Source: Ardenticatenales bacterium
GTDB lineage: Bacteria > Chloroflexota > Anaerolineae > Epilineales > Epilineaceae
Direction: 5' to 3'
Assembly: GCA_020853525.1 (NCBI GenBank)
Contig: JADYYS010000036.1
Location: forward strand, 62,001 to 126,000
DNA: 64,000 nt
Both the position numbers and the translations under genes were made by a program. Shown piece by piece: positions 1 through 64,000 of the stretch; position 1 is the stretch's first letter, and every line of letters begins with the position of its first letter. The notes beneath the pieces are model-generated. The model was not told where the DNA came from. It ran no database searches and saw only the letters and a list, made by a program, of their open reading frames with translations.

Positions 1-1105
1 CCACGATCAACCGTCCGTCCTGCGCGACGGCGATGCGTCGGAAGTGGATCATCGACCCACCGGACGCTGCGGGGCCGCCGAAGCCATGGATCGGCAGTAG
101 GGAAGCTGTGCCGTCGGTCGCGTAGCGATGGATGTACCCACCGATCCCACCGTTGTCGCTGTCCACGGCGTAGATCTCGCCGTTCGGCCCGCCGGCGATG
201 CCCGTCGGCTGACATCGGTCGTCGTACTTGAGCCCGCCGAACGGCACCCCACCGGAGAAGCACAGGCCGAACTCGCCGGGCTTCTGTGTACCCGGGGCAA
301 CAGACTTGCCGAGCGTGCGCACCACCGCGCCGAGGCCGTCGAGCACCGCGGCGCGCCCAAGGGTGGGCTGGGCGGCGACGAGCCCGTCGCCGAATGGCGC
401 GAGGTCGCCGGCCGGGCCGGGCCAGTCGGCCAGCCGAGCTCCCGCGCCGTCGAAGATCCGGATCGGCTCGGTCGCGAGCGAGACCGCAACTCTGCCATCC
501 GCCAGCACCGCGAGGCCCCATGCATACCCCTTGGCCGGGTCGTCGCCCGGCGCGCCCGCCGCGGCGCCGGGCGTCGTCGGTGATAGCACGCAGATCCGGT
601 CGACGAACGCCCCCCAAGCCGTGAAGCGCTGCACCCGTCCGTTCGCCGGGTCCGCGACATATACGTCGCCGTTCGCGCCGACCGCCAGCGCCGTGGGACC
701 ACAGAGCGTTTCGCCGTCGGCGTCTCTCCTGCACCCGGCCCCGAACTCGCCCGGCTGCCACCCCGGCCCACCCCACACGCCGATCACCTCGCCGGACGCG
801 GCGAAGCGGACGATCCGCCAGCGGTCCTGGTCGACGACGTAGGCCGTGCCGTCCCGCCCGAAGGCGACGGCGCCCGGCCGGGTGAGCGGTGCGGTTGGAC
901 TCTCGGCGCCGATGTGGCGCACGTAGTGCTGTTCCAGTCCGCTGCCGTCCGCCACAGGCCCTGCCGCGGGCTGCGCCGCGACAGGGCGGGCCCCGGACGC
1001 GACGAGCGCCGCGAACGCCACGGCGGCGGCCACGGCTGCGGCGCGTGCGGCGCCGGCGCGGCGGAGGAAGGTGCTCACAGGGCGGGCGACGGAGTGGCGA
1101 TGCAT
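1..1105 (-). CDS. Secreted NHL-repeat beta-propeller protein (3' end outside window)
   Basis: This reading frame is open to the window edge, so the C-terminus is missing. The ATG at 1105 is preceded by AAGGA seven bases upstream; an in-frame ATG at 1126 lacks a comparable site. The first about 45 residues form an Ala-rich signal peptide ending near 'ARPVAAQPA'. Then come NHL-type blades such as 'GAVAFGRDGTAYVVDQD', 'TALAVGANGDVYVADPANG' and 'GPNGEIYAVDSDNGG', each with the hydrophobic-x-D/N-G-x-hydrophobic-Y-V-x-D signature. Such propellers are extracellular binding or scaffold domains; no catalytic motif is visible. It is transcribed away from the marR-ahpD pair on the same strand, 129 bases after the stop of the AhpD gene, so read-through is possible. 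The propeller call is firm; the ligand is unknown. Confidence 0.85.
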   Translation of the reverse strand, partial: MHRHSVARPVSTFLRRAGAARAAAVAAAVAFAALVASGARPVAAQPAAGPVADGSGLEQHYVRHIGAESPTAPLTRPGAVAFGRDGTAYVVDQDRWRIVRFAASGEVIGVWGGPGWQPGEFGAGCRRDADGETLCGPTALAVGANGDVYVADPANGRVQRFTAWGAFVDRICVLSPTTPGAAAGAPGDDPAKGYAWGLAVLADGRVAVSLATEPIRIFDGAGARLADWPGPAGDLAPFGDGLVAAQPTLGRAAVLDGLGAVVRTLGKSVAPGTQKPGEFGLCFSGGVPFGGLKYDDRCQPTGIAGGPNGEIYAVDSDNGGIGGYIHRYATDGTASLLPIHGFGGPAASGGSMIHFRRIAVAQDGRLIV

Positions 1106-1193
1106 GGCGTCTTCCTTGCGGGACATATGTGGGCGATGCGGTTCGGAGGTGGCGGTCCGCCGATCGATTCCGCCGCCTCCGCACTGGACACGG

Positions 1194-1209
1194 CGAAACG
1201 ATCGTTTCG
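1194..1209. promoter_or_regulatory. Perfect 16-bp palindrome CGAAACGATCGTTTCG
   Basis: A perfect 16-bp palindrome lies in the gap between the AhpD-like gene (stop at 1235) and the NHL gene (start 1105). It could be an operator for the NHL gene or a short transcript hairpin. There is no T-tract worth calling a terminator. Role unassigned. Confidence 0.4.
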
Positions 1210-1234
1210 TTCCATCGAGACGCGCGCCGATCGC

Positions 1235-1852
1235 TCAGGTGCTCGACGGCGGCGCCTGCAGCGGCGCCCCGACGATCTCCCACGCCCGCACGAAGTCCTC
1301 CGGCTCGATCCCGAGCCCATCCGCGATCCGGTTGATGTAGTTGAAGTAGCCGATCACCTGCGCCGCGTCGTGCACGCCCGCGTCGCCGAACCCCGCGGCC
1401 CGCAGCGCTGCCACGTCATCCGCCGTCATCGCCCCCGGCGTGCGCGTGAGCTTGTCCGCGTAGGCGCACAGCGCGGCGTCCGGCGTGGCCAGCGGCGCGG
1501 TCCGCCAGTCCATGGCGACGGCGTTCACGTAGGCGTCGGCGTCGGCGGCCGACAGCCCGAGGTCCGCTTCGACCTCGGCACGGAGGTCGTGGGCGTGGGC
1601 CCGCGTTCAGTAGAGGCACTGGTTCAGGCGCGAGACGACGCACGCCAGCATCTCGCGCTGCGAGCGCGTGAGGGGCGATGGGCCGAACATGATGGCCCCG
1701 TAGAAGCGCATCGAGGCCTGCAGCGCGCGCGCGTTCTGGCTCATCAGGCTGACGATGTGCCAGATCCGCCCAGCCCGCGACATCGCCGCGTCGTACTCGG
1801 CCTTGAGCAGCCCTTCGGCCTCGTCGTGGCCGATGACCTCGATCCACGGCAT
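1235..1852 (-). CDS. AhpD-like peroxidase-related selenoprotein (in-frame UGA = Sec82)
   Basis: The gene is split by one TGA (1607-1609), but both halves belong to the same alkylhydroperoxidase D-like/carboxymuconolactone decarboxylase fold family. Upstream half: 81 residues ending 'CVVSRLNQCLY'. Downstream, without any frame change: 'TRAHAHDLRAEVEADLGLS' through '...FNYINRIADGLGIEPEDF'. The family motif is C-x-x-C-x-x-x-H; here it reads Cys79-Leu-Tyr-UGA82-Thr-Arg-Ala-His86, so the UGA sits exactly at the second redox Cys. Read through, the protein is 205 residues, normal for the peroxidase-related group. A hairpin follows the UGA at SECIS distance (separate entry). AhpD proteins reduce peroxides or peroxiredoxins through this dithiol; a selenenylsulfide version is expected. 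It lies 18 bases after a MarR gene and is probably co-transcribed. The terminal stop is also TGA. The alternative is a nonsense mutation or assembly error; the intact downstream half argues against old decay. Confidence 0.8.
1571..1588 (-). promoter_or_regulatory. Candidate bacterial SECIS hairpin
   Basis: On the mRNA strand, 18 bases after the UGA, GACCTC pairs perfectly with GAGGTC around the six-base loop CGTGCC. The loop begins 24 bases after the UGA and carries G at its second position followed by U. Bacterial SECIS elements are hairpins just inside the ORF with the apical loop roughly 16-37 bases after the UGA and a conserved G in the first loop positions, so the geometry fits. It also encodes protein (DLRAEV), as bacterial SECIS elements must. 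Confidence 0.65.
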
Positions 1853-1870
1853 CGACGGCGTGCCGAACGA

Positions 1871-2332
1871 TCAGGCGTGGCGTGCGTTGACGGCGTTCGC
1901 CGTCGCGCGGTCGAGGGCCGTCGTCAGGCGCGCGGCGTCGTGTTCGGTCAGCGCGCTGCCGAACAGGTCGGCGACGCTCGCCGCATACACCGGCCATGCG
2001 GCCAGCAGCGCCCGCTCACCCGCCTCGGTCAACGCGGCGTACGCCCCGCGACGGTCGTTCGGGCAGCGCTCGCGCCGGAGCAGGCCCTCGGCCTCCAGGC
2101 GGTCGACGAGCCGCGTCAGGCCGCTGCGGCTGAGGACGACGTGGTCGGCCAGCTCGTGCATGCGCCGCCGATGGTCCGGCGCGTCGCGGAGCGCGAGCAG
2201 CACATCGCACGTGCCGAGGCAGACGCAGCCGGCCTCGGCCAGACGGTGGTCGACGGCTTCGATCAGGCGCGCGTGGGCGGTGAGGAAGGCCCGCCAGGCG
2301 CCGAGGACGCCCTCGCAGACGTAGGGTTCCAT
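1871..2332 (-). CDS. MarR-family transcriptional regulator, Cys-rich
   Basis: 153-residue MarR protein: helical N-terminus, winged helix ('ELADHVVLSRSGLTRLVDRLEAEG') and the wing signature 'DRRGAYAALTEAG', then C-terminal dimerisation helices. Four cysteines (6, 36, 38, 42) cluster in the N-terminal dimer/sensor region, with another in the wing ('RERCPNDRR'), suggestive of thiol-based sensing as in OhrR-type MarR proteins; this is inference. The ATG at 2332 is chosen over upstream starts because a TATGAT box ends six bases before it, giving a leaderless mRNA. A perfect palindrome covers the -35 region, so autorepression is likely. The AhpD-like selenoprotein gene begins 18 bases downstream, making this its probable regulator. 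Confidence 0.88.
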   Translation of the reverse strand: MEPYVCEGVLGAWRAFLTAHARLIEAVDHRLAEAGCVCLGTCDVLLALRDAPDHRRRMHELADHVVLSRSGLTRLVDRLEAEGLLRRERCPNDRRGAYAALTEAGERALLAAWPVYAASVADLFGSALTEHDAARLTTALDRATANAVNARHA

Positions 2333-2338
2333 GGGCCG

Positions 2339-2375
2339 ATCATAGCACAGCCGGCTAACTTGTTGCGATCGCAAC
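2339..2375 (-). promoter_or_regulatory. marR promoter with palindromic operator
   Basis: A -10 box TATGAT (2339-2344) lies six bases before the marR ATG, implying leaderless transcription. The perfect 14-bp palindrome GTTGCGATCGCAAC (2362-2375) covers the expected -35 position (17-18 bases upstream; CGCAAC/TCGCAA). This is the usual arrangement for a MarR autorepressor site. Confidence 0.6.
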
Positions 2376-2481
2376 TATCGTCACGCAACCCGGAGATTAC
2401 GGGCCGAACGGTTGCCGCGGCGGGGTCGGGTCATCGTTGCGGCGACGCCGCCGCGGCCGGGCGCGCAAGCGGCCGCAACGG

Positions 2482-4809
2482 CTATTGACCCGACCACCGC
2501 ACCCCGCGGGCACCGTCGAGCACGGCCGTCGCGTCGAACAAGCGCCATCCGCGGTCCGTTTCCGCGCCGATGAGCACCACATCGTCCCGAGGATCGCCCG
2601 CCTCGCCGGTCAGCACGAACGCCGATCCATCGCCCGCCCAGGTCAGATCGCCCGGTACACCGCCGTTGTGGTGGTGGTGGACCTCGGTCGGTAACGAAAG
2701 GAGTCGACGCGGCTCGGTGGCGTGCTCGCCCAGCGGCATGGCGAAGATGCCGTTCTCCGATGGGCCGCCGTCCATGCTGCGCCACATGCCGAAGCGAACC
2801 TCCCCGCCGACGACGAGCGCGTCGAACGCCTGCGTGCGCGCTTCCCCGACGGACGCCGCAGGCATGCGCCAGACTTCGCCCAATGTCGGGTCGAGCGCCG
2901 CCAGGTGCCCGCCGCCGTAGTCCACATCGTAGTGTGCATGGACGATCCGGTCGGCACCCAGCGCCAGCGTCGAGCCGTAGCTGATTCCGTCGACGCTGTC
3001 CGCGACATCCCGAACCGGCCCGCCGGTGGCGCCGAGCCACGCCGCGGAGCCGCCCTCGTAGTGCGAGATCCGGAGGCCCAGCCACCGTCCGTCCGGCGAC
3101 CACTGCGACGGCGTGGTCACCCGCCACCGCACACCATCGTCCATGTAGTTGAAGTGATCGGCCACGCGGCGCGCATCGGTCGTCGCCATGTCGACGAGGG
3201 ACAGGCCATCCGAGTCGGAGACCGCCAGCGTTCGGCCGTCGGGCGACAGCAGCACGCCGTAGCACTGCAGCCCGCTCTCCGCCGGCGGCGCCTCGTCATG
3301 ACATGTCGCCACGGTTCGCGGCGGCGACGCGGTCAACGCGTTGCCGTCGGATCGGAGGTCGACCGCCACCACGTTCGCCGCGGCCGTCGACCCATCGGCG
3401 TTCATCTCTCCGATGCGGTGGACGAACGCCAGACGCTCGCCGGCGGCGTCCACGCTCCACTCGTGCAGGCCGTCGCCTTGGCGCCACTCTTCGCGCGGCC
3501 AGGGCGCCAAGTGATCGACCACGACCCGCGACGCCGGATTGTCGCGATCCAATACCAGGAATCGCGTGGCCTCGTGCGTGGCCCCTGTGCGTTCGTCCCG
3601 CGACTGAGCCAGGACGAACCGCTGCCCGTCGTCGGCGATCCGCCACGCGTCGGCGGCCACCCACTCGTAATCCTCGTCACGCGGCGCGAATCGCCAGCGG
3701 TCCTCCTCCGGCTCCCACACCGTCTCGAGCGCCCCGCCCGCTTTGGGCCAACAGAGGATCGCGCCTTGGCGTTCGAAGCACAGCTCGGCCGGTAACGGCG
3801 GCAGCGGGGCGCCATCCGACAGCGGGGCCGGCACCTGCGCCGTTGCCGTTCCGCCCTCGACCGGGAACGACTTCGCGGCCGCGTAGCCGTCCGCTGCCCG
3901 CCGCACCGTCCGCCCGCCCTCGCCGTCCGGCTGCACGATCTCGTCAGACCCGTCGCCGTCGACGTCGCGCACCTCGAGAGGGGCGTCGAAGCGGCCGAGA
4001 ACGGGAGGGACGTCGCCGTCGCCGTAGACGACGAGGGCGTCGGCATTCCACGGGTCCGCCTCAACGTGGCTGACGGCGACGGCGCGGCGGGGAGTACCGT
4101 CTTCGCCGCGGCTGAGCATCACGAGCCGCTGCGAGGCAATCCCTCGAACGTCCTCAGGCACGAGCACCAGCAGCTGGCGAGGCGACGACCCGTCGCGCAC
4201 ACCCTCCAGGCGCACGATGGCTGCCATCGTGCTGAGGCTCAGCACCAAGTGCTCCCCCATGATCGACCCGTTGCCGTCAGCCCCCGGCACGTCAATCGCC
4301 GCCGGGCGAGCCGGAAGTGCCGGTTCTTCGCGGCTGTCCCACAGCCGGCTCACGCCGTCCGCCGTCAGGACCGCGACCGCCGCCGCGTCGTCGAGGCGAT
4401 ACCCGGCCACAACGGCGTCCATCGCCGGCCAGGCTTTCACGTACTCGACGTGGGATCCTGCTGGCAGCGCCGTCCGGACGTCGGGAGTCGCGGTGGCTGT
4501 CGCCGTCGGCGGGCGCGGCGTCGGCGGGACAAGCGTCGGCCACGGGGTGCCGGGGCCGGGGTAGGCGAGGCCCGCCGCCAGCATCGCCTGATGGTCGATG
4601 GCCGCCACGGAGGTGGCGTTCGCGCCGGCGGCCGACGCGGTGGCGGTGGTCGCCTGGGTGATCCCGACGCCGTCGTCGGACAGCGCGCCAGGGACCGCCC
4701 CGTCGCGGTGGGTCGGCACGCGAACCGCCATCGTCGCCAGGAGAAGGACCAACACGACGGCGGTGGTCCAGGCGACGAAGGGCAACCACGGGCGGGACGA
4801 TGTGGACAT
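2482..4809 (-). CDS. Membrane-anchored PD40/WD40-like beta-propeller protein
   Basis: 775 residues. An N-terminal hydrophobic segment (about 9-28, 'LPFVAWTTAVVLVLLLATMAV') acts as signal anchor, followed by an Ala-rich stretch and a Pro/Thr linker ('PTPRPPTATATATPD'). The rest is beta-rich with TolB/PD40-type blade motifs: 'LSPDGRTLAVSDSDG', 'WSPDGRWLGLRISH' and 'WAGDGSAFVLTGEAGD', plus a VCBS-like segment 'VRDVDGDGSDEIVQPDG' that hints at an FG-GAP-type element. The ATG at 4809 has GGAGG seven bases upstream. It is probably anchored on the outer face of the cytoplasmic membrane. No enzymatic residues are recognised and no neighbour suggests a partner. The fold is well supported, the function unknown. 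Confidence 0.85.
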   Translation of the reverse strand: MSTSSRPWLPFVAWTTAVVLVLLLATMAVRVPTHRDGAVPGALSDDGVGITQATTATASAAGANATSVAAIDHQAMLAAGLAYPGPGTPWPTLVPPTPRPPTATATATPDVRTALPAGSHVEYVKAWPAMDAVVAGYRLDDAAAVAVLTADGVSRLWDSREEPALPARPAAIDVPGADGNGSIMGEHLVLSLSTMAAIVRLEGVRDGSSPRQLLVLVPEDVRGIASQRLVMLSRGEDGTPRRAVAVSHVEADPWNADALVVYGDGDVPPVLGRFDAPLEVRDVDGDGSDEIVQPDGEGGRTVRRAADGYAAAKSFPVEGGTATAQVPAPLSDGAPLPPLPAELCFERQGAILCWPKAGGALETVWEPEEDRWRFAPRDEDYEWVAADAWRIADDGQRFVLAQSRDERTGATHEATRFLVLDRDNPASRVVVDHLAPWPREEWRQGDGLHEWSVDAAGERLAFVHRIGEMNADGSTAAANVVAVDLRSDGNALTASPPRTVATCHDEAPPAESGLQCYGVLLSPDGRTLAVSDSDGLSLVDMATTDARRVADHFNYMDDGVRWRVTTPSQWSPDGRWLGLRISHYEGGSAAWLGATGGPVRDVADSVDGISYGSTLALGADRIVHAHYDVDYGGGHLAALDPTLGEVWRMPAASVGEARTQAFDALVVGGEVRFGMWRSMDGGPSENGIFAMPLGEHATEPRRLLSLPTEVHHHHNGGVPGDLTWAGDGSAFVLTGEAGDPRDDVVLIGAETDRGWRLFDATAVLDGARGVRWSGQ

Positions 4810-4976
4810 GCGAAACCTCCAAATGTCGATGCGGTCGGCGATAGGCAGCAGGATACAAGTGATGCGCGCCCATGGAACGGCACGAAACCGTCGCGCGGCC
4901 GCTGATTACCCGACGCTGAGCGCGCAACGCGCGCCGAACTGCCGTCGTCGGAGGCCCGGCGTACCGTGCTTCCGAC

Positions 4977-5006
4977 TGGACAATCGGCCCTTGGGCAGGG
5001 TATAAG
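4977..5006 (+). promoter_or_regulatory. Promoter of hppA
   Basis: TGGACA (4977-4982), an 18-base spacer and TATAAG (5001-5006) form a good housekeeping-type promoter. It implies a leader of about 160 bases before the hppA ATG. The rest of the 4810-5171 gap shows nothing else I can name. Confidence 0.5.
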
Positions 5007-5171
5007 CCCGTTCGCTTCTCCCCCGGTCGTACCCGCCTCCGCCGCGCAGCCGCCCGCCGCGCGCCGAGGATCGCGACGGGGATGCGCCGTCGGGCGGGTC
5101 GGGCAGCGAACGATACCGCGCCGGTACGCCGACCAAACTCGACCCAACCCACCACCAATGGAGGCCACACC

Positions 5172-7732
<2,561 letters not shown>

Positions 7733-7736
<4 letters not shown>

Positions 7737-8407
7737 TCGGGCAGTTCATCGACGTCTTCCTCCACCTGGACCAGCACCTCAACACCTGGGCGGGCGCGCT
7801 CGGCCCGTGGCTGTACGTGCTGCTGTTTGCCATCGTGTTCTGCGAGACGGGCTTGGTGGTCACGCCGTTCCTGCCCGGCGACTCGCTGCTGTTCGCGGTC
7901 GGCGCGCTGGCGACGACGCCGGGCTCGCCGATCCACGTCGTGACGGTGTCGCTGCTGCTGATCGTGGCCGCCATCCTGGGCGACGCGACAAACTACGCCA
8001 TCGGGCGGCGCGTGGGCCCGCGGGTCTTCAGCCGCGAGTCTTCGTGGCTGTTGAACAAGCAGCACTTGATCCGGACGCAGCATTTCTACGAACACCACGG
8101 CGGCAAGACGATCTTCCTGGCCCGCTTCATGCCCATCGTCCGGACCTTTGCGCCGTTCGTCGCCGGCATCGGCCGGATGGAGTACCGCCGCTTCGGCGCC
8201 TACAACGTGGCGGGCGGGATCACGTGGGTGCTGCTGTTCATCGGCGCCGGCTACCTCTTCGCCGACCTGCCGATCGTCAAGGACCGCTTCCACTACGTGA
8301 TCCTGGGGATCATCGGGGTGTCGGTCCTGCCGATCGTGTTCGAGTTCGCACGGGCGCAGATCGCGGCGCGCAGGCAGCGGCGGCTGCCGGAGAACGACGA
8401 GGCGTAA
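7733..8407 (+). CDS. DedA-family membrane protein
   Basis: 224 residues. DedA/SNARE-associated (VTT) domain protein: 'FCETGLVVTPFLPGDSLLFAVGAL' (the E-x-G-x-x-x-P-x-x-PGD motif), 'ILGDATNYAIGRRVG', and 'ARFMPIVRTFAPFVAGIGRMEYRRF' with the conserved F-x-R-x-x-P-x-x-R segment. The family comprises undecaprenyl-phosphate/phospholipid translocases linked to proton-motive-force homeostasis. The start codon at 7733 overlaps the hppA stop in an ATGA. Coupling of a lipid-carrier flippase to a PPi-driven proton pump is sensible, since undecaprenyl-PP and PPi metabolism meet, but this link is inference. The longer ORF upstream of 7733 is out of frame with hppA and is not used. Confidence 0.92.
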
Positions 8408-8778
8408 ACTGGAGTTCCCTCGCTTTCGTGGACTGCGGATTATTGTGGATCTCACATGCCTCCACCATGGAGTGGAGTTGCCCCGGTGTGACAGATGGGT
8501 CGGAATTGCGGGTCTATGTCAATCGTCGCCTTATCCTGGTTCTCCGTCACTCTTGATGACGCGTGTGCATCCAGATGACGGGCCATAGCAGCCAAACAAA
8601 GCTGGCGCGCCCCCCTGGAATCGGCGACGTGCGACAAACGCCGGCGCCGTCCACCATGTCGGTCGCCCCCGGGCGAGCACGGGGCAATCCGGCCTGCCGA
8701 CCGGGCCGACGGGCGGCAACACCGTCTCAGGACCTTCATCAAGAGTGAGGGAGAACCACGATAGGCCGGCGATTGACA
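8408..8778. other. 370-bp gap with imperfect inverted repeats, possible insertion remnant
   Basis: This gap separates the convergent dedA and MmeI-like genes. Its main structure is a 44-bp imperfect inverted repeat at 8516-8559 and 8736-8779 (39 of 44 positions match). Both arms can encode 'MSIxxLSWFSxTLDx' reading inward. On the minus strand at about 8455-8560 a short frame reads 'ATIDIDPQFRPICH', which resembles the zinc-finger start of ISL3-type transposases ('PxFRPxCH'), but it is interrupted. The segment may be a decayed or truncated insertion sequence; no intact gene is present. Confidence 0.4.
8516..8559 (+). repeat. Left arm of 44-bp inverted repeat
   Basis: Pairs with 8736-8779 in inverted orientation, 39 of 44 identical, no gaps. 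The arms are separated by 176 bases. Confidence 0.7.
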
Positions 8779-8779
8779 T
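8736..8779 (-). repeat. Right arm of 44-bp inverted repeat, abutting the MmeI-like stop codon
   Basis: Inverted partner of 8516-8559. Its outer end coincides with the last base of the TGA stop of the MmeI-like gene, so the repeat lies directly against the gene's 3' end. Confidence 0.7.
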
Positions 8780-11568
8780 CAAGATCGCGACCGCTCCATG
8801 TTCAGCGCCAGCAGCCGCTCCAACAGCTCCTCATCCCCCAGATCCTGCGCCCATCCGTACGCATCCAGCACTGCCTCATCCAGCCACCGGTGAGCCAGGT
8901 CCAGCCACGTCGGCCGCTGATTGTAGAGGTGCGTAAGCGTCCGCTTCTTCAGCTCCGCATCAGTCGCGCCGTCGGGGTTCAACCAGCGATCGCGTTGCTC
9001 GACGAGCGCGCGGGCGGCGTCGGCGATGGCGGCGATGCGGGGGTCGTCAGCGGGCTCCTGACCGGGGGGCCACGGGAACGGGAAGGTCTCGAACGTGGAC
9101 GTCGGGGTATAGCGTGGATCGTTGCCGACTCCTAGCCACGTGCCCATGCGCAGAGACCACAGCTCGTGGATATGAGAGTGGAGGACGCCGAAGAAGTAGT
9201 CGTCGTCGCGAGCGATGGCGATGAGTTGATGATCAGGCAACGTCGGGTGAGTGAGCCACACGAAGAGTCGGTGCCTGGCAACGGTCGGCGTGCAGATGAA
9301 TCGGTGGAGCGGACCCAGCGATTGGCGCATCGCTGGACGAGGCTCCATGTGCAACCACCACCGCAGTCGATATGCATCGCGACGATTAGTGTCTCGTGCC
9401 GGCTTCACGTACTCCAGAACGTGCTCGAACGGCACTTGGTACGCAGCAGCATGCTCTAGAGTTGAATCGACGCCGAAGTCGATGATCCACATGCCTCTCA
9501 GTCGGCGGGTAACGTCAAGCCCGTTCACCCAGGGCCGCACGACGTCGCTGTTTGGCCGACCATTTGGGTTGCCCTTGGCGGCCAGCATCGCCGTGGCAGT
9601 CTCATCATCGACGTCGAACGCGCCCCCCTTCGTGTCGCCCATGTATGCTAGGCCAGAGTTCTCCCATAGCCGCGCCGCCTTGGTCAGATCCACGCTGCCG
9701 CTTGTCAGGTCGGAGTGAATCTCGGACACGCTGACCCCATCGAGCGTGCGCTCGCGCTCCGAACCGTCATCGAATCCGACCATAGATACTCGCACAGCGG
9801 CGCCGTCCAGAATCCAGGGACGATCTCCCCAAGCCAGGAATATGTCGCCGGTTCTCTTGATGTCCTCGACGACACGTCGATTCGCGCCTCCTCGGATGGA
9901 GTTTGTCGACAGTAAGCCGGCGCGCTTGAGTCGACCGCCGGCAAGCATCTGCTGAGCGCGATGGAACCAATAGACGACGAAGTCGGACTCGCGCGCCACC
10001 TTCCCGTCGTAAATTGAAAAGAGGCGTTCGACGTACTCATCGCCAAGGCCGGCGCGCATCAGTTTTGTACCAAGGAATGGTGGATTGCCGACGATCACGT
10101 CCACCGCCGGCCACTCCGGCTCCACCGCCCGCCCCTCCTCGTCGAACGCCAGGATCGCGTCCCGATGCTCGATAGTGTCGATCGGCTTGAGCACCGGCTC
10201 GCTCGGCCGCCCGAACCCGTTGTCGCGCATCCACTGGATGTAGCCAATCCAGATCGTCACCTGCGCCAGCTCGTGGGCGTACTCGTTGATCTCGATGCCG
10301 TGCAGCTGCGCCGGCGACGGAGCTTGGTCCTCTGTCGGCATGAGCAGCGACAGCCCGAAGTCCGCTGCAGCGGTCGACACCTCCTTCCAGAGGTCGAGCA
10401 GCAACAGGAGGGCGACGTAGAGAAAGTTGCCGCTGCCGCAGGCGGGGTCGAGCACGCGGATCCGGGCGAGCTCCTGCGCGAAGGCGACGAGGACGTCGCG
10501 CAGCTGGTTCTCCCTCTTCGTCCGCGCGCTCCCCGCGGGCGCAGTATCGCGCTCGGCGGCGATCGCCTCGGCCTGCGCCTTCACGTCGGCCCATCGCCGC
10601 CGCAGAGGCGCCATGAGCACCGGCTCGACGACGAGCAGGATGTCGTCGCGGCTCGTGTACTGCGCGCCGAGCTGGGCGCGCATCGCCGGGTCGAGCGAGC
10701 GCGTGAACAGCGTGCCGAGGATCGCAGGCTCGATCGCCGACCAGTCCAGGTCGCAGACCCCCTTCAGGATCCACAGGGCGTCGCTGTCCAGGTCGATCAC
10801 GTCGGCGCTGTCGAACAGCCGGCCGTTGATGTGGAGGATGTCATCGGCGCCGAAGTAGCCGCCGGTGCTCATCGCCGCGAAGAGTGTGCGGAGCTGGTTG
10901 TTGAAGCGCTCCGGCTGGCGATGCCCGCTGTGCACCAGCGTCGTGAACAGGCTCTTCGGCAACAGCCCGATGTCTTCGGCGAAGAGGCAGAAGAGCAGCC
11001 GGATCAGGTAGTGGGCGGCCGCGTCCGGCGCCACATCCTTGGCGCGCAGATGGTCGGCGAGCTTGGCGAACTGTGTCGCCGCCTCCCGCGTGACGGCCTC
11101 GGTGGTCCGGCGGCTCCTGAATGCTTCGGGGTTCGTCCAGACGGCACGCAGCGCGTCGCGTTCGGCTGGGTCCAACATCCCCTCGACGGTGAACACACGG
11201 GTGCGCTGGACGCTGTTCGTGAAGTTGGAGCGGACGATGATCGTCTGGATGTCGCTGACGATCAGCAGCGGCGGGTTCTCCAGGGCGTCCTTGTAGTTGA
11301 GCAGCTGGCGGTAGGCCGCCTCGAGGTCGCGCCCTGGACCCTTGTACTCCCACCCGAAGTGACCACGCCGCCAGACGTCCGCCCAACCGTGGCCGCCGCT
11401 CGATTTGCGGACGCCCGGTTCGAACGCGTACGTTTGGCCGGTCGGGTCACCGGTGACGGGGTCGTCGACGCCGAGCAGCTGGCAGAGGTGGTTGAAGTGC
11501 GTCTGCGACGTGGCGCGCTCGGTCTGAGTGACGTTCTTCCATGTGGCGACGAATTGTTGGGGGGTCAT
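8779..11568 (-). CDS. MmeI-like bifunctional restriction enzyme / adenine-N6 DNA methyltransferase (type IIL)
   Basis: 929 residues in the order typical of MmeI-like enzymes. The N-terminal nuclease has the PD-(D/E)XK core 'WADVWRRGHFGWEYKGPG' (Asp, then E-Y-K, about residues 62-76). A helical connector follows, then a gamma-class adenine methyltransferase with SAM-binding motif I 'VLDPACGSGNFLYVAL' and catalytic motif IV 'VGNPPFLG' (NPPF). The C-terminal part fits the target-recognition and helical region. A single polypeptide cuts and methylates, so no separate methylase is needed. Cleavage about 20 bases from an asymmetric site with hemimethylation is known for the family; the site here cannot be predicted. 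The ATG at 11568 has no clear SD. It lies 55 bases downstream of the endonuclease I gene on the same strand, in an accessory island with a transposase remnant. Key motifs are intact. Confidence 0.92.
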   Translation of the reverse strand: MTPQQFVATWKNVTQTERATSQTHFNHLCQLLGVDDPVTGDPTGQTYAFEPGVRKSSGGHGWADVWRRGHFGWEYKGPGRDLEAAYRQLLNYKDALENPPLLIVSDIQTIIVRSNFTNSVQRTRVFTVEGMLDPAERDALRAVWTNPEAFRSRRTTEAVTREAATQFAKLADHLRAKDVAPDAAAHYLIRLLFCLFAEDIGLLPKSLFTTLVHSGHRQPERFNNQLRTLFAAMSTGGYFGADDILHINGRLFDSADVIDLDSDALWILKGVCDLDWSAIEPAILGTLFTRSLDPAMRAQLGAQYTSRDDILLVVEPVLMAPLRRRWADVKAQAEAIAAERDTAPAGSARTKRENQLRDVLVAFAQELARIRVLDPACGSGNFLYVALLLLLDLWKEVSTAAADFGLSLLMPTEDQAPSPAQLHGIEINEYAHELAQVTIWIGYIQWMRDNGFGRPSEPVLKPIDTIEHRDAILAFDEEGRAVEPEWPAVDVIVGNPPFLGTKLMRAGLGDEYVERLFSIYDGKVARESDFVVYWFHRAQQMLAGGRLKRAGLLSTNSIRGGANRRVVEDIKRTGDIFLAWGDRPWILDGAAVRVSMVGFDDGSERERTLDGVSVSEIHSDLTSGSVDLTKAARLWENSGLAYMGDTKGGAFDVDDETATAMLAAKGNPNGRPNSDVVRPWVNGLDVTRRLRGMWIIDFGVDSTLEHAAAYQVPFEHVLEYVKPARDTNRRDAYRLRWWLHMEPRPAMRQSLGPLHRFICTPTVARHRLFVWLTHPTLPDHQLIAIARDDDYFFGVLHSHIHELWSLRMGTWLGVGNDPRYTPTSTFETFPFPWPPGQEPADDPRIAAIADAARALVEQRDRWLNPDGATDAELKKRTLTHLYNQRPTWLDLAHRWLDEAVLDAYGWAQDLGDEELLERLLALNMERSRS

Positions 11569-11623
11569 GTGGGAACGGGCCTCCGGGGTAGCGGGCGATT
11601 ATCTCAGGGTCCCGCCATCCGCG

Positions 11624-12574
11624 CTAGCGGCTACCACTCAACCATGGCAGCCAAACCCGTGGTGCCCAAGTTGCACAGATGCCGATGCTATATACTCTGC
11701 AGACGAAGTCCGGGCGATCCGTGAACGGGTTGCGGTTCCCCTGTCCCGCGGCAACGGCATCATTGTGTTGACGGTCTCGTTCGTCCACTGGATCTTCGAG
11801 ATTCCAGCGAAGCAACACGGACAGCAGTCCCATCGCCGCTGGGCCTGTTTCCGAGCTGGTGGTGGCGATCTCGGTGGGGTTGTCGGTAAGCGTGAGTTCA
11901 TGCTCGACACACCAGACACCTTCGCCTCCGCCGCTGTCCCGGGCGCGCCGTTCGACCTTGCTATCTCCACCGTCGTATCGCACATCCATGTAGAAGAGAG
12001 CCCGCGCGATGTCTCCGCGACGGCGCGGCCAGACCTCCCATGTCTCCGAGCTGCGCCAGTTGGATGCGCTTGGAGTGGATGTCACGGGCACCTCAGAGCA
12101 CGCGCTTCGAGGTTGGCAGTCAGCGTAGAAACGGTTTCCGTGTCCCGCCGGACCATTGGCGAGTGGTGCGGCGACGAACAGATGATGGGCATCGGCTACG
12201 GGTAGATTGCAGTCCGTGCCGATCTTGCTCGAGGCGAAGCCACGAGACTCTGGCCAGGCGTGTTCGATCTGCCAAGGTCGTCTGGGCGTTTCGCGCTTGT
12301 TCAGCGCAGCGTTCAAGTAGATGTCCAGAACTTGTGACGTGTTGTCCGGATGCTCGTCGCCCGCCTCAAGCATCTCGACGATGGTCGCGCCATTCGCTTT
12401 GTGATGGCCAGTCACCACGATCTCGTGCAGGGCTGCCCGAAGCGCAGTACCCTCAAGGTGCTCAGCGGTCGCGTACCGATCCGCTGGCGGTTGCGCCGTC
12501 GCGGTGGGATACCGCAGGCTAGCCATAGTCAGGTAAAGCACGGCAACCACGACCAGGGGGGCAGTACGTCGCAT
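11624..12574 (-). CDS. Secreted endonuclease I (EndA/NucM-type)
   Basis: 316 residues. A signal peptide ('APLVVVAVLYLTMASL...ATAQPP') precedes a beta-beta-alpha-metal nuclease core: 'WQIEHAWPESRGF' (catalytic His), 'CNLPVADAHHLFVAAPLAN', 'GDIARALFYMDVRYDGG' and the C-terminal 'PVDERDRQHNDAVAAGQGNRNPFTDRPDFV', all signatures of endonuclease I. It degrades extracellular DNA/RNA non-specifically, for nutrition or defence. One or two Cys pairs could form disulfides outside the cell. No SD is visible at the ATG (12574). It is upstream of the MmeI-like gene with a 55-base gap, so they may share a transcript. The secreted location makes a direct role in restriction unlikely. Confidence 0.9.
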   Translation of the reverse strand: MRRTAPLVVVAVLYLTMASLRYPTATAQPPADRYATAEHLEGTALRAALHEIVVTGHHKANGATIVEMLEAGDEHPDNTSQVLDIYLNAALNKRETPRRPWQIEHAWPESRGFASSKIGTDCNLPVADAHHLFVAAPLANGPAGHGNRFYADCQPRSACSEVPVTSTPSASNWRSSETWEVWPRRRGDIARALFYMDVRYDGGDSKVERRARDSGGGEGVWCVEHELTLTDNPTEIATTSSETGPAAMGLLSVLLRWNLEDPVDERDRQHNDAVAAGQGNRNPFTDRPDFVCRVYSIGICATWAPRVWLPWLSGSR

Positions 12575-12874
12575 AGGCGCGGGAGGATGCCCGACCTCGC
12601 CTCCGACGGCAAGCCGGCAATCAAACAGGCAACATAATCAGATCAGCGCTTCACCGCCCTCCCACGAGTGTGGGGAGCCTAGATGCGAGCCAAGACGCGA
12701 TGCGAGATGACAATACATGACCCACCCGGCCGAGGACGTGCCCGTTCCGCCGATCCCGGGTAGTAGGTCAGTTTTGTTAGGACCGGGCAAAAGTTGACCA
12801 TAACGACCTGACACGACTGTTTGTTGTCGTTATGATGAGTTGGCAGCCTGCGGATCAATCGGGAGGGGGGCAAA
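12575..12874. promoter_or_regulatory. Transposase promoter region with 9-bp inverted repeat
   Basis: CTGACA (12808-12813), a 17-base spacer and TATGAT (12831-12836) form a strong promoter reading into the transposase remnant. CATAACGAC (12799-12807) and GTCGTTATG (12826-12834) form an inverted repeat that borders the -35 and overlaps the -10, as an autoregulatory site would. I could not match terminal inverted repeats on the two sides of the element. Nothing else is recognised in this gap. Confidence 0.55.
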
Positions 12875-13775
12875 GTGCAGACGCTGACGAGCAAGCAGGC
12901 GGAGGCTATGAGTGCCCTTTCTTACCTTGCCGGAGGACGGGGTCCGCTGAACGCACACCTGAACGCTTACCCTTGAGGGCGGTAAGCACCGCGCCGGGTT
13001 GTTGAACTGTCGCGACTGCCGACAGCAGTTTACCGTCACGGTGGGGACGATCTTTCACGGGTCGCACATTCCGCTCCGCAAGTGGGTTATCGCGTTCCAC
13101 ATGATGTGCTCGTCCAAGAAGGGCGTTTCGGCATTGCAGTTGCAGCGGAACCTCGGCCTTGGATCGTACAAGTCCGCTTGGCACATGGCGCACCGCATTC
13201 GCCACGCGATGGACAGCGACCCGCTCAAGGGCTTGTTGGCGGGCACGGTAGAGGCGGATGAAACGTACGTCGGTGGAAAGTTCAACAACATGCACCGGAG
13301 CGAACGCGCCAAGAAGACGAACAAGCGCGGGCCGGGCGGTAAGACGCCGGTGTTCGCCCTTGTGGAGCGTGACGGGCGGGCGCACGCCCGCGTCATGTCC
13401 AACGTGAGCGCGGCCAACGTACGCGCGGTCATGGCGGAACGCGTCGATCCGTCGGCGTGCATCATGACGGACGAATCGCGGTTGTATGACGGGCTGGACA
13501 AGGTGTTCGCCGATCACGATTCGGTTAACCACAGCGTTGGTGAATACGTGCGCGGCGACGTCCACACGTCGAGCATCGATTCGTTCTTCGCGTTGCTCAA
13601 GCGCGGTATCACCGGCGCGTTCCACCACGTCAGCGAAGAGCACTTGCACCGCTACTGCAACGAGTTCGCGTTCCGCTGGAACTACCGCAAGTCCACGGAT
13701 GGCGAGCGGACGCGTGCAGCCCTCAAGGCGACGGTTGGGAAGCGCCTGAGCTACCGCGCTACGGTGGGGGGCTAG
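12875..13775 (+). pseudogene. IS1595-family (ISXO2-like) transposase, N-terminus broken
   Basis: From 12999 the frame gives 258 residues of a clear ISXO2/IS1595 transposase: 'NCRDCRQQFTVTVGTIFHGSHIPLRKW', 'GTVEADETYVGGK' (first Asp), 'ACIMTDESRLYDGL' (second Asp) and 'SSIDSFFALLKRGITGAFHHV...HRYCNEFAFRWNYR'. The natural start is the GTG at 12875 after a GGAGGGGGG site, but that frame ('VQTLTSKQAEAMSALSYL...') is out of phase and stops at about 12978; the correct frame has TGA codons where the N-terminal zinc-ribbon cysteines should be. In the third catalytic motif the usual N-x-(I/V)-E-x-(F/Y) reads S-S-I-D-S-F. Together these indicate an inactive, recently damaged copy. The stop overlaps that of the opposite-strand small gene in a shared CTAG. 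Confidence 0.85.
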
Positions 13776-13984
13776 CACGGGGCGTCCGGCTTGGGAGCGC
13801 GCTTGCGGCGCGGCTTGGCGGCAGGAGTCGCCACGTCGGCCGCAGGCGCGTCCGTGTCGGTTGCCGGCGCGACGTCGTCGGGCTTGGGGGGTGGGGCGGC
13901 CAAGGCGCCGCGCATGGCTTGGTCAAGCGTCAGCGGGTAGAGGGACAGACGCCTCAGGCGCCTATCTTTTCTTGGTTGGTCCAT
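13772..13984 (-). CDS. Small basic protein with SLYPL-x(5)-A-x(4)-L motif
   Basis: 70 residues: basic N-terminus 'MDQPRKDRRLRRLSLYPLTLDQAM', then 'RGALAAPPPKPDD', an Ala/Asp-rich middle and the very basic tail 'KPRRKRAPKPDAPC'. I do not recognise a named family, though the 'LSLxPLxxxxAxxxxLxxPPPK' pattern looks like a small conserved module rather than chance coding. Its ATG lies 23 bases inside the 3' end of the membrane-protein gene upstream on the same strand, so translation is probably coupled to it. Its stop shares a CTAG with the transposase remnant on the other strand. It could be a nucleic-acid-binding partner of the membrane protein or an accessory of the insertion element. Confidence 0.6.
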   Translation of the reverse strand: MDQPRKDRRLRRLSLYPLTLDQAMRGALAAPPPKPDDVAPATDTDAPAADVATPAAKPRRKRAPKPDAPC

Positions 13985-14996
13985 TTCGTGCCTTCTCCGC
14001 GGTGTCGATAATTTGCAGAACTCCGCCCCACCTATGTTCCATATTCGCCATCGTCGTTACAAATGTACTTAGCAACACGACCAGTCGATCACATGCGCGA
14101 TTCAAGTCTTGGCTAATGTTGTTCTTCCGCACGTTGGCCACGGACTCTCGAAATCCCCCCATGCTTGTCTTGGCGCCGCCAGTGTTTTTCATTAGCGGAA
14201 CTATCATGTCGCGCACCTCACTAGACGATTTATCGCCTCCGTCGTCTGCGTGCTTCCCCAGCCATTGAACCCATTTCGTGGCACTGTCGACCATAATGCC
14301 GGCAAGCTGACTGAATGCCTCCGCCCGAGGCTCAACGCGAAAGCTGAAACCGTCTATTCTGGTCGCGGTCCTTGTAGCGGCCGCTCGCGCGCGGCGAGCA
14401 TCATCACGAACTCGGCCCATCGCGGCAGTGCGCCTCCCGATCATCTTTGTGAATGCAACTTGTTCCCTGGTTATCGCCGTCAACTGGCGAGACAGCATGC
14501 TAGATGCGTCCTGAAAGTCCACCTTGAAGTCGAGTACCCCCTTCTCGACGTCTTGACCATCCGTCGCGAGGCGCGACATCATGACTCTTGCGCGATTTTC
14601 TCTCGCGCTGACCACAACGCGCCACAAAATGACCACCCCGACCACTGTCCAGGTAGATGCCGGAACCGACAGCAACCAAAGCGTAAGCGCGTCCAGGATT
14701 TTCCCGACATCGCCGGGAATGGCAGTATACCAGCGAGTCAACTTATCCTTATCGAAGTACAAGAAAGCCACATAAATAGTTGCAAGTACATCCGCCACAA
14801 GCACAACTACTGAATACAGCTTCTGGTAGTCTATCCAGAAGTCCCATACCACCCACAGAAACAGTATCGTGCCGATGAGCCAAAGGATCATCGCCACGTC
14901 GAAATCCCCAAGCTGGGCAAGGGTGCCTGAAAATGCCCAGCACCCCCATGCCACCCTACCGCGAAGCCTGCGTAGAGTCTCGATGTGCTTTTCCAT
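13962..14996 (-). CDS. Multi-pass membrane protein of unknown function
   Basis: 344 residues. Hydrophobic segments at about 29-50 ('GDFDVAMILWLIGTILFLWVVW'), 58-82 ('KLYSVVVLVADVLATIYVAFLYF') and 105-128 ('LTLWLLSVPASTWTVVGVVILW') suggest three or four membrane helices. A long, mostly helical and basic cytoplasmic region follows ('GRVRDDARRARAAATRTATRIDG', 'ACDRLVVLLSTFVTTMANMEHRW'). No enzymatic motif is visible. Base composition is clearly less GC-rich than in the flanking housekeeping genes, which suggests horizontal acquisition. The 3' end overlaps the 70-residue gene by 23 bases, so the two form a unit. Position beside a restriction-modification gene and a transposase remnant makes a defence or mobile-element role conceivable but unproven. 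Confidence 0.75.
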   Translation of the reverse strand: MEKHIETLRRLRGRVAWGCWAFSGTLAQLGDFDVAMILWLIGTILFLWVVWDFWIDYQKLYSVVVLVADVLATIYVAFLYFDKDKLTRWYTAIPGDVGKILDALTLWLLSVPASTWTVVGVVILWRVVVSARENRARVMMSRLATDGQDVEKGVLDFKVDFQDASSMLSRQLTAITREQVAFTKMIGRRTAAMGRVRDDARRARAAATRTATRIDGFSFRVEPRAEAFSQLAGIMVDSATKWVQWLGKHADDGGDKSSSEVRDMIVPLMKNTGGAKTSMGGFRESVANVRKNNISQDLNRACDRLVVLLSTFVTTMANMEHRWGGVLQIIDTAEKARNGPTKKR

Positions 14997-15102
14997 CCCC
15001 CAACCGTACCCCCGCCCGCCCGGTTCGTCAAGGGGATAGCGCGGCTATTCACGGCCGACCCCCGCCGACAGGCCGTGCTGCGCCAAGTGCATAATTCCCA
15101 AT

Positions 15103-15459
15103 ATGCGCGTGAATGACTGCATGGTTGTCTACAAAGGGGAGTTGGCGCAATTCGGACTTCAATCCGACGGGACGTTCTCGTATATCGCCATTGGCAAGTG
15201 CTGTCGCGGCATGCTGGACCTCGCGGCGCCAGAAACAGCGATTGACAGGCACCCCATCGGGTCAAGTCATGGCGAGAAACTTGCCTCGATCCTAGCCGAA
15301 CGGGGGAGCGGCTTCATTGTGCGCGGGTCTGAAATCTCTAACGTAGTCTTTGAGCGCCGCGTCGACTTCACGGACGGCATTGACGAGGCGATTGCGGCCG
15401 CCAAGGCGAAGCGGCAACGCGAAGCCGAGGAAGCCCATGTGTCGTCCGGACGGAAGTAA
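15103..15459 (+). CDS. Hypothetical 118-residue protein
   Basis: Soluble protein with alternating beta-strand-like segments ('DCMVVYKGELAQFGLQSDGTFSYIAIG'), two adjacent cysteines ('GKCCRGML') and a charged C-terminal helix ('DEAIAAAKAKRQREAEEAHV'). I recognise no family. A CATAAT box lies just upstream of the ATG, so the mRNA may be leaderless; no SD is seen. Base composition resembles the adjacent membrane-protein gene, consistent with the same acquired block. Confidence 0.6.
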   Translation: MRVNDCMVVYKGELAQFGLQSDGTFSYIAIGKCCRGMLDLAAPETAIDRHPIGSSHGEKLASILAERGSGFIVRGSEISNVVFERRVDFTDGIDEAIAAAKAKRQREAEEAHVSSGRK

Positions 15460-15832
15460 GGCACTCGACCGACTACTTATGATAGGGGGCAGTGTGTTTC
15501 GTTCTGCTACAACAGAGTTCCCACATATCGGCGTGATTGACCGGTCTAGTTCGCCGGACACAGCGCGCCGCTGGGCACGGCAGCGCTAAACCACCAGTGG
15601 TTACGCTCCTAACCGTCCTTGCTGGAGTGCCACTTCGTCTACGGTTCGACTCTAGACCGCAGATGCTTGGCGCTAAATCCATGCACAGTTCGTCACAAGG
15701 CCAACCGAGCCCGCACCACCAGTCAAACACGTGGCTTCAGTCGCATACAACGAGCGGCGGCAGGCACCTCTGCCCGCCGCCGCTGTTCACCCACATTCAA
15801 TTGAGGTGGCAAGTTACACGCCGCCCATCTCG
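15460..15832. other. Non-coding gap with a 13-bp hairpin
   Basis: No convincing gene. The notable element is a hairpin at 15754-15783: a 13-bp GC-rich stem with one mismatch and a four-base loop CCTC, between two convergent genes. It probably ends transcription of the HU-like gene on the minus strand, although the following bases form only a weak T-rich stretch. Confidence 0.5.
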
Positions 15833-16315
15833 TTACGCCGCCGGTTTAGCCTGCAACCTCATCACCCGCTTCGCGGCCCTGGACGTCGCACGTTCAAGCG
15901 AGTGTGCCGTACGGACCGGCAACACCAGCGGATCATCCGGATGCGCGGTATCCCACAATGCCTTGTAGCCGGCGTCGTCCAGACCGATGTTCGCACGGTT
16001 GATGATCTCGCCATGGTAGCGGTCCAGTCGGTTGATGCCGTGTCCCAGCTCCGCAGCGATGTTCACCGCCAAGCGCAGTTCGCCGTCGCGGTTGATCGTC
16101 GGGCGGAAGCGGCCGACGCTGGCGAGCTCCACGGGCGTGGCGCCCTCGCCGTATTGGATGAGCACCTCGTGCAGTTCCCGCAGGAGCATGAGCACTTGGC
16201 CGTACTTGATGCCGGTGCGGCCAGACAGCGTCTGGGCCACTTCGGCGGTGGTGGCCGTACGGTTGTAGACCAGCCGCGGGCCATAGGCTTGGATCGCCGC
16301 AAGGAAACTGGACAT
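15833..16315 (-). CDS. HU/IHF-like DNA-binding domain protein
   Basis: 160 residues. The segment 'TTAEVAQTLSGRTGIKYGQVLMLLRELHEVLIQYGEGATPVELASVGRFRPTINRDGELRLAVNIAAEL' follows the HU-like fold: two helices, then the 'V-E-L-x-x-x-G-R-F' turn and beta arm. The C-terminal 'ENIGLDDAGYKALWDTAHPDDP'-type segment (here 'RANIGLDDAGYKALW') is shared with the large HU-related family often found next to insertion elements and in Bacteroidota, Chloroflexota and similar genomes. Such proteins probably bend or bind DNA, but they are not the main chromosomal HU. The ATG at 16315 is preceded by GGGAGG with a six-base spacer. It stands alone on its strand. Confidence 0.75.
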   Translation of the reverse strand: MSSFLAAIQAYGPRLVYNRTATTAEVAQTLSGRTGIKYGQVLMLLRELHEVLIQYGEGATPVELASVGRFRPTINRDGELRLAVNIAAELGHGINRLDRYHGEIINRANIGLDDAGYKALWDTAHPDDPLVLPVRTAHSLERATSRAAKRVMRLQAKPAA

Positions 16316-16776
16316 GGCAAACCTCCCGAGTCATGTGTGCCGCCGGGCGGGCAGGCCGGTGCCACGGTCCTCAGCGGCGGAAGCGAATCACTGGCCACAA
16401 GGTACGGAAGATTGAGAGCAATGGAATCCCCGTTCACCGCCGCGCCACCGCCGCGCAACCGTTAACCACGCCATCCATAGGTGGAATCGCAGTCCGTGGC
16501 GCCACATGTTGCATCCGAGAGAATTCGACCCCTGACCGTAGGCTGGGGCAGGGGTCGGAACGCTGATGATGAGTTGAACGAGCTGACCGGCCCCTCTTCC
16601 TAGTGAATTCACAGTGATAGCATAGCGCTCGGTCGGAATGCTCAGGAGATGGTCGCCGGCGGCTGAGCGCCTATCGCACGCCGCGGCCAAGCGGCCTCAT
16701 AGACGAGGGGCAGGACCTGCATGTGGCCCTGCCCCTCGTCTCTATCGCGGTCGTTCAGGAGTTCGAGTCATGCCAC
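16316..16776. other. 460-bp gap with two hairpins
   Basis: No gene is supported. CGACCCCTG (16526-16534) pairs with CAGGGGTCG (16549-16557). A stronger perfect 14-bp stem joins 16701-16714 to 16728-16741 (AGACGAGGGGCAGG and its complement, 13-base loop); this one lies 36 bases beyond the stop of the large subtilase gene and probably acts as its terminator or 3' stabiliser. Confidence 0.55.
16701..16741 (-). terminator. Strong hairpin downstream of the subtilase gene
   Basis: Perfect 14-bp stem with a 13-base loop. No clear T-tract follows on the minus strand, so it may work as a 3' stabiliser or bidirectional end rather than a classic intrinsic terminator. Confidence 0.5.
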
Positions 16777-19700
16777 CTAACGGACAGTTGGACCATCAGG
16801 AACAGTACCCAGCTCCCAGAGTCTAAGACTCAGCGGCAACATGATGCTGTGCGGCGCACGGTTGTACCAGGCCATTGGCACCTGGAAGAGCCCCGGCATG
16901 GCTCCCGGACCGAACACCAGAGCCCCTCCCACCGGACCTGCCTGAAGCTCCAACTGCTCCAAATCCGGACACACATGCACTGCAAGCGGCTCACCTGCGC
17001 TGAGTCCAGATGTAAGGTCAGCTGTCGTCACGGTGAACGCATCGCCGTCAAAGATCTGAATCGACAGTGTGTACGACACCGGGGTTGGTACCGTGAACCC
17101 GTGCACCCAGACCTGATAGTCCCCGGGATTCTGCGTGCCTTGCAGCCTGACCGCCTCATCCGCGCCGTCGCTCAAGCTTTGACCCACGACCTCGGTGGCA
17201 GGGTCAAACAAGAGGTCGGCATTCCTGTCGTAGAGGACTAGCAGGTCGAGGTCGAGTTGCGGTGCGACCGCAGGATCAGGAGCGTCCAGGATCGCGGTGA
17301 ATCCGGCGGCAACCTTGTCCAGAGTCACGTCTTCCTTCAGATGAGCGGTGCCACGCGCCTGCTGATCGTCTTGCCGGGCAGATCCGGTGATGACCGACGG
17401 CTGCTGCCCACTGAATCCTTGGATCACGAAGCCGGGAAGGTCCATCTGTGAAGTAATGGTGAGGTCCCGGCAGGACTCTCCCCACATCGCCACATTGCCG
17501 CTCGAGACTTGCAGTGCACTGGCAGTAGTCTCGATTGGGACTTCCAGCTTATGGCCGCCGAAGGCGACGTTGTCCAACATTACCTCGTGGAGCCCACCCG
17601 AAGACGGCATGGCAAACCACTCTTCGTTTGCCTCTGTGTTAGTGTTGGGGGTCCAGAAGCCTCCGCCCGTGTTAGTGTTCGTACTCCCCCCCTTCATCTC
17701 CATCCCATGCGGCCCATACCACCCCCCCTCCGCCCGATCCTCCACCACCCCCCCCGCCCCCGGCGTCGTGTTCGCCGGGTGCAGCGGGTTGCTGTAGCGG
17801 TTGTCGGCGGGGCCCCAGATGCGGGTGTCCACGTCGGTCTGCTTGTCGTTCTCCTCGTCCCACTGGGTGCGGAAGATCCAGTAGGTGCCGGGGACGGCCT
17901 TGAGGGCGTCGACGAAGAAGAAGCGCCAATCGCCGGATTCCGGGCGCCAGTTCCAGTTCTGCTGGCCGCGGACGGCGCCGTTGTTGTAGGAGGCGTCCAT
18001 GTCCATGCCCTTGGGGCCGCCCAGGCTGATGGCGCCCTCCCAGTTGTAGGTCTGCGCGATGTTCGCCACCACCGGGATCGTCAACCGCAGCTGCGGCGTC
18101 TCGTAGCCGCCGGCGGCAGGGATCGGCACGTCACCCGCGCGGCGCGCGTAGTCCGCAAAGATCGCCCCCTGCCACACACCGGACGCCGCGTCCGCCGGGA
18201 CCGCCAAGGACGCCGTGAACGTCACCTCGCCGCCCGCCGGCACCGTCAGCGTGTTGTCGTTGAGCGTCAGCGCGGACCACGGCTGGTACTTGTAGGCGTC
18301 GATCCGGTAGGACAGCTCCGTCACCGTCATCGCCGGCGAACGCTGGAGGTGGTTCACCCCCAGCCAGATCCCATCCGCCCAGCGCTCCCGCGGGTGGTGG
18401 ACCGAGATCTCGAACGTATTCCCGTTCTGCGACCCGTGCGAGAACCGCTGGAACTCCCACGCCTCCAGCTCGCTCACCCGGTAGTCGATCGCCGCCACCC
18501 CGTCCAACCCCACGGGCGGCGACGCCGACGGCCCGAACTCCACCGTCACCGGCTCGCCGTTCAGCAGGTGCTCCCGAATCTCCAGCCCGTCCAGCCGCGG
18601 GATCATCACCCCCGGAATCCCGAACGGCTGCGGCGGATTCGGATTCGCCCCCATCGCCACCACCCCCCGGACGTCCGTGAACATCACCACCCCGATCGCC
18701 CCGAACTTCGTCGCGTTCGTGATCTTGTCCACAAACGTGCACGTCCCGCGCTCCATCAGCGCGATCTTCTCCGAGATATCCTGCGCCGGCGTCGGCGCGT
18801 TCCCCATATCGTCCGAGCACCCCATCCCGTACCACGCGATCTGGTGCGGCCCGAACGGCAGCCCGCCCAGCTGGCGCGTCACCGTCGCCACCCCCTCGAT
18901 GCCCGTGTACTCGCCCACGCCGCTGCCCCAATTGGCCTTCACCGCCACCGGATAGACCGTCCGATAGCCCACCACGCCGTTCTTGTCCTTGTCGTCCCAG
19001 AAAACCCCGTCCCCGTCGATATCCGTGTGCTGGAGCACGCTCCCGCCCAGGACGTTGTTGAACGTCGCCGCCGCGCCGAAGTCGCCGTCCGGGTCGAACT
19101 TCTCCATCGGCTGGCGGCCGCGGAAGACCATCAGGTCCGTGCCCTCCGGCACGTCCTCCTTCTTCACCGGGATCACGTAGTCCGGCACATTGGCGTTCTC
19201 GGAGGACTCCTTCTCCGCCTCGAGCGTCAACGTCCCGTCCGTCCCCTTGATCCGCCGCAGCGTCTGCGCGCTCAACGTCAGCTCGATCGCCTGACTGCTC
19301 GGGTTGCGCAGCGTGAACGTCTGCGTCGTCGTCTCGCCCGGCGCCACCAGGTTGGCGAAGCTGTCGTGGTGCGTTCCCCGGTAGCCGCCCGCGCTCCACT
19401 CGTCCGGCAGCGCGTACACCCCGTTCAGACCGGCGGCGATCCGGGCCGCGCCCGCCTCGTCCACCGACCCCGCGCCGCCCGTCAGCGTGTCGTAGCCGCT
19501 GAAGCGCGTGCCGCCCTTGAGGATCGCCCGCGCCTCGGCCCACGTCGGCCAGCGCTCGTGCTTGCTCTTGAACGCCTGGAAGACCACCGCCATCGCGCCC
19601 GCCGCCACCGGCGTCGAGCGGCTCGTGCCGCCCCACGTGCCGAACGCGTGCAGGCTGTCGATGCCGTTGGCCACCAGCATGAAGTTGATCGGCTCGGCGC

Positions 19701-21771
19701 CCGTCCCGTACCCGCCGTTGGCGGCCAGATCCGGCCCGTTCTGCCCGGTGGAGCCCGGCCCGCGGTTGCTGAACGGGACGATGTCGCCATGCGTGATCTG
19801 CGACGTGTCCGTGATGCTGTGCCAGCCGCTGGCCCCGTACTGCGTGTTGGCCGCCACGTCGATGCCCGCCGACGGGCTCGGCGGCACGATCGTGCCGTAG
19901 CCCGCGCCGCCGTTGCCGGTGGCGTACAGCCAGCTGCTGTTCGGCGAGAGCTTGCGGATGTAGTAGTCGATCACCCGCGAGTCCGGATCCCAGCCGTCGT
20001 TGTCCTCGTTGGACCAGCCGTAGCTGTTGGACGTGACCTGGATGTCGTCGTCCGTGCGCGTCTTGTCCGTGCCGAACGCGGCGAAGCGCCAGCCGACGTC
20101 GAACATCGCCCGTCCGCCGGCGCGGGCGTCGTAGACGTTGCCGATGCTGACCATCTTGGCATTCGGCGCCATCCCGTAGTTCACCGCACCCGGCATCCCG
20201 GTGCCGCCGTTGGCCGCCAGATCGCGGAAGCGCACCGGCGCGTCGGCCGGGATCGGCACGCGGCCCTGGCTCACGACATTGCTGGCGCACAGCGTCCCGT
20301 GGTCGCTGAAGCGCGTCACGACGAAGACGCCCACCTCCGCGCCCGCGGCCGGGATGTCCGCCTCGAGGCCCCACACCCAGCTGCCCGGGAACGGGTTCAC
20401 GCCGTCGCTGATCCAGTAGAACAGACCGCCCGAGGCGTCCGTCACGCCGTCCGGCGGGTTCGTCAGATCGCGGTGCGCCAGCGGATCGCCCTTGCGGACC
20501 GGCTTCTCGTCCGTGAAGTCCTTGTCGCCGTCGATGTCCACGTACACCGTGTCGTACACGCCGGCCGTGCCCTCGTCCACGGCGATGATCCCCGGCCATG
20601 TCGCCAGCCCGCCCGTCGGCACGGATGCGCCGGCGGCGATGAACGCCAGGTCGACGTCCGGGTGATGGCCGTAGCGGATTGAACCGCCCTTGGACGTCGC
20701 CGGGATCGCGAAGCCGCAGTCCATCGTGCCCATGCGGATCGTCGCCAGCTGGCCCGCGCCGCCCGTCACCGTGTAGTCCGCGATCCGCGGCTGCACGCAG
20801 ATCTGGCCGATCGGGCTGTCCTCGCGCATCGTGGCGGTGACCGTCGAGGTCTGGTAGAGCTCGACCCGCGACGTGTCCAGGTTCGAGCGCGTGCTGCGCA
20901 GGGCCGCGTTCGGTTGGCGCTTGTCCAAGACGGCCAGGTAGCCGACGATCGGGTCGAACACCTCCGGCCAGCCGGCGTACGGATGGCCTTCCGGCAGGAT
21001 CCGCCACGTGCCCTGCAAGTCGGGGTGGGCGTAGTCCACCTCCATGTCCAGCACGGCCACCGCCACGTCGTCCCCGCGGAAGCCGAGGTCCCAGGCCTCG
21101 GCGGCGGCGTGGCCGTTGCGGACGTCCCACCAGCCCGACGGATCGTTGCCGCCGCGCTTGGCGGGGCCGTTGCCCTTCAGCACCGCTTCGCGCGCGGCGT
21201 CCGTCCGGTCCATGAACGACGCGTGCGCCGGTTCCGCCTCGGCCCAGCTCGGGGCGTCCTGCGCCATCCGGCCGACCTTGGCGACGTTGGCCGGGTCGAC
21301 GATCCCTTCCTTCACCGGCGGAACGTTCAGGTTGGGCTTGGCGTTTGCCGACGTCGAGTCCACCCGATAGACATGGGGATCGGCGGCAATGCGCAGCGCC
21401 TGCTTGGGCGTCGCCTGCAAGAGCGCCACCTGCTCGCCGGCCGGCCACGTGAACTGATGCACGAAGCCGTACGCGGCAAGGTCGAGGCGCTGCGTGGACT
21501 GGACCATGATCCAGTCCAACGTCGCCGGCGCCGAGCTCGCCCACTCCGTGAGGGTTGCGTCCAGCTTGCGCTCCGGCGCAGCGGCCGTCAGCGGAGCCAT
21601 CGCCTCGGCCAGCGTGTCCGGCACGGGCTGGGATGAGGGATCGTCGGCCGGCGCAAGGGCCGGGTTGGCCCGGACGGCCGCGCCCCCGGCCGCCAACGCG
21701 CCCAGCAGCGACACGCCGAGCACTGCGGCGGCACCCAACACGGAAATCCAGGACGACTTGAAGCGATTCAC
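16777..21771 (-). CDS. Large secreted subtilisin-like serine protease (S8) with PA domain
   Basis: 1664 residues, GTG start with AGGAGG eight bases upstream. The signal peptide spans about 1-35. The S8 catalytic triad is Asp242 ('VAVLDMEVDYAHPDL'), His491 ('FSDHGTLCASNV') and Ser717 ('GGTSRSTPVAAGAM'), with oxyanion Asn620 ('YATGNGGAGYG'). About 250 residues between Asp and His form an inserted beta-rich domain, unusual for subtilases. A protease-associated (PA) segment ('ALMERGTCTFVDKITNATKFGAIGVVMF') comes after the catalytic domain, followed by Ig/Fn-like beta domains and near the C-terminus a pre-peptidase-C-like domain ('DLDLLVLYDRNADLLFDP...YQVWVHGF'). It is probably an extracellular, possibly surface-held protein degrader. 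It is monocistronic. Catalytic residues are intact. Confidence 0.95.
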   Translation of the reverse strand: MNRFKSSWISVLGAAAVLGVSLLGALAAGGAAVRANPALAPADDPSSQPVPDTLAEAMAPLTAAAPERKLDATLTEWASSAPATLDWIMVQSTQRLDLAAYGFVHQFTWPAGEQVALLQATPKQALRIAADPHVYRVDSTSANAKPNLNVPPVKEGIVDPANVAKVGRMAQDAPSWAEAEPAHASFMDRTDAAREAVLKGNGPAKRGGNDPSGWWDVRNGHAAAEAWDLGFRGDDVAVAVLDMEVDYAHPDLQGTWRILPEGHPYAGWPEVFDPIVGYLAVLDKRQPNAALRSTRSNLDTSRVELYQTSTVTATMREDSPIGQICVQPRIADYTVTGGAGQLATIRMGTMDCGFAIPATSKGGSIRYGHHPDVDLAFIAAGASVPTGGLATWPGIIAVDEGTAGVYDTVYVDIDGDKDFTDEKPVRKGDPLAHRDLTNPPDGVTDASGGLFYWISDGVNPFPGSWVWGLEADIPAAGAEVGVFVVTRFSDHGTLCASNVVSQGRVPIPADAPVRFRDLAANGGTGMPGAVNYGMAPNAKMVSIGNVYDARAGGRAMFDVGWRFAAFGTDKTRTDDDIQVTSNSYGWSNEDNDGWDPDSRVIDYYIRKLSPNSSWLYATGNGGAGYGTIVPPSPSAGIDVAANTQYGASGWHSITDTSQITHGDIVPFSNRGPGSTGQNGPDLAANGGYGTGAEPINFMLVANGIDSLHAFGTWGGTSRSTPVAAGAMAVVFQAFKSKHERWPTWAEARAILKGGTRFSGYDTLTGGAGSVDEAGAARIAAGLNGVYALPDEWSAGGYRGTHHDSFANLVAPGETTTQTFTLRNPSSQAIELTLSAQTLRRIKGTDGTLTLEAEKESSENANVPDYVIPVKKEDVPEGTDLMVFRGRQPMEKFDPDGDFGAAATFNNVLGGSVLQHTDIDGDGVFWDDKDKNGVVGYRTVYPVAVKANWGSGVGEYTGIEGVATVTRQLGGLPFGPHQIAWYGMGCSDDMGNAPTPAQDISEKIALMERGTCTFVDKITNATKFGAIGVVMFTDVRGVVAMGANPNPPQPFGIPGVMIPRLDGLEIREHLLNGEPVTVEFGPSASPPVGLDGVAAIDYRVSELEAWEFQRFSHGSQNGNTFEISVHHPRERWADGIWLGVNHLQRSPAMTVTELSYRIDAYKYQPWSALTLNDNTLTVPAGGEVTFTASLAVPADAASGVWQGAIFADYARRAGDVPIPAAGGYETPQLRLTIPVVANIAQTYNWEGAISLGGPKGMDMDASYNNGAVRGQQNWNWRPESGDWRFFFVDALKAVPGTYWIFRTQWDEENDKQTDVDTRIWGPADNRYSNPLHPANTTPGAGGVVEDRAEGGWYGPHGMEMKGGSTNTNTGGGFWTPNTNTEANEEWFAMPSSGGLHEVMLDNVAFGGHKLEVPIETTASALQVSSGNVAMWGESCRDLTITSQMDLPGFVIQGFSGQQPSVITGSARQDDQQARGTAHLKEDVTLDKVAAGFTAILDAPDPAVAPQLDLDLLVLYDRNADLLFDPATEVVGQSLSDGADEAVRLQGTQNPGDYQVWVHGFTVPTPVSYTLSIQIFDGDAFTVTTADLTSGLSAGEPLAVHVCPDLEQLELQAGPVGGALVFGPGAMPGLFQVPMAWYNRAPHSIMLPLSLRLWELGTVPDGPTVR

Positions 21772-21968
21772 CCCTCACCCCTCCTCAGTGGCAGCGGCTC
21801 GGCGCGGACGCAGATACCAACCCTCGCGCCTCGATCGGCCGACGGCCCCATGTCCACATGTCCAAGCGTCCATATGTCCATGCGGCGGCGGCCGGAGCAC
21901 AGCGGCGCGCATTATCCCCCAAGGAGCTTGTGTGGGCTAGCGGACTTTTTCGGCGAACCGGCAGCGTG

Positions 21969-21987
21969 GGTGGGGCATGCCCCTACC
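21969..21987. repeat. GTAGGGGC-type palindrome covering the permease stop codon
   Basis: Core GGGGCATGCCCC (21972-21983) flanked by GGT and TACC. On the minus strand it reads CGG-TAG-GGG-CAT-GCC-CC, and the TAG (21983-21985) is the stop codon of the ABC permease. One of four such cases in the window. Confidence 0.75.
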
Positions 21988-22792
21988 GTGTCCGCTCCTG
22001 CCGCACGAACATCGCCGTGCCGATGGCCATGAAGATGCCGCCGACGACCGCCATCACCGCCAGGTTGAAGGCCGGCGACGCGAGCACCGCTCCTTGGCTG
22101 GGCTCCACCCCGCCGAAGAACACGCCCCGCAGCAGGTCGACGGCGTAGCGCAGCGGGCTGATCCGGGAGAGGAAGTCGAGCGAGAGGCTGATGACGTCGC
22201 CCTCCTCGGCCAGCTTGTCCACCGGCGAGATCACGCCGCCCAGGAAGAACTGCGGCAGGAGCAGGAACGGGAATATCTGCTGCGCGCCGCGCTGGGACTT
22301 CATGTTGGCCATGAGGAGGAGGCCGAACGCACCGCCGTACAGGCAAACCAGGATGGACACCGGGATCAGCCAGAGCGCCTGGCTCACGTCCATCCGGATG
22401 CCGATGAGCAGCCCGAACGCGAAGATCACGACGCCCTGCGCCAGCGAGACGAGCGACTCGCCGAGGATCTTGCCGCCGAGGATCGTGTAGCGCGACAGCG
22501 GCGCGACGAAGATCGCCTGGCTGAAGTCGTTCTCGCGGTCCTCGAGGAGCGAGATGATCCCCATGGCGGATGACTGCCACATGCTCTGGGCGAAGACGCC
22601 GAGGAAGACGAACGTCCACATGTCGAACGCGCGGCCTTCGGCCGCGGCCGCGCCGAACGTGCCGCCGAGGATCAGGATGAACACGGCCGGGAAGACGAGC
22701 GTGCCGACGATCCGCGAGCGGTCCCGCAGAAACTTCATCAGGTCGCGGTAGGCGATGGCGGCCATCGCGTTCAGCTCGTGGGACAGGTTCAC
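21983..22792 (-). CDS. ABC-2 type transporter permease
   Basis: 269 residues with six hydrophobic segments typical of ABC-2 (DrrB/NodJ-like) permeases: 'AIAYRDLMKFLRDRSRIVGTLVFPAVFILILGG', 'FVFLGVFAQSMWQSSAMGIISLLEDRENDF' and 'ILGESLVSLAQGVVIFAFGLLIG', ending in 'SPLRYAVDLLRGVFFGG'. The GTG at 22792 overlaps the TGA of the ATPase gene (GTGA), so the pair is translationally coupled. The longer upstream ORF in this frame runs through the ATPase gene out of phase and is not coding. The stop codon lies inside a GTAGGGGC palindrome. Confidence 0.93.
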   Translation of the reverse strand: MNLSHELNAMAAIAYRDLMKFLRDRSRIVGTLVFPAVFILILGGTFGAAAAEGRAFDMWTFVFLGVFAQSMWQSSAMGIISLLEDRENDFSQAIFVAPLSRYTILGGKILGESLVSLAQGVVIFAFGLLIGIRMDVSQALWLIPVSILVCLYGGAFGLLLMANMKSQRGAQQIFPFLLLPQFFLGGVISPVDKLAEEGDVISLSLDFLSRISPLRYAVDLLRGVFFGGVEPSQGAVLASPAFNLAVMAVVGGIFMAIGTAMFVRQERTR

Positions 22793-23850
22793 TGGATCAC
22801 CTCGCGGCTCTCGGCGTCGACGAGCGCACCTTCGCCCAGGGCGTCGCCGAGGACGATGCCGGCCTCGCCGAGCCCGGCCGCCTCCTCGCGCGCACCCAGC
22901 TCGTCGCGCTCCACGAGCGCCAGGTAGGCGTCCTCGAGCGTCGGCAGCACGGTGCGCACCGACGTCAGCGGCGTGTCGATGGACTTGAGCAGCGGCTGCA
23001 CGTCGCCCTCGTCCGCCGCGACGCGCACGTTCGCGCTGCCTGGCGCATCGTCGGTGTAGGCGATGCCCTTGGCGGACAGCTCGGCGCGCAGCGCGGCCGG
23101 ATCGGCGGCCCCCAGGAGGACATAGCGTTCGAGCAGCGACGCGGTGACGTCGGTCGGCGTGCCGAGGGCGATGATCTTTCCGCGTGAGAGCACGCAGATC
23201 CGGCCGGCGTCCTCGGCCTCGGCCAGGTAGTGGGTCGTGAGGAAGAGCGTCGTGTCCGCCGTCTGGCGCATCTCCAGCAGGTAGGTCCACAAGTCGCGGC
23301 GGCTGGCCGGGTCGAGGCCGGTCGTCGGCTCGTCCAGGAAGAGGACGCGCGGGTGGTGGATCAGGCTGCGGACCACCTCGAGCTTGCGGCGCATCCCGCC
23401 CGAGAACGTCCGGACGGGCTTGAAGATGTCGCCGCCGAGCCCGACGACGTCCGCCAGATCGGCCAGCCGCTTCTTGTATGCGCCGGGCATGAGCGTGTAG
23501 GACGGGCGCCACGGGTAGAGGCCGTACAGGATGGCGTGCAGGCGCACGTTCTCCTCGGCCGACAGGTTCTTGTCCAGGCTCGGCGTCTGGAACGTGATCC
23601 CGACGCTGCTCCGAACGCCCGCCGCGTCCGTTCCGAGGTCGTGGCCGTCGATCGTGACCGTCCCGCCCGTCGGGGCCAGCGTGGTGGTCAGGATCGAGAT
23701 CGTCGTCGTCTTGCCGGCGCCGTTCGGACCGAGCAGGCTGAAGAACTCACCCGGCGCGACATCGAACGAGACATCGGCGACGGCGTCGCGGTCGGCCTTG
23801 CGGTAGCGCTTGACGAGGTGGTCGACGCGGATGATCGGCGGGGGGCTCAC
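22789..23850 (-). CDS. ABC transporter ATP-binding protein (DrrA/CcmA-like)
   Basis: 353 residues. Walker A 'GPNGAGKTTTISIL', Q-loop 'GITFQTPSLDKNL', signature 'FSGGMRRKLEVVRSL', Walker B 'VLFLDEPTTGLDP', D- and H-loop 'LFLTTHYLAEAEDAGRI'. The C-terminal 100 residues match the extra regulatory domain of drug/daunorubicin-type exporters. The GTG start at 23850 has AAGGA upstream. With the overlapping permease it forms a two-gene exporter, probably a homodimer of each subunit; the substrate is unknown (drug, lipid or polysaccharide). The Q-loop residue and the H-loop His are present, so it should be active. Confidence 0.95.
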   Translation of the reverse strand: MSPPPIIRVDHLVKRYRKADRDAVADVSFDVAPGEFFSLLGPNGAGKTTTISILTTTLAPTGGTVTIDGHDLGTDAAGVRSSVGITFQTPSLDKNLSAEENVRLHAILYGLYPWRPSYTLMPGAYKKRLADLADVVGLGGDIFKPVRTFSGGMRRKLEVVRSLIHHPRVLFLDEPTTGLDPASRRDLWTYLLEMRQTADTTLFLTTHYLAEAEDAGRICVLSRGKIIALGTPTDVTASLLERYVLLGAADPAALRAELSAKGIAYTDDAPGSANVRVAADEGDVQPLLKSIDTPLTSVRTVLPTLEDAYLALVERDELGAREEAAGLGEAGIVLGDALGEGALVDAESREVIQ

Positions 23851-24061
23851 GGCTGGGGCGTCCTTGGAGCGCGGCAGGGAAGCGGGCGGAATCGTAGCAT
23901 GGGGGCGAGGCGGTGTCGAATCTTTGTTCTAGTTGAGGCCTTGTTCGAACGAGGCAGCCCATGCGCTTTCCTGCGCAGCGTTGTAAGCTAGGAGAAGCAT
24001 CGATCCATCCGCCGGGCAAGCGGCCCCGTCGCCGACTGATTCGCTCAAAGGCTGAATATCG

Positions 24062-27000
24062 ATGACCGATGAGCTGACACGTGGTGCGGAGCGCACAATC
24101 CCGTGGCCCCATCGCCCGCTGGCGGAGCGGCGCCCGCATCACGTTTCAGCCACCGGCCTGATCGCCGTCGGCCTTGCGACAGCCATGCTCGTCGCAGGGC
24201 CGACGGCGGCGCCCGCGGAGGAACGGACGGCCACCGTCGCGCAGCCGCCCGTTGCCGAGGTCCGACCGCTCTACCCGCACACCCTCCCGCCGCTCGAGCC
24301 GCGGGACATCGCATATCTCGGGCGCGAAACGTTGTTGGCCGTCGACGGCCAGATGGTCTTCGCGGTGGGGGCGGACATCCCGGGGCACGGCGCTTGGCCT
24401 GGACCGCCGACGGCCGGCTGGACGCCGGTTCGGATCGACACCGATCCACGGCGAGGGCGGGTGTACGTGCTCGACGGCGCCACAGAGCGCATTGAGGCGT
24501 TTGATACGGACGGTCGGTCGCTCCGGACGCTGACGCCGCGCCTCGAGCCGCCGGCGTCCGGCCGAGCGCAGGTGGAGTCGATGACCGTCGCACCGAATGG
24601 CGATGTTCTTGCGCTCGAGCTGGACATCGATGCCACCGGCGCACCGATCGCGGCCGCAGTCCACCGCTTCGGCGCGGACGGCGCACCGGCGGATCGTTGG
24701 GCGATTCCCGTGCCCGCCGTCCCGCCGCACCCTGGCGACGCGCGTGGGTCGATCGGCCGGATCGCCGTCAGCGGCGACGGGGTCGTGCTCGTACAGCTTG
24801 CTGGGGGGGCCGCGTGCGCGGACTGGCGCACCACGGTGGAGCGCTATGCGCCGGACGGCACGTCGCTCGGCGCATGGTCGGCCGAAGTCCCGACGGCATT
24901 GCTGCCAGCGAGGCCGCTGCCGATCTGCCCGACTCCCACACTGTCGGACATGGTTCCGATGGCGCGGGACGCGTCCGACGTCCTGTACGTATTCGAACAC
25001 GACAGCGTGCTGCGCTACGGTCCGGACCTGCGTCTGATCAACTGGGTGCAGTTCCCGTGGTCGCGGTGGCGTCAGCGCGCCGATCTCGGCGCGCTGACCT
25101 CTCCCGTCGCGCGCACGGACGGCGGTATCCCGTTCGCCGTACGACCAGGCGGTGGATTCGCCGTTGTTCGACAGGTCACGCACGGCGAGGTCGACAGCTA
25201 CGGTATCGGCGCCGACAACCTCTGGTCCCGGCGCGGCTTGCAGGGGAACACTCTGCTCGCGCTCGTCGAGATCGACGCGATCGGCAACACCGTCGCGTTC
25301 GCGCCCGGTGGATCGTCCCAATCGTCGGCCGGCGACGGCATCGAGTCCGTGTGGACGGATCGCCTGAGCGTTCTGCCGGACGGTCGCGCATTCACGCTGG
25401 CGGTACACTACGGGATCGTCACGCGCTGGGCACGCGATGGAAGCCGCGAAGGCGCATGGTACACGCCCGGCGGCGCATGGGACATCGACGCGTTGGCCGA
25501 CGGCGGTTGGGTCCTCCTCGGCCAGGACAGCGACGGCATCGCCGTTTCACGCTACGACGACGCCGGTCACCGGCTGTGGCGTGCCGTGCTGGACATCCAT
25601 CCGGCGCGCGGACTCGTGACCACAGGTGACGAAGTGCTCCTTGCCGATCGCCACGGGCGCGCGATCCGGCGGTGGACGCTGGCGGCGGGCGTGCCGCTGC
25701 CGGATGTTCGCTCGCCATCCCAGAACATGCTCTGGCCGTTCGGGCTTGCGCGCGCGCGCAGCGACTCGACGACGCTCAGCGTGCTCGACCTGCCCGGGAT
25801 GACCGTGGAACGTTGGACGTTTTCCCTCCCCGGGGATGGGGCTCAGCCGAACGCCCCGGCCGAGGTCTGGCCGATCAGCCGGCGACTCGTACCCATCGAG
25901 CTGGCCGCGGCCGGCGATGGTCGGGTCGCCGTGCTCGGCGACGATGGGATGGTCGAGTTCGTAGGGCCGGGCGGCGCGGTGACGGGCGCTTGGCGACCCG
26001 ACGGCGGCGATGGCCCCACCGTCCCGGTCGACCTGGCCTTCGGTACCGACGGCCGACTGATTGTGCTCGACGGGTACGTGTCGTTCGGACGGGCGTTGCA
26101 CAGCCGTCGGCGGCCCCGCCTGCTGATCTACGATTCAGCCGCCGCTCCGCCCCCAGCAGTCGAGACGCCGTCGACGCCGCCGCCGTCGCCGAGTCCGGGC
26201 GCCGGAGCCTGCGTCGTGCGCGGGACCATCGCTCTCAACCCGACGCGTGTGCGCGCCGGCGAGGCGGTCACGGTGACGGAGTGGGTGGGCGGTGCGTGTC
26301 CCGAGGCTGTCATCGCCCCCGTCGACGTGATCCTGGCGTTCGTCCAAACCGGAAGGGACGCGATCGAGCGCGAGATGCCCGCCATGACCGCCGCGGCCGG
26401 AGTGTTCGTCGACGCACTTGACTGGCGGCGAGCGAGCGTCGGGATCGTCGCGCGTTCCGATGCGCAGCAGTGCACGTTGCGTCAGCCGTTGCTCGCCGAT
26501 CGCGGGCGGACGCTCGGCACACTGTCCGCGCTCCGACCACAGGCCGCATGCACGACACAAGGCTGGGTGCGACTCATTCGGGATGAGTTGGCGCTCGGGG
26601 CGCGCGGGAATGCGGTGCGCGTGCTCGTTGTGTTCACGGCCGGCGCGCGCAGTGACACGGCGACCGACGGTGTCATCAGCGATCTCGAGCCGATCGCGCG
26701 CATCGCCGCCGCCGGCGGGGAGATCCACGTTCTCGAGATCGGCGGTCCGCAAGACTCCATTGCGCGGCGCTACGCCTCGCGACCCGAGCACCACCACGTG
26801 GCCCCGGACGAAGCGTCGCTGCGTGTCATGGCCGCCGCGCTCGGTACACGCATTCGCGGATACGCGCTCGGTGACGTGCTGTTGGAGAGCGAGGTTCACC
26901 CCGACGTCGATCTCGTGCCCGGCTCAGCGGCTCCGCCCGTTGGCGCCTTCGGTCGACGGTTGCAGTACGGTTTGCCCATCGCGCCGTCCGACGGCATCAC

Positions 27001-29062
27001 GCTCACCTACCGCGTCGTGCCGCGCGTCGGTGGGCGATACCCGGCGAACGCTCGCTCCGTCGCGCGGTACACGGACGGCGACGGCGCGCGCCGAGCGCTC
27101 TTGCTCGACCAGCCATACCTGGACGTCGAGGGCCCGACGCGCACACCGAGCCCCGCACCGACGGCCACTGCGACTGCTGGGCTGACGCCGACATCGATCC
27201 CGCACCGCACCTACCTGCCCGTTGCACTTCACGAGGAGTGTCCAGCGGAGCGTCTGGCAATGGATGTGGCCTTCGTGCTGGATGCATCGCACAGCATGAC
27301 GACCCCGACGGCCACCGGCCGGTCGCGCCTCGCCGCGGCCATCCAGGCGATCCACACATTCATGACCGTGCTGGCTCAACGGCCCGGGACGCGATTCGCG
27401 CTCGTCCCATTCGACGCCACCGCTCACCGGGCAGCGTCGCTGACGGAGAACCTGGCCACCGTTCGCAGCGCGCTCGATGGCGTTACGCCCGGCGCCGGGA
27501 GCTGTCTGGCATGCGGGCTCACGGCCGCCCACACGCTCTGGCACGGGGAGGCGGAGCGCGGCGATCGCCGACGCAGCGTCATCATCGTCACGGACGCGGA
27601 TCTGGATGCCGCAGCAACGGCGGCGGCGGTCGAGGCCGGCCAAGCGCTGCGGAGTGCGGGAACCGCAGTCTTTGCCGTCGGCGTCGGGGAAGATGTGCCG
27701 GCGAAGGCGCTGGCGGCGATCACGGGCGATCCGGGTTCGGCATTCGCAACGTCCGACGCTGAAGCGCTCGACGCCGTTCTCGAAGGGATTCGGCGAGCCA
27801 TGCGGTGCCCGCCCGCCTCGCTGTGGCCGTCACGGTGGAGGCCGGTCGCGGCCGACAAGGCTGTCCGCACGGCAATCTTGGCCGAACGTGACGGCACAAC
27901 GGCCGACTTCGGTCCCGAGGAGCGCCAGTGCCGCCTCAAACTGCAGCGCTTCGTCGAACCGGCGATCGTTCGGCTCGAAACGCCGCTGGTCGTCAAGATG
28001 ACGGTTGTGGCGGACTGCCGCTCGGCGGTGCGGCCGGTTTCGCTCGTGTTCGTCATGGATCGTTCGAGCTGGGCGGATGCCACCGGCCCAATGGTGTCCG
28101 ACGCCGTGCGGATCGGGGCGATGGCCGATGGGATCGCGCGGTACGCCGGACAGTCCATCGACTTGTCGAGCTCCCGCATCGGGGTGATCGCGTACGATGA
28201 GCGACCACAGGTCGTGAGCGGCCTCACGGTCGACATCCTCGGCTTGGCGGACAAGCTGCGGCGCGTGGGCACCGGCGCGCAAGTGCGCGACCCGGCGTCC
28301 GCGCTCGACAGGGCGCGCACGATGCTCGCGGGTCAGCCGGCGGAGCGCGTGGTCGTACTCTTTGGCGGCAATGTTCCGATCGATCCGGGGGCCTTGCGCG
28401 ACGCGGCGAGTCGCCTGCAACGCGCCGGCGTGACCCTTCTCGTGCTGGAGGTGCGCAGCGGGGAGACGGACGCAACGTACCGCAACCTCGTCCCTGCAGA
28501 GCGCTACCGGATCAGCGAGCCTGACGACCCGGCCGCCACAATCCCGTGGCTGGCAGCCGACCCGCTCGGACTCGCGCTCCGCAGCGTGGAAGTCCATGAC
28601 ACGCTGCTGCCGACGGTCCGCTTCGATGGCAGCACCTCGGGCCCCCATCGGTTGAAGGACGAAGGCGCGCCCCACCTGTGGTGGGACATTTTGGATGATC
28701 AGCCCAACCCCGGGCCCTCGGGCATCGGTCTCGTGGACACCTATGTCCAGTACGAGGTGCGCACGACCGCACTGGGCCCGACGAAGGTCGGCGATCCGGT
28801 GTACGCGGAGATCACGTATCGAGGAGGGGCGACCCGCCGTGTCCCGTTCGACGCGGTCGAGGTCGACGTCATCCCGCCGCGCCCGACCGATCCGGCGACA
28901 CCGAGCCCTCTCCCGGCGACCGAGTGGCCGACTGAGACGGCCGTGCACCCCGTCCCGTCGCCAGACAGACCCTCCGCCACGCCGAGCGGAGGCGGAACGG
29001 GGACAGCCGTCGCGCCCGTCGGTCGGGTCTGCCTGCCGTGGCTCGGCGCGGGCGGGGGGTAG
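24062..29062 (+). CDS. Giant secreted propeller and von Willebrand A domain protein
   Basis: 1666 residues. An N-terminal hydrophobic segment (about 30-52) gives export or anchoring. Residues about 60-690 are beta-propeller-like with repeating 'D-x-x-G-R/V-x-V-L-D/E' units ('RGRVYVLDGATERIEAFD', 'DGRVAVLGDDGMVEFVG'). A Pro-rich spacer follows. Three VWA domains come next: a degenerate one around 750 ('DVILAFVQTGRDAIE', no DxSxS), a full one around 1070 with MIDAS 'FVLDASHSM', and one around 1330 with 'FVMDRSSWA' (only part of the MIDAS). Pro/Thr linkers ('PTRTPSPAPTATATAG') separate them. Probably a cell-surface adhesion or scaffold protein. No strong SD; the ATG at 24062 fits the signal sequence. 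It converges with the TspO-like gene five bases later. Confidence 0.88.
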   Translation: MTDELTRGAERTIPWPHRPLAERRPHHVSATGLIAVGLATAMLVAGPTAAPAEERTATVAQPPVAEVRPLYPHTLPPLEPRDIAYLGRETLLAVDGQMVFAVGADIPGHGAWPGPPTAGWTPVRIDTDPRRGRVYVLDGATERIEAFDTDGRSLRTLTPRLEPPASGRAQVESMTVAPNGDVLALELDIDATGAPIAAAVHRFGADGAPADRWAIPVPAVPPHPGDARGSIGRIAVSGDGVVLVQLAGGAACADWRTTVERYAPDGTSLGAWSAEVPTALLPARPLPICPTPTLSDMVPMARDASDVLYVFEHDSVLRYGPDLRLINWVQFPWSRWRQRADLGALTSPVARTDGGIPFAVRPGGGFAVVRQVTHGEVDSYGIGADNLWSRRGLQGNTLLALVEIDAIGNTVAFAPGGSSQSSAGDGIESVWTDRLSVLPDGRAFTLAVHYGIVTRWARDGSREGAWYTPGGAWDIDALADGGWVLLGQDSDGIAVSRYDDAGHRLWRAVLDIHPARGLVTTGDEVLLADRHGRAIRRWTLAAGVPLPDVRSPSQNMLWPFGLARARSDSTTLSVLDLPGMTVERWTFSLPGDGAQPNAPAEVWPISRRLVPIELAAAGDGRVAVLGDDGMVEFVGPGGAVTGAWRPDGGDGPTVPVDLAFGTDGRLIVLDGYVSFGRALHSRRRPRLLIYDSAAAPPPAVETPSTPPPSPSPGAGACVVRGTIALNPTRVRAGEAVTVTEWVGGACPEAVIAPVDVILAFVQTGRDAIEREMPAMTAAAGVFVDALDWRRASVGIVARSDAQQCTLRQPLLADRGRTLGTLSALRPQAACTTQGWVRLIRDELALGARGNAVRVLVVFTAGARSDTATDGVISDLEPIARIAAAGGEIHVLEIGGPQDSIARRYASRPEHHHVAPDEASLRVMAAALGTRIRGYALGDVLLESEVHPDVDLVPGSAAPPVGAFGRRLQYGLPIAPSDGITLTYRVVPRVGGRYPANARSVARYTDGDGARRALLLDQPYLDVEGPTRTPSPAPTATATAGLTPTSIPHRTYLPVALHEECPAERLAMDVAFVLDASHSMTTPTATGRSRLAAAIQAIHTFMTVLAQRPGTRFALVPFDATAHRAASLTENLATVRSALDGVTPGAGSCLACGLTAAHTLWHGEAERGDRRRSVIIVTDADLDAAATAAAVEAGQALRSAGTAVFAVGVGEDVPAKALAAITGDPGSAFATSDAEALDAVLEGIRRAMRCPPASLWPSRWRPVAADKAVRTAILAERDGTTADFGPEERQCRLKLQRFVEPAIVRLETPLVVKMTVVADCRSAVRPVSLVFVMDRSSWADATGPMVSDAVRIGAMADGIARYAGQSIDLSSSRIGVIAYDERPQVVSGLTVDILGLADKLRRVGTGAQVRDPASALDRARTMLAGQPAERVVVLFGGNVPIDPGALRDAASRLQRAGVTLLVLEVRSGETDATYRNLVPAERYRISEPDDPAATIPWLAADPLGLALRSVEVHDTLLPTVRFDGSTSGPHRLKDEGAPHLWWDILDDQPNPGPSGIGLVDTYVQYEVRTTALGPTKVGDPVYAEITYRGGATRRVPFDAVEVDVIPPRPTDPATPSPLPATEWPTETAVHPVPSPDRPSATPSGGGTGTAVAPVGRVCLPWLGAGGG

Positions 29063-29067
29063 GCGGG

Positions 29068-29898
29068 CTACGGCAAGGCGCTGCGTTGCGTGTGCCACCA
29101 CGCCCGCACCGCCGTGAAGACGACGTAGAGAATCGCCAGCGTCGCCGCCCGCGCGACCACGCTGCCGCCCTCCTGCACCGCGATGCCGGCGAACGCCCAG
29201 ACGATCACGCCCGCGAACGCGACATCGCGACGACTGTTCAGCAACACCGCGGCGAGACCCGCGCCGGCCGCAAGGAGCACGATCGCCCAGCCCGCCTCGC
29301 CGACCCGTCCGCCGTCCCAGCCCGCGTCCGCCACGACGATCGTCGCGTTCGCCAGCGTGGCGACGGCGATCCAACCGAGGTAGATGCTGAACGTCGTGTC
29401 CACGCACCACCGCTCGGCCGCGCCGACGTCGGCGCGGCGCGCGTCGAGCCGGCGGTAGATCGTGATCAGCGAGCCGAGCAGGACGAGCATCACTGCAATC
29501 GTCGCCGGGAACAGCAACGCGTGCCACACCACGAGCCAGATCGCATTCGCCGCGCAGCTCACGACGAACGGACGGTCGATCGCGGCCAGGCGCCGGTTCG
29601 TACGCTGGGCAGGGAGCACTTGGTACACGGCGAACGCGAGCAGGCCGACGTAGATCACGCTCCAGATGCTGAAGACGTACCCGGCCGGCTTGAACCGCAC
29701 GTCGAAGCCGTCCGAGATCGCCCCCGTGTCGCGCCCGAACAGCGGCAGCATCACGGCGGCGGCGTTGACGGCCAGGCAGATGGCGAGGGCGGCGATGTTG
29801 ACGTACGGCCAGGTGCCGCGGGACCCCCCATCGCCGGAACGGATCGGTGGTTCGCCGACTGGCGGATCCATGTGCGGTTCCGACGGTACGTTCATCAT
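29068..29898 (-). CDS. TspO/MBR-family tryptophan-rich sensory protein (long form)
   Basis: 276 residues, about seven hydrophobic segments. The N-terminal part carries the TspO-like signature 'FKPAGYVFSIWSVIYVGLLAFAVYQ' and many Trp residues ('NAIWLVVWHALLFP', 'STFSIYLGW'-like segment). Bacterial TspO proteins are about 160 residues with five helices; this longer version belongs to the 'tryptophan-rich sensory protein' group found in several bacteria. TspO proteins bind tetrapyrroles or sterols and affect stress responses; the ligand here is unknown. The start is uncertain: the ORF's first ATG pair is at 29898, but translation could begin at the later 'MDPP'. No SD stands out. Confidence 0.8.
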   Translation of the reverse strand: MMNVPSEPHMDPPVGEPPIRSGDGGSRGTWPYVNIAALAICLAVNAAAVMLPLFGRDTGAISDGFDVRFKPAGYVFSIWSVIYVGLLAFAVYQVLPAQRTNRRLAAIDRPFVVSCAANAIWLVVWHALLFPATIAVMLVLLGSLITIYRRLDARRADVGAAERWCVDTTFSIYLGWIAVATLANATIVVADAGWDGGRVGEAGWAIVLLAAGAGLAAVLLNSRRDVAFAGVIVWAFAGIAVQEGGSVVARAATLAILYVVFTAVRAWWHTQRSALP

Positions 29899-30137
29899 GC
29901 GCTGCGCTCCTCGCGTGGCCGACTCGGCTCGAGCCCGAACCCATGCATCGCCCGTTCCTCCCGCCGCGTGCCAGAGCGACGAGCTCGCCCCGCGTCGATA
30001 GGACGATGATAGTCGGATGCGGCGGCCACACGCGCCTTCGGGAACAATCCGCCCTGGCGCGGCGTATCTCCATCACCCACCCGTCCGATCCCGCTCGTTC
30101 GCCTCGCCCTCGGGCGCACCCCATGGAGGACCCCACG

Positions 30138-31343
30138 ATGAACCTCACCCGCACCCCCTGGACCGCCCTCTGCACCGCGGCCGTGCTGCTCACCGCCGCC
30201 GCTTGCACAACCGCCTCCGACGGCCTGTCGGGCGCGTCGGTGCCGCCGCAAGCACCGGCGGGCGATGCCGCGCCGGATACCGCGGTCGACGCCCCGATCG
30301 ACGCGCCGGTCGACACGCCGATCGACGCCCCGGCCGATGCTGCCGCCCTCGGCGCCGGCGACGCCATGTCGGACACCGCCGCCGGCAGCGCGGTCGACCC
30401 GCTGGCCGCCAGGCCCGTTGCTACCCGCTCCCCCAGGCTCATCCTCCGCTTCGCCAACCCCGCCAACCCGGTCGACGTGATCGGCGCGCTGCACAACGAA
30501 GGCGTCGAGGCGCTGTGGCAGCAGCGCGCCGCCTGGACGGCCGGCGGCCGCGTCGACGAGCGCAAGGCGCTGGCGCTGACGATCGCCTGGCTCTGCCAGT
30601 CCAAGGCCAAGCTGCCACCGCTCGCGCCCACGACGCCCACCACCGGCCCGACGTTCCCGACCGACCCGTGCGATCCGAGCTGGCCGGCCCGCCTGCAGGC
30701 GCTGCCCGGCCAGCGGACGCTGCCGATGGCCCAGATCTACGCCCTCGCCGGCCTGACCGCCGCGGAGCAACGGACGATCGACGCCATCCTCGCCGAACAG
30801 GCCGCCGGCCTGGCGTCGAAAGCGGACCCCTCGGCCCGGATCGCCGCCATCATCCGCCTCGAGGCCGGGCTGCGCGGCGGCGGAGCCAATCCCCTCGGCG
30901 CCGGGGATGCGCCGGCCGACGAGGCCGCCGCGGTCGACGCGGTCGACGCAGCGGCAGGGATCACCTCGTCGATCGACGCGGCGGACGCGATCACCGGTTC
31001 GACCGAAAGCGACGGCGCGTCGGCCGCGCCCGACGGACCCGGTCGCCCATTCCCGCTCCCGACGATGTCGCCGTGGCCTCGCCCGATCATCCGCCTCTCC
31101 GCCGTGGCCCGCGCCAGCCTCGCCTACTGGTGGACCGAGGCGGCCGCGCCCAACCCGCGCTGGACGCTGCTGGCATCCCCCGCCGGCGCCGCCGGCCCGA
31201 CGCCGACGCCCAAGCCGCGCGACTGGGGCAAGATCGGCAAGGCGGACGTCGCCGGCGCCGGCGCCGGTGGTGCGGTCGGCGGCTTCTGGGGCTCGCTGAT
31301 CGGCGCGGTGCTGTTCTCCGCCGTCGAGGGGTTCACGCAGTAG
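30138..31343 (+). CDS. Lipoprotein with Asp/Ala/Pro repeats and Gly-zipper C-terminus
   Basis: 401 residues. Signal peptide with lipobox 'LTAAACTT' (Cys23). A low-complexity stretch 'TAVDAPIDAPVDTPIDAPAD' follows, then a helical region whose first part ('RFANPANPVDVIGALHNEGVEALW', 'IAWLCQSKAKLPP', 'CDPSWPARLQAL') looks folded. The C-terminus 'GAGAGGAVGGFWGSLIGAVLFSAVE' is a glycine-zipper-like membrane segment. A family was not recognised. The ATG at 30138 is preceded by GGAGG with a suitable gap; the longer ORF upstream is not used. The stop TAG is followed by GGCATGCC, a short relative of the GTAGGGGC palindromes. Confidence 0.8.
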   Translation: MNLTRTPWTALCTAAVLLTAAACTTASDGLSGASVPPQAPAGDAAPDTAVDAPIDAPVDTPIDAPADAAALGAGDAMSDTAAGSAVDPLAARPVATRSPRLILRFANPANPVDVIGALHNEGVEALWQQRAAWTAGGRVDERKALALTIAWLCQSKAKLPPLAPTTPTTGPTFPTDPCDPSWPARLQALPGQRTLPMAQIYALAGLTAAEQRTIDAILAEQAAGLASKADPSARIAAIIRLEAGLRGGGANPLGAGDAPADEAAAVDAVDAAAGITSSIDAADAITGSTESDGASAAPDGPGRPFPLPTMSPWPRPIIRLSAVARASLAYWWTEAAAPNPRWTLLASPAGAAGPTPTPKPRDWGKIGKADVAGAGAGGAVGGFWGSLIGAVLFSAVEGFTQ

Positions 31344-31393
31344 GGCATGCCGATACGCCGTGATCGGACCGCGTGGTTGTTCGCGAGGCGGGC

Positions 31394-31424
31394 GTAGGGG
31401 CGAAGCAAATTGCTTCGCCCCTAC
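31394..31424. repeat. Perfect 31-bp GTAGGGGC palindrome
   Basis: Two 15-base arms (GTAGGGGCGAAGCAA and its complement) around a single central A, perfect throughout. It lies alone in the 142-bp gap between convergent genes and could serve as a bidirectional terminator. Confidence 0.8.
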
Positions 31425-31485
31425 CGTCGGCCATCGCTCGGCGGTGCGCACTCGCCCACACGGACGGATCGCGGCGGACAGGCGC

Positions 31486-32271
31486 CTACGCCGACGCCCC
31501 CCCATACCGCCGCACCCCCAGCCGCCACACCCCCCGCGCCACCGCCATCAGCCCCACGGCCACGCCGAACGCCAGCGCCATCGTCTGCGGCGTCAACCGT
31601 CCCGTCATCGCTTCGGACGGGACGGTCACGGCGAATGCGACCGGCACGAGGAACGTCAGGCCGCCGCGCAGCCACGGCGGGTAGATCCCGACCGGCCAGC
31701 GCCCGGCCTGGTAGACACCCTGGAAGAGCTCGACGATGTTCTCGATGCGGATGATCCAGAAAACGCCCGTCGTCAGGATCAGCCAGAAGCTGTAGATGGA
31801 CAGCGCGCCCAGGACGAGCGCCACGACGAACCACAGCGCCTGGCCGACGCCGACGCGCGCGTCCAGCTGGACGACGGCGACCGCGAGGACGGCGGCGCCG
31901 ACGAGGACGTCGACGACCTGCCAGATCCGGAGCTCGCGCACGCTCGAGAGCGCCTGCGCATCGACGGGCTTCACGAGGCTGTAGTCGAACAGGCCGTTCT
32001 GGACGTCGCCCATCAGCCGCTGCATGTTCGGCTGGACGACGGCCTGGATGATCCCGCCCATCAACAGGTGCACGCCCATCACCGCCAGCAACTCCGGCCG
32101 CGACCAGCCCGCCAGGTCGTCCGTCTGGCGGAAGACGAGCGACAGGCCGATCAGGCCCGTGGCCAGCGCGATGAGGGACTGGAACAGCTGGACGACGAGG
32201 TTCACGCGGTACTGCAGCTCGTTCAGCGCGTTCACGCGCCAATGGGCGGCGGCCAGCCGGAAGATGCTCAT
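31486..32271 (-). CDS. ABC-2 family transporter permease (second subunit)
   Basis: 261 residues with six hydrophobic segments of the ABC-2/DUF990-like type: 'NELQYRVNLVVQLFQSLIALATGLIGLSLVF', 'VMGVHLLMGGIIQAVVQPNMQRLMGDV', 'GLFDYSLVKPVDAQ' (the typical 'G-x-x-D-x-x-L-x-K-P' segment) and 'ENIVELFQGVYQAGRWPVGIYPPWLR'. The ATG at 32271 is chosen because the N-terminus then begins just before the first helix; the ORF upstream is out-of-phase read-through of the other permease gene. It is last in the three-gene exporter operon, 41 bases after the other permease. Confidence 0.9.
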   Translation of the reverse strand: MSIFRLAAAHWRVNALNELQYRVNLVVQLFQSLIALATGLIGLSLVFRQTDDLAGWSRPELLAVMGVHLLMGGIIQAVVQPNMQRLMGDVQNGLFDYSLVKPVDAQALSSVRELRIWQVVDVLVGAAVLAVAVVQLDARVGVGQALWFVVALVLGALSIYSFWLILTTGVFWIIRIENIVELFQGVYQAGRWPVGIYPPWLRGGLTFLVPVAFAVTVPSEAMTGRLTPQTMALAFGVAVGLMAVARGVWRLGVRRYGGASA

Positions 32272-32312
32272 CGGTGCCCGCGCCGATCCGTTCGATGCGT
32301 GGGATTCATCGC

Positions 32313-33107
32313 CTACCCCCCGACCGCCGAGTAGCGCTTCACCGCCATCGGCCACACGAGCGTCAGGATCCCGACGCCGACGAGCGTCCAGAACGCCTGC
32401 ATCCCGAGCCCGCGGAGGATCTCCGCGCGGCTGAGGCGGCCGATGAGCGTCTCGATCGGGAACTGGAACGCCCACTGGAACGGCAGCCAGTCCGCCGCGG
32501 CCTGCGCCCACGGCGGCATGAGGGACAGCGGTACGAGCCGACCGGACGCGAGGAGCTCGACCGTGAAGAAGACGTCGAAGATCGCCCCGACCCGCGTCGT
32601 CCAGAATGTGACGAGCCCCAAAGCCCACAGGAGCATGAACCGCACGAGGAAGCCGCCCCACAGCGCCACGACGAACGCGAGCACCGAGAACGTGTCCGTG
32701 CTGAACGCCGGCGGGAAGAGCCAGACCAGGATGGCCGCGATCGGCAGCCAGTAGAGGATCGTCACGATCTTCCAGCCGGCGAACCCGCCGAGGTCGCGGT
32801 GGATCGGGTGGATGGGCTTCAGCAGCTCGCCCGACAGCTGCCCGTCCTTGATCCGCCACTCCCAGGCATAGGGCGTCAGGACGATGTTCATGTTCCGCAC
32901 GAGCGTCCAGACGATGTAGTACGCCGCCAGCGCCCCCGCCGAATACCCGCCGACCGTCCCGCCCTCGGAATCGGCCACCGTCGACCAGACGACGAGGTAG
33001 ATCACGGGCTCGGCGATCATGCCGATCATGTAGAGGTAGTTGGCCGTGCGGTACTGGAGCTGGTCCAGGATCGACATCCGCGCCGCGCCGGCGTACAGCC
33101 GCAGCAT
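32313..33107 (-). CDS. ABC-2 family transporter permease (first subunit)
   Basis: 264 residues, six membrane segments, same family as the following gene: 'LQYRTANYLYMIGMIAEPVIYLVVWSTVA', 'YYIVWTLVRNMNIVLTPYAWEWRIKDGQLSGELLKPIHP' (again the 'L-x-K-P' element), 'FQWAFQFPIETLIGRL'. Two different permeases with one ATPase suggest a heterodimeric channel. It begins three bases after the ATPase stop, so the genes are co-translated. Confidence 0.92.
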   Translation of the reverse strand: MLRLYAGAARMSILDQLQYRTANYLYMIGMIAEPVIYLVVWSTVADSEGGTVGGYSAGALAAYYIVWTLVRNMNIVLTPYAWEWRIKDGQLSGELLKPIHPIHRDLGGFAGWKIVTILYWLPIAAILVWLFPPAFSTDTFSVLAFVVALWGGFLVRFMLLWALGLVTFWTTRVGAIFDVFFTVELLASGRLVPLSLMPPWAQAAADWLPFQWAFQFPIETLIGRLSRAEILRGLGMQAFWTLVGVGILTLVWPMAVKRYSAVGG

Positions 33108-33109
33108 CG

Positions 33110-34186
33110 TCAGGCCGTCGAGGTCGCAGCGGGTTCGACGACGGACGGCGTCGCCACATCGTCGCCGTCCGTCCCGGCGGCTGCCGTCGCCGCGCCCGCC
33201 GCGAACACGCGCGCGATCACCTCGTCGATCGGCGGGTCTTCGATCGTCAGATCCGCCACCTGCAGCTCGGACAGCACGCGCGCCGCCACCGCCGACGCCG
33301 AGGCGCGCGGCACCTGAATCGTCACCTTGGCCCCGTCCGTGGCGACGACCTCGCCGAAGGCCGCCCAGTCGACGCCCGCCACAGCGCCGTCCGCACCGTC
33401 CAGCGTCACCCCGAGCGTCTTGTACGCCGCAAACTGCTCGCCGAGCCCCGCCAGGTCGCCGTCGTAGAGCAGGCTGCCGTGATGGATGACGATCACGCGC
33501 CTACACAGCGCCGTGACGTCGGCCATGTAGTGGCTCGTGAGGAGCACGGTCGCCCCGGTCCGCCGGTTGTACTCGGCCACGAACTGCCGCAGCGTCCGCT
33601 GCGCCGTCACGTCGAGGCCGATCGTCGGCTCGTCGAGGAACAGGACCTGCGGCCGGTGGAGGAGCGAGGCGATGAACTCCATCTTCATCCGCTCGCCAAG
33701 GCTCAGGTTCCGCACCGGCTTCGTGACGAGCTCGCCGACGCCCATCAGGTCGATCAGCTCGTCGCGCGTGCGGGCAAACTCCGCCGGCGGCAGCCGGTAG
33801 ATCGCCGCGTTCAGCGCGAAGCTGTCCAGCGCCGGAAGGTCCCACTGCATCTGGTTGCGGTTGCCCATCACCAGCGTGATCCGGCTGAGCAGCGCCCGCT
33901 CGCGCTTCCACGGCACGTGCCCGAGCACGGCGGCCTGCCCGGCCGTCGGGTGGAGGAGACCCGCCAGCATCTTCAACGTCGTCGTCTTCCCGGCCCCGTT
34001 CGGCCCGAGGAACCCCACGACCTCGCCCGGCTCGAGCCGGAACGTGACGCCCTTCACCGCCGCCACGTCCTTCATCCGCCGATGGACGAGACTCTTCACG
34101 GCCGCCAGCACGCCCGCCTCGCGCTCCGGCACGCGGAACGTCTTGGCGAGGTCGCGGGCCCAGACGGCGGGGTGGGGGTCAATCAT
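33110..34186 (-). CDS. ABC transporter ATP-binding protein of the two-permease exporter
   Basis: 358 residues. Walker A 'GPNGAGKTTTLKMLAGLL', Q-loop 'MGNRNQMQWDLP', signature 'LSLGERMKMEFIASLL', Walker B 'VLFLDEPTIGLD', H-loop 'LLTSHYMADVTALC'. Signature 'LSLGER(M)K' with 'NR(N/Q)QM(Q)WDLP' is typical of the YhaQ/NatA-like ATPases that pair with DUF990-type permeases. The ATG at 34186 gives the normal N-terminus; the longer ORF would start at a GTG inside a palindromic repeat and is less likely. First gene of the operon. Substrate unknown. The neighbouring lipoprotein glycosidase gene upstream, 45 bases away, may be part of the same transcript. Confidence 0.93.
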   Translation of the reverse strand: MIDPHPAVWARDLAKTFRVPEREAGVLAAVKSLVHRRMKDVAAVKGVTFRLEPGEVVGFLGPNGAGKTTTLKMLAGLLHPTAGQAAVLGHVPWKRERALLSRITLVMGNRNQMQWDLPALDSFALNAAIYRLPPAEFARTRDELIDLMGVGELVTKPVRNLSLGERMKMEFIASLLHRPQVLFLDEPTIGLDVTAQRTLRQFVAEYNRRTGATVLLTSHYMADVTALCRRVIVIHHGSLLYDGDLAGLGEQFAAYKTLGVTLDGADGAVAGVDWAAFGEVVATDGAKVTIQVPRASASAVAARVLSELQVADLTIEDPPIDEVIARVFAAGAATAAAGTDGDDVATPSVVEPAATSTA

Positions 34187-34210
34187 GATGGGTTCCGGGG
34201 GCGAGGGGAA

Positions 34211-34236
34211 GGCAGGCACGGGGGCCTGCCCCTATT
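34211..34236. repeat. GTAGGGGC-type palindrome covering a stop codon
   Basis: Arms GGCAGGC (34211-34217) and GCCTGCC (34224-34230). On the minus strand it reads CCC-AAA-TAG-GGG-CAG-GCC, and the TAG is the stop codon of the glycoside-hydrolase-like gene. Confidence 0.75.
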
Positions 34237-35506
34237 TGGGCATGGCCTTCAACGCGTTGAACGCCGGTCGCGGCGTACCTTCCGGGTCGTTCACGCACCA
34301 CCAGTACTGCTCGTCGTCCTTGGTCCAATCCGCATTGCAGAGGTAGATCGTGGACATGATCGTCATCCACGGCGACCAGTTCGCCTTCGCGTACTGGTAG
34401 GCTCGAACCAAGTAGTCGGCCTTCGTCTCTTCGGACACGGCGTGCCACTTGTAGGCATCGTGGATCGTGTCGCTCGTCCAGCCCATCTCGAGGATCGCCA
34501 TCCGCGCATCGTCGTCGCCGTACTTCGTCATGATCGCGCGCATGTCTTCGACGCGACGGAACGTGAAGAACCGCTCGCCGCCGAAGGCGGGGTTGGCGGC
34601 CGCTTCGTCGGGCGACGTCTCGGGCGGCGCGGCGAAGCCGGCGGCGTGGACGCCGAGGATGTCGAAGTAGCCCGCCGAGTCGCCGCCCATCGCGGTGTAT
34701 AAGCGGTCGAGGTAGTCGTCGTCGGGATAGGCCTCGGGCGGCTGGGTGCCCGTCGGCGAGAGGCCGGCCGAGATGACGTATGCCGTTGGGTCGGCCGCCT
34801 TGATCGCCGCATACGCGCCCTTGAGGAGCGCCGCGTACGCGGCCGGGTCGGGTGCCTGATCGCACCACTCGCGCGCCAGATTCGGCTCGTTCCAGATCTG
34901 ATAGGCCGCCACCTGGCCGCGGTAGCGCGCCGCGACGGCGCCGACGTAGTCGAAGTAGTCCTGCGGGTCGTTCGGCGGCCCCTGGTCGCTGCAGCCCGAG
35001 CGGGCCCACTCCGGCTGGAAGTCGAGTCGGATCAGCAGGTGGATGTCCTGGTACTCGATCGACTTGCGCACGATGTGGTCGGCTTTCGACCAGTCGAACT
35101 TGCCCTTCTCGGTCTCGATGTCCCGCCAGCTGAACATCTGCTTGACCCACGTGAAGCCCATGTCCTTGGCGATGAGCAGGTCGCGCTCCGCCACCTCGGG
35201 CCGCCACCACAGGAACCCCTGCACGGCATACTCCGGCGATCCGAGCACGACCGGCGACGTCCGCCGCGGCACGTCGTCCATCTCGCCCGTGCTCCCGCTC
35301 ACGACGACCGTCGCGTCGCCGCTCGGCGCCCCACCGCGCACGACGAGCGTCGGCGTCGGCAGGCCGCCGGCCGGTTCGGCGGTCGGCGGCTTCGCGTCGC
35401 CGTTGCAGGCGACGAGGGCGGCGCTCACGACGGCGCCGGCGACGAGGGCCGCGGGCCGGAGAAGGTTGCGACGGAACGGTCGGGCGGAGGCAAGGAGGCG
35501 CATCAT
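34232..35506 (-). CDS. Lipoprotein with GH39/GH5-like (clan A) glycoside hydrolase domain
   Basis: 424 residues from the first of two adjacent ATGs, preceded by AGGA. Lipobox 'VSAALVACNG'. A (beta/alpha)8-type domain follows: 'DMGFTWVKQMFSWRDIETEKGKFDW' (strand 2 pattern), 'AYQIWNEPNLAREW' with the acid/base Glu in Asn-Glu-Pro, and 'MAILEMGWTSD' with the probable nucleophile Glu. Both clan A catalytic glutamates are therefore visible. Substrate not predictable; cell-surface polysaccharide hydrolysis is the reasonable role. The longer upstream ORF has no signal peptide and runs into palindromic repeats, so it was trimmed. The stop codon is in a GTAGGGGC palindrome. Confidence 0.87.
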   Translation of the reverse strand: MMRLLASARPFRRNLLRPAALVAGAVVSAALVACNGDAKPPTAEPAGGLPTPTLVVRGGAPSGDATVVVSGSTGEMDDVPRRTSPVVLGSPEYAVQGFLWWRPEVAERDLLIAKDMGFTWVKQMFSWRDIETEKGKFDWSKADHIVRKSIEYQDIHLLIRLDFQPEWARSGCSDQGPPNDPQDYFDYVGAVAARYRGQVAAYQIWNEPNLAREWCDQAPDPAAYAALLKGAYAAIKAADPTAYVISAGLSPTGTQPPEAYPDDDYLDRLYTAMGGDSAGYFDILGVHAAGFAAPPETSPDEAAANPAFGGERFFTFRRVEDMRAIMTKYGDDDARMAILEMGWTSDTIHDAYKWHAVSEETKADYLVRAYQYAKANWSPWMTIMSTIYLCNADWTKDDEQYWWCVNDPEGTPRPAFNALKAMPK

Positions 35507-35666
35507 GGCATCGTCCTGGGATTGCGGCAGGGCATCGCGGCACGGCGCGACAGGATAGCATGCCCCGGATGGACAGTGGTGCTGCGGCCGAACGTCGGGC
35601 AAGGACCGCGTTGGATCGTCCATGTCCGCCACAAACCCACATGCGCCGCCTCCACGACGATGGTTG

Positions 35667-35751
35667 TGTAGGGGCACGGCATGCCGTGCCCTGTCTTCCG
35701 CCGTGCGTCATCCGTTCGGCGGGCCTGGGCACGGCATGCCGTGCCCCTACA
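35667..35751. repeat. Inverted pair of GTAGGGGC palindromes (BIME-like)
   Basis: Each of the 25-base arms 35667-35691 and 35727-35751 contains the perfect 20-bp palindrome GGGCACGGCATGCCGTGCCC, and the arms are exact inverted copies of each other. The outer ends read TGTAGGGGC and GCCCCTACA. The 35-base centre is unique. The remainder of the 35507-35864 gap holds no gene I can support. Confidence 0.85.
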
Positions 35752-35864
35752 CGCCGGACCTTGGCATGCCGCGCGCACTCCGTTGACCCGGCGCGATCCC
35801 CCGCCGTAGAATCGCGGCGTACTTGTCGTCGTCCGGATACGCAGCTTGCCAACAGGAGTGCCCC

Positions 35865-37079
35865 GTGCGCGTTTCGTCGTTCGTTCCCGGCGCTGCGGCC
35901 CTCGCGGCCGCCGTCGTCCTGACTGCCTCCGCCGCCTCGCCGGCACATGCCGCGCCCGCAACCGTCCCCGCCGTGCAGGCCGGCTGTGCCGGCAACCTCC
36001 TCCAGAATCCCGGCTTCGAAGGCCCCTCGCACAAGACCGAGTCCGAGGGCACCAGCCTGTCGTCGGCCGTCGGCAACGGCTGGTCGCCGTGGTTCGTGCG
36101 CGGCAACGCCACCTGGAACCGCGAGCCTGAGTTCAAGGTGGAGCAGACGGCCATCGGCGGCGACTGGGCGCGCGTCCACTCCGGCGCGAACAGCATGAAG
36201 TGGTTCACGACCTGGGGCACGCACACCGCCGGCGTCTACCAGAAGGTCGCGGCGCGGCCCGGAACGGCCTACACGTTCAGCATCTTCGCCCAGGCCTACA
36301 GCGGCGAGGGCGATGCGTTCGATCCGGTGCGCCGGACGTTCATCTCCGACATGGAGAAGCCGGGCAACTACGAAATCCGTGTCGGCATCGACCCGACGGG
36401 CGCCGTTCCGCAGATGGGTTCGGCGCCGCCGGCCTCCGTCGTCTGGTCGGCACCCGTCCGTACCGTCGATGCGTGGGTGAATCTCGCCGTGTCCGCCGTC
36501 GCAAAGAGCGGTTCGGTCACGGTCTACACCCACAGCTCGATGGAGTTCCCGGTCAAGCACAACGACTCGTTCTGGGACGACGCATGCTTGCGCGTCGGCA
36601 ACTTCGCGCCGGCCGGTGGCGTGATCGGCGGCGTCACGACATCGGCGGCGCCCGTTGCGCCGGCGGCGCCCGCGGGCGCCAAGGCGGCGAGCGGCGCGGC
36701 GGCGACCGGCGCGACAACGGGTGCTGCGACGCGTTCGACGACCGCCGCATCGACCCCCGGCGGCGGCAGCCTCGAGGGCAACCCGGCCGGCGCCTCGGCC
36801 GACCTCTCGTTCAACGTCGTTCGGGGCACGAACTACAACGTCACGATTCACGGCGCCATCGACGCCCCGGCCAGCTGGAACGGCGCCGGGTTCGGCGTCT
36901 GGGGCCCGTTCGGCAAGCTGGGCCAGGCCGCGCTCGGCAACGGCAACGCCACCGTCGAGTTCACACCCTCGTTCGACGGAACGGTGAACGTCCAGGTGTT
37001 CAACTACCTGCCGGGCCGCATCCTTACGTACCGCGTCGTCTCGATGGGCGCGGCGGGTGGGGGCACCAGCGCCCAATAA
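35865..37079 (+). CDS. Secreted protein with carbohydrate-binding-like N-terminal domain
   Basis: 404 residues from a GTG preceded by AGGAG with seven bases of spacing; the in-frame ATG at 35823 lacks one. Signal peptide 'VRVSSFVPGAAALAAAVVLTASAASPAHA'. The mature part starts with the 'NLLQNPGFEGP' motif typical of galactose-binding-like/CBM jelly rolls, continuing 'TWNREPEFKVEQT...QKVAARPGTAYTFSIFAQAY'. An Ala/Thr-rich linker (about 260-305) leads to a second small beta domain ('DLSFNVVRGTNYNVTIHGAIDAP'). Probably binds polysaccharide or attaches to the surface. A hairpin terminator follows at 37174-37204. Confidence 0.8.
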   Translation: MRVSSFVPGAAALAAAVVLTASAASPAHAAPATVPAVQAGCAGNLLQNPGFEGPSHKTESEGTSLSSAVGNGWSPWFVRGNATWNREPEFKVEQTAIGGDWARVHSGANSMKWFTTWGTHTAGVYQKVAARPGTAYTFSIFAQAYSGEGDAFDPVRRTFISDMEKPGNYEIRVGIDPTGAVPQMGSAPPASVVWSAPVRTVDAWVNLAVSAVAKSGSVTVYTHSSMEFPVKHNDSFWDDACLRVGNFAPAGGVIGGVTTSAAPVAPAAPAGAKAASGAAATGATTGAATRSTTAASTPGGGSLEGNPAGASADLSFNVVRGTNYNVTIHGAIDAPASWNGAGFGVWGPFGKLGQAALGNGNATVEFTPSFDGTVNVQVFNYLPGRILTYRVVSMGAAGGGTSAQ

Positions 37080-37115
37080 CCGCTCCGGCAGCCGCTCCGA
37101 CAGCCGCTCCGGCAA
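37080..37115 (+). repeat. 12-bp direct repeat, three copies
   Basis: CCGCTCCGGCAG, CCGCTCCGACAG and CCGCTCCGGCAA in tandem directly after the stop codon of the secreted protein gene. Confidence 0.75.
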
Positions 37116-37173
37116 GTGCCAACGAACGCCGCTTCGGCTCGGCAACCGACGGTGCGCTGAAGAACGACATCGG

Positions 37174-37204
37174 GAGGGCGGCGACCACACGGGTCGCCGC
37201 CCTC
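37174..37204 (+). terminator. Hairpin terminator
   Basis: Perfect 13-bp stem (GAGGGCGGCGACC and complement) with a five-base loop, 95 bases after the secreted protein gene. The following sequence is TCCCGTTG rather than a T-run, so its strength is uncertain. Confidence 0.6.
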
Positions 37205-37337
37205 TCCCGTTGCCGACTTGACCAGCGCGGCTGCACCACCCTCGTCGTGCCCGATCGCCCCTCGTCCTTGTCGCGCCGCCGTGACCCCCACCCGCCCTCC
37301 GCCCATGTGTTCGTCACGCACGAGGAGGACGAAGACC

Positions 37338-38942
37338 ATGGGCGATCGGAACCCGGCACGGCTCTCGCGGCGGCAGCTCGTCGGCCTCGGCAGCCGCCGC
37401 TCCCGCAGCGCCGTGCGCACCCGCGACAACGACGCTCCGCCACGCGCCTGGCTGGCGGCCGACAGCGCACAGATGCCGCCCCCCGACCCCGCCGTCCACC
37501 TCCTCAGCCGCGCCGCATTCGGTCCATCGGCCGACGACCTCGCGGAAGTGCGGGCCATGGGCACGACGGCATGGATCGACGCCCAGCTCGAGCCGGCCAG
37601 AATCGACGATTCGGCGGTCGAGAAGGCGGTGCTGGCCGGTCTTCCGACGCTCGGCATGTCGCTGAACGAGCTGTCGCAGACGACGATCCGCACGTACCAC
37701 ATCCCGGACGCCCTGAACGCGGCGATGTTCTATCGCCAGACGTTCAGCCGGCGCAGGCTGTTCGAGGTCATGGTCGACTTCTGGAGCGACCACTTCTCGA
37801 TCTACCAGCTCCAGGAGGGCGTCGACTACTACAAGACCGTCGACGACCGCGAGACGATCCGGCCGCATGCGCTCGGCCGCTTTCGCGACCTGCTGAGCGC
37901 CTCGGCCCACAGCCCGGCGATGCTGATTTACCTGAACAACATCGAGAACGTCAAGGGCAAGCCGAACGAGAACTACGCCCGTGAGATCATGGAACTCCAC
38001 ACGCTCGGCGTGGCCGTCGACGGGGTGCCGTACACCGAGCGCGACGTCCTCGAGGTGGCCCGTTGCTTCACCGGCTGGACCCGCAACCTGAAGTGGCAGG
38101 ACCCGGTGTACGGCACGTTCCTGTTCAAGCCGCAGGACCACGACGATGCTCCGAAGACCGTCCTCGGCCACGCCATTCCGGCCGGCGGCGGCATCCAGGA
38201 CGGCCTGATCGTCCTCGACCTCCTGTGCAACCACCCGGCGACGCCCCGCTTCCTGGCCGCCAAGCTCGTCCGCCGCTTCGTCGCCGACGACCCCGAGGCG
38301 GCCGCTCCCGCGCTCGTGGCGCACGTCGCCGACGTCTATCGCCGGACGGACGGCCACATCGGGGCGATGGTGCGCGCGATCCTCACGTCGGACGACTTCG
38401 CGGGCGCGTTCGGCCGGCACGGCGGCAAGCTCGCGCGCCCGATCGACCTGGCGGTGCGGATGATGCGGGCCGTCGGCACGCCGCGCCACCTGCTCGAGCC
38501 CGCGCTCGGCGACCGGTCGATGGCCTTCACGCTGTGGTATGAGCACCTCGTCGGCTACAACGGCCACATGTTCAAGCTCGGCCAGATCCCGTTCGCCTGG
38601 TTGACGCCGGACGGCTACCCGGACGTCAATCTCCCGTGGACGTCGGCCGCCGGCATGCTGCACCGCTGGAACCTGGCGTTCGCGATCGCCCGCGGATCGA
38701 CCGTGCCCGGCTACAGGCCCCACGAACACCGGCCCGACAACGTCGTCGGCGCGGACGCGATCGCCGATCACTGGATCCTCACCCTCCTCGGCCGCCCGAT
38801 GCTGGCCGAGGACCGAGCGATCGTCGTCGACTGCTTGAACGGCGCCGGCGCCGACCCGAACGATCCGGGACGGTCGGCGGGGCAGGACGAGCTGCGCGCG
38901 GTGGCGTTGATCCTGGCGAGCCCCTACATGCAATGGAAGTAG
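37338..38942 (+). CDS. DUF1800 domain protein
   Basis: 534 residues. DUF1800 signatures: 'HLLSRAAFGPSADDLAEVRAMGTTAWIDAQL' near the N-terminus, 'EVMVDFWSDHFSIY', 'NENYAREIMELHTLGVDG'-type 'NENYAREIMELHTLGVAV', 'VLEVARCFTGWT', 'FLAAKLVRRFVADDP' and C-terminal 'LILASPYMQWK'. The N-terminus has a twin-arginine-like 'SRRQLVGLG', so export of the folded protein by Tat is possible. DUF1800 proteins are usually next to a DUF1501 gene and their function is unknown; no DUF1501 gene is in this window. The ATG at 37338 has GAGGAGG upstream. Confidence 0.9.
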   Translation: MGDRNPARLSRRQLVGLGSRRSRSAVRTRDNDAPPRAWLAADSAQMPPPDPAVHLLSRAAFGPSADDLAEVRAMGTTAWIDAQLEPARIDDSAVEKAVLAGLPTLGMSLNELSQTTIRTYHIPDALNAAMFYRQTFSRRRLFEVMVDFWSDHFSIYQLQEGVDYYKTVDDRETIRPHALGRFRDLLSASAHSPAMLIYLNNIENVKGKPNENYAREIMELHTLGVAVDGVPYTERDVLEVARCFTGWTRNLKWQDPVYGTFLFKPQDHDDAPKTVLGHAIPAGGGIQDGLIVLDLLCNHPATPRFLAAKLVRRFVADDPEAAAPALVAHVADVYRRTDGHIGAMVRAILTSDDFAGAFGRHGGKLARPIDLAVRMMRAVGTPRHLLEPALGDRSMAFTLWYEHLVGYNGHMFKLGQIPFAWLTPDGYPDVNLPWTSAAGMLHRWNLAFAIARGSTVPGYRPHEHRPDNVVGADAIADHWILTLLGRPMLAEDRAIVVDCLNGAGADPNDPGRSAGQDELRAVALILASPYMQWK

Positions 38943-38988
38943 GCGCAGAAGCCGCCGCAATGGAAGCAGCTGCCGGCCGGGAACGCGC

Positions 38989-41079
38989 TCAGCGCCCCGC
39001 CAGGTCGGCATCGATGCCCATGCCCGCGCCGACGCTCACCCAACCCACATCGACCAGGGCACCGAGCGCGTTCCCGGCCGCATCGACGAGCCCGACGACG
39101 ATCCGCACCGGACCGTCCGCGGCCATCGGCAGCCGCAGCCCGTGCCGGTCGTCCAGCGTCTCGCCCGCGCCCCAGCTCGACGTCGGCCGGCTCTCGCCCA
39201 CCGGCACGGCGTCGCGCTGCGCCACGGTGCGGCCGCGGCTGTCGACGAGCCGGACGACGACGCGTGCGTCGCCCGCGGGCACCGCATCCGCCCGCCAGCG
39301 CAGCGCAACGGCGACATTGCCCCCCCTCGGCACGGTCGACGTGTACCGCGCCCGGCGCAGCACGATGCCGTCGCCGAACGCGACGGCCGGCTCGAACGCG
39401 CGCGTCCTGTCGGTCGGCGCGTCGACATAGCCGACGAGCAGCGTGTCGCCGACCCAACGGCCGGCGGTCGGGAACAGCTCGTCGTCCGCCCACGCCTTGA
39501 GCGACGCGGTGTCGGACGCGGCGGTTCCCTTGTAGAGCGCCAGCCAGAGCGCCGCCGTGCCGACGTCGTCGCCGCGGAGCGCCGTCTCGTACGCATCCTC
39601 GACGCGCCGGATCGCCGGCTTCACCGGCTCGTGCACGGGATCCCAGAGCTGGGCGTACGTCCACGAGGGGCTGCCGCCATCGCTGCCGTCGGTGTCGTTG
39701 GTGCCGTCGCGATCGGTACCGGCCGCTGCGGCGCTGTCGTATGCCCCCGCCATGCTGAGGATGTTGAACGCCACGACGTCACCCGGCCGCGCCAGCTCGG
39801 CGACCGCTCGGTGGATCGCACCCGGATCGTACGCTTCGAACCACTCCGCCGACCGCGCGTAGATCGCGCCCGAGAGCGTCGGCCACGCGGCGGCGACCAG
39901 CGCCACGATCGCCGGAACCACCGTCCAACGCCGACGAACCGCCCCGGCCGCCGCCCAGCCGATCCCGAGCGCCACGAACGGCGTCGCCACCGTGGCGTAG
40001 CGGGGGGCGAACATGTGCGCCCGCGCGCCGACGGCAACGGCGGCGCAGACGAGGACGATCGGCAGCCCCGTCGCCGCCAGCCGCCCGCGCGCCGAGACGC
40101 TCGCAGGCACGCCGTAGAGGGCGCGTCCGAGCGCGACGGCCAACCCGACGGCGACGCACCCCGCCAAGACCGGCCCGCCGGTGTTCACGAACAGCAGCGC
40201 GCGCCACCCGGCCGCCATGAGCGCCGCCACCGACGCGCCCGGCGCAGCGCCGTCGACCGCACGATCCGCCATCCGCGCCGCGAGCGGCGGCAGCGCGAAG
40301 ATCAGCCACGGCGCCACGAGCCCGGCCGTCGCGCCGACCCATGCAAGCCACCGGCGCCACGTCGTCGCCGGGCGCACGCCGAGGGCCGCGAGGCCCATCC
40401 CGGCGAGGGCGAAACCGCTGTAGTAGAACGACAGGAGCGCTCCGGCGCTGCCGGCGACGGCCACAGCCACGGCCACGCCGCGCGCGCGCCGTCGCGCCTT
40501 CCGGCGCGGGCCGCCGACTTCGAGCCAGGCGGCGACGCCCCACGCGGCCGCGAGGACGCCGACCGCCGCCGGCGCGTACATCCGCCCGACGCCGGCGTAG
40601 TAGACGAGCGGCGGCGCAACCGCGGCGGCAACCGCGGCCACCCAGCCGGCCCAGCGGCGGGCGCCGTCGCCTTCATCGCCGCGGCCGTCCGCCGGCCACC
40701 ACGCCCGCGCCGCCGCCGCCGCCAGCGGGACGGCCATCACCGCGGCAAGCACCGAGAGCGCCCGTACGGCCAGCGGCGTCGTGCCGAGCGCCCCGACCCA
40801 TACGTGCAGCAGCCCGTAATACAGCGGCGGATGCACGTCGAGCGCCGTCAGCCGCAGCGCATCGCCCACGGGCAGCCGGGCAAGGGCGATGCTCCAGCCC
40901 TCGTCCCACTGGAGCGGCTGGTGCGCGATGCCCGGAACGCGAGCGGAAAGGCCGATGAGCGTGAGGCCGACGAGGACGGCTCGATCACGCGCCGCGCTCC
41001 GCAGCGGAGCGAAGGCGCCGCGGTCGGCGCGGGCACCCGCCGGATCGACAAGTGGACGTGCGCGTGGTGGATGGTGCAT
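38989..41079 (-). CDS. GT-C glycosyltransferase (GT39/ArnT-like)
   Basis: 696 residues with roughly ten to twelve membrane helices. The first extracytoplasmic loop has the GT-C acidic motif 'QPLQWDEGWSIALARLP' (Asp-Glu), followed by 'DVHPPLYYGLLHVW', both typical of dolichyl/undecaprenyl-phosphate-sugar mannosyltransferase-like enzymes. After 'APRYATVATPFVALGIGW' a soluble C-terminal region of about 250 residues ends with beta-rich sequence ('AVALRWRADAVPAGDARVVVRLVD'). It probably moves a sugar from a polyprenyl-phosphate donor to an extracytoplasmic acceptor. The start is uncertain: ATG 41079 is chosen (N-terminus 'MHHPPRARP'), while the ORF also allows ATG 41118. No SD is clear for either. 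Confidence 0.82.
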   Translation of the reverse strand: MHHPPRARPLVDPAGARADRGAFAPLRSAARDRAVLVGLTLIGLSARVPGIAHQPLQWDEGWSIALARLPVGDALRLTALDVHPPLYYGLLHVWVGALGTTPLAVRALSVLAAVMAVPLAAAAARAWWPADGRGDEGDGARRWAGWVAAVAAAVAPPLVYYAGVGRMYAPAAVGVLAAAWGVAAWLEVGGPRRKARRRARGVAVAVAVAGSAGALLSFYYSGFALAGMGLAALGVRPATTWRRWLAWVGATAGLVAPWLIFALPPLAARMADRAVDGAAPGASVAALMAAGWRALLFVNTGGPVLAGCVAVGLAVALGRALYGVPASVSARGRLAATGLPIVLVCAAVAVGARAHMFAPRYATVATPFVALGIGWAAAGAVRRRWTVVPAIVALVAAAWPTLSGAIYARSAEWFEAYDPGAIHRAVAELARPGDVVAFNILSMAGAYDSAAAAGTDRDGTNDTDGSDGGSPSWTYAQLWDPVHEPVKPAIRRVEDAYETALRGDDVGTAALWLALYKGTAASDTASLKAWADDELFPTAGRWVGDTLLVGYVDAPTDRTRAFEPAVAFGDGIVLRRARYTSTVPRGGNVAVALRWRADAVPAGDARVVVRLVDSRGRTVAQRDAVPVGESRPTSSWGAGETLDDRHGLRLPMAADGPVRIVVGLVDAAGNALGALVDVGWVSVGAGMGIDADLAGR

Positions 41080-41154
41080 GCCCCGAGGGTACCGCGGGTT
41101 CCCGCCCGGCGCGAGCATCGGCCAACGTTCGGACCCGGTCTTTGCGGCTTGCCG

Positions 41155-41199
41155 TGGACAACGACTTGTCTATTCTGTATAATCGGATCGTCTTATCCG
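41155..41199 (+). promoter_or_regulatory. Strong promoter with start-site palindrome for the Rrf2 gene
   Basis: TGGACA (41155-41160), exactly 17 bases, then TATAAT (41178-41183): near-consensus housekeeping promoter. CGGAT-N6-ATCCG (41184-41199) is an inverted repeat right at the expected start site, a plausible Rrf2 autoregulatory operator. Confidence 0.75.
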
Positions 41200-41216
41200 C
41201 TATTGGGGAGTGCGCC

Positions 41217-41663
41217 ATGCTTTCACAGACCGCCGAGTACGCCTTGCGGGCCGTCGTCTGCCTTGGCGCGCGCCCCGACAAGGCGCAGACCGCACAGGCG
41301 ATCGCCGCGTACAGCCAGGTGCCGGCGCCCTACTTGGCGAAGATCCTCAAGGATCTCGCCCGCGTCGGCCTGCTGCGCTCCCAACGCGGGCGGGAAGGCG
41401 GCTTCACGCTGGCGCGGCCGGCCGGCGAGATGTCGGTGCTGAGCGTCGTGAACGCGATCGACCCGCTCAAGCGCATCCTCGTCTGCCCGCTCGATCGCCC
41501 GGAGCACAGCGGCCAGCTCTGCCCGCTCCACCAACGCCTCGACGAGGCCGCCGCCTACCTCGAGCGGTCGTTCGCCGCATGGACGATCGCCGATCTCGTC
41601 ACCGCGGGCTCGCTGCAGCCGCTCAGCTGTCAGTTCCCGGTCCCGGACCCATCGGACGCGTGA
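41217..41663 (+). CDS. Rrf2-family transcriptional regulator
   Basis: 148 residues, ATG preceded by GGGGAG. Winged-helix N-terminus 'TAEYALRAVVCLGARPDKAQTAQAIAAYSQVPAPYLAKILKDLARVGLLRSQRGREGGFTLARP', the Rrf2 hallmark. The cofactor region has 'LVCPLDRPEHSGQLCPLHQRL' and a C-terminal 'LSCQF', i.e. several cysteines that could hold an Fe-S cluster as in NsrR/IscR; the spacing is not that of IscR, so the signal is undecided. It lies 42 bases upstream of a Kelch protein gene, likely co-transcribed from the strong promoter. The ORF continues upstream of 41217 but the SD and promoter fix this start. Confidence 0.9.
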   Translation: MLSQTAEYALRAVVCLGARPDKAQTAQAIAAYSQVPAPYLAKILKDLARVGLLRSQRGREGGFTLARPAGEMSVLSVVNAIDPLKRILVCPLDRPEHSGQLCPLHQRLDEAAAYLERSFAAWTIADLVTAGSLQPLSCQFPVPDPSDA

Positions 41664-41705
41664 ACCCGCGCCGCACTGCGCGGCGCTGAACAAGAAGGAT
41701 GAGGG

Positions 41706-43301
41706 ATGAACGCGACACTGGCTCGAAGAACCATCCGAAGCACGGCGTTCGGCTTGGCGGCGATCGGCTTATTGGCCGCGGCGTTCGGTGCGTCGCACGG
41801 CAGCATCGCGCGCGCCGCGCCGCCGATGCCCACGGAGCGGATCCAGGCCGACAATGCGTGTTACGTCAAGCTACCCGACCTGCCGCAGGCGCGCTACGGC
41901 GGCTTCGGCGGCTACAACGAAAAGACGGGCGTGATGACGTTCGCCGGCGGCGGGATCGCGCTGACGGCCGACAACTCCGTGTCGGACCACGATCTGTACG
42001 CGATCAAGCTCGACGGCGCAATGGCGTCGTGGAACACCGTCATGTACGGCGGGGACGAAGGCTACACGCGCGAGAACAACAAGGGCTGCCGCGAGATGGC
42101 CACCGCCAAGGTCGCCGACGGCGTCTGGGCGTCCGTGCTCGGCACGGGCGGCTGCGACAACGGCCACGTGGACGCGGCGACCAAGTCCGGTGGGGACGTC
42201 CGTCTGCTCTCGATCGGCAGTTCGCCCGACGCCAAGGGCGTTCGCTGGCTGCCCGACAGCTTGAACGTCGGCAGCGTACCGGCGGATGTAGCCGCCCAGG
42301 CGGGTCGGCTGACGCACCTGTGGGCGGTCGTCGACTCGCAGCGCGGCCGCGCCGTGTTCGGGCAGGGCACGTTCAACACGCTGTCCGAGGCCGCCTCGCA
42401 GGACGGGGTCTGGACCGCCGCGCCGTCCGGCACGAAGTGGAACGTGCGCGAGATGCGCACCGGCGGAACGATGCCGGCGCGGCGCTACGGCGCGTGCGCT
42501 GCGTACGTCTACGACAAGGGCCTCGGGCTCGACGGCGTCTTCGTCGTCGGCGGTACGCCCGGCGGCGGCCGCGCGGCCTTCAAGCAGGCGCACTGGCTCG
42601 ACCTGAAGTCCGGCGGGACGTGGTCGGACGTTTCGGCGCGCTTCTCGAACTTCGACGCGTTCGGCGCGCGCGCGGACGGCGCCTGCGCCTACAACAGCAC
42701 AACGCACCAGTTCTATTCCTGGATGGGCACGGCCGACCCGAAGATCGCCGACGGCGCGACATATAGCGGCGGCGTCTGGCGCACGAACCTCGCGCCGCTC
42801 GGCCAGACCGAGGGCCAGTTGACCTGGGAGCGGTTGGCCAAGGACAACCTGCCCGGGATCACCGGACGCAGCATGGTCCCCGGGGTGTTCGACTGGGCAC
42901 AGAATCGCCTCTTCGTCATGGGCGGCCTGAACGGCACGGCCGAGCAAAGCGATGTCTGGGCGATCTACCCCGACGTCACCGGCGATGCCTGCCAGACGAT
43001 CGACCCGTACGCCCCGTTCCGCGTCGCCCCGACGCCGACGCAGCCGCCCGTCGCAACGCCCGTGCCCGGCGCGCAGCCGGAGCCGCAGGTCTGCCCGAGC
43101 GTGGAGGGCAAGGTGCCGGCGGCCATCGTGAGCGCGGCGGTCGCCAACCCGGCCGGGATCTACGGCTGGGGCATCCGGTGCTCGCCCAACCTGCCTGCCA
43201 GCCCGACGAACGGCATGCGCCGCTGGTTGACCCTGCGCAGTCCGAGCCTGCCTTTCCACCCGATGTTCAACTCGATCGTATGGAGCTGCGGCTGCCGGTA
43301 G
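41706..43301 (+). CDS. Secreted Kelch-repeat beta-propeller protein
   Basis: 531 residues. Signal peptide to about residue 37 ('STAFGLAAIGLLAAAFGASHGSIARA'). The mature part has Kelch-type blades: 'LPQARYGGFGGYNEKTGVMTFAGG', 'MPARRYGACAAYVYDKGLGLDGVFVVGG' and 'WAQNRLFVMGGLNGTAEQSDVWAI'. The C-terminus has a Pro/Thr linker ('PTPTQPPVATPVPG') followed by a Cys-containing domain of about 70 residues ('CPSVEGKVPAAIVSAAVANP...SPNLPASPTNG...SIVWSCGC'). Extracellular; ligand unknown. Close to the Rrf2 regulator, probably in its operon. A GC-rich hairpin (43390-43420) follows. Confidence 0.85.
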   Translation: MNATLARRTIRSTAFGLAAIGLLAAAFGASHGSIARAAPPMPTERIQADNACYVKLPDLPQARYGGFGGYNEKTGVMTFAGGGIALTADNSVSDHDLYAIKLDGAMASWNTVMYGGDEGYTRENNKGCREMATAKVADGVWASVLGTGGCDNGHVDAATKSGGDVRLLSIGSSPDAKGVRWLPDSLNVGSVPADVAAQAGRLTHLWAVVDSQRGRAVFGQGTFNTLSEAASQDGVWTAAPSGTKWNVREMRTGGTMPARRYGACAAYVYDKGLGLDGVFVVGGTPGGGRAAFKQAHWLDLKSGGTWSDVSARFSNFDAFGARADGACAYNSTTHQFYSWMGTADPKIADGATYSGGVWRTNLAPLGQTEGQLTWERLAKDNLPGITGRSMVPGVFDWAQNRLFVMGGLNGTAEQSDVWAIYPDVTGDACQTIDPYAPFRVAPTPTQPPVATPVPGAQPEPQVCPSVEGKVPAAIVSAAVANPAGIYGWGIRCSPNLPASPTNGMRRWLTLRSPSLPFHPMFNSIVWSCGCR

Positions 43302-43389
43302 CCGCTGCCACTGCCCGTCCCAGCCTCGACTTTCGAACGGTTGCAGGGCAGTCCACCCGCTGCCCCCACCGACCGTCTCCCCCTGTTCA

Positions 43390-43420
43390 GCGCCCCGCCG
43401 GATCCGTTCCGGCGGGGCGC
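43390..43420 (+). terminator. 13-bp GC-rich hairpin after the Kelch gene
   Basis: Perfect 13-bp stem (GCGCCCCGCCGGA and complement) with a five-base loop, about 90 bases after the Kelch stop. No T-run follows. Confidence 0.55.
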
Positions 43421-43438
43421 GCGGGGTGAAATTGGGTC

Positions 43439-43467
43439 TTGACAGGGTCCAAGAAACCACGTACACT
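43439..43467 (+). promoter_or_regulatory. Strong promoter of the leader region
   Basis: Consensus TTGACA (43439-43444), exactly 17 bases, then TACACT (43462-43467). It drives the leader with the 12-codon ORF, about 400 bases before the GNAT gene. Confidence 0.8.
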
Positions 43468-43576
43468 GCCGCCGTTGCCATGGCCGCAGTGTTGGATTTG
43501 TTCTGGGAGTCGCGACCCCTTCAGGCCGCGAGCCGTTCGACGCCGGACCGTACGACCGAACCGCAGGAGGGAACCG

Positions 43577-43615
43577 ATGACAGTGATTGGTGGCTTGGAG
43601 CGCAACCTGCGTTAG
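43577..43615 (+). CDS. 12-codon leader ORF (MTVIGGLERNLR)
   Basis: ATG with an excellent SD (AGGAGGGAACCG before it), twelve codons, TAG stop. It lies between a consensus promoter (-10 at 43467) and an intrinsic terminator whose stem starts 31 bases after the stop. The arrangement resembles leader peptides of attenuated resistance genes, or it could be a free-standing small protein or part of a small RNA. The peptide has no run of one rare amino acid, so classic amino-acid attenuation is unlikely. Translation is supported only by the SD and position. Confidence 0.55.
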   Translation: MTVIGGLERNLR

Positions 43616-43645
43616 TTCCCATCCCGACCGCGTGCGAAGCGTGTG

Positions 43646-43679
43646 GACCGTGGGGCTGACGCCCACGGTCTTTTTGTTT
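43646..43679 (+). terminator. Intrinsic terminator 1 of the leader
   Basis: GACCGTGGG pairs with CCCACGGTC (9 bp, seven-base loop), followed directly by TTTTTGTTT. Textbook Rho-independent terminator, 190 bases before the GNAT start. Confidence 0.9.
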
Positions 43680-43700
43680 CGTAACGGTCGCACTGTAATG

Positions 43701-43752
43701 CCTCTTTGAGGACTCGCCTCTTCGAGGATTGCCTCTTCCAGGCAAGTGCCTG
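43701..43752 (+). repeat. Tandem mini-hairpins between the two terminators
   Basis: CCTCTTTGAGG (43701-43711), CCTCTTCGAGG (43717-43727) and GCCTCTTCCAGGC (43731-43743) repeat with a period of about 15 bases, each able to fold into a 4-bp stem. A further CAGGC-N4-GCCTG pairing (43739-43752) competes with the third. The pattern indicates a structured RNA segment. Confidence 0.6.
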
Positions 43753-43754
43753 TC

Positions 43755-43796
43755 ACGACGCGCCGTGGGTGATCACCCCGGCGCGTCGTTTTGTTT
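43755..43796 (+). terminator. Intrinsic terminator 2 of the leader
   Basis: ACGACGCGCCG (43755-43765) pairs with CGGCGCGTCGT (43779-43789), extended inside by GGGTGATCACCC, with a single T bulge. TTTTGTTTG follows. A strong Rho-independent terminator 75 bases before the GNAT gene. Confidence 0.9.
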
Positions 43797-43869
43797 GTCG
43801 TTGACCGGTTTGGATTTGCGTTCATTGGCCCCTTGCCCGTTCCCATTCCGCTGACCAGGAGACCTTGCG

Positions 43870-44928
43870 ATGAAGCCCCTTCCGATTTCCATTCGCCCGT
43901 TCGAACAGACCGATGCCGAGTACGAAGCTCGCACCGCCCTATCGAACGCCATGTACCCCGACGACTACATCGACACCGTCGCCGAGGCAAAGCACGAGGA
44001 CGCGCACCGCGACCCCAAGATCCACATCGAGCGCTGGATGGCCTACGGGCCGGACGGCACGCTCGTCGGGATCTCTTCCGCCGGGCAGTCGTCGTGGTCC
44101 TACCATCCGCGCAAGCTGTACATCGACGTCAACGTGCACCCGGACTGGCGCCGCCGCGGCGTCGGCACGCAGCTGTTCGACCACATCCGTGCCTCGGTCG
44201 AGCGACTCGACCCGGCCAAGCTGTCGGTCGGCGTACGCGACGACCAGGCCGATGCGATTCGCTTTGCCGAGCACCGGGGCTTCAGCGAGCTGATGCGCGA
44301 GTGGGAGAACCACCTCGACCTGGCGACGTACGACCCATCGGCGTTCGCCGGCAAGGCGGAAGCCGTCGAGGCCTCGGGCATCCGCCTGGCGACGCTCACC
44401 GAGCTGCGCGCCGAGGATCCCGACGGCTGGGGCCGGCGACTGTTCGAGGTGTCGAACGCAGCGGCGGCCGACATCCCATCGACCGACAAGCACACCGACC
44501 CGGACTTCGACGTCTGGATCAAGCGGTTCGTCGACAGCCCGAACCTGGTACCCGACGGCTTCATGATCGCCGTCGTCGACGGCGAGATGGCCGGCATCTC
44601 GACGCTCTGGCTCAGCCAAGGCGAGCCGGACGTCGTCTACACCGGCCTGACCGGCGTCCGGCGGGAGTACCGCCGCCGCGGGATCGCGCTCGCGCTCAAG
44701 CTGCGCGCGCTCGACTACGCCCGGACGAACGGCTTCAAGAAGGTGAAGACCTGGAACAACACCGGCAACCAGGGGATGCTCGCCATCAACTACGCGCTCG
44801 GCTTCAAGCCGCAGCCGGCCTGGATCGACTACGCCCTGATCCTCGACCCGGCGGTGGCCGAGGCGACCGCGTGGGAAAACCCGGGGACGTTCGTGGATCC
44901 GGCCACGATCGCGGTGCCGGTGGGTTGA
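43870..44928 (+). CDS. Tandem GNAT-family N-acetyltransferase
   Basis: 352 residues with two GNAT domains. The N-terminal one has the acetyl-CoA pyrophosphate loop 'HPDWRRRGVGTQLFDHI' (R-x-x-G-x-G/A), followed by 'FAEHRGFSEL'. The C-terminal one has 'RREYRRRGIALALKLRALDYARTNG', then 'WNNTGNQGMLAINYALGFKPQP', the N-x-x-M-x-x-x-N-x-x-x-G-F end typical of aminoglycoside- or mycothiol-synthase-like double GNATs. Transfers an acetyl group from acetyl-CoA to an amine; substrate unknown, possibly an antibiotic or small metabolite. AGGAG precedes the ATG. Any transcript starting at the leader promoter must pass two intrinsic terminators, implying conditional expression, unless a weak local promoter (TTGACC at 43801) is used. 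A terminator follows the gene. Confidence 0.93.
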   Translation: MKPLPISIRPFEQTDAEYEARTALSNAMYPDDYIDTVAEAKHEDAHRDPKIHIERWMAYGPDGTLVGISSAGQSSWSYHPRKLYIDVNVHPDWRRRGVGTQLFDHIRASVERLDPAKLSVGVRDDQADAIRFAEHRGFSELMREWENHLDLATYDPSAFAGKAEAVEASGIRLATLTELRAEDPDGWGRRLFEVSNAAAADIPSTDKHTDPDFDVWIKRFVDSPNLVPDGFMIAVVDGEMAGISTLWLSQGEPDVVYTGLTGVRREYRRRGIALALKLRALDYARTNGFKKVKTWNNTGNQGMLAINYALGFKPQPAWIDYALILDPAVAEATAWENPGTFVDPATIAVPVG

Positions 44929-44947
44929 CGTTGGTCGACGTGGTGTG

Positions 44948-44989
44948 ACGGACGGGGCGGTCGCGATGTGGAACCGCCCCGTCCGTTTC
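44948..44989 (+). terminator. Intrinsic terminator after the GNAT gene
   Basis: Perfect 14-bp stem (44948-44961 with 44973-44986), 11-base loop, followed by TTT and C-rich sequence. Confidence 0.8.
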
Positions 44990-45022
44990 CCCGGTCACGG
45001 CCCCCCGACACACGGATTGCAT

Positions 45023-45079
45023 TGATCCGCCCAACGACGCTATCGATCCGCCCAACGACGTTATCGATCCGCCCAACAC
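45023..45079 (+). repeat. 21-bp tandem repeat, about 2.7 copies
   Basis: Unit YGATCCGCCCAACGACGYTAT at 45023-45043 and 45044-45064, with a third partial copy from 45065. Non-coding; sits between the GNAT terminator and a palindromic element. Confidence 0.8.
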
Positions 45080-45085
45080 GTGGTT

Positions 45086-45236
45086 CCGTAGGGGCAGGTC
45101 CCCGTGCCTGCCCCGCAGGCCGCCGCCCCAAAAACATCCCCACGACCCGAACAACGATCAATCGTCGTGGTTTTGGCCGTGGCGTGGTGGAGGAGCGGAC
45201 GGCCTGCGGGGCAGGCACGGGGACCTGCCCCTACGG
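45086..45236. repeat. Inverted pair of GTAGGGGC palindromes (BIME-like), overlapping a stop codon
   Basis: The 37-base arms 45086-45122 and 45200-45236 are exact inverted copies; each is itself a hairpin with GGGGCAGG and CCTGCCCC. The 77-base centre has further short inverted segments. On the minus strand the right arm starts CCG-TAG-GGG-CAG, and this TAG (45231-45233) is the stop codon of the gene that follows. Very close in design to the pair at 35667-35751. Confidence 0.85.
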
Positions 45237-46385
45237 GACCGCCTCATCCTTCCGATACCACCTGTCGTACGTCCGTTCCGGCAACCACCGCGACCCCCCC
45301 GGCACCTCCGGCCGCGCCCCGACGGCGAACAGGTTCGCGCTGCCGGAGGCCTTGTAGGTGGCCACGAAGGCATGGGCCGGGAAGCGCTCGCGGGCATCCT
45401 TCACCGTCAGGTCGCGGACGGGCTGGGCGGTGGCGGCCGTGGCGATGAGGTGGCCGGGCGGGCCGTGGACGTAGCCTTCGCCGGTGCGCAGCGGCGCGGC
45501 GTCGGAGATCTTCTTCACGTTCAGCCGCAGCGGCCAAGTCGGCGCCCCGGTGCCGGCGATCTCATGGCTGATGATCGTGAACTCGCTGGCGGCGTACGGC
45601 GCGTCCAGGACCTTCGTGAACGGCTCGAGGCCGAGGATGAGCGACGCCAGCGCCCGGATGCGGGCCGCGGCCGGATCGGGCGGCAGATCGCCCTCCACCC
45701 AGTGGTTCAGCCCGCCGATGGAGATGCGCTTCCAGTCCTTCTCGCCCGACCCGAACGCCATGAACAGGTGCGCCGCAAAGCGCGACTCGTCCGGATGGTT
45801 GTACCGGGCCTCGAGGTCGAAGATCTTCACGTCGTAGTGCAGCGGCACGAGCCAGCGCTGGAGTTGGGCGTCATCGACGCGCGTTTCATATAGCGTCTGG
45901 TCGTAACTGAACAGGCGCCGAAAGGCGATCACGCGGCCGTCGCCGTACACCGTCAGGTAGGGCGTGCCGCTCATCTCCTCCCATGCGATCCCCTGGTCCT
46001 CCGCATCCGTTCGGCCGATCTGCAGGACGATCTGCGCCGCGTCCGTCGGATACGCCGCCCGGCGCGGATCCGCCGTGGCCGTGGCCGTGGCCGTCGGCGG
46101 CAAGGGCGTGTGCGTCGGCAGCGGCGTTCGCGTCGGGCCGGTCGTCGGCTGCACCGCCGACGTCGGGGCCGAACGGTACGGAGCCGACGGACCGCGGATC
46201 GCCCACGGCAGCCGCGCGAACGACCGGGCGTCGTCGGCCAGCGGGGACGAGGCGGCAGGCGGCGCGTCGGAAAGGCCGGTCAGCACCAACACGCCGACGG
46301 CGAGCACAGCGCCGGCGAGTTGCGCCAAGCGGCGGTCCGGGCGGTCGATCGAGCGCAGCATCGGGCGCACCTTTGTCGGGCACAT
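45231..46385 (-). CDS. Secreted hypothetical protein with Thr/Pro linker
   Basis: 384 residues. N-terminal hydrophobic segment (about 19-38, 'LAQLAGAVLAVGVLVLTGLS') for export, then an Ala/Ser stretch and the Pro/Thr linker 'TPLPTHTPLPPTATATATAD'. The folded part ('AQIVLQIGRTDAEDQGIAWEE...PYLTVYGDGRVIAF', 'DDAQLQRWLVPLHYDVKIFDLEARY', '...DRWYRKDEAVP') resembles the many small surface proteins of this phylum that begin with 'P-x-x-x-V-Y-G-D-G-R-V'; no name is available to me. The ATG at 46385 is preceded by CCGGAG. Its stop codon is provided by the palindromic element at its 3' end. Confidence 0.75.
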   Translation of the reverse strand: MCPTKVRPMLRSIDRPDRRLAQLAGAVLAVGVLVLTGLSDAPPAASSPLADDARSFARLPWAIRGPSAPYRSAPTSAVQPTTGPTRTPLPTHTPLPPTATATATADPRRAAYPTDAAQIVLQIGRTDAEDQGIAWEEMSGTPYLTVYGDGRVIAFRRLFSYDQTLYETRVDDAQLQRWLVPLHYDVKIFDLEARYNHPDESRFAAHLFMAFGSGEKDWKRISIGGLNHWVEGDLPPDPAAARIRALASLILGLEPFTKVLDAPYAASEFTIISHEIAGTGAPTWPLRLNVKKISDAAPLRTGEGYVHGPPGHLIATAATAQPVRDLTVKDARERFPAHAFVATYKASGSANLFAVGARPEVPGGSRWLPERTYDRWYRKDEAVP

Positions 46386-46515
46386 CAGCGGACTCCGGGC
46401 TCACAGCGAGGGAGAGCGACGCCGCAAGGATAGCAGCGTGGCCAACGCGGCCGTCCCGCATCCGCCGGCCGCGTGGCCCCCGGGATCCTATGAATCGGGG
46501 TTCCCCGCGCCCCGA

Positions 46516-48120
46516 TCAGCCGACCGGCCGGGCCTGCGTCCGGACCAGCGCCTCGGCCGTCTCGTCCGTGTACCCCAGGACGTGCGCTGCATCGCGCCAG
46601 GTCTGGCGCGGCGTCAGCCGTACCCGCCGCGCCCCGTCGGCACCGCGCTCGACGATGAGCTCGAGCGCTTCGAGCAGGCCGCAATGGTGCGCACCGCGTA
46701 CCCCGGACAGGATCTCCTGGTAGGCGCCGACGCCCAGGATCGCCACTTGGACGTCGTCGCCCTCGGGCAGGAGGATGGCGGCGTCCTCGCCGCAGCGCTT
46801 GGGCGGGTAGCGGCCGTCGGAATCGCACGTCACGTCGCCCAGCCGCAGCGCCCGCGCCGGCCGGTCCGCGCCGCGCGTCGCGAGCATCCGGAAGGACTTG
46901 TCGATAAGCAGCATGTCCGGGATCGCCGCCATGAGCCCGCCGTCGATGAGCGCCCAGTCGACCGGCCGATCGTCGTTGTCCTTCGTCTGCAGCTGGCCGA
47001 ACACGTGGATGCCCGCTTCCTCGGCCACCAGGCTGCCGAGTTCGTACGTCACGTCCGGCGACGGCACCCCGGCCGCCGCAGCCGCTTCGGCCAGCGCGGT
47101 CAGCACGCCGCGCACCAGACCGGCGTGGTCATAGTTCTCGGACAGCGGCGGCACCCCGCCTCCCAGGTTGAGCTCGACCAGCGTCGGGTGCGCCGCCCGC
47201 AGCTCGGACCAGATCGCCCCGGCCACGCGGTAGGCCGCCACCATTTCGGGCAGCGGGATCTCCTCGGCTGCGCCGACCATCGCGTGCAGCGTCGTCAGCG
47301 TGAGGTTCGGGGCGGTGTCCACCGCTACCGCGGCCGAGGCAAGCTGCTCGGGCGCCAGACCGAACCGGCTGACGCAGGCCGCCAGCGACGGGCGGTCGAC
47401 GATCCGGCCGAACTTCAGCCGAAGTCCGACATCGAGCGGCACGCCCGCCGCGGCGAAGTACGGGAGCTCGCCCCAGTCCAGGATCGGTTCGATCCGCCAG
47501 CCCTCGCGCCGCAGGCGCACGATGGTCGCAGCGTAGCTGCCGTCGACCCCCAGCGCCAGGCGGTCGGCCCGCGGCACGGCCAGGCGGCCGTCGGACGACG
47601 GCGGGACCGGTGACGGCGCCGCATCGGCCGGCTCCGTCGTGCGCTCGGCGGCTACCGAGCCGGGCGGCGGCAGCTTGAAGCCGTTGCAGACCACGCGCAT
47701 GCCCTCGGGCAGCAGGCCGTGCCGGCGGAGCCACTCCAGGTGTCGCAGGTCCTGCGTGCTGCTCGTCTCGGCGTGCCAGCCCGAGCGGTAGGCGGCGTGC
47801 GTCACCTCGGCGGCCATGTTGGCCTTCGATGCGTACAGGTAGTTCAAGCGACCGGCATAGCCGATCTCGACCGCCACCGCGCGCGTCAGCGCCATCCACT
47901 CCGAGCAGCGGCGCTCGATGACCGTCGTGTCGACGACCTCGAGCGGCGTGGCGCACGCGGCCACCGCATCGGCGAGGCGCAGGTCGTTCACCCACAGGTC
48001 CCCGGCCTCGTCGTACCGCACGTGGTCCCAGATATGGGTCCCGGCGTACAGCTCGGTCACGGCTTGGCGGTACGGCCGGCCGATCCAGCGGCCCACATCC
48101 GACTTCGACAGGTCCGACAT
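46516..48120 (-). CDS. Arginine/diaminopimelate decarboxylase-like PLP enzyme (fold III)
   Basis: 534 residues. The alanine-racemase-like barrel has the PLP lysine in 'LNYLYASKANMAAEV' (Lys99), a phosphate-binding Gly-rich loop 'VELNLGGGVPP', and 'LGDVTCDSDGRYPP' (about residue 432), equivalent to the Cys-Asp-Ser-Asp substrate motif of biosynthetic arginine decarboxylase SpeA. SpeA enzymes are usually 630-660 residues, so this one lacks about 100; the region between the two halves ('PPSSDGRLAVPRADRL') is short and low in complexity. It could be a trimmed SpeA making agmatine for polyamines, or a related decarboxylase. GAGGAG precedes the ATG. It stands alone with no polyamine gene nearby. The CDSD motif favours arginine. 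Confidence 0.8.
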   Translation of the reverse strand: MSDLSKSDVGRWIGRPYRQAVTELYAGTHIWDHVRYDEAGDLWVNDLRLADAVAACATPLEVVDTTVIERRCSEWMALTRAVAVEIGYAGRLNYLYASKANMAAEVTHAAYRSGWHAETSSTQDLRHLEWLRRHGLLPEGMRVVCNGFKLPPPGSVAAERTTEPADAAPSPVPPSSDGRLAVPRADRLALGVDGSYAATIVRLRREGWRIEPILDWGELPYFAAAGVPLDVGLRLKFGRIVDRPSLAACVSRFGLAPEQLASAAVAVDTAPNLTLTTLHAMVGAAEEIPLPEMVAAYRVAGAIWSELRAAHPTLVELNLGGGVPPLSENYDHAGLVRGVLTALAEAAAAAGVPSPDVTYELGSLVAEEAGIHVFGQLQTKDNDDRPVDWALIDGGLMAAIPDMLLIDKSFRMLATRGADRPARALRLGDVTCDSDGRYPPKRCGEDAAILLPEGDDVQVAILGVGAYQEILSGVRGAHHCGLLEALELIVERGADGARRVRLTPRQTWRDAAHVLGYTDETAEALVRTQARPVG

Positions 48121-48388
48121 CGTGCGCTCCTCGAAGGCTGTGCAATGGGATTGTACGACGCCGCGTCCCCGAACTGTTTGACCGCCCCCCGCCCGTCTTC
48201 TACCATGCCGCCCGGATGCGTCGGCAGGATCGCCGCCAAGCGTGGGAGAACGGCTGTCGGCCGCCCACCGCGCGACCCAACGGCCGGACGCGCGTATATG
48301 ATCGCCGTGCCTTCCCAGAACCCTCCCCGGCAACGCGGTTGCCGGCCGCCCCGCCCGACGACCGGATCGAAACGCCAGGAGCGACGAA

Positions 48389-49222
48389 GTGAACCTATTC
48401 AAGCGGATCGCCGACTTCTTCCGGATGCTCATGGGCATCTTCGTCGATCGCGCCGAGGACAGCGTGCCGCTGGAGCGCCGGCTGGCGTATGACCGGGTGA
48501 AGCGGGCAGAGAACCTCAAGAAGCAGATGGGCGCGGCCGAGGATGTCGGGGCCGCCGCCGAGATGATGGTCCAGCAGCTGGCCGAGGCGCGCATCGTGGC
48601 CGCCAACCTGCGCCACGAAGCCAAGCAGCACCTCCAGGCGGCAGCCGCCGCGGCCGGCAAGGGAGACGCCACCACGGCCGAGGCCGAGGAGGCGCGTGCC
48701 ACGAGCCTGGCCGAGGAGCTCGCCCAGGCCGAGGCCGAGGTCGGTGATCTCGAACAGGTCGTCGAGGATGCCCTTCAGGACAAGAAGGAAGCCATCCACA
48801 TGATCCTCGACCAGGCCAAGGAGCTCGAGAAGCTCTCGCGGCACGACACCCGCCTGGTCGCTCGCGCGCGGATGACCGGCATGCGCCGCCAGCAGCTCGA
48901 GCTGCGCGAGCAGATGATGGACCTCGTCCCGAACGACCAGTCCAACATCCGCGCCCGGGCGCAGGAGCGCCTCCAGACGGACGAGGCCCGCTACCGGTCG
49001 CGCAGGGACGTCGTGGACGCGCTGTGGGACCAGAAGCGGCGGGCCACGACCGATCGCATGTTGACGACGAGCGCCGCCGGCGCCGCCAAGCTGGAAGAGC
49101 TGAAGGCGGAGCTGGGCTTCGCTCCGCCGGCCGCGGCGCCGGAAGTCGAGGCACCGGCCGAGATCGAGGCCGGCGCCGGCGACAACGGCGCATCGCAGCA
49201 GGCAGCGGGCGGGAACGGCTGA
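48389..49222 (+). CDS. PspA/IM30-like coiled-coil membrane-stress protein
   Basis: 277 residues from a GTG preceded by AGGAG. The N-terminus 'NLFKRIADFFRMLMGIFVDRAED' is an amphipathic helix like that of PspA/Vipp1, followed by long coiled coils ('AEDVGAAAEMMVQQLAEARIVAANLRHEAKQHLQ', 'EEARATSLAEELAQAEAEVGDLEQVVEDALQDKKEAIHMIL'). The C-terminal 40 residues are Ala/Pro/Glu-rich and disordered. PspA-type proteins bind stressed membranes and form ESCRT-III-like rods. The next gene is a membrane-anchored substrate-binding/OmpA chimera 79 bases downstream, so the two are probably an operon for envelope maintenance. Sequence divergence from canonical PspA makes the exact subfamily uncertain. Confidence 0.78.
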   Translation: MNLFKRIADFFRMLMGIFVDRAEDSVPLERRLAYDRVKRAENLKKQMGAAEDVGAAAEMMVQQLAEARIVAANLRHEAKQHLQAAAAAAGKGDATTAEAEEARATSLAEELAQAEAEVGDLEQVVEDALQDKKEAIHMILDQAKELEKLSRHDTRLVARARMTGMRRQQLELREQMMDLVPNDQSNIRARAQERLQTDEARYRSRRDVVDALWDQKRRATTDRMLTTSAAGAAKLEELKAELGFAPPAAAPEVEAPAEIEAGAGDNGASQQAAGGNG

Positions 49223-49301
49223 TCGCTCTCCGCCACGACCGACATCGAATCGCATCGCCCGGCCGCCCGCCGGCCGGGCCGCGCCGAGAGGCAACGTCGC
49301 C

Positions 49302-50975
49302 ATGAAGGTCCGCTGGGGAAGGGTCGCGTTCGGGTTGTTCGTCGTGGCCTTCGGGTGCGCGCTCATCGGCGTCCTGCTGGCACCGCAGCTCTCGCGGCAG
49401 CTGGCGGATTCGGGCGACACGCCACCGGCGGCGACCGCTGCCGGCTATGACCGGCCCGCCGCTGCGGGCCGCGGCACCTCCACGGCCCGCAGCGCGGTCC
49501 CGACGCGCGCGCAAGCCGGTGACCTGAAGCCGTTCCGTGTGCTGACGCTGCAGTACACGCCGTATATGGCGACGCTGGCCCACATGGCGGCGAGCGGGTC
49601 GATGGAACGCTACGGCTACACGCTCGAGCTCGTCGACGTGTACGCCGAGGACGTCGACCTCGATGAGGAGGGCCAATGCGAGGCGGTGCGCAGCGGCTCG
49701 TACGACGCGCTGGCCACGACGCTCGACGCCGTGCGGAAGTGCGGGCCGGGCGTCGCGGTCGGCGTCCCGATCGGCCAGAGCGCCGGCAACGACGCGATCG
49801 TCGCCAAGGCCGGCATCGAAACGTGGCAGGGCATCTTCGACCATGCCATCGCGTTCACGGGCGGCAGCGTGTCGGAGTACATGGCGTGCTTCGCCAGCCA
49901 CACCGCCAACGCCCCGATCCGCGTGCCGATCCCGGCCGACGACGCCGCGGCCGCCGTCGACGACTGGATCAACAGCGGCGTCGAGCAGGACATCGCGTCC
50001 GTCGTTGCCTGGGAGCCCGAGGTGGAACGCGCGCTCGGCGCGGTGGAGGGCAGCCACGTCATCCTCTCGAGCAAAGACGTCCGCATCCTGTGGGACGTCG
50101 TCGAGTTTTCCCGGCTGCGGATGGATGCCGATCCGGCCGCCTTCGAGGCGTTCACACGCGCCTACTACGCCAGCCTGCTCGACTTGTCATCCAACCCGGA
50201 CGCAGCGCTCGACCGCATCCTTGCCTGGTCAGACGGCGACGACGCCCGCCAGGCGCTCCTGACCACGGAGGAGGCCGCCACGTTCCGCGCCGACCTCGAC
50301 CGCGAAGCGTTCGCCACGCTGCGCGATGCGGCGCAGCTCATGGAGGAGAAGGCGACGCTCCGCAACCGCCTCGAGGAATCGGCCTTCTACTGGCGCTACT
50401 GCGGCGCCGCGGTGCCCGACGTCCCCGACCTCGACACGCTCATCGCCGACACGTTCGTGCTGGCGGCGCGCGCCGAGCCGGCCCTCGTCGGCAGCGCGTC
50501 GGAGCGGCCCAGCGCCGAGGTCTTCCAGGTGACGGACTATACGAACCGTGAGGCGGTGTCCGACGACCAGATCGCCGGCGCCCGGCTGATCTTCGAGACC
50601 GGCGTCGAGATCGAGTTCCTGCCCAATCGCACGGACTTCCGCGACGCCGCGTCCGCCCTCGGCACGCTCGAGGATGCCGTCCGCTTCCTCCGCACGTGCG
50701 CCGACTGCGTCCTCGAGGTCCAGGGCAGCTCGGCCCTGCCGGGCGCAGCGCTCGCCCGCAACCAGGCCAGCCAGACCGATGCCGACGCACTGGCCGTCGC
50801 CCGGGGCCGCAAGGTCCACGAGACGCTCATCCAGCAGTTCGACGTACCCGCGGCCCAGCTCCGCTTCATCGAAACCGCCCATGCCCGCCGCTTCGCGGGC
50901 AGCACGAACGAGCAGGAGTTGCGCCAGGATCGCCGGACCTACCTGACGGGCTACCAGTTGACCGGCGGCCTGTGA
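49302..50975 (+). CDS. Substrate-binding (SsuA/NMT1-like) protein fused to an OmpA-like domain
   Basis: 557 residues. N-terminal signal anchor ('VAFGLFVVAFGCALIGVLLA'), a linker, then a periplasmic-binding-type domain (about 78-300: 'FRVLTLQYTPYMATLAHMAASGSMERYGYTLELVDVYAEDVDLDEEGQCEAVRSGSYDALATTLDAVRKCG') of the SsuA/NMT1 sort. A helical segment follows and the C-terminal 130 residues have the OmpA peptidoglycan-binding layout ('EIEFLPNRTDFRDAASALGTLEDAVRFL', 'LAVARGRKVHETLIQQFDVPAAQLRFI'), though the usual GHTD turn reads 'GSSALPG'. It could sense a ligand and bind the cell wall. Paired with the PspA-like gene. No ABC permease or ATPase is next to it, so a transport role is doubtful. Confidence 0.85.
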   Translation: MKVRWGRVAFGLFVVAFGCALIGVLLAPQLSRQLADSGDTPPAATAAGYDRPAAAGRGTSTARSAVPTRAQAGDLKPFRVLTLQYTPYMATLAHMAASGSMERYGYTLELVDVYAEDVDLDEEGQCEAVRSGSYDALATTLDAVRKCGPGVAVGVPIGQSAGNDAIVAKAGIETWQGIFDHAIAFTGGSVSEYMACFASHTANAPIRVPIPADDAAAAVDDWINSGVEQDIASVVAWEPEVERALGAVEGSHVILSSKDVRILWDVVEFSRLRMDADPAAFEAFTRAYYASLLDLSSNPDAALDRILAWSDGDDARQALLTTEEAATFRADLDREAFATLRDAAQLMEEKATLRNRLEESAFYWRYCGAAVPDVPDLDTLIADTFVLAARAEPALVGSASERPSAEVFQVTDYTNREAVSDDQIAGARLIFETGVEIEFLPNRTDFRDAASALGTLEDAVRFLRTCADCVLEVQGSSALPGAALARNQASQTDADALAVARGRKVHETLIQQFDVPAAQLRFIETAHARRFAGSTNEQELRQDRRTYLTGYQLTGGL

Positions 50976-51003
50976 TCATGCCCGCGGCGGCGCCGCCGAG
51001 GGC

Positions 51004-51058
51004 GGGCGATCAGCGCCCGAAAGCCACTCCCGGCGGCGCCTGCGGGCGCTGATCGCCC
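51004..51058 (+). terminator. 16-bp perfect inverted repeat
   Basis: GGGCGATCAGCGCCCG (51004-51019) and its exact complement (51043-51058) with 23 bases between, in the 99-bp gap after the OmpA-chimera gene and before the glycosyltransferase. Probably a terminator or a recombination footprint; no T-run follows. Confidence 0.55.
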
Positions 51059-51074
51059 AGATCGCAGCAGCCAC

Positions 51075-53411
51075 ATGACCTCCGCTCCGCCCCCACACCG
51101 CGCCCGCCGCCGCGTCTTCCAACCCGTGCGACGGCTTCTGCACGTCCCACCTGCCGCCCTGCCCGGCCTCGCCGCCGCCGGCTTCGGCCTGGCATTGATG
51201 GCCGAGAGCGTGCTCATCTTGAGCGGCCAGTGGCTCTCGCCCAAGCTGTGGCTCGGCTGGAGCGCCGCGGCGCTGTGGGCGCTGGCGATCGCCGCCTACG
51301 TTGCCGTTGTCGTGCGCGCGGGAGACGACAGCGGCCCCGTCGCGGCCGCCGGCCCACGGCCCGCTGCCGTCGGCCGCGACGGCAGCGCGTCGATCGGCAG
51401 CCTGCGGATCGCGTGCGCCGTCCTCGGGCTCGTGGCCGGCGGCGCCGCCGTGGCGCTCATCCAGGTGATCGGCGACGACAAGCCGGCCCGCACGTACGTC
51501 TGGATCCTCGCGCTCTGGTCCGTCGGCGTGGCCGTGTACACCCTCGGCTTCGCGCTGCCGGCCGACTGGCTGCGGCCGCGCGGCTTCACCGCCTTTGCCC
51601 GCCGCCACCGCACCGTGCTCATCGACGGCGCCGCCCTCTTCGCGGTGGCGCTCGCACTGCGCCTTTTCGCCCTCGACCGCGTGCCGAACGTCCTCACCGG
51701 CGACGAGGGCGTGTTCGGGCTCGCGGCACGTTGGATGAGCCGGGGCGAGGGCGGCCACATGTTTTCGACGTACTGGGCCAACGGCACGCTCTACCTCGTG
51801 CCGCACGCCGTTCTGGCGCTCGTCCTGGAGGCCGGCACATGGGCCACCCGCCTGCCGACAGCCGTCGGCGGCGCGCTGGCGGCGCCGGCGACGTACGCCC
51901 TCGGGAAGGTCGTCGCATCACGCCGCGTCGGGGTCGTCGCCGGGCTGTTCGTGGCCGTCTCGCACCTGCACGTCCACTTGAGCCGCATCGGCCTCGGGCA
52001 CGGGCTCGACGCGGTCAGCGCGGCCGTGGCCGGCGCCGCGCTGGTCCATGCCGTGCGCACGCGCGACACCCGCAGCGCGGCCGTCGCCGGGCTGGCGCTC
52101 GGGCTGGCGCAGTACGGCTATGTCGGCGGGCGCCTCGTCGACGTCGTGGCGCTGGTGTTCGCCGTCCTGTCGGCCGCCATGATCGGCCTCGTGGCCCGGC
52201 CTCGCGGCCGGACGCGGTCGTGGTGGAGCGAGGCCGGCGTCCGGCCGCTGCTCGTCGCCTTCGGCGGCGCGCTCGTCGTCGCCGGTCCGATGATCCGCTG
52301 GGCGCTCGTGCGGCCGAACGACTACTTCTCCCGCCTGTCGGCCCAGGGCATCCTGCAGACGGGCAAGTGGACGGAGGTGGCCGAACGGGTCGGCAATGCA
52401 CCGCTCGCGATCGCATGGAGCCAGGCGCGTGATGCCGTCTTCGCACTCGTCGCCGCCCCGGCCCACGAGTTCTACTTCTCGCCCTACCCGATGCTCGACG
52501 TGGTATGGGCCGGCCTGTTCGGCCTCGGCTTCGCCGCCTGCGTCGCGCGCCCGGCCGACCGCGGCCGGCTGTGGCTCGTCCTCCAGATCGTCCTGGCCTG
52601 GTTCACGCTGGCCCTCGGCGCCCACGCCTCGACGGCCAGCTACCGGATCTCGGGCGCGCTGCCGGCGATGGCCGTTCTCGCCGCCCTCGCCCTCTTCGTG
52701 CTGACGGACACGCTGTGGTCGGCCGAAGACGAAGCGGCCCGCGATCCCGCCGCGGCGTCGGCGGATGATGCCGCGTCCGCGCCCGGCGCGCCGGAGCCCC
52801 CTGCGCCCGTGCCGCTCGCGCCGACGCCCGACGCGCCCGCGTCCGCACCGCTTGCACCCGCGCCGCCTGCCCGCCGCGTCCACTGGGCTACCCCCGCCGG
52901 ATTGGTCGCCGGCATCGTCTGCTTCCAGATCTGGGCATACTGGGGCGTCTTCGCCCCGGGTTGCCGCTTCTTCGACGCCGGCACGGCAGCCGCCTCGCAG
53001 CTGGGCGCAACCGTGCAGTCGTACGGGGGCGGCCGCGCCGTGTTCGTCCTCGGCCGCCCATGGTTCGACGCCGGCGTCTACGAGAGCGTGCGCTACCTGT
53101 CCGATCGCACGATGGAGCCGTTCGACGGCGCCGCCCCCGAGCACACCCGCGCCGACGCCGACCCGGCGATGCGCCTCGCGCGGATCTTCGACGTGCCGGA
53201 GGGCGCCGATCTCGACGCGCTCGTCGGCCGCATCCGGGACACCGCGCCGGCCATGATCTTCGCCGCACCGCAGCGCCGCAGCGAGCTCGACTTCCTGGCC
53301 AAGCGCCTCGGCGACCAGCGCGTCCACGAGCTCGCCCGCTGCCCCGCCCCGGAGGGGACGCTGCTGGGCATGACGATGATCGATCGGGCGGCGCCGGCGT
53401 CGGACCCTTGA
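51075..53411 (+). CDS. GT-C glycosyltransferase (GT39-like), second copy type
   Basis: 778 residues with about twelve membrane helices. The acidic motif of GT-C enzymes is in 'NVLTGDEGVFGLAARWMSRGEGG' (Asp-Glu), followed by 'FSTYWANGTLYLVPHAVLAL' and 'RLPTAVGGALAAPATYALGKVV'. An unusual Ala/Pro-rich cytoplasmic-type insertion (about 555-600, 'PEPPAPVPLAPTPDAPASAP') separates the last helices. The C-terminus is soluble ('YESVRYLSDRTMEPFDG...DFLAKRLGDQRVHEL'). Likely a polyprenyl-phosphate-sugar dependent transferase acting outside the membrane. Distinct from the enzyme at 39-41 kb: the two share the fold and acidic motif, but I see no close sequence similarity. Confidence 0.85.
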   Translation: MTSAPPPHRARRRVFQPVRRLLHVPPAALPGLAAAGFGLALMAESVLILSGQWLSPKLWLGWSAAALWALAIAAYVAVVVRAGDDSGPVAAAGPRPAAVGRDGSASIGSLRIACAVLGLVAGGAAVALIQVIGDDKPARTYVWILALWSVGVAVYTLGFALPADWLRPRGFTAFARRHRTVLIDGAALFAVALALRLFALDRVPNVLTGDEGVFGLAARWMSRGEGGHMFSTYWANGTLYLVPHAVLALVLEAGTWATRLPTAVGGALAAPATYALGKVVASRRVGVVAGLFVAVSHLHVHLSRIGLGHGLDAVSAAVAGAALVHAVRTRDTRSAAVAGLALGLAQYGYVGGRLVDVVALVFAVLSAAMIGLVARPRGRTRSWWSEAGVRPLLVAFGGALVVAGPMIRWALVRPNDYFSRLSAQGILQTGKWTEVAERVGNAPLAIAWSQARDAVFALVAAPAHEFYFSPYPMLDVVWAGLFGLGFAACVARPADRGRLWLVLQIVLAWFTLALGAHASTASYRISGALPAMAVLAALALFVLTDTLWSAEDEAARDPAAASADDAASAPGAPEPPAPVPLAPTPDAPASAPLAPAPPARRVHWATPAGLVAGIVCFQIWAYWGVFAPGCRFFDAGTAAASQLGATVQSYGGGRAVFVLGRPWFDAGVYESVRYLSDRTMEPFDGAAPEHTRADADPAMRLARIFDVPEGADLDALVGRIRDTAPAMIFAAPQRRSELDFLAKRLGDQRVHELARCPAPEGTLLGMTMIDRAAPASDP

Positions 53412-53480
53412 TGGCGAGCACGTGTCGAGGCGGTTCGTTGTAGCCGCCGGGCGTGGGTGGCGGACCGGTGGGGGGTGCCG

Positions 53481-53511
53481 GTGCAGGGCGGCCACGGGGG
53501 GCCGCCCCTAC
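53481..53511. repeat. GTAGGGGC-type palindrome covering a stop codon
   Basis: GGGCGGCC (53486-53493) pairs with GGCCGCCC (53500-53507). On the minus strand it begins GTAGGGGCGGCC, and the TAG (53508-53510) is the stop codon of the unknown-protein gene. Confidence 0.75.
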
Positions 53512-54515
53512 GTCAACCCGAACCGCGCCGTGGCCACCCCGTACATCTCCTCGGCCATGTCGACGAGCCGCGTCGTGTCCAGCGGATCGACGTTGTAGTC
53601 CGGTCGGGGGTCCTCGAGCTCGCGCAGCAGGCCGTCGGATACCTCGACCATGCCGATCGCCCGCAGGGCCCGGATGACGCCGCCCTGCAGGCGCTTGCCG
53701 CGGCGCTGCATGCCGCGCACCCAGGCGTCGTCGAAGTCCACGAAGCCCAGGTTGCGCAGCGTGACGAGCGATCGGAGCAGGCCGCTGCGCGGCGGGACGC
53801 CCGCCACGCGGCCGGCCACCTCCAGGTAGCCACGCCGGCTCGCGGGCACCTGCGACTCGTCGAGCACGAGCAGGCGACCGATCGTGTGCCGGACGAACGA
53901 GCGGAACGCGGCTTCGTTGGACGCGCCGGCGATCGTCGGCTGGAACATCAGCGCCAGCCCGGTCTCGCCCGTGGCGTCGGGCAGCGGTGCGAAGACGGAG
54001 TACAGCGGCACCGTGCTCACCGCCACGTCGAGGCCGCTGCCCGTGTACGCCTGCCACGGCTGCCGTGCCAGCACGATCCCGCGCAGGATGCCGATCTCGC
54101 CGACCGCGTAGTCGCGCCGCTCGCCGGTCACGTCGAGGCAGGTGTACTGCACTTGATCCTCGGCCAATCGGTCCCGCGTGTCGCTGAAGTCGATCACGGG
54201 CCCGGTGATGAGATACGTCGCCGGCACGAGCTGTCCGAACGGCACGCGCCGCATGTCGAGCCCGGTCGCGCGGTAGTGGTCGAGCGCCGTCCGCGCCTCG
54301 TCGGACAGCGTGTCGCGCCGCCCGGTTGCGGCCGGCAGGCCGTCGGGTGACCAGCCGACGAACAGCACGCGGCCGCGCACGCCCTTGGCCGTACTCATCA
54401 CGGCCGCCGCCAGCGCGTCGACGACGACGGCCGGCGCACCCGCCGCACCCTCGACGGACGGCTCGTCCGCCTCAGGCAGGGCACCGGCGTCGGATTCGGG
54501 CGGTGGGTTGGCCAT
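53508..54515 (-). CDS. Conserved-looking hypothetical protein
   Basis: 335 residues, no signal peptide or membrane helix. Acidic Pro/Ala-rich N-terminus, then 'VVVDALAAAVMSTAKGVRGRVLFVGWSPDG', a beta-rich core ('MRRVPFGQLVPATYLITGPVIDFSD', 'YAVGEIGILRGIVLARQPWQAYTG', 'LALMFQPTIAGASNE') and a basic helical C-terminus ('RSLVTLRNLGFVDFDDAWVRGMQRRGKRL'). No family is recognised. The start is uncertain; ATG 54515 gives a compact N-terminus, no SD is visible. Divergently placed to the cyclase gene with a 151-bp intergenic region. Stop codon inside a GTAGGGGC palindrome. Confidence 0.7.
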   Translation of the reverse strand: MANPPPESDAGALPEADEPSVEGAAGAPAVVVDALAAAVMSTAKGVRGRVLFVGWSPDGLPAATGRRDTLSDEARTALDHYRATGLDMRRVPFGQLVPATYLITGPVIDFSDTRDRLAEDQVQYTCLDVTGERRDYAVGEIGILRGIVLARQPWQAYTGSGLDVAVSTVPLYSVFAPLPDATGETGLALMFQPTIAGASNEAAFRSFVRHTIGRLLVLDESQVPASRRGYLEVAGRVAGVPPRSGLLRSLVTLRNLGFVDFDDAWVRGMQRRGKRLQGGVIRALRAIGMVEVSDGLLRELEDPRPDYNVDPLDTTRLVDMAEEMYGVATARFGLT

Positions 54516-54652
54516 GGCGGACGGAAGGCTAAGCAGTCGCCCCTCGATTGTCAACGACCGGCGTGCACGCCGGCCCGCGTTCCGCCGCGACCGACACGCC
54601 CCAACGGCGTCCCCACCGCCCCCGGCCATGCCGTCCGCCGGGGGCGTGGCCG

Positions 54653-54658
54653 TATAAT
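54653..54658 (+). promoter_or_regulatory. -10 box of the cyclase gene (leaderless)
   Basis: Consensus TATAAT ends eight bases before the ATG at 54667, so transcription should begin at or next to the start codon. No matching -35 is seen. Confidence 0.55.
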
Positions 54659-54666
54659 CGGCGCCG

Positions 54667-57390
54667 ATGCATGCCCCTACACGGCGCCTCGCCGTCATCA
54701 TGGTCGGCGATATCGTCGGCTTCACCGCCCATATGGCCATCGACGAGCGCCAGGCGCTCGACTACATCGGACGGATGCGGGGCACCGCCAAGCCGCTGGT
54801 CGCAGGATTCGACGGGCTCTGGGTCAAGGACATCGGCGACGGCTTCCTGGCGAGCTTCCATTCGGCCGTCGAGGCCGTCGGCTGCGCCGTGGCGATCCAG
54901 CGCGCGCTCTTCGGAAACCCCGACTTCCAGCTGCGGCTCGGCATTCATCTGGGCGATGTCGTGTTCGAAGACGACGATGTGCTCGGCGACGGTGTGAACA
55001 TCGCCGCACGCCTCGAGACGCTGGCCGTTCCGGGCGGCATCTGCGCCTCCGGCCAGATCGTCGACCTCGTCCGCAACCAGCCCGATCTGCACTTCGCTCG
55101 GCTGGGCGTGACGAACCTGCCGCACCAGGTGGCCGCATACGCCGTCGGTCCACCCGACCTGCCGCTGCCGACCGTCGCCGAGACGCTCGCCGGACGCGAG
55201 GCGGACGCCGCCGACAAGATCGACCTCGTGGACGCGGCCGTCACGTTGGAGCGGGATGCGCTGCGCCGACGGCTGCGGCGCTGGCAGCTGGCGTCCGCGG
55301 TGCTGTTGCTGCTGGCCGTGCTGGGCGCCGGGGTGCGCGTGCGCATCGGCCGACTGCTCGGATCGACCCGCGACGCGGCCGCCGCCAGCCTGCTCGTCGT
55401 CGACGCCGGCCACGATCCGCAGCGCACCGACGACGCCGCGACGCCCGCGGGCACAGGCGGCGGCGACATCGAACCGCCCGTCCTCCGCGTCGGCGACCTT
55501 TCGACCGCCGGCGACGACGACGTCCGCCTCTCCGCCCGTTTCAACGATGTGCTGCGCCGCACGTTGACCGAGCGGAACGACGTCGCGCTCGTACCCGATG
55601 CGGCCGTGCGCGCGCTCGTCGCACGGCTGCGCCTGCCGACCGACGCTGCCCTCACGCCCGCCATCGCCGTCCGCGCCGCCGCGCGCGACCCGCAGGTCCG
55701 CGCCGTGGTGGCCGGCGACGTGCGCTTCCTCGGCGGGCAGTACGCCCTCTCCGTCGACCTCGTCGACCCGACGTCGGGCGCGACGATCGGCGCGTGGTCG
55801 GACGACGCCGCGGGGGCCGCCGACCTGCTGCCGGCGATGCGCCGCTTGGCGGACGCCTTCGCCGACGCGGTGCCGGACGCCGTGGCCGCCCTCCCGACGC
55901 CGCTGCCCGCCGCGGCCCCGATGGCCGGCCTGGACGTGACGACGTCCAGCGCCGCCGCGCTCGCCGCATACGCGGATGCGTTTGCCGATGTGCGCGACGG
56001 GCGATGGGACGCCGCGCACGAGCGGGCCGAGCAGGCCGTGGCCGCCGATCCGAACTTCGCACTGGCCCACGTCGTCGTCGCCGAGGCCGAGCGCCGGCTC
56101 GGGCGCGCGGCGGCGGCCGACGCCCTCGGCCGTGCCCTGGCGTTGACCGGAACGCTGCCGGCCGGCGAGCGCGACCTCGTCCGAGGCGCGGTGCTGCGCG
56201 GCGCCGGCGACTGCCCCGGGGCGGCGGACGCCCTGCAGGCCGCAGCGCGGACCGTGCCGTCCCTTGCGGCCGTGCATGCCGACCTCGATCTCACGAACGC
56301 GGGCCTGGCGCTGGCCTGTGCCGGCAACACCGCCGCGGCCGTCCAGGCGCTCGAAGCCGCCGTGGCCGCACGGCCCGGCGATGCGGCGCCGGCGGGCGCG
56401 CTGCTGCGCGTCCATCTGGCGAAGACGGGCGACATCGCCGCCGCCCGCCGCGCGGCAAGGGTGCTGGCCCGGGCGATCCCGAGCGATTCCGATCCGGCCG
56501 GCATCGTATTCCCGGCCATCGAGCTGGCCGCGAATGCCCGGCTCGCCGCTGCCGACGACGCGCTGTCTTCGGCCGGCGCGCGCGCCGGCGACGATGCCGT
56601 GCTCCGGATCCGGCTCGCGTTCCAGCGCGCCGCCGTCGCGGCGGCCGCAGGCGACATCGCCGGTGCGGCCGAGCGAACACGACAGGCGGCCGATCTGGCG
56701 GAGCGCCACGCCGCGACGCAGTGGCAAGCGGCCGCGCTCTGGCAGCTGGGCTGGCTGGACCGGCTGCGGGGGGACGAGGGCGGTTGGTCGCGCCGCCTGG
56801 CCGACCTGGCCGCCTCGTTCCCGCCGTCCGTGGCCGCCACCGCACGCGCCTGGCAGCTCGCCGACCGCGCACGCGCCGGCGACGGCACGGCTCCGGCCGT
56901 TTTCGCGCGCGACGTCGCGTCCACCCTCCCGGATACCCGCGACCGCGCCGCGTTCGGCGCCTACATCGACGGGCAGCTGGCGCTGGCGCGCGGCGACGTT
57001 GCGGCCGCGGACGCAGCATTTACCGCCGCTGCCGCTGCCGCGCCCGAGCCGCCGGTCGAGCCGCCGACGTTCGGTCTGCGTCCGAACGTCGCCCGGCTCG
57101 CGCTGGCCGAAGCCGCGGCTGCCGTCGGAGGTTCGGACGTGGACGTGTTGGCGACCGTGCAATCCGTGCGGGACGATTCGCTGGCGGCCTTCGCGGATCC
57201 GCTGGCCGTCGGCGCCGTGACGTGGCTGCAGAGCCATGCCCGCGCCGGCCGCCTGCTCGAGTCCGCCGGCGACCGCGATGCGGCCGTTGCCGCCTACGAG
57301 ACGCTGCTGCGCTGGTGGGGCGACAGTGCGCTGGCAGACGCGGCGGCAGTGCGGGTCCGGGTCGGGGCGTTGACGGGCGACGCGCGGTAG
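54667..57390 (+). CDS. Class III adenylate/guanylate cyclase with TM helix and TPR-like repeats
   Basis: 907 residues. N-terminal cyclase homology domain: first metal Asp15 ('VIMVGDIVGFTAHM'), Lys54 and second metal Asp58 ('WVKDIGDGFLASF'), and the transition-state pair Asn111/Arg115 ('GDGVNIAARLETL'). All essential residues are present, so it should be catalytic; Lys54 suits ATP. One membrane helix at about 207-225 ('LASAVLLLLAVLGAGVRV') puts the C-terminal 680 residues outside. That part begins with a beta/alpha region ('AVVAGDVRFLGGQYALSVDLVDPTSGATI') like the TolB-type N-domain found in similar cyclases, followed by Ala-rich TPR-like helical repeats. The 'cyclase-TM-TolB-TPR' order is known in several phyla. 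The start 'ATGCATGCCCCTAC' looks like half of a palindromic element. Confidence 0.9.
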   Translation: MHAPTRRLAVIMVGDIVGFTAHMAIDERQALDYIGRMRGTAKPLVAGFDGLWVKDIGDGFLASFHSAVEAVGCAVAIQRALFGNPDFQLRLGIHLGDVVFEDDDVLGDGVNIAARLETLAVPGGICASGQIVDLVRNQPDLHFARLGVTNLPHQVAAYAVGPPDLPLPTVAETLAGREADAADKIDLVDAAVTLERDALRRRLRRWQLASAVLLLLAVLGAGVRVRIGRLLGSTRDAAAASLLVVDAGHDPQRTDDAATPAGTGGGDIEPPVLRVGDLSTAGDDDVRLSARFNDVLRRTLTERNDVALVPDAAVRALVARLRLPTDAALTPAIAVRAAARDPQVRAVVAGDVRFLGGQYALSVDLVDPTSGATIGAWSDDAAGAADLLPAMRRLADAFADAVPDAVAALPTPLPAAAPMAGLDVTTSSAAALAAYADAFADVRDGRWDAAHERAEQAVAADPNFALAHVVVAEAERRLGRAAAADALGRALALTGTLPAGERDLVRGAVLRGAGDCPGAADALQAAARTVPSLAAVHADLDLTNAGLALACAGNTAAAVQALEAAVAARPGDAAPAGALLRVHLAKTGDIAAARRAARVLARAIPSDSDPAGIVFPAIELAANARLAAADDALSSAGARAGDDAVLRIRLAFQRAAVAAAAGDIAGAAERTRQAADLAERHAATQWQAAALWQLGWLDRLRGDEGGWSRRLADLAASFPPSVAATARAWQLADRARAGDGTAPAVFARDVASTLPDTRDRAAFGAYIDGQLALARGDVAAADAAFTAAAAAAPEPPVEPPTFGLRPNVARLALAEAAAAVGGSDVDVLATVQSVRDDSLAAFADPLAVGAVTWLQSHARAGRLLESAGDRDAAVAAYETLLRWWGDSALADAAAVRVRVGALTGDAR

Positions 57391-57535
57391 GGCGACTTGG
57401 TCGTGGGCGCACGCACGGCCGAGGAGCAGCGCCGTGCCGTGGGGACCGCCGAAATGCGTGATGCCCGCCGGCCGACGATGGCCGAACCGCTGTCGGCGAA
57501 CAGAGGCGCAGGGAGTCGGCCGCCGGCGGGTGCGG

Positions 57536-60160
57536 TTACGGCGTGGGGGGCGGCGCCACCGCGAACGTCACCGTCCCGTCCTCGCCGACGTCGGCCACGA
57601 GCCGGTCGCCGGGCTTGAAACGACCCTCGATGATCTGTCTGGACAGCGGCCGCTCGACCTGGCGGTCGATCTCGCTGCGGAGCGGGCGGGCGCCGAGCTC
57701 GGGCTGGTATCCGGACTCGACGAGTCGGTCGACGAGGGCCGGGGCGAAGGTGATGGACAGCTGCTGCGCGGTGAGCTTCTTGTCGAGCTTCCTGCGCATG
57801 ATGTCGACGATCAGGCGCAGCTCGGGCTTGCCGAGGCTGTTGAAGATGAGAAACTCGTCGACGCGGCCGAGGAACTCGGGCCGGAACACCTCGCGCGCCG
57901 CCTCCTTCACGGCCTCGACCACTTTCTCGCGGCCGACCTCGTCCTGGACGCGGAAGTACTCGCTGCCGACGTTGCCGGTCATGATGATCAGCGTGTGCCG
58001 GAAGTCGACCGTCCGCCCGCGCGAGTCCGTCAGGCGGCCGTCCTCCATGATCTGGAGCAGGACCATCAGCACGTCGGGGTGGGCCTTCTCGATCTCGTCG
58101 AACAGCACGAGCTGGTACGGCTTCTGGCGCACCGGCTCGGTCAGCTGGCCGCCCTCGTCATAGCCGACGTAGCCGGGCGGCGCGCCGATCATCCGACTGA
58201 CCGCGTGCTTCTCCTGGTACTCGCTCATGTCGAGCCGGACCATCGCATGCTCATCGTCGAACAGGAACTCGGCCAACGCCTTGGCCAGCTCGGTCTTGCC
58301 GACGCCCGACGGCCCCATGAAGATGAAGCTGCCGATCGGCCGGCCCGGGTCGAGCAGCCCGGCGCGCTGGCGCCGGATCGTGTCGGCGACGGTCGTGATC
58401 GCCGTGTCCTGGCCAACGACACGCGCCGTGAGGAACGCCTCGATCTTGAGCAGCTTGTCGCGATCGTCCAGCCCCGCCTTGATCCCGCTCAGCCGCTCGA
58501 GCGCGAACGCCACGTCGTCGGCGTCGACCGTCGGCGTCTGCGCGACGCGCTCGTCGTCCAGCGCCTGCAGGTGGGACAGGCGCAACTTGATCGCGGTGGC
58601 GGCCTCCTGGATCAGGCGAATCGCCCCGGCGGGCGGCGGCGGCTCGCGGAAGAAGCGGTCGGCCAACCGCGCCGCGGCGTCGATCGCATCGTCGGTGACG
58701 CTGAGCGCGAAGGTCGGCGTGCTGACCGCGGCCTCGAGCATCGCCCGCCGCGCCCGGATCATCGCCACGCTCTCGGCGATCGTCGCCGGCTCGACAAACA
58801 CGAGCTCCGCGTCCGGTTGGTCGGCACTGCCCCAACTGTTGGCGGCCTTGTCGGGGATCGTGCCGAGCAGCGTGACGGTCTTGCGCGCGATCGCCTGCCG
58901 CAGATCGGACGCCGGCTGCGGCCAGCGGGCGGCGTCCAGGAAACGGGCGATGTCGGGCACGAACAGGATGCCGCCCTGTGCGACGCGGATCGCTTCGCGC
59001 AGCGCGGCCCCCGGCTGCGTCGCCAGGTAGCCCGGCTCGATCTGGATGACCGAGCGGTGGCGGAACGCGCCGGCCGTGTCGCGCGCCAACTGCGCCGCCA
59101 GCTCGAGCACGATCGCCTCGAGCACGGACGGGCTGTCGCCGACGAGCAGCGTGAGCGCGTTGCGGTCGACCGCCGCGATCGTCCGCGTGACCCACGCCGG
59201 GTTCACCAGGAGCGCCGCGGAGGCGTCCACCGCGGCGGCGCGCGCTTGGGCGAGGAGGTCGAGGGTCGGGCCCTGGGGGGGCGGCGTGGGGTTGGACGTG
59301 TGGGACGTTGGCGGCGATGTCGGCGATGTCGGCGCGTTGCCCGAGGCTGGCCCTCTCCCCCCGGCCCCCTCCCCCAATTCCGGGGGCGGCGGAGGCTGCG
59401 AACCGTCGCCCGATGCGGGCGCCGCCGGGTCACCGCCCACCTGCGGCGCCTTCGGGGCGATCGGCCACGCTCCCTGGTCGATCGGCACGCCGCCGCTGCG
59501 GTCGATCGGGCCGTCCCAGCGGCCCCAGGCCACCGAGCGCGCCGTGCCGGGCAGCGTGCCGAGCGGGCGGTAGACGAGCGTCAGGAGCGGTTCGCGCCGG
59601 TCGTCGCCGATCCGCTTGGCGAGCGCCTCGAGCTGCGGGGCGATCGTGGCCGGTCCGCCGCCGACGCCGATCGCCTGTAGCGTGCCGACGACGGCGCTCT
59701 CGGCCCGTTCGGCCTCCACGATGATCAGCGTCTTCGTGCTGCACACGCCGCTGCTGCGCTTGGCCAGCGCGTCGAACAACTCGCGCACCGTCCCGTCGAG
59801 CCCCATCGTCGTGAGCGGCCTCCCGGCGACGTTCTCGACGGTGTCCGGCACGTCGATCTCGCCGAAGGCATCGCCAGGCGACAGGTTCGCCTGCGTCGCC
59901 CGCAGCCGGTCCTCGATCATGTTCAACCGCCCGGGCGCCAGGACGTCGATCAGGCGCGCGCCGGCGCCGTCCATGCCGCAGACGGCCAGCACGATGTCGG
60001 CCACGTTCAGCCGCCCACGGCCGGGCGGCACCAGCGCCCAGGCGCGCCGAAGGGCCTCGAGCGCGTCGGGCGTGAAGCGCGGCAGCGGGCGGACGAGGGG
60101 CGGCGAGGCGGCGGGGTCGGCGGCGGGGGTCGGACCGGCGGACGGGGATGATTCGCTCAT
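57536..60160 (-). CDS. ClpB/ClpC-like AAA+ protein with degenerate first ATPase domain
   Basis: 874 residues from 'MSESSPSAG'; the ORF upstream lacks features. An N-terminal Clp-N-like helical region ('FTPDALEALRRAWALVPPGRGRLNVADIVLAV') is followed by a Pro-rich linker. The first nucleotide-binding domain (about 330-470) keeps the fold ('LTLLVGDSPSVLEAIVLELAAQLA', 'GGILFVPDIARFLDAARWP') but has lost the P-loop GxxxxGK(T/S) and the Walker B Asp-Glu, so it cannot hydrolyse ATP. The second is intact: Walker A 'GPSGVGKTELAKALAE' (about 616), Walker B 'QLVLFDEIEKAHPDV', arginine-finger region 'FRPEFLGRVDEFLIFN', sensor 2 'GARPLRSEI'. The middle domain is short, as in ClpC/ClpA. A remodeller with one working ring; the partner protease or adaptor is not in the window. 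Confidence 0.88.
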   Translation of the reverse strand: MSESSPSAGPTPAADPAASPPLVRPLPRFTPDALEALRRAWALVPPGRGRLNVADIVLAVCGMDGAGARLIDVLAPGRLNMIEDRLRATQANLSPGDAFGEIDVPDTVENVAGRPLTTMGLDGTVRELFDALAKRSSGVCSTKTLIIVEAERAESAVVGTLQAIGVGGGPATIAPQLEALAKRIGDDRREPLLTLVYRPLGTLPGTARSVAWGRWDGPIDRSGGVPIDQGAWPIAPKAPQVGGDPAAPASGDGSQPPPPPELGEGAGGRGPASGNAPTSPTSPPTSHTSNPTPPPQGPTLDLLAQARAAAVDASAALLVNPAWVTRTIAAVDRNALTLLVGDSPSVLEAIVLELAAQLARDTAGAFRHRSVIQIEPGYLATQPGAALREAIRVAQGGILFVPDIARFLDAARWPQPASDLRQAIARKTVTLLGTIPDKAANSWGSADQPDAELVFVEPATIAESVAMIRARRAMLEAAVSTPTFALSVTDDAIDAAARLADRFFREPPPPAGAIRLIQEAATAIKLRLSHLQALDDERVAQTPTVDADDVAFALERLSGIKAGLDDRDKLLKIEAFLTARVVGQDTAITTVADTIRRQRAGLLDPGRPIGSFIFMGPSGVGKTELAKALAEFLFDDEHAMVRLDMSEYQEKHAVSRMIGAPPGYVGYDEGGQLTEPVRQKPYQLVLFDEIEKAHPDVLMVLLQIMEDGRLTDSRGRTVDFRHTLIIMTGNVGSEYFRVQDEVGREKVVEAVKEAAREVFRPEFLGRVDEFLIFNSLGKPELRLIVDIMRRKLDKKLTAQQLSITFAPALVDRLVESGYQPELGARPLRSEIDRQVERPLSRQIIEGRFKPGDRLVADVGEDGTVTFAVAPPPTP

Positions 60161-60763
60161 GGGGCCAGCGTATCCAGGGGGTGGGGGGTTGTCAACGCGG
60201 CGGCGTACGCTGCATCCTGGGCGCGGGTTTCGGCCGCGGGTCGGTCGGCGGCACGGACCGTGCAGGACGCCGGCCACGCATCGTCGACCGTCTCCGACGG
60301 CCCCCACATCGCGAGGTGCTCCATGTCCAAGCGGACCCCGCCCGCGCGCCGTCTCGTCGCCGGGGACCCTGGCCTCCGGGTACTGCGGCATGGTGCGCCA
60401 CATGTGGTTCATGCCGCGGATGTCGCAGTTCCGCGAGATGTACCGTGCACTTGGACCGGGTCACGCGCCCATCGCCGCGGCGGCCGCCACGGCAACGACC
60501 GCTGCGGCGGCCACGGCGATGGCGAGCGCCGGGTGGTCGCCGGCCGCGGTCGCGACGCGCTTTGCGCCGCAATCGGCACCGCCCTGGCGCTGACGGCCGC
60601 TGTCCAGGGATGGCGCAAGAGTGTCGAGTGCCGTGTCGCGCGCCCGTCGTAGAGATGTCGCGATTGGCCTTCCACCGCCCGCGAGCACGCCGTAGACTGC
60701 CTGCTATACTGCCCACCGACGCGAATTGCCCGTACGTACTTCCAGGCAAAGGGAGGGCCGCAC
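60161..60763. other. 600-bp gap, no firm gene
   Basis: No convincing gene. The only candidate is a 67-codon frame (60390-60593, plus strand) reading 'MVRHMWFMPRMSQFREMYRALG' followed by an Ala-rich hydrophobic tail; it has no SD. The basic, aromatic start and hydrophobic end could be a small membrane peptide, but composition alone could also produce it. Confidence 0.35.
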
Positions 60764-61390
60764 ATGACGCTCGCAACCGTCTCTCAGCCGCCCGTCCGAT
60801 CGACCGGCCCGCGAGCCGGCCGCTGGCGCTTCTCGGTGGACGACTACATCCAGCTGCACGAGCGCGGGATCATCCCCGAGGGCGTGCGGACGGAGCTCAT
60901 CGAAGGCGAGATCCGCGTCATGTCCCCAATGGGCACTCCCCACATCTCATCGACGATGCGGCTCAACAAGCTGTTCGCACAGCAGGTCGGCGACCGAGCC
61001 GAGGTCCTCTGCCAGCTGGACGTCGTCTTCGGCGAGCACACGCTGTTCCTGCCTGACATCGCGCTTCTCCGCCCCGAGCCGACCGGCTATCTCGACCACC
61101 GGCCGGAGGCGGCCGATGTGATGCTGATCGTCGAGGTCGCACACAGCTCGCTGCGCTACGACCGCCGCCGCAAGCTGCCGATCTACGCCCGCTTCGGCGT
61201 GCCCGAGGTCTGGCTTGCGGCGTTGGGCGAGCAGGTGCTCGACGTCTATCGGCAGCCGGAGGACGGGCGGTACATGGACGCAACGGTGCGCACGCCGAGT
61301 GAAGTCGTGGCACCGCTGGCGCTCCCGGACATCGTCATCGAGGCGGGTGATGTGTTGCGGTCGGAGTTCTGGGGGCAGCGACGGCGCTAG
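60764..61390 (+). CDS. Uma2-family (DUF820) restriction-endonuclease-like protein
   Basis: 208 residues; GGGAGG upstream of the ATG. PD-(D/E)XK-like Uma2 fold: 'FSVDDYIQLHERGIIPEGVRTELIEGEIRVMSPMGTPHI' (Glu in E-L-I-E-G), 'LFLPDIALLRPEPTGYLDHRPEAADVMLIVEVAHSSLRYDRRRKLPIYARFGVPEVWL' (PD, then E-V...K). The family is widespread in Chloroflexota and cyanobacteria in many copies and its biological role is unsettled. The motif residues are complete. The stop overlaps that of the helicase gene in a shared CTAG. Confidence 0.9.
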   Translation: MTLATVSQPPVRSTGPRAGRWRFSVDDYIQLHERGIIPEGVRTELIEGEIRVMSPMGTPHISSTMRLNKLFAQQVGDRAEVLCQLDVVFGEHTLFLPDIALLRPEPTGYLDHRPEAADVMLIVEVAHSSLRYDRRRKLPIYARFGVPEVWLAALGEQVLDVYRQPEDGRYMDATVRTPSEVVAPLALPDIVIEAGDVLRSEFWGQRRR

Positions 61391-63423
61391 GAATCGCCAC
61401 TCGCCGCACCCGCACCACTCGAACCGCCGCCCCCCCCCCCGCGACCCTGCCCCCCACGCCGTCTCCGCCGCCGCGGCGCGCCTTCATCCGCCGCCGCCGT
61501 CGGACCGTCCCCGGCCGCCGACGCGATGGGCGGTGCCCCTGCCGGCGACGAGGCAGCACCGCCGTCGCCGTCGCCGCGGGCACGGATGACGCCGCGGCCC
61601 GTGGCTGCCGGCGGAGGCGGCACCGTCCGGTAGTACGACGCGGCCGGACGAACGGGCGACCCGGCGTCGTCGGCGGAAGGGGCACGCTCCACGCGCTCGG
61701 GTGGGTTGGGCCACTCCGGCCGCGCCTGGGGCGGACGTTCGGCGACTTCCGGACGGTCGACTGAGTCAGGGCGATCAGACCGCTCCGGACGATCGGACCG
61801 CTCCGGACGAGCGGACGGCTCCGGACGAGCGGACGGCTCCGGACGAACGGACGGCTCCGGGCGATCGGATCGTTCGGGACGGTCGGAACGCTCCCCGCCT
61901 GCCCGCCCGCGCGCCGGCCGCTCTTCGCGGGGGCCACGCGAATCGCGCGACTCGCGTGGCTCATGCGACGTGCGCGGCTCGCGCGACGGCGCCGACGTCG
62001 ACCGCCGCGCCGCAACCGGCGCCGCAGGCGGTCCGTCGACCGGCGCGTGGAGCAGCTGCTGGTACATCTCGTCGAGCAGCATGGCGATGATCGCCGACTC
62101 GTCCTCGCTCTCGGCCAGCGCGCGGCCGAGGGCGATGAAGCGGCGGCTGCGTTCGGTCTGGAGCTTGTCGCGCTCGCGCAGCCGGGCCTCGAGCAACGCG
62201 GTCAGGCGCTCGGAGACGATCGCCTCGACGTCGGCGTCCGTCGGGAGTGGGCGCTCCTGGATGTCGATCCCGTAGCCGGCTGCGATGCGGGCCAGGGCGA
62301 GGCTCTCCATCGCGTACACCAGGCTGACGGCGACGCCGCCCGCGCCGGCGCGGCCGGTGCGGCCGGCGCGGTGGATGTAGCTCTCCGGGTCTTCGGGCGG
62401 CTCGTACTGAATCACGTGCGACAGGTCCGGGATGTCGAGGCCGCGGCCCGCGACGTCCGTGGCCACCAGGAACCGCAGGTTGCCCTTGCGAACGCGCTCA
62501 AGGACGCGCTCGCGGTCCGCCTGCGACAGGTCGGCCGAGATCTCGTCGGCGTCGTAGCCGAAGCGCTTCAGCACGACGGACACGTAGTGCACCTTGGCCT
62601 TCGTGTTGCAGAAGATGATCGCGCTCGTCGGGTTCTCGATCTCGATGAACCGCACCAGGCTGCGGTCCTTGTCCGTGCCGGGGATGCTGTAGAAGACGTG
62701 CTCGATGTCCGTGACGTGAACATGGTCCTGGCTCAGGCTCAGGAACTCGGGCTCCTTGATGAACTGTTCGGCCGTGCGCAGGACGGCCGCCGGGAACGTG
62801 GCCGAGAACATGCAGCCTTGCAGCGGGCGCTTGGGCAGGTAGCGCTGGACCTGGCGCATGTCGGGGTAGAAGCCCATCGAGAGCATCCGGTCGGCCTCGT
62901 CGAAGATGAGCATGCGCAGGTCGTCGAGGTCGAAGTTGCGCTTGAGAAGATGGTCGAGGACACGTCCGGGCGTACCGACGACGACGTGCGCCCCGCCGCG
63001 CAGCGCGTCGGTCTGCGGCCCGTAGCCGACGCCGCCGTATACCGCGACGGTCCGGAACGGCGTGTCGGCGAAGATCACCTCGGCCTGCTGCCAGACCTGG
63101 CTGGCCAGCTCACGGGTCGGCACCAGGATCAGGGCCTGACAGGAGTCCCGCGTCGGATCGAGGCGGTCGAGCATCGGCAGGAGGAAGGCGCCGGTCTTGC
63201 CGCTGCCGGTGCGCGCCTGGACCATCACGTTGCGCCCATCGAGGAGCATCGGGATGGCCTCGGCCTGCACGGGCATGAGCGCGGGCCAGCCGGCACGGTC
63301 GACGGCGGCGCGGAGGCGTTCGGGCAGCTGTTCTTTGGTGATCCCGCGCGGTGCGGCGGGAGCGGCATCGTCGTCCGCGGGAGCGAAATCGGGGTCGGGG
63401 GCAGTGGGGTTGGGGTCGTCCAA
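61387..63423 (-). CDS. DEAD-box RNA helicase with Arg/Pro/Ser/Asp repeat tail
   Basis: 678 residues from a TTG start with GAGGA seven bases upstream; no ATG or GTG is available before the helicase core. Motifs in order: Q-motif region 'MPVQAEAIPMLLDG', I 'ARTGSGKT' (about 70), Ia 'PTRELA', Ib 'TPGR', II 'DEAD' (about 172), III 'SAT', IV 'SAIIFCNTK', V 'DVAGRGLDIP', VI 'HRAGRTGRAG' (about 352). The C-terminal 250 residues are disordered, with repeats of 'RPERSDRPEPS' kind (about 520-570) and ending in an Arg/Gly-rich stretch 'RRRRRRGGQGRGGGGG', which binds RNA in similar helicases (DeaD/CsdA type). Ribosome assembly or cold response is the usual role. Confidence 0.95.
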   Translation of the reverse strand: MDDPNPTAPDPDFAPADDDAAPAAPRGITKEQLPERLRAAVDRAGWPALMPVQAEAIPMLLDGRNVMVQARTGSGKTGAFLLPMLDRLDPTRDSCQALILVPTRELASQVWQQAEVIFADTPFRTVAVYGGVGYGPQTDALRGGAHVVVGTPGRVLDHLLKRNFDLDDLRMLIFDEADRMLSMGFYPDMRQVQRYLPKRPLQGCMFSATFPAAVLRTAEQFIKEPEFLSLSQDHVHVTDIEHVFYSIPGTDKDRSLVRFIEIENPTSAIIFCNTKAKVHYVSVVLKRFGYDADEISADLSQADRERVLERVRKGNLRFLVATDVAGRGLDIPDLSHVIQYEPPEDPESYIHRAGRTGRAGAGGVAVSLVYAMESLALARIAAGYGIDIQERPLPTDADVEAIVSERLTALLEARLRERDKLQTERSRRFIALGRALAESEDESAIIAMLLDEMYQQLLHAPVDGPPAAPVAARRSTSAPSREPRTSHEPRESRDSRGPREERPARGRAGGERSDRPERSDRPEPSVRPEPSARPEPSARPERSDRPERSDRPDSVDRPEVAERPPQARPEWPNPPERVERAPSADDAGSPVRPAASYYRTVPPPPAATGRGVIRARGDGDGGAASSPAGAPPIASAAGDGPTAAADEGAPRRRRRRGGQGRGGGGGGSSGAGAASGDS

Positions 63424-63560
63424 GAGTGATCCTCAGTTGTGATGTGAATGCGCACAGTATAATCCCCCATGCTGCTCCGTATCCGTTCGTGACCGCCGGC
63501 GTCGGTTCCGCGGTTGACCCGACCGCCATCGCACCGGCCCAGCCATCGAGGAGTCCCGCC

Positions 63561-64000
63561 ATGTCCCATCCCTCGCGCACCCCGCGCCGATCGTTCCTGA
63601 CGCCCGGCAAGCGCAGCCTGAGCGCCCTCGTGGCCCTGTTCGCCCTCGCTGCGCTCATGCCCGTCGCCGCCGGCGCCGCACGCGCCTCGTCGACGGCCGC
63701 CGGGACCGCCGTGCTCGGCACGGCCTTCGCCACGCCGGTCGACGGCGACGACATCGTCACCACCGACCCCGTCGCAGCCGAGCGCGCCGCGCTGGCCGAT
63801 GACCCCGACTTCTCTCACCGCCTGATCGTCCAGCTCAGCACGCCCTCGCTGTCCGAGTGGGCCGCCGCCGGCACGGTGCCGCGTTCGGTCGCCTATGACG
63901 CCGAGGGGCTGCTGGACGACGACAGCCCGGCCGCGCGCGCCCACCTCGCGCGGATCGACGCCGAGCACCAGGCGTTCCTCAACGCGCTGCCCAAGAGCGT
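63561..64000 (+). CDS. Start of a secreted subtilase-type protein (inhibitor I9 prodomain); 3' end outside
   Basis: 147 codons are visible, running off the window. GAGGAG lies upstream of the ATG. The signal peptide spans about 20-42 ('LSALVALFALAALMPVAAGAARA'). Then 'FSHRLIVQLSTPSLSEWAAAG' and 'SPAARAHLARIDAEHQAFLNALP' match the I9 propeptide of large S8 peptidases in this phylum, where the same sequences precede the catalytic domain. The catalytic part lies beyond the edge, so the call rests on the prodomain alone. Confidence 0.75.
   Translation, partial: MSHPSRTPRRSFLTPGKRSLSALVALFALAALMPVAAGAARASSTAAGTAVLGTAFATPVDGDDIVTTDPVAAERAALADDPDFSHRLIVQLSTPSLSEWAAAGTVPRSVAYDAEGLLDDDSPAARAHLARIDAEHQAFLNALPKS

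Follow-up and report, generated by a model that had tools for sequence, protein, structure and literature searches.

A predicted AhpD-like selenoprotein with a C-x-x-U motif and a conserved SECIS hairpin within its coding region

The 64-kb window, that is, the whole stretch of 64,000 nucleotides which was analysed, carries a gene which, judging from its sequence, almost certainly encodes an AhpD-like selenoprotein with selenocysteine (Sec) at the second Cys position of the C-x-x-C-x-x-x-H motif. The gene combines an in-frame UGA and membership in a defined protein family with Sec/Cys exchange at the aligned codon, conservation of a downstream SECIS hairpin, and the presence of the Sec machinery in the source genome. 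A selenocysteine had already been proposed in a previous reading of the same DNA, made from the letters alone (here, the sequence-only reading), and the TGA and Cys codons of the homologues, the conservation of the SECIS, and the machinery support it as by far the best explanation. The features discussed are collected in Table 1.

Table 1. Features of the AhpD-like gene and its surroundings (positions in the window)
Feature	Positions	Strand	Basis
AhpD-like (CMD superfamily, TIGR01926) predicted selenoprotein gene, 205 codons plus TGA stop	1235..1852	-	Translation, Pfam, NCBIfam, homologues
Predicted selenocysteine 82, in-frame UGA, in C79-L-Y-U82-TRA-H86	1607..1609	-	Translation and aligned codons of 125 loci
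Bacterial SECIS hairpin: 5' arm 1589-1583 (CGACCUC), loop 1582-1577 (CGUGCC), 3' arm 1576-1570 (GAGGUCG)	1570..1589	-	Conservation, paired changes, synonymous-codon null, energies
Competing 8-bp hairpin CCGAGGUC-GAAGCG-GACCUCGG, overlapping the SECIS 3' arm	1557..1578	-	Predicted folds
MarR-family regulator gene, 18 bp upstream of the AhpD-like gene	1871..2332	-	MarR_2, 47.8 bits

The reading frame and its homologues

When TGA is read as U, translation from 1852 to 1235 yields 205 residues, with codon 82 as the sole internal TGA, and the sequence around it reads NQCLYUTRAHAHDLRAE, where C79, U82, and H86 form the active-site motif. The sequence-only reading had placed a single TGA at the second Cys of C-x-x-C-x-x-x-H, at residue 82 and followed by 123 further codons; this is confirmed, and we add the strand, which is minus and was absent from that reading. 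Under the standard code the gene is split into open reading frames of 81 amino acids (1852-1607) and 97 amino acids (1528-1235), and software without UGA recoding would probably report two fragments or a truncated protein, an annotation which the Sec reading corrects. The product matches the Pfam family CMD (35 bits) and passes the NCBIfam model TIGR01926 (peroxidase-related enzyme) over residues 2 to 186, with 130.3 bits against a curated cut-off of 81.8. C79, U82, and H86 of the C-x-x-[C/U]-x-x-x-H motif are invariant in an alignment of 16 sequences in which U was read as C. Among the 13 TGA-bridged frames of the 64-kb window that passed the composition filter, C-x-x-U is present in the AhpD-like gene alone, and the inverse motif U-x-x-C is present in none.

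When we inspected 100 relatives, every match at an E value of ≤1e-10 contained an in-frame TGA, and in the 19 loci which were aligned it lies at the position equivalent to codon 82. The comparison was extended to 125 loci, drawn from genomes of the same phylum and from named records, and most of the homologues come from metagenome-assembled genomes. At the aligned codon, 114 loci have TGA, nine have TGC, and two have TGT, a ratio of Sec to Cys (11 in total) which is not a census since the loci were chosen by similarity to a Sec query; the earlier expectation of Cys at residue 82 in homologues is thereby borne out. Named carriers belong, among others, to Anaerolineae and Roseiflexaceae (Chloroflexota), Gemmatimonadota, Planctomycetota, Latescibacteria, Acidobacteria, Neomarinimicrobiota, and Candidatus Actinomarina. 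The Cys forms, at 27 to 39% identity, are from the source genome's own phylum. The examined homologues are single frames with TGA or Cys, and the two halves were never seen as separate genes. A homologue from the same phylum (L126, genome G333) was recorded as having two in-frame TGA codons within its match.

These data bear on the possibility that the TGA is a true stop, leaving either a pseudogene or an 81-residue truncated product. An 81-residue open reading frame with a start codon is indeed present, and TGA is the terminator of both the AhpD-like gene and the neighbouring MarR gene. However, the 123 codons 3' of the TGA continue in the same frame with family-typical sequence, the exact position keeps TGA or Cys in homologues, and 113 other loci carry the same TGA followed by conserved sequence; furthermore, in each of the six pairs compared, conservation is lowest at third codon positions both before and after the TGA. 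Together with the conserved SECIS and the Sec machinery, described below, this makes a true stop very improbable. A sequencing or assembly error, in which TGC or TGT was read as TGA, could be suspected in an unfinished assembly of 76 contigs, but it has a practically negligible probability given that the same TGA recurs in 113 further loci from many separate assemblies.

The SECIS hairpin and a competing fold

Downstream of the UGA, the sequence-only reading had described a hairpin with a 6-bp stem beginning after 18 bases and a six-base loop whose second base is G, with U next to it, and we recovered the same structure. The stem GACCUC/GAGGUC starts 18 nt past the UGA (7 bp if the basal C-G pair is counted), the 6-nt loop lies 24 nt past it, and the core has a folding energy of -10.5 to -11.6 kcal/mol. 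The bSECIS model (PMC13188914) asks for a G within the first two bases of the loop, a loop lying 16 to 37 nt past the UGA, no fewer than 4 bp in the stem, and an MFE of ≤-7.5; the hairpin fits it with its loop at 24 nt, its 7-bp stem, and -10.5 kcal/mol, although in a longer fold a rival hairpin wins. The loose bacterial SECIS rule is also satisfied by a hairpin in 47% of shuffled downstream sequences, and the single-sequence rule was therefore dropped as evidence. Moreover, the MFE structure of the 63 nt around the UGA is the rival hairpin and not the SECIS, so that the SECIS claim rests on comparative evidence. A scan of positions 1200 to 2400 with Rfam at a permissive threshold gave no match, which does not speak against the hairpin, as such models may not cover bacterial SECIS elements.

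The comparative set consisted of 93 homologues with (L/F)-R-x-E at the SECIS site, corresponding to 78 distinct sequences, and was set against a null in which the protein was kept fixed and synonymous codons were redrawn 500 times from the pooled usage of the same genes. Complete pairing of the six stem positions is seen in 63 of the 78 distinct sequences, against 7.8 on average and at most 17 under the null; a loop G with G or U directly after it is seen in 77, against 32.4 on average and at most 45. The significance is overstated, as the draws count kin sequences as independent, although several phyla are represented. Codon choice at the site is also biased: 88 of the 93 homologues encode the Leu with CTC, versus 28% elsewhere, and 92 encode the loop Arg with CGG or CGT. 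CGC is used for this Arg once, though it leads among the Arg codons in the rest of these genes (47%). At four of the six stem pairs both sides have changed, namely, G-C to A-U at 22-39, A-U to G-C at 23-38, C-G to U-A at 25-36, and, in 12 distinct sequences and via Val to Ile, C-G to U-A at 24-37. When nt 13 to 45 were folded locally, 111 of 114 TGA forms and 3 of 11 Cys forms gave a SECIS-like hairpin. Conservation against the codon-preserving null lifts the hairpin above chance, and the relatives provide an unusually clean example of SECIS conservation within a coding region, with avoidance of the commonest Arg synonym in the loop and paired changes passing through amino-acid changes such as Val to Ile. 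In a more distant subgroup (L031 to L036) a different hairpin lies nearer to the UGA (in L032, ACGGAG-CGGCG-CUCCGU), and the position of the SECIS thus appears to have shifted within one protein family.

In the copy studied here the 3' arm of the SECIS can also pair with the downstream GACCUCGG, and the resulting 8-bp hairpin alone has -16.4 kcal/mol. It is this hairpin that makes up the 63-nt fold around the UGA (MFE, -26.9; z, -1.66), and the 60-nt downstream fold reaches -28.4 kcal/mol when free versus -24.4 kcal/mol with the SECIS forced, with a SECIS pair probability of about 0.002. The folding check suggested in the sequence-only reading returned a folding and conserved core which the rival replaces in silico once the free RNA extends to about nt +54; the SECIS is predicted to dominate as long as no more than about 50 nt are free, and not beyond. 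The longer fold loses the hairpin in 15 of the 110 TGA forms which have it in the short fold (14 besides this copy), and since these behave likewise, the problem is neither unique nor fatal. The SECIS would be completed first during RNA synthesis, and SelB binding could favour it over the rival.

Selenocysteine machinery and the MarR neighbour

The search for selA, selB, selC, and selD which had been recommended for the source genome found all of them in the assembly (76 contigs, 96.85% complete). A single tRNA-Sec scores above the Rfam cut-off (68.3 bits), in agreement with ARAGORN, which reports tRNA-SeC(tca); SelA was found with 461.8 bits (E=1.9e-138), SelB with 325.5 bits versus a cut-off of 242.25 (E=4.9e-97), and SelD with 361.9 bits (E=3.6e-108). 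The selD gene (L018:1501-2427, minus strand, contig C30) has an in-frame TGA within a CAGU motif, at the usual Sec position of SelD, and SelD is thus itself a predicted selenoprotein. Among 40 relatives checked, 38 have a tRNA-Sec; one of the two without it (G002, 81% complete) has an AhpD-like gene with TGA, and its missing tRNA-Sec is likely due to the incomplete assembly. The source genome also has a distant AhpD-like paralogue (L038, C53:34262-34645, minus strand) with a TGA in C-F-F-U, for which visual inspection revealed no obvious loop matching the simple SECIS rule.

The identity of the residue inserted at UGA-82 is a prediction, which leaves room for a general recoding of TGA, for instance as Trp or Gly, or for nonspecific readthrough. 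Either is extremely unlikely, given that TGA terminates both the AhpD-like and the MarR genes, that homologues without TGA have Cys and none has Trp or Gly, and that selABCD and a SECIS are present. For the selenoprotein reading, the proposed sequence of events is that, when the ribosome reaches UGA-82, SelB with Sec-tRNA-Sec would bind the hairpin 18 nt downstream and Sec would be inserted, its supply being provided by SelA, SelC, and SelD of the same genome. The 205-residue product would belong to the TIGR01926 group and act as an AhpD-like thiol oxidoreductase or peroxidase, and its C79-U82 pair would cycle between a reduced selenolate/thiol state and a selenenylsulfide, most likely during peroxide reduction. 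We infer Sec insertion in vivo in this manner, as we do the substrate and the reductant.

The end of the MarR gene and the start of the AhpD-like gene lie 18 bp apart on the same strand, and the two are therefore probably co-transcribed. From this linkage the sequence-only reading had derived peroxide control of Sec use in the genome, which is not supported: the MarR gene was found adjacent in the source genome only, and a regulator linked to one gene would not mean control of the whole of Sec use. Searching the flanks of the other 124 loci by phmmer, with this MarR protein as the query, gave no match at an E value of ≤1e-3, some of these flanks being short and MarR proteins quick to diverge. 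The genes lying upstream in the nearest relatives, upon inspection, are varied and include no recognisable MarR. A conserved MarR-AhpD(Sec) operon was accordingly rejected, with a MarR match in one of 125 loci (its own) and differing upstream genes in the nearest relatives, and the linkage is, as far as tested, a local feature. Our literature search for selenocysteine, AhpD, and MarR jointly found nothing relevant. We consider it very unlikely that the rival hairpin and the upstream MarR gene together make Sec insertion or expression conditional in this lineage, with a SECIS that folds in certain translational states and not in others and an operon that reacts to a redox signal.

Comparison with known systems

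Sec-containing AhpD-like proteins had been said to be known from other bacteria, and the literature bears this out: the Sargasso Sea yielded AhpD-like selenoproteins (PMC1088965), AhpD-like 1 and 2 with the motif CxxU were reported from the Global Ocean Sampling (GOS) survey (PMC2398784), and "AhpD-like protein, TIGR01926, CxxU" is listed as a known selenoprotein family in a 2026 review (PMC13188914). The best PDB sequence matches are the AhpD structure 6k40 (E=1.8e-27) and 2oyo, a "peroxidase-related protein" (E=9.3e-25). In the alignment with 6k40 the C-x-x-C-x-x-x-H motif falls at the same place, with C-V-Y-C opposite C79-L-Y-U82 and a His opposite H86, but 6k40 has Cys where Sec is predicted here. 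Classical AhpD (TIGR00777) belongs to the same superfamily and has the same active-site layout, whereas the score of our protein (17.9 bits, below the cut-off of 191.95) places it outside that subfamily. NF041238 (AhpD_rel_CFYUT, alkylhydroperoxidase-related (seleno)protein) shares a related domain and the C-x-x-U motif; however, it is a separate, longer family (357 positions), for which our protein scores 80.6 bits, below the cut-off of 175. With the catalogued AhpD-like TIGR01926 CxxU family, instead, the gene shares the model, the C-x-x-U motif, and a SECIS directly downstream of the UGA. It opens no new mechanism and shows no essential difference from that family, to which it adds one further sequence as a genuine member of an already catalogued group of selenoproteins.
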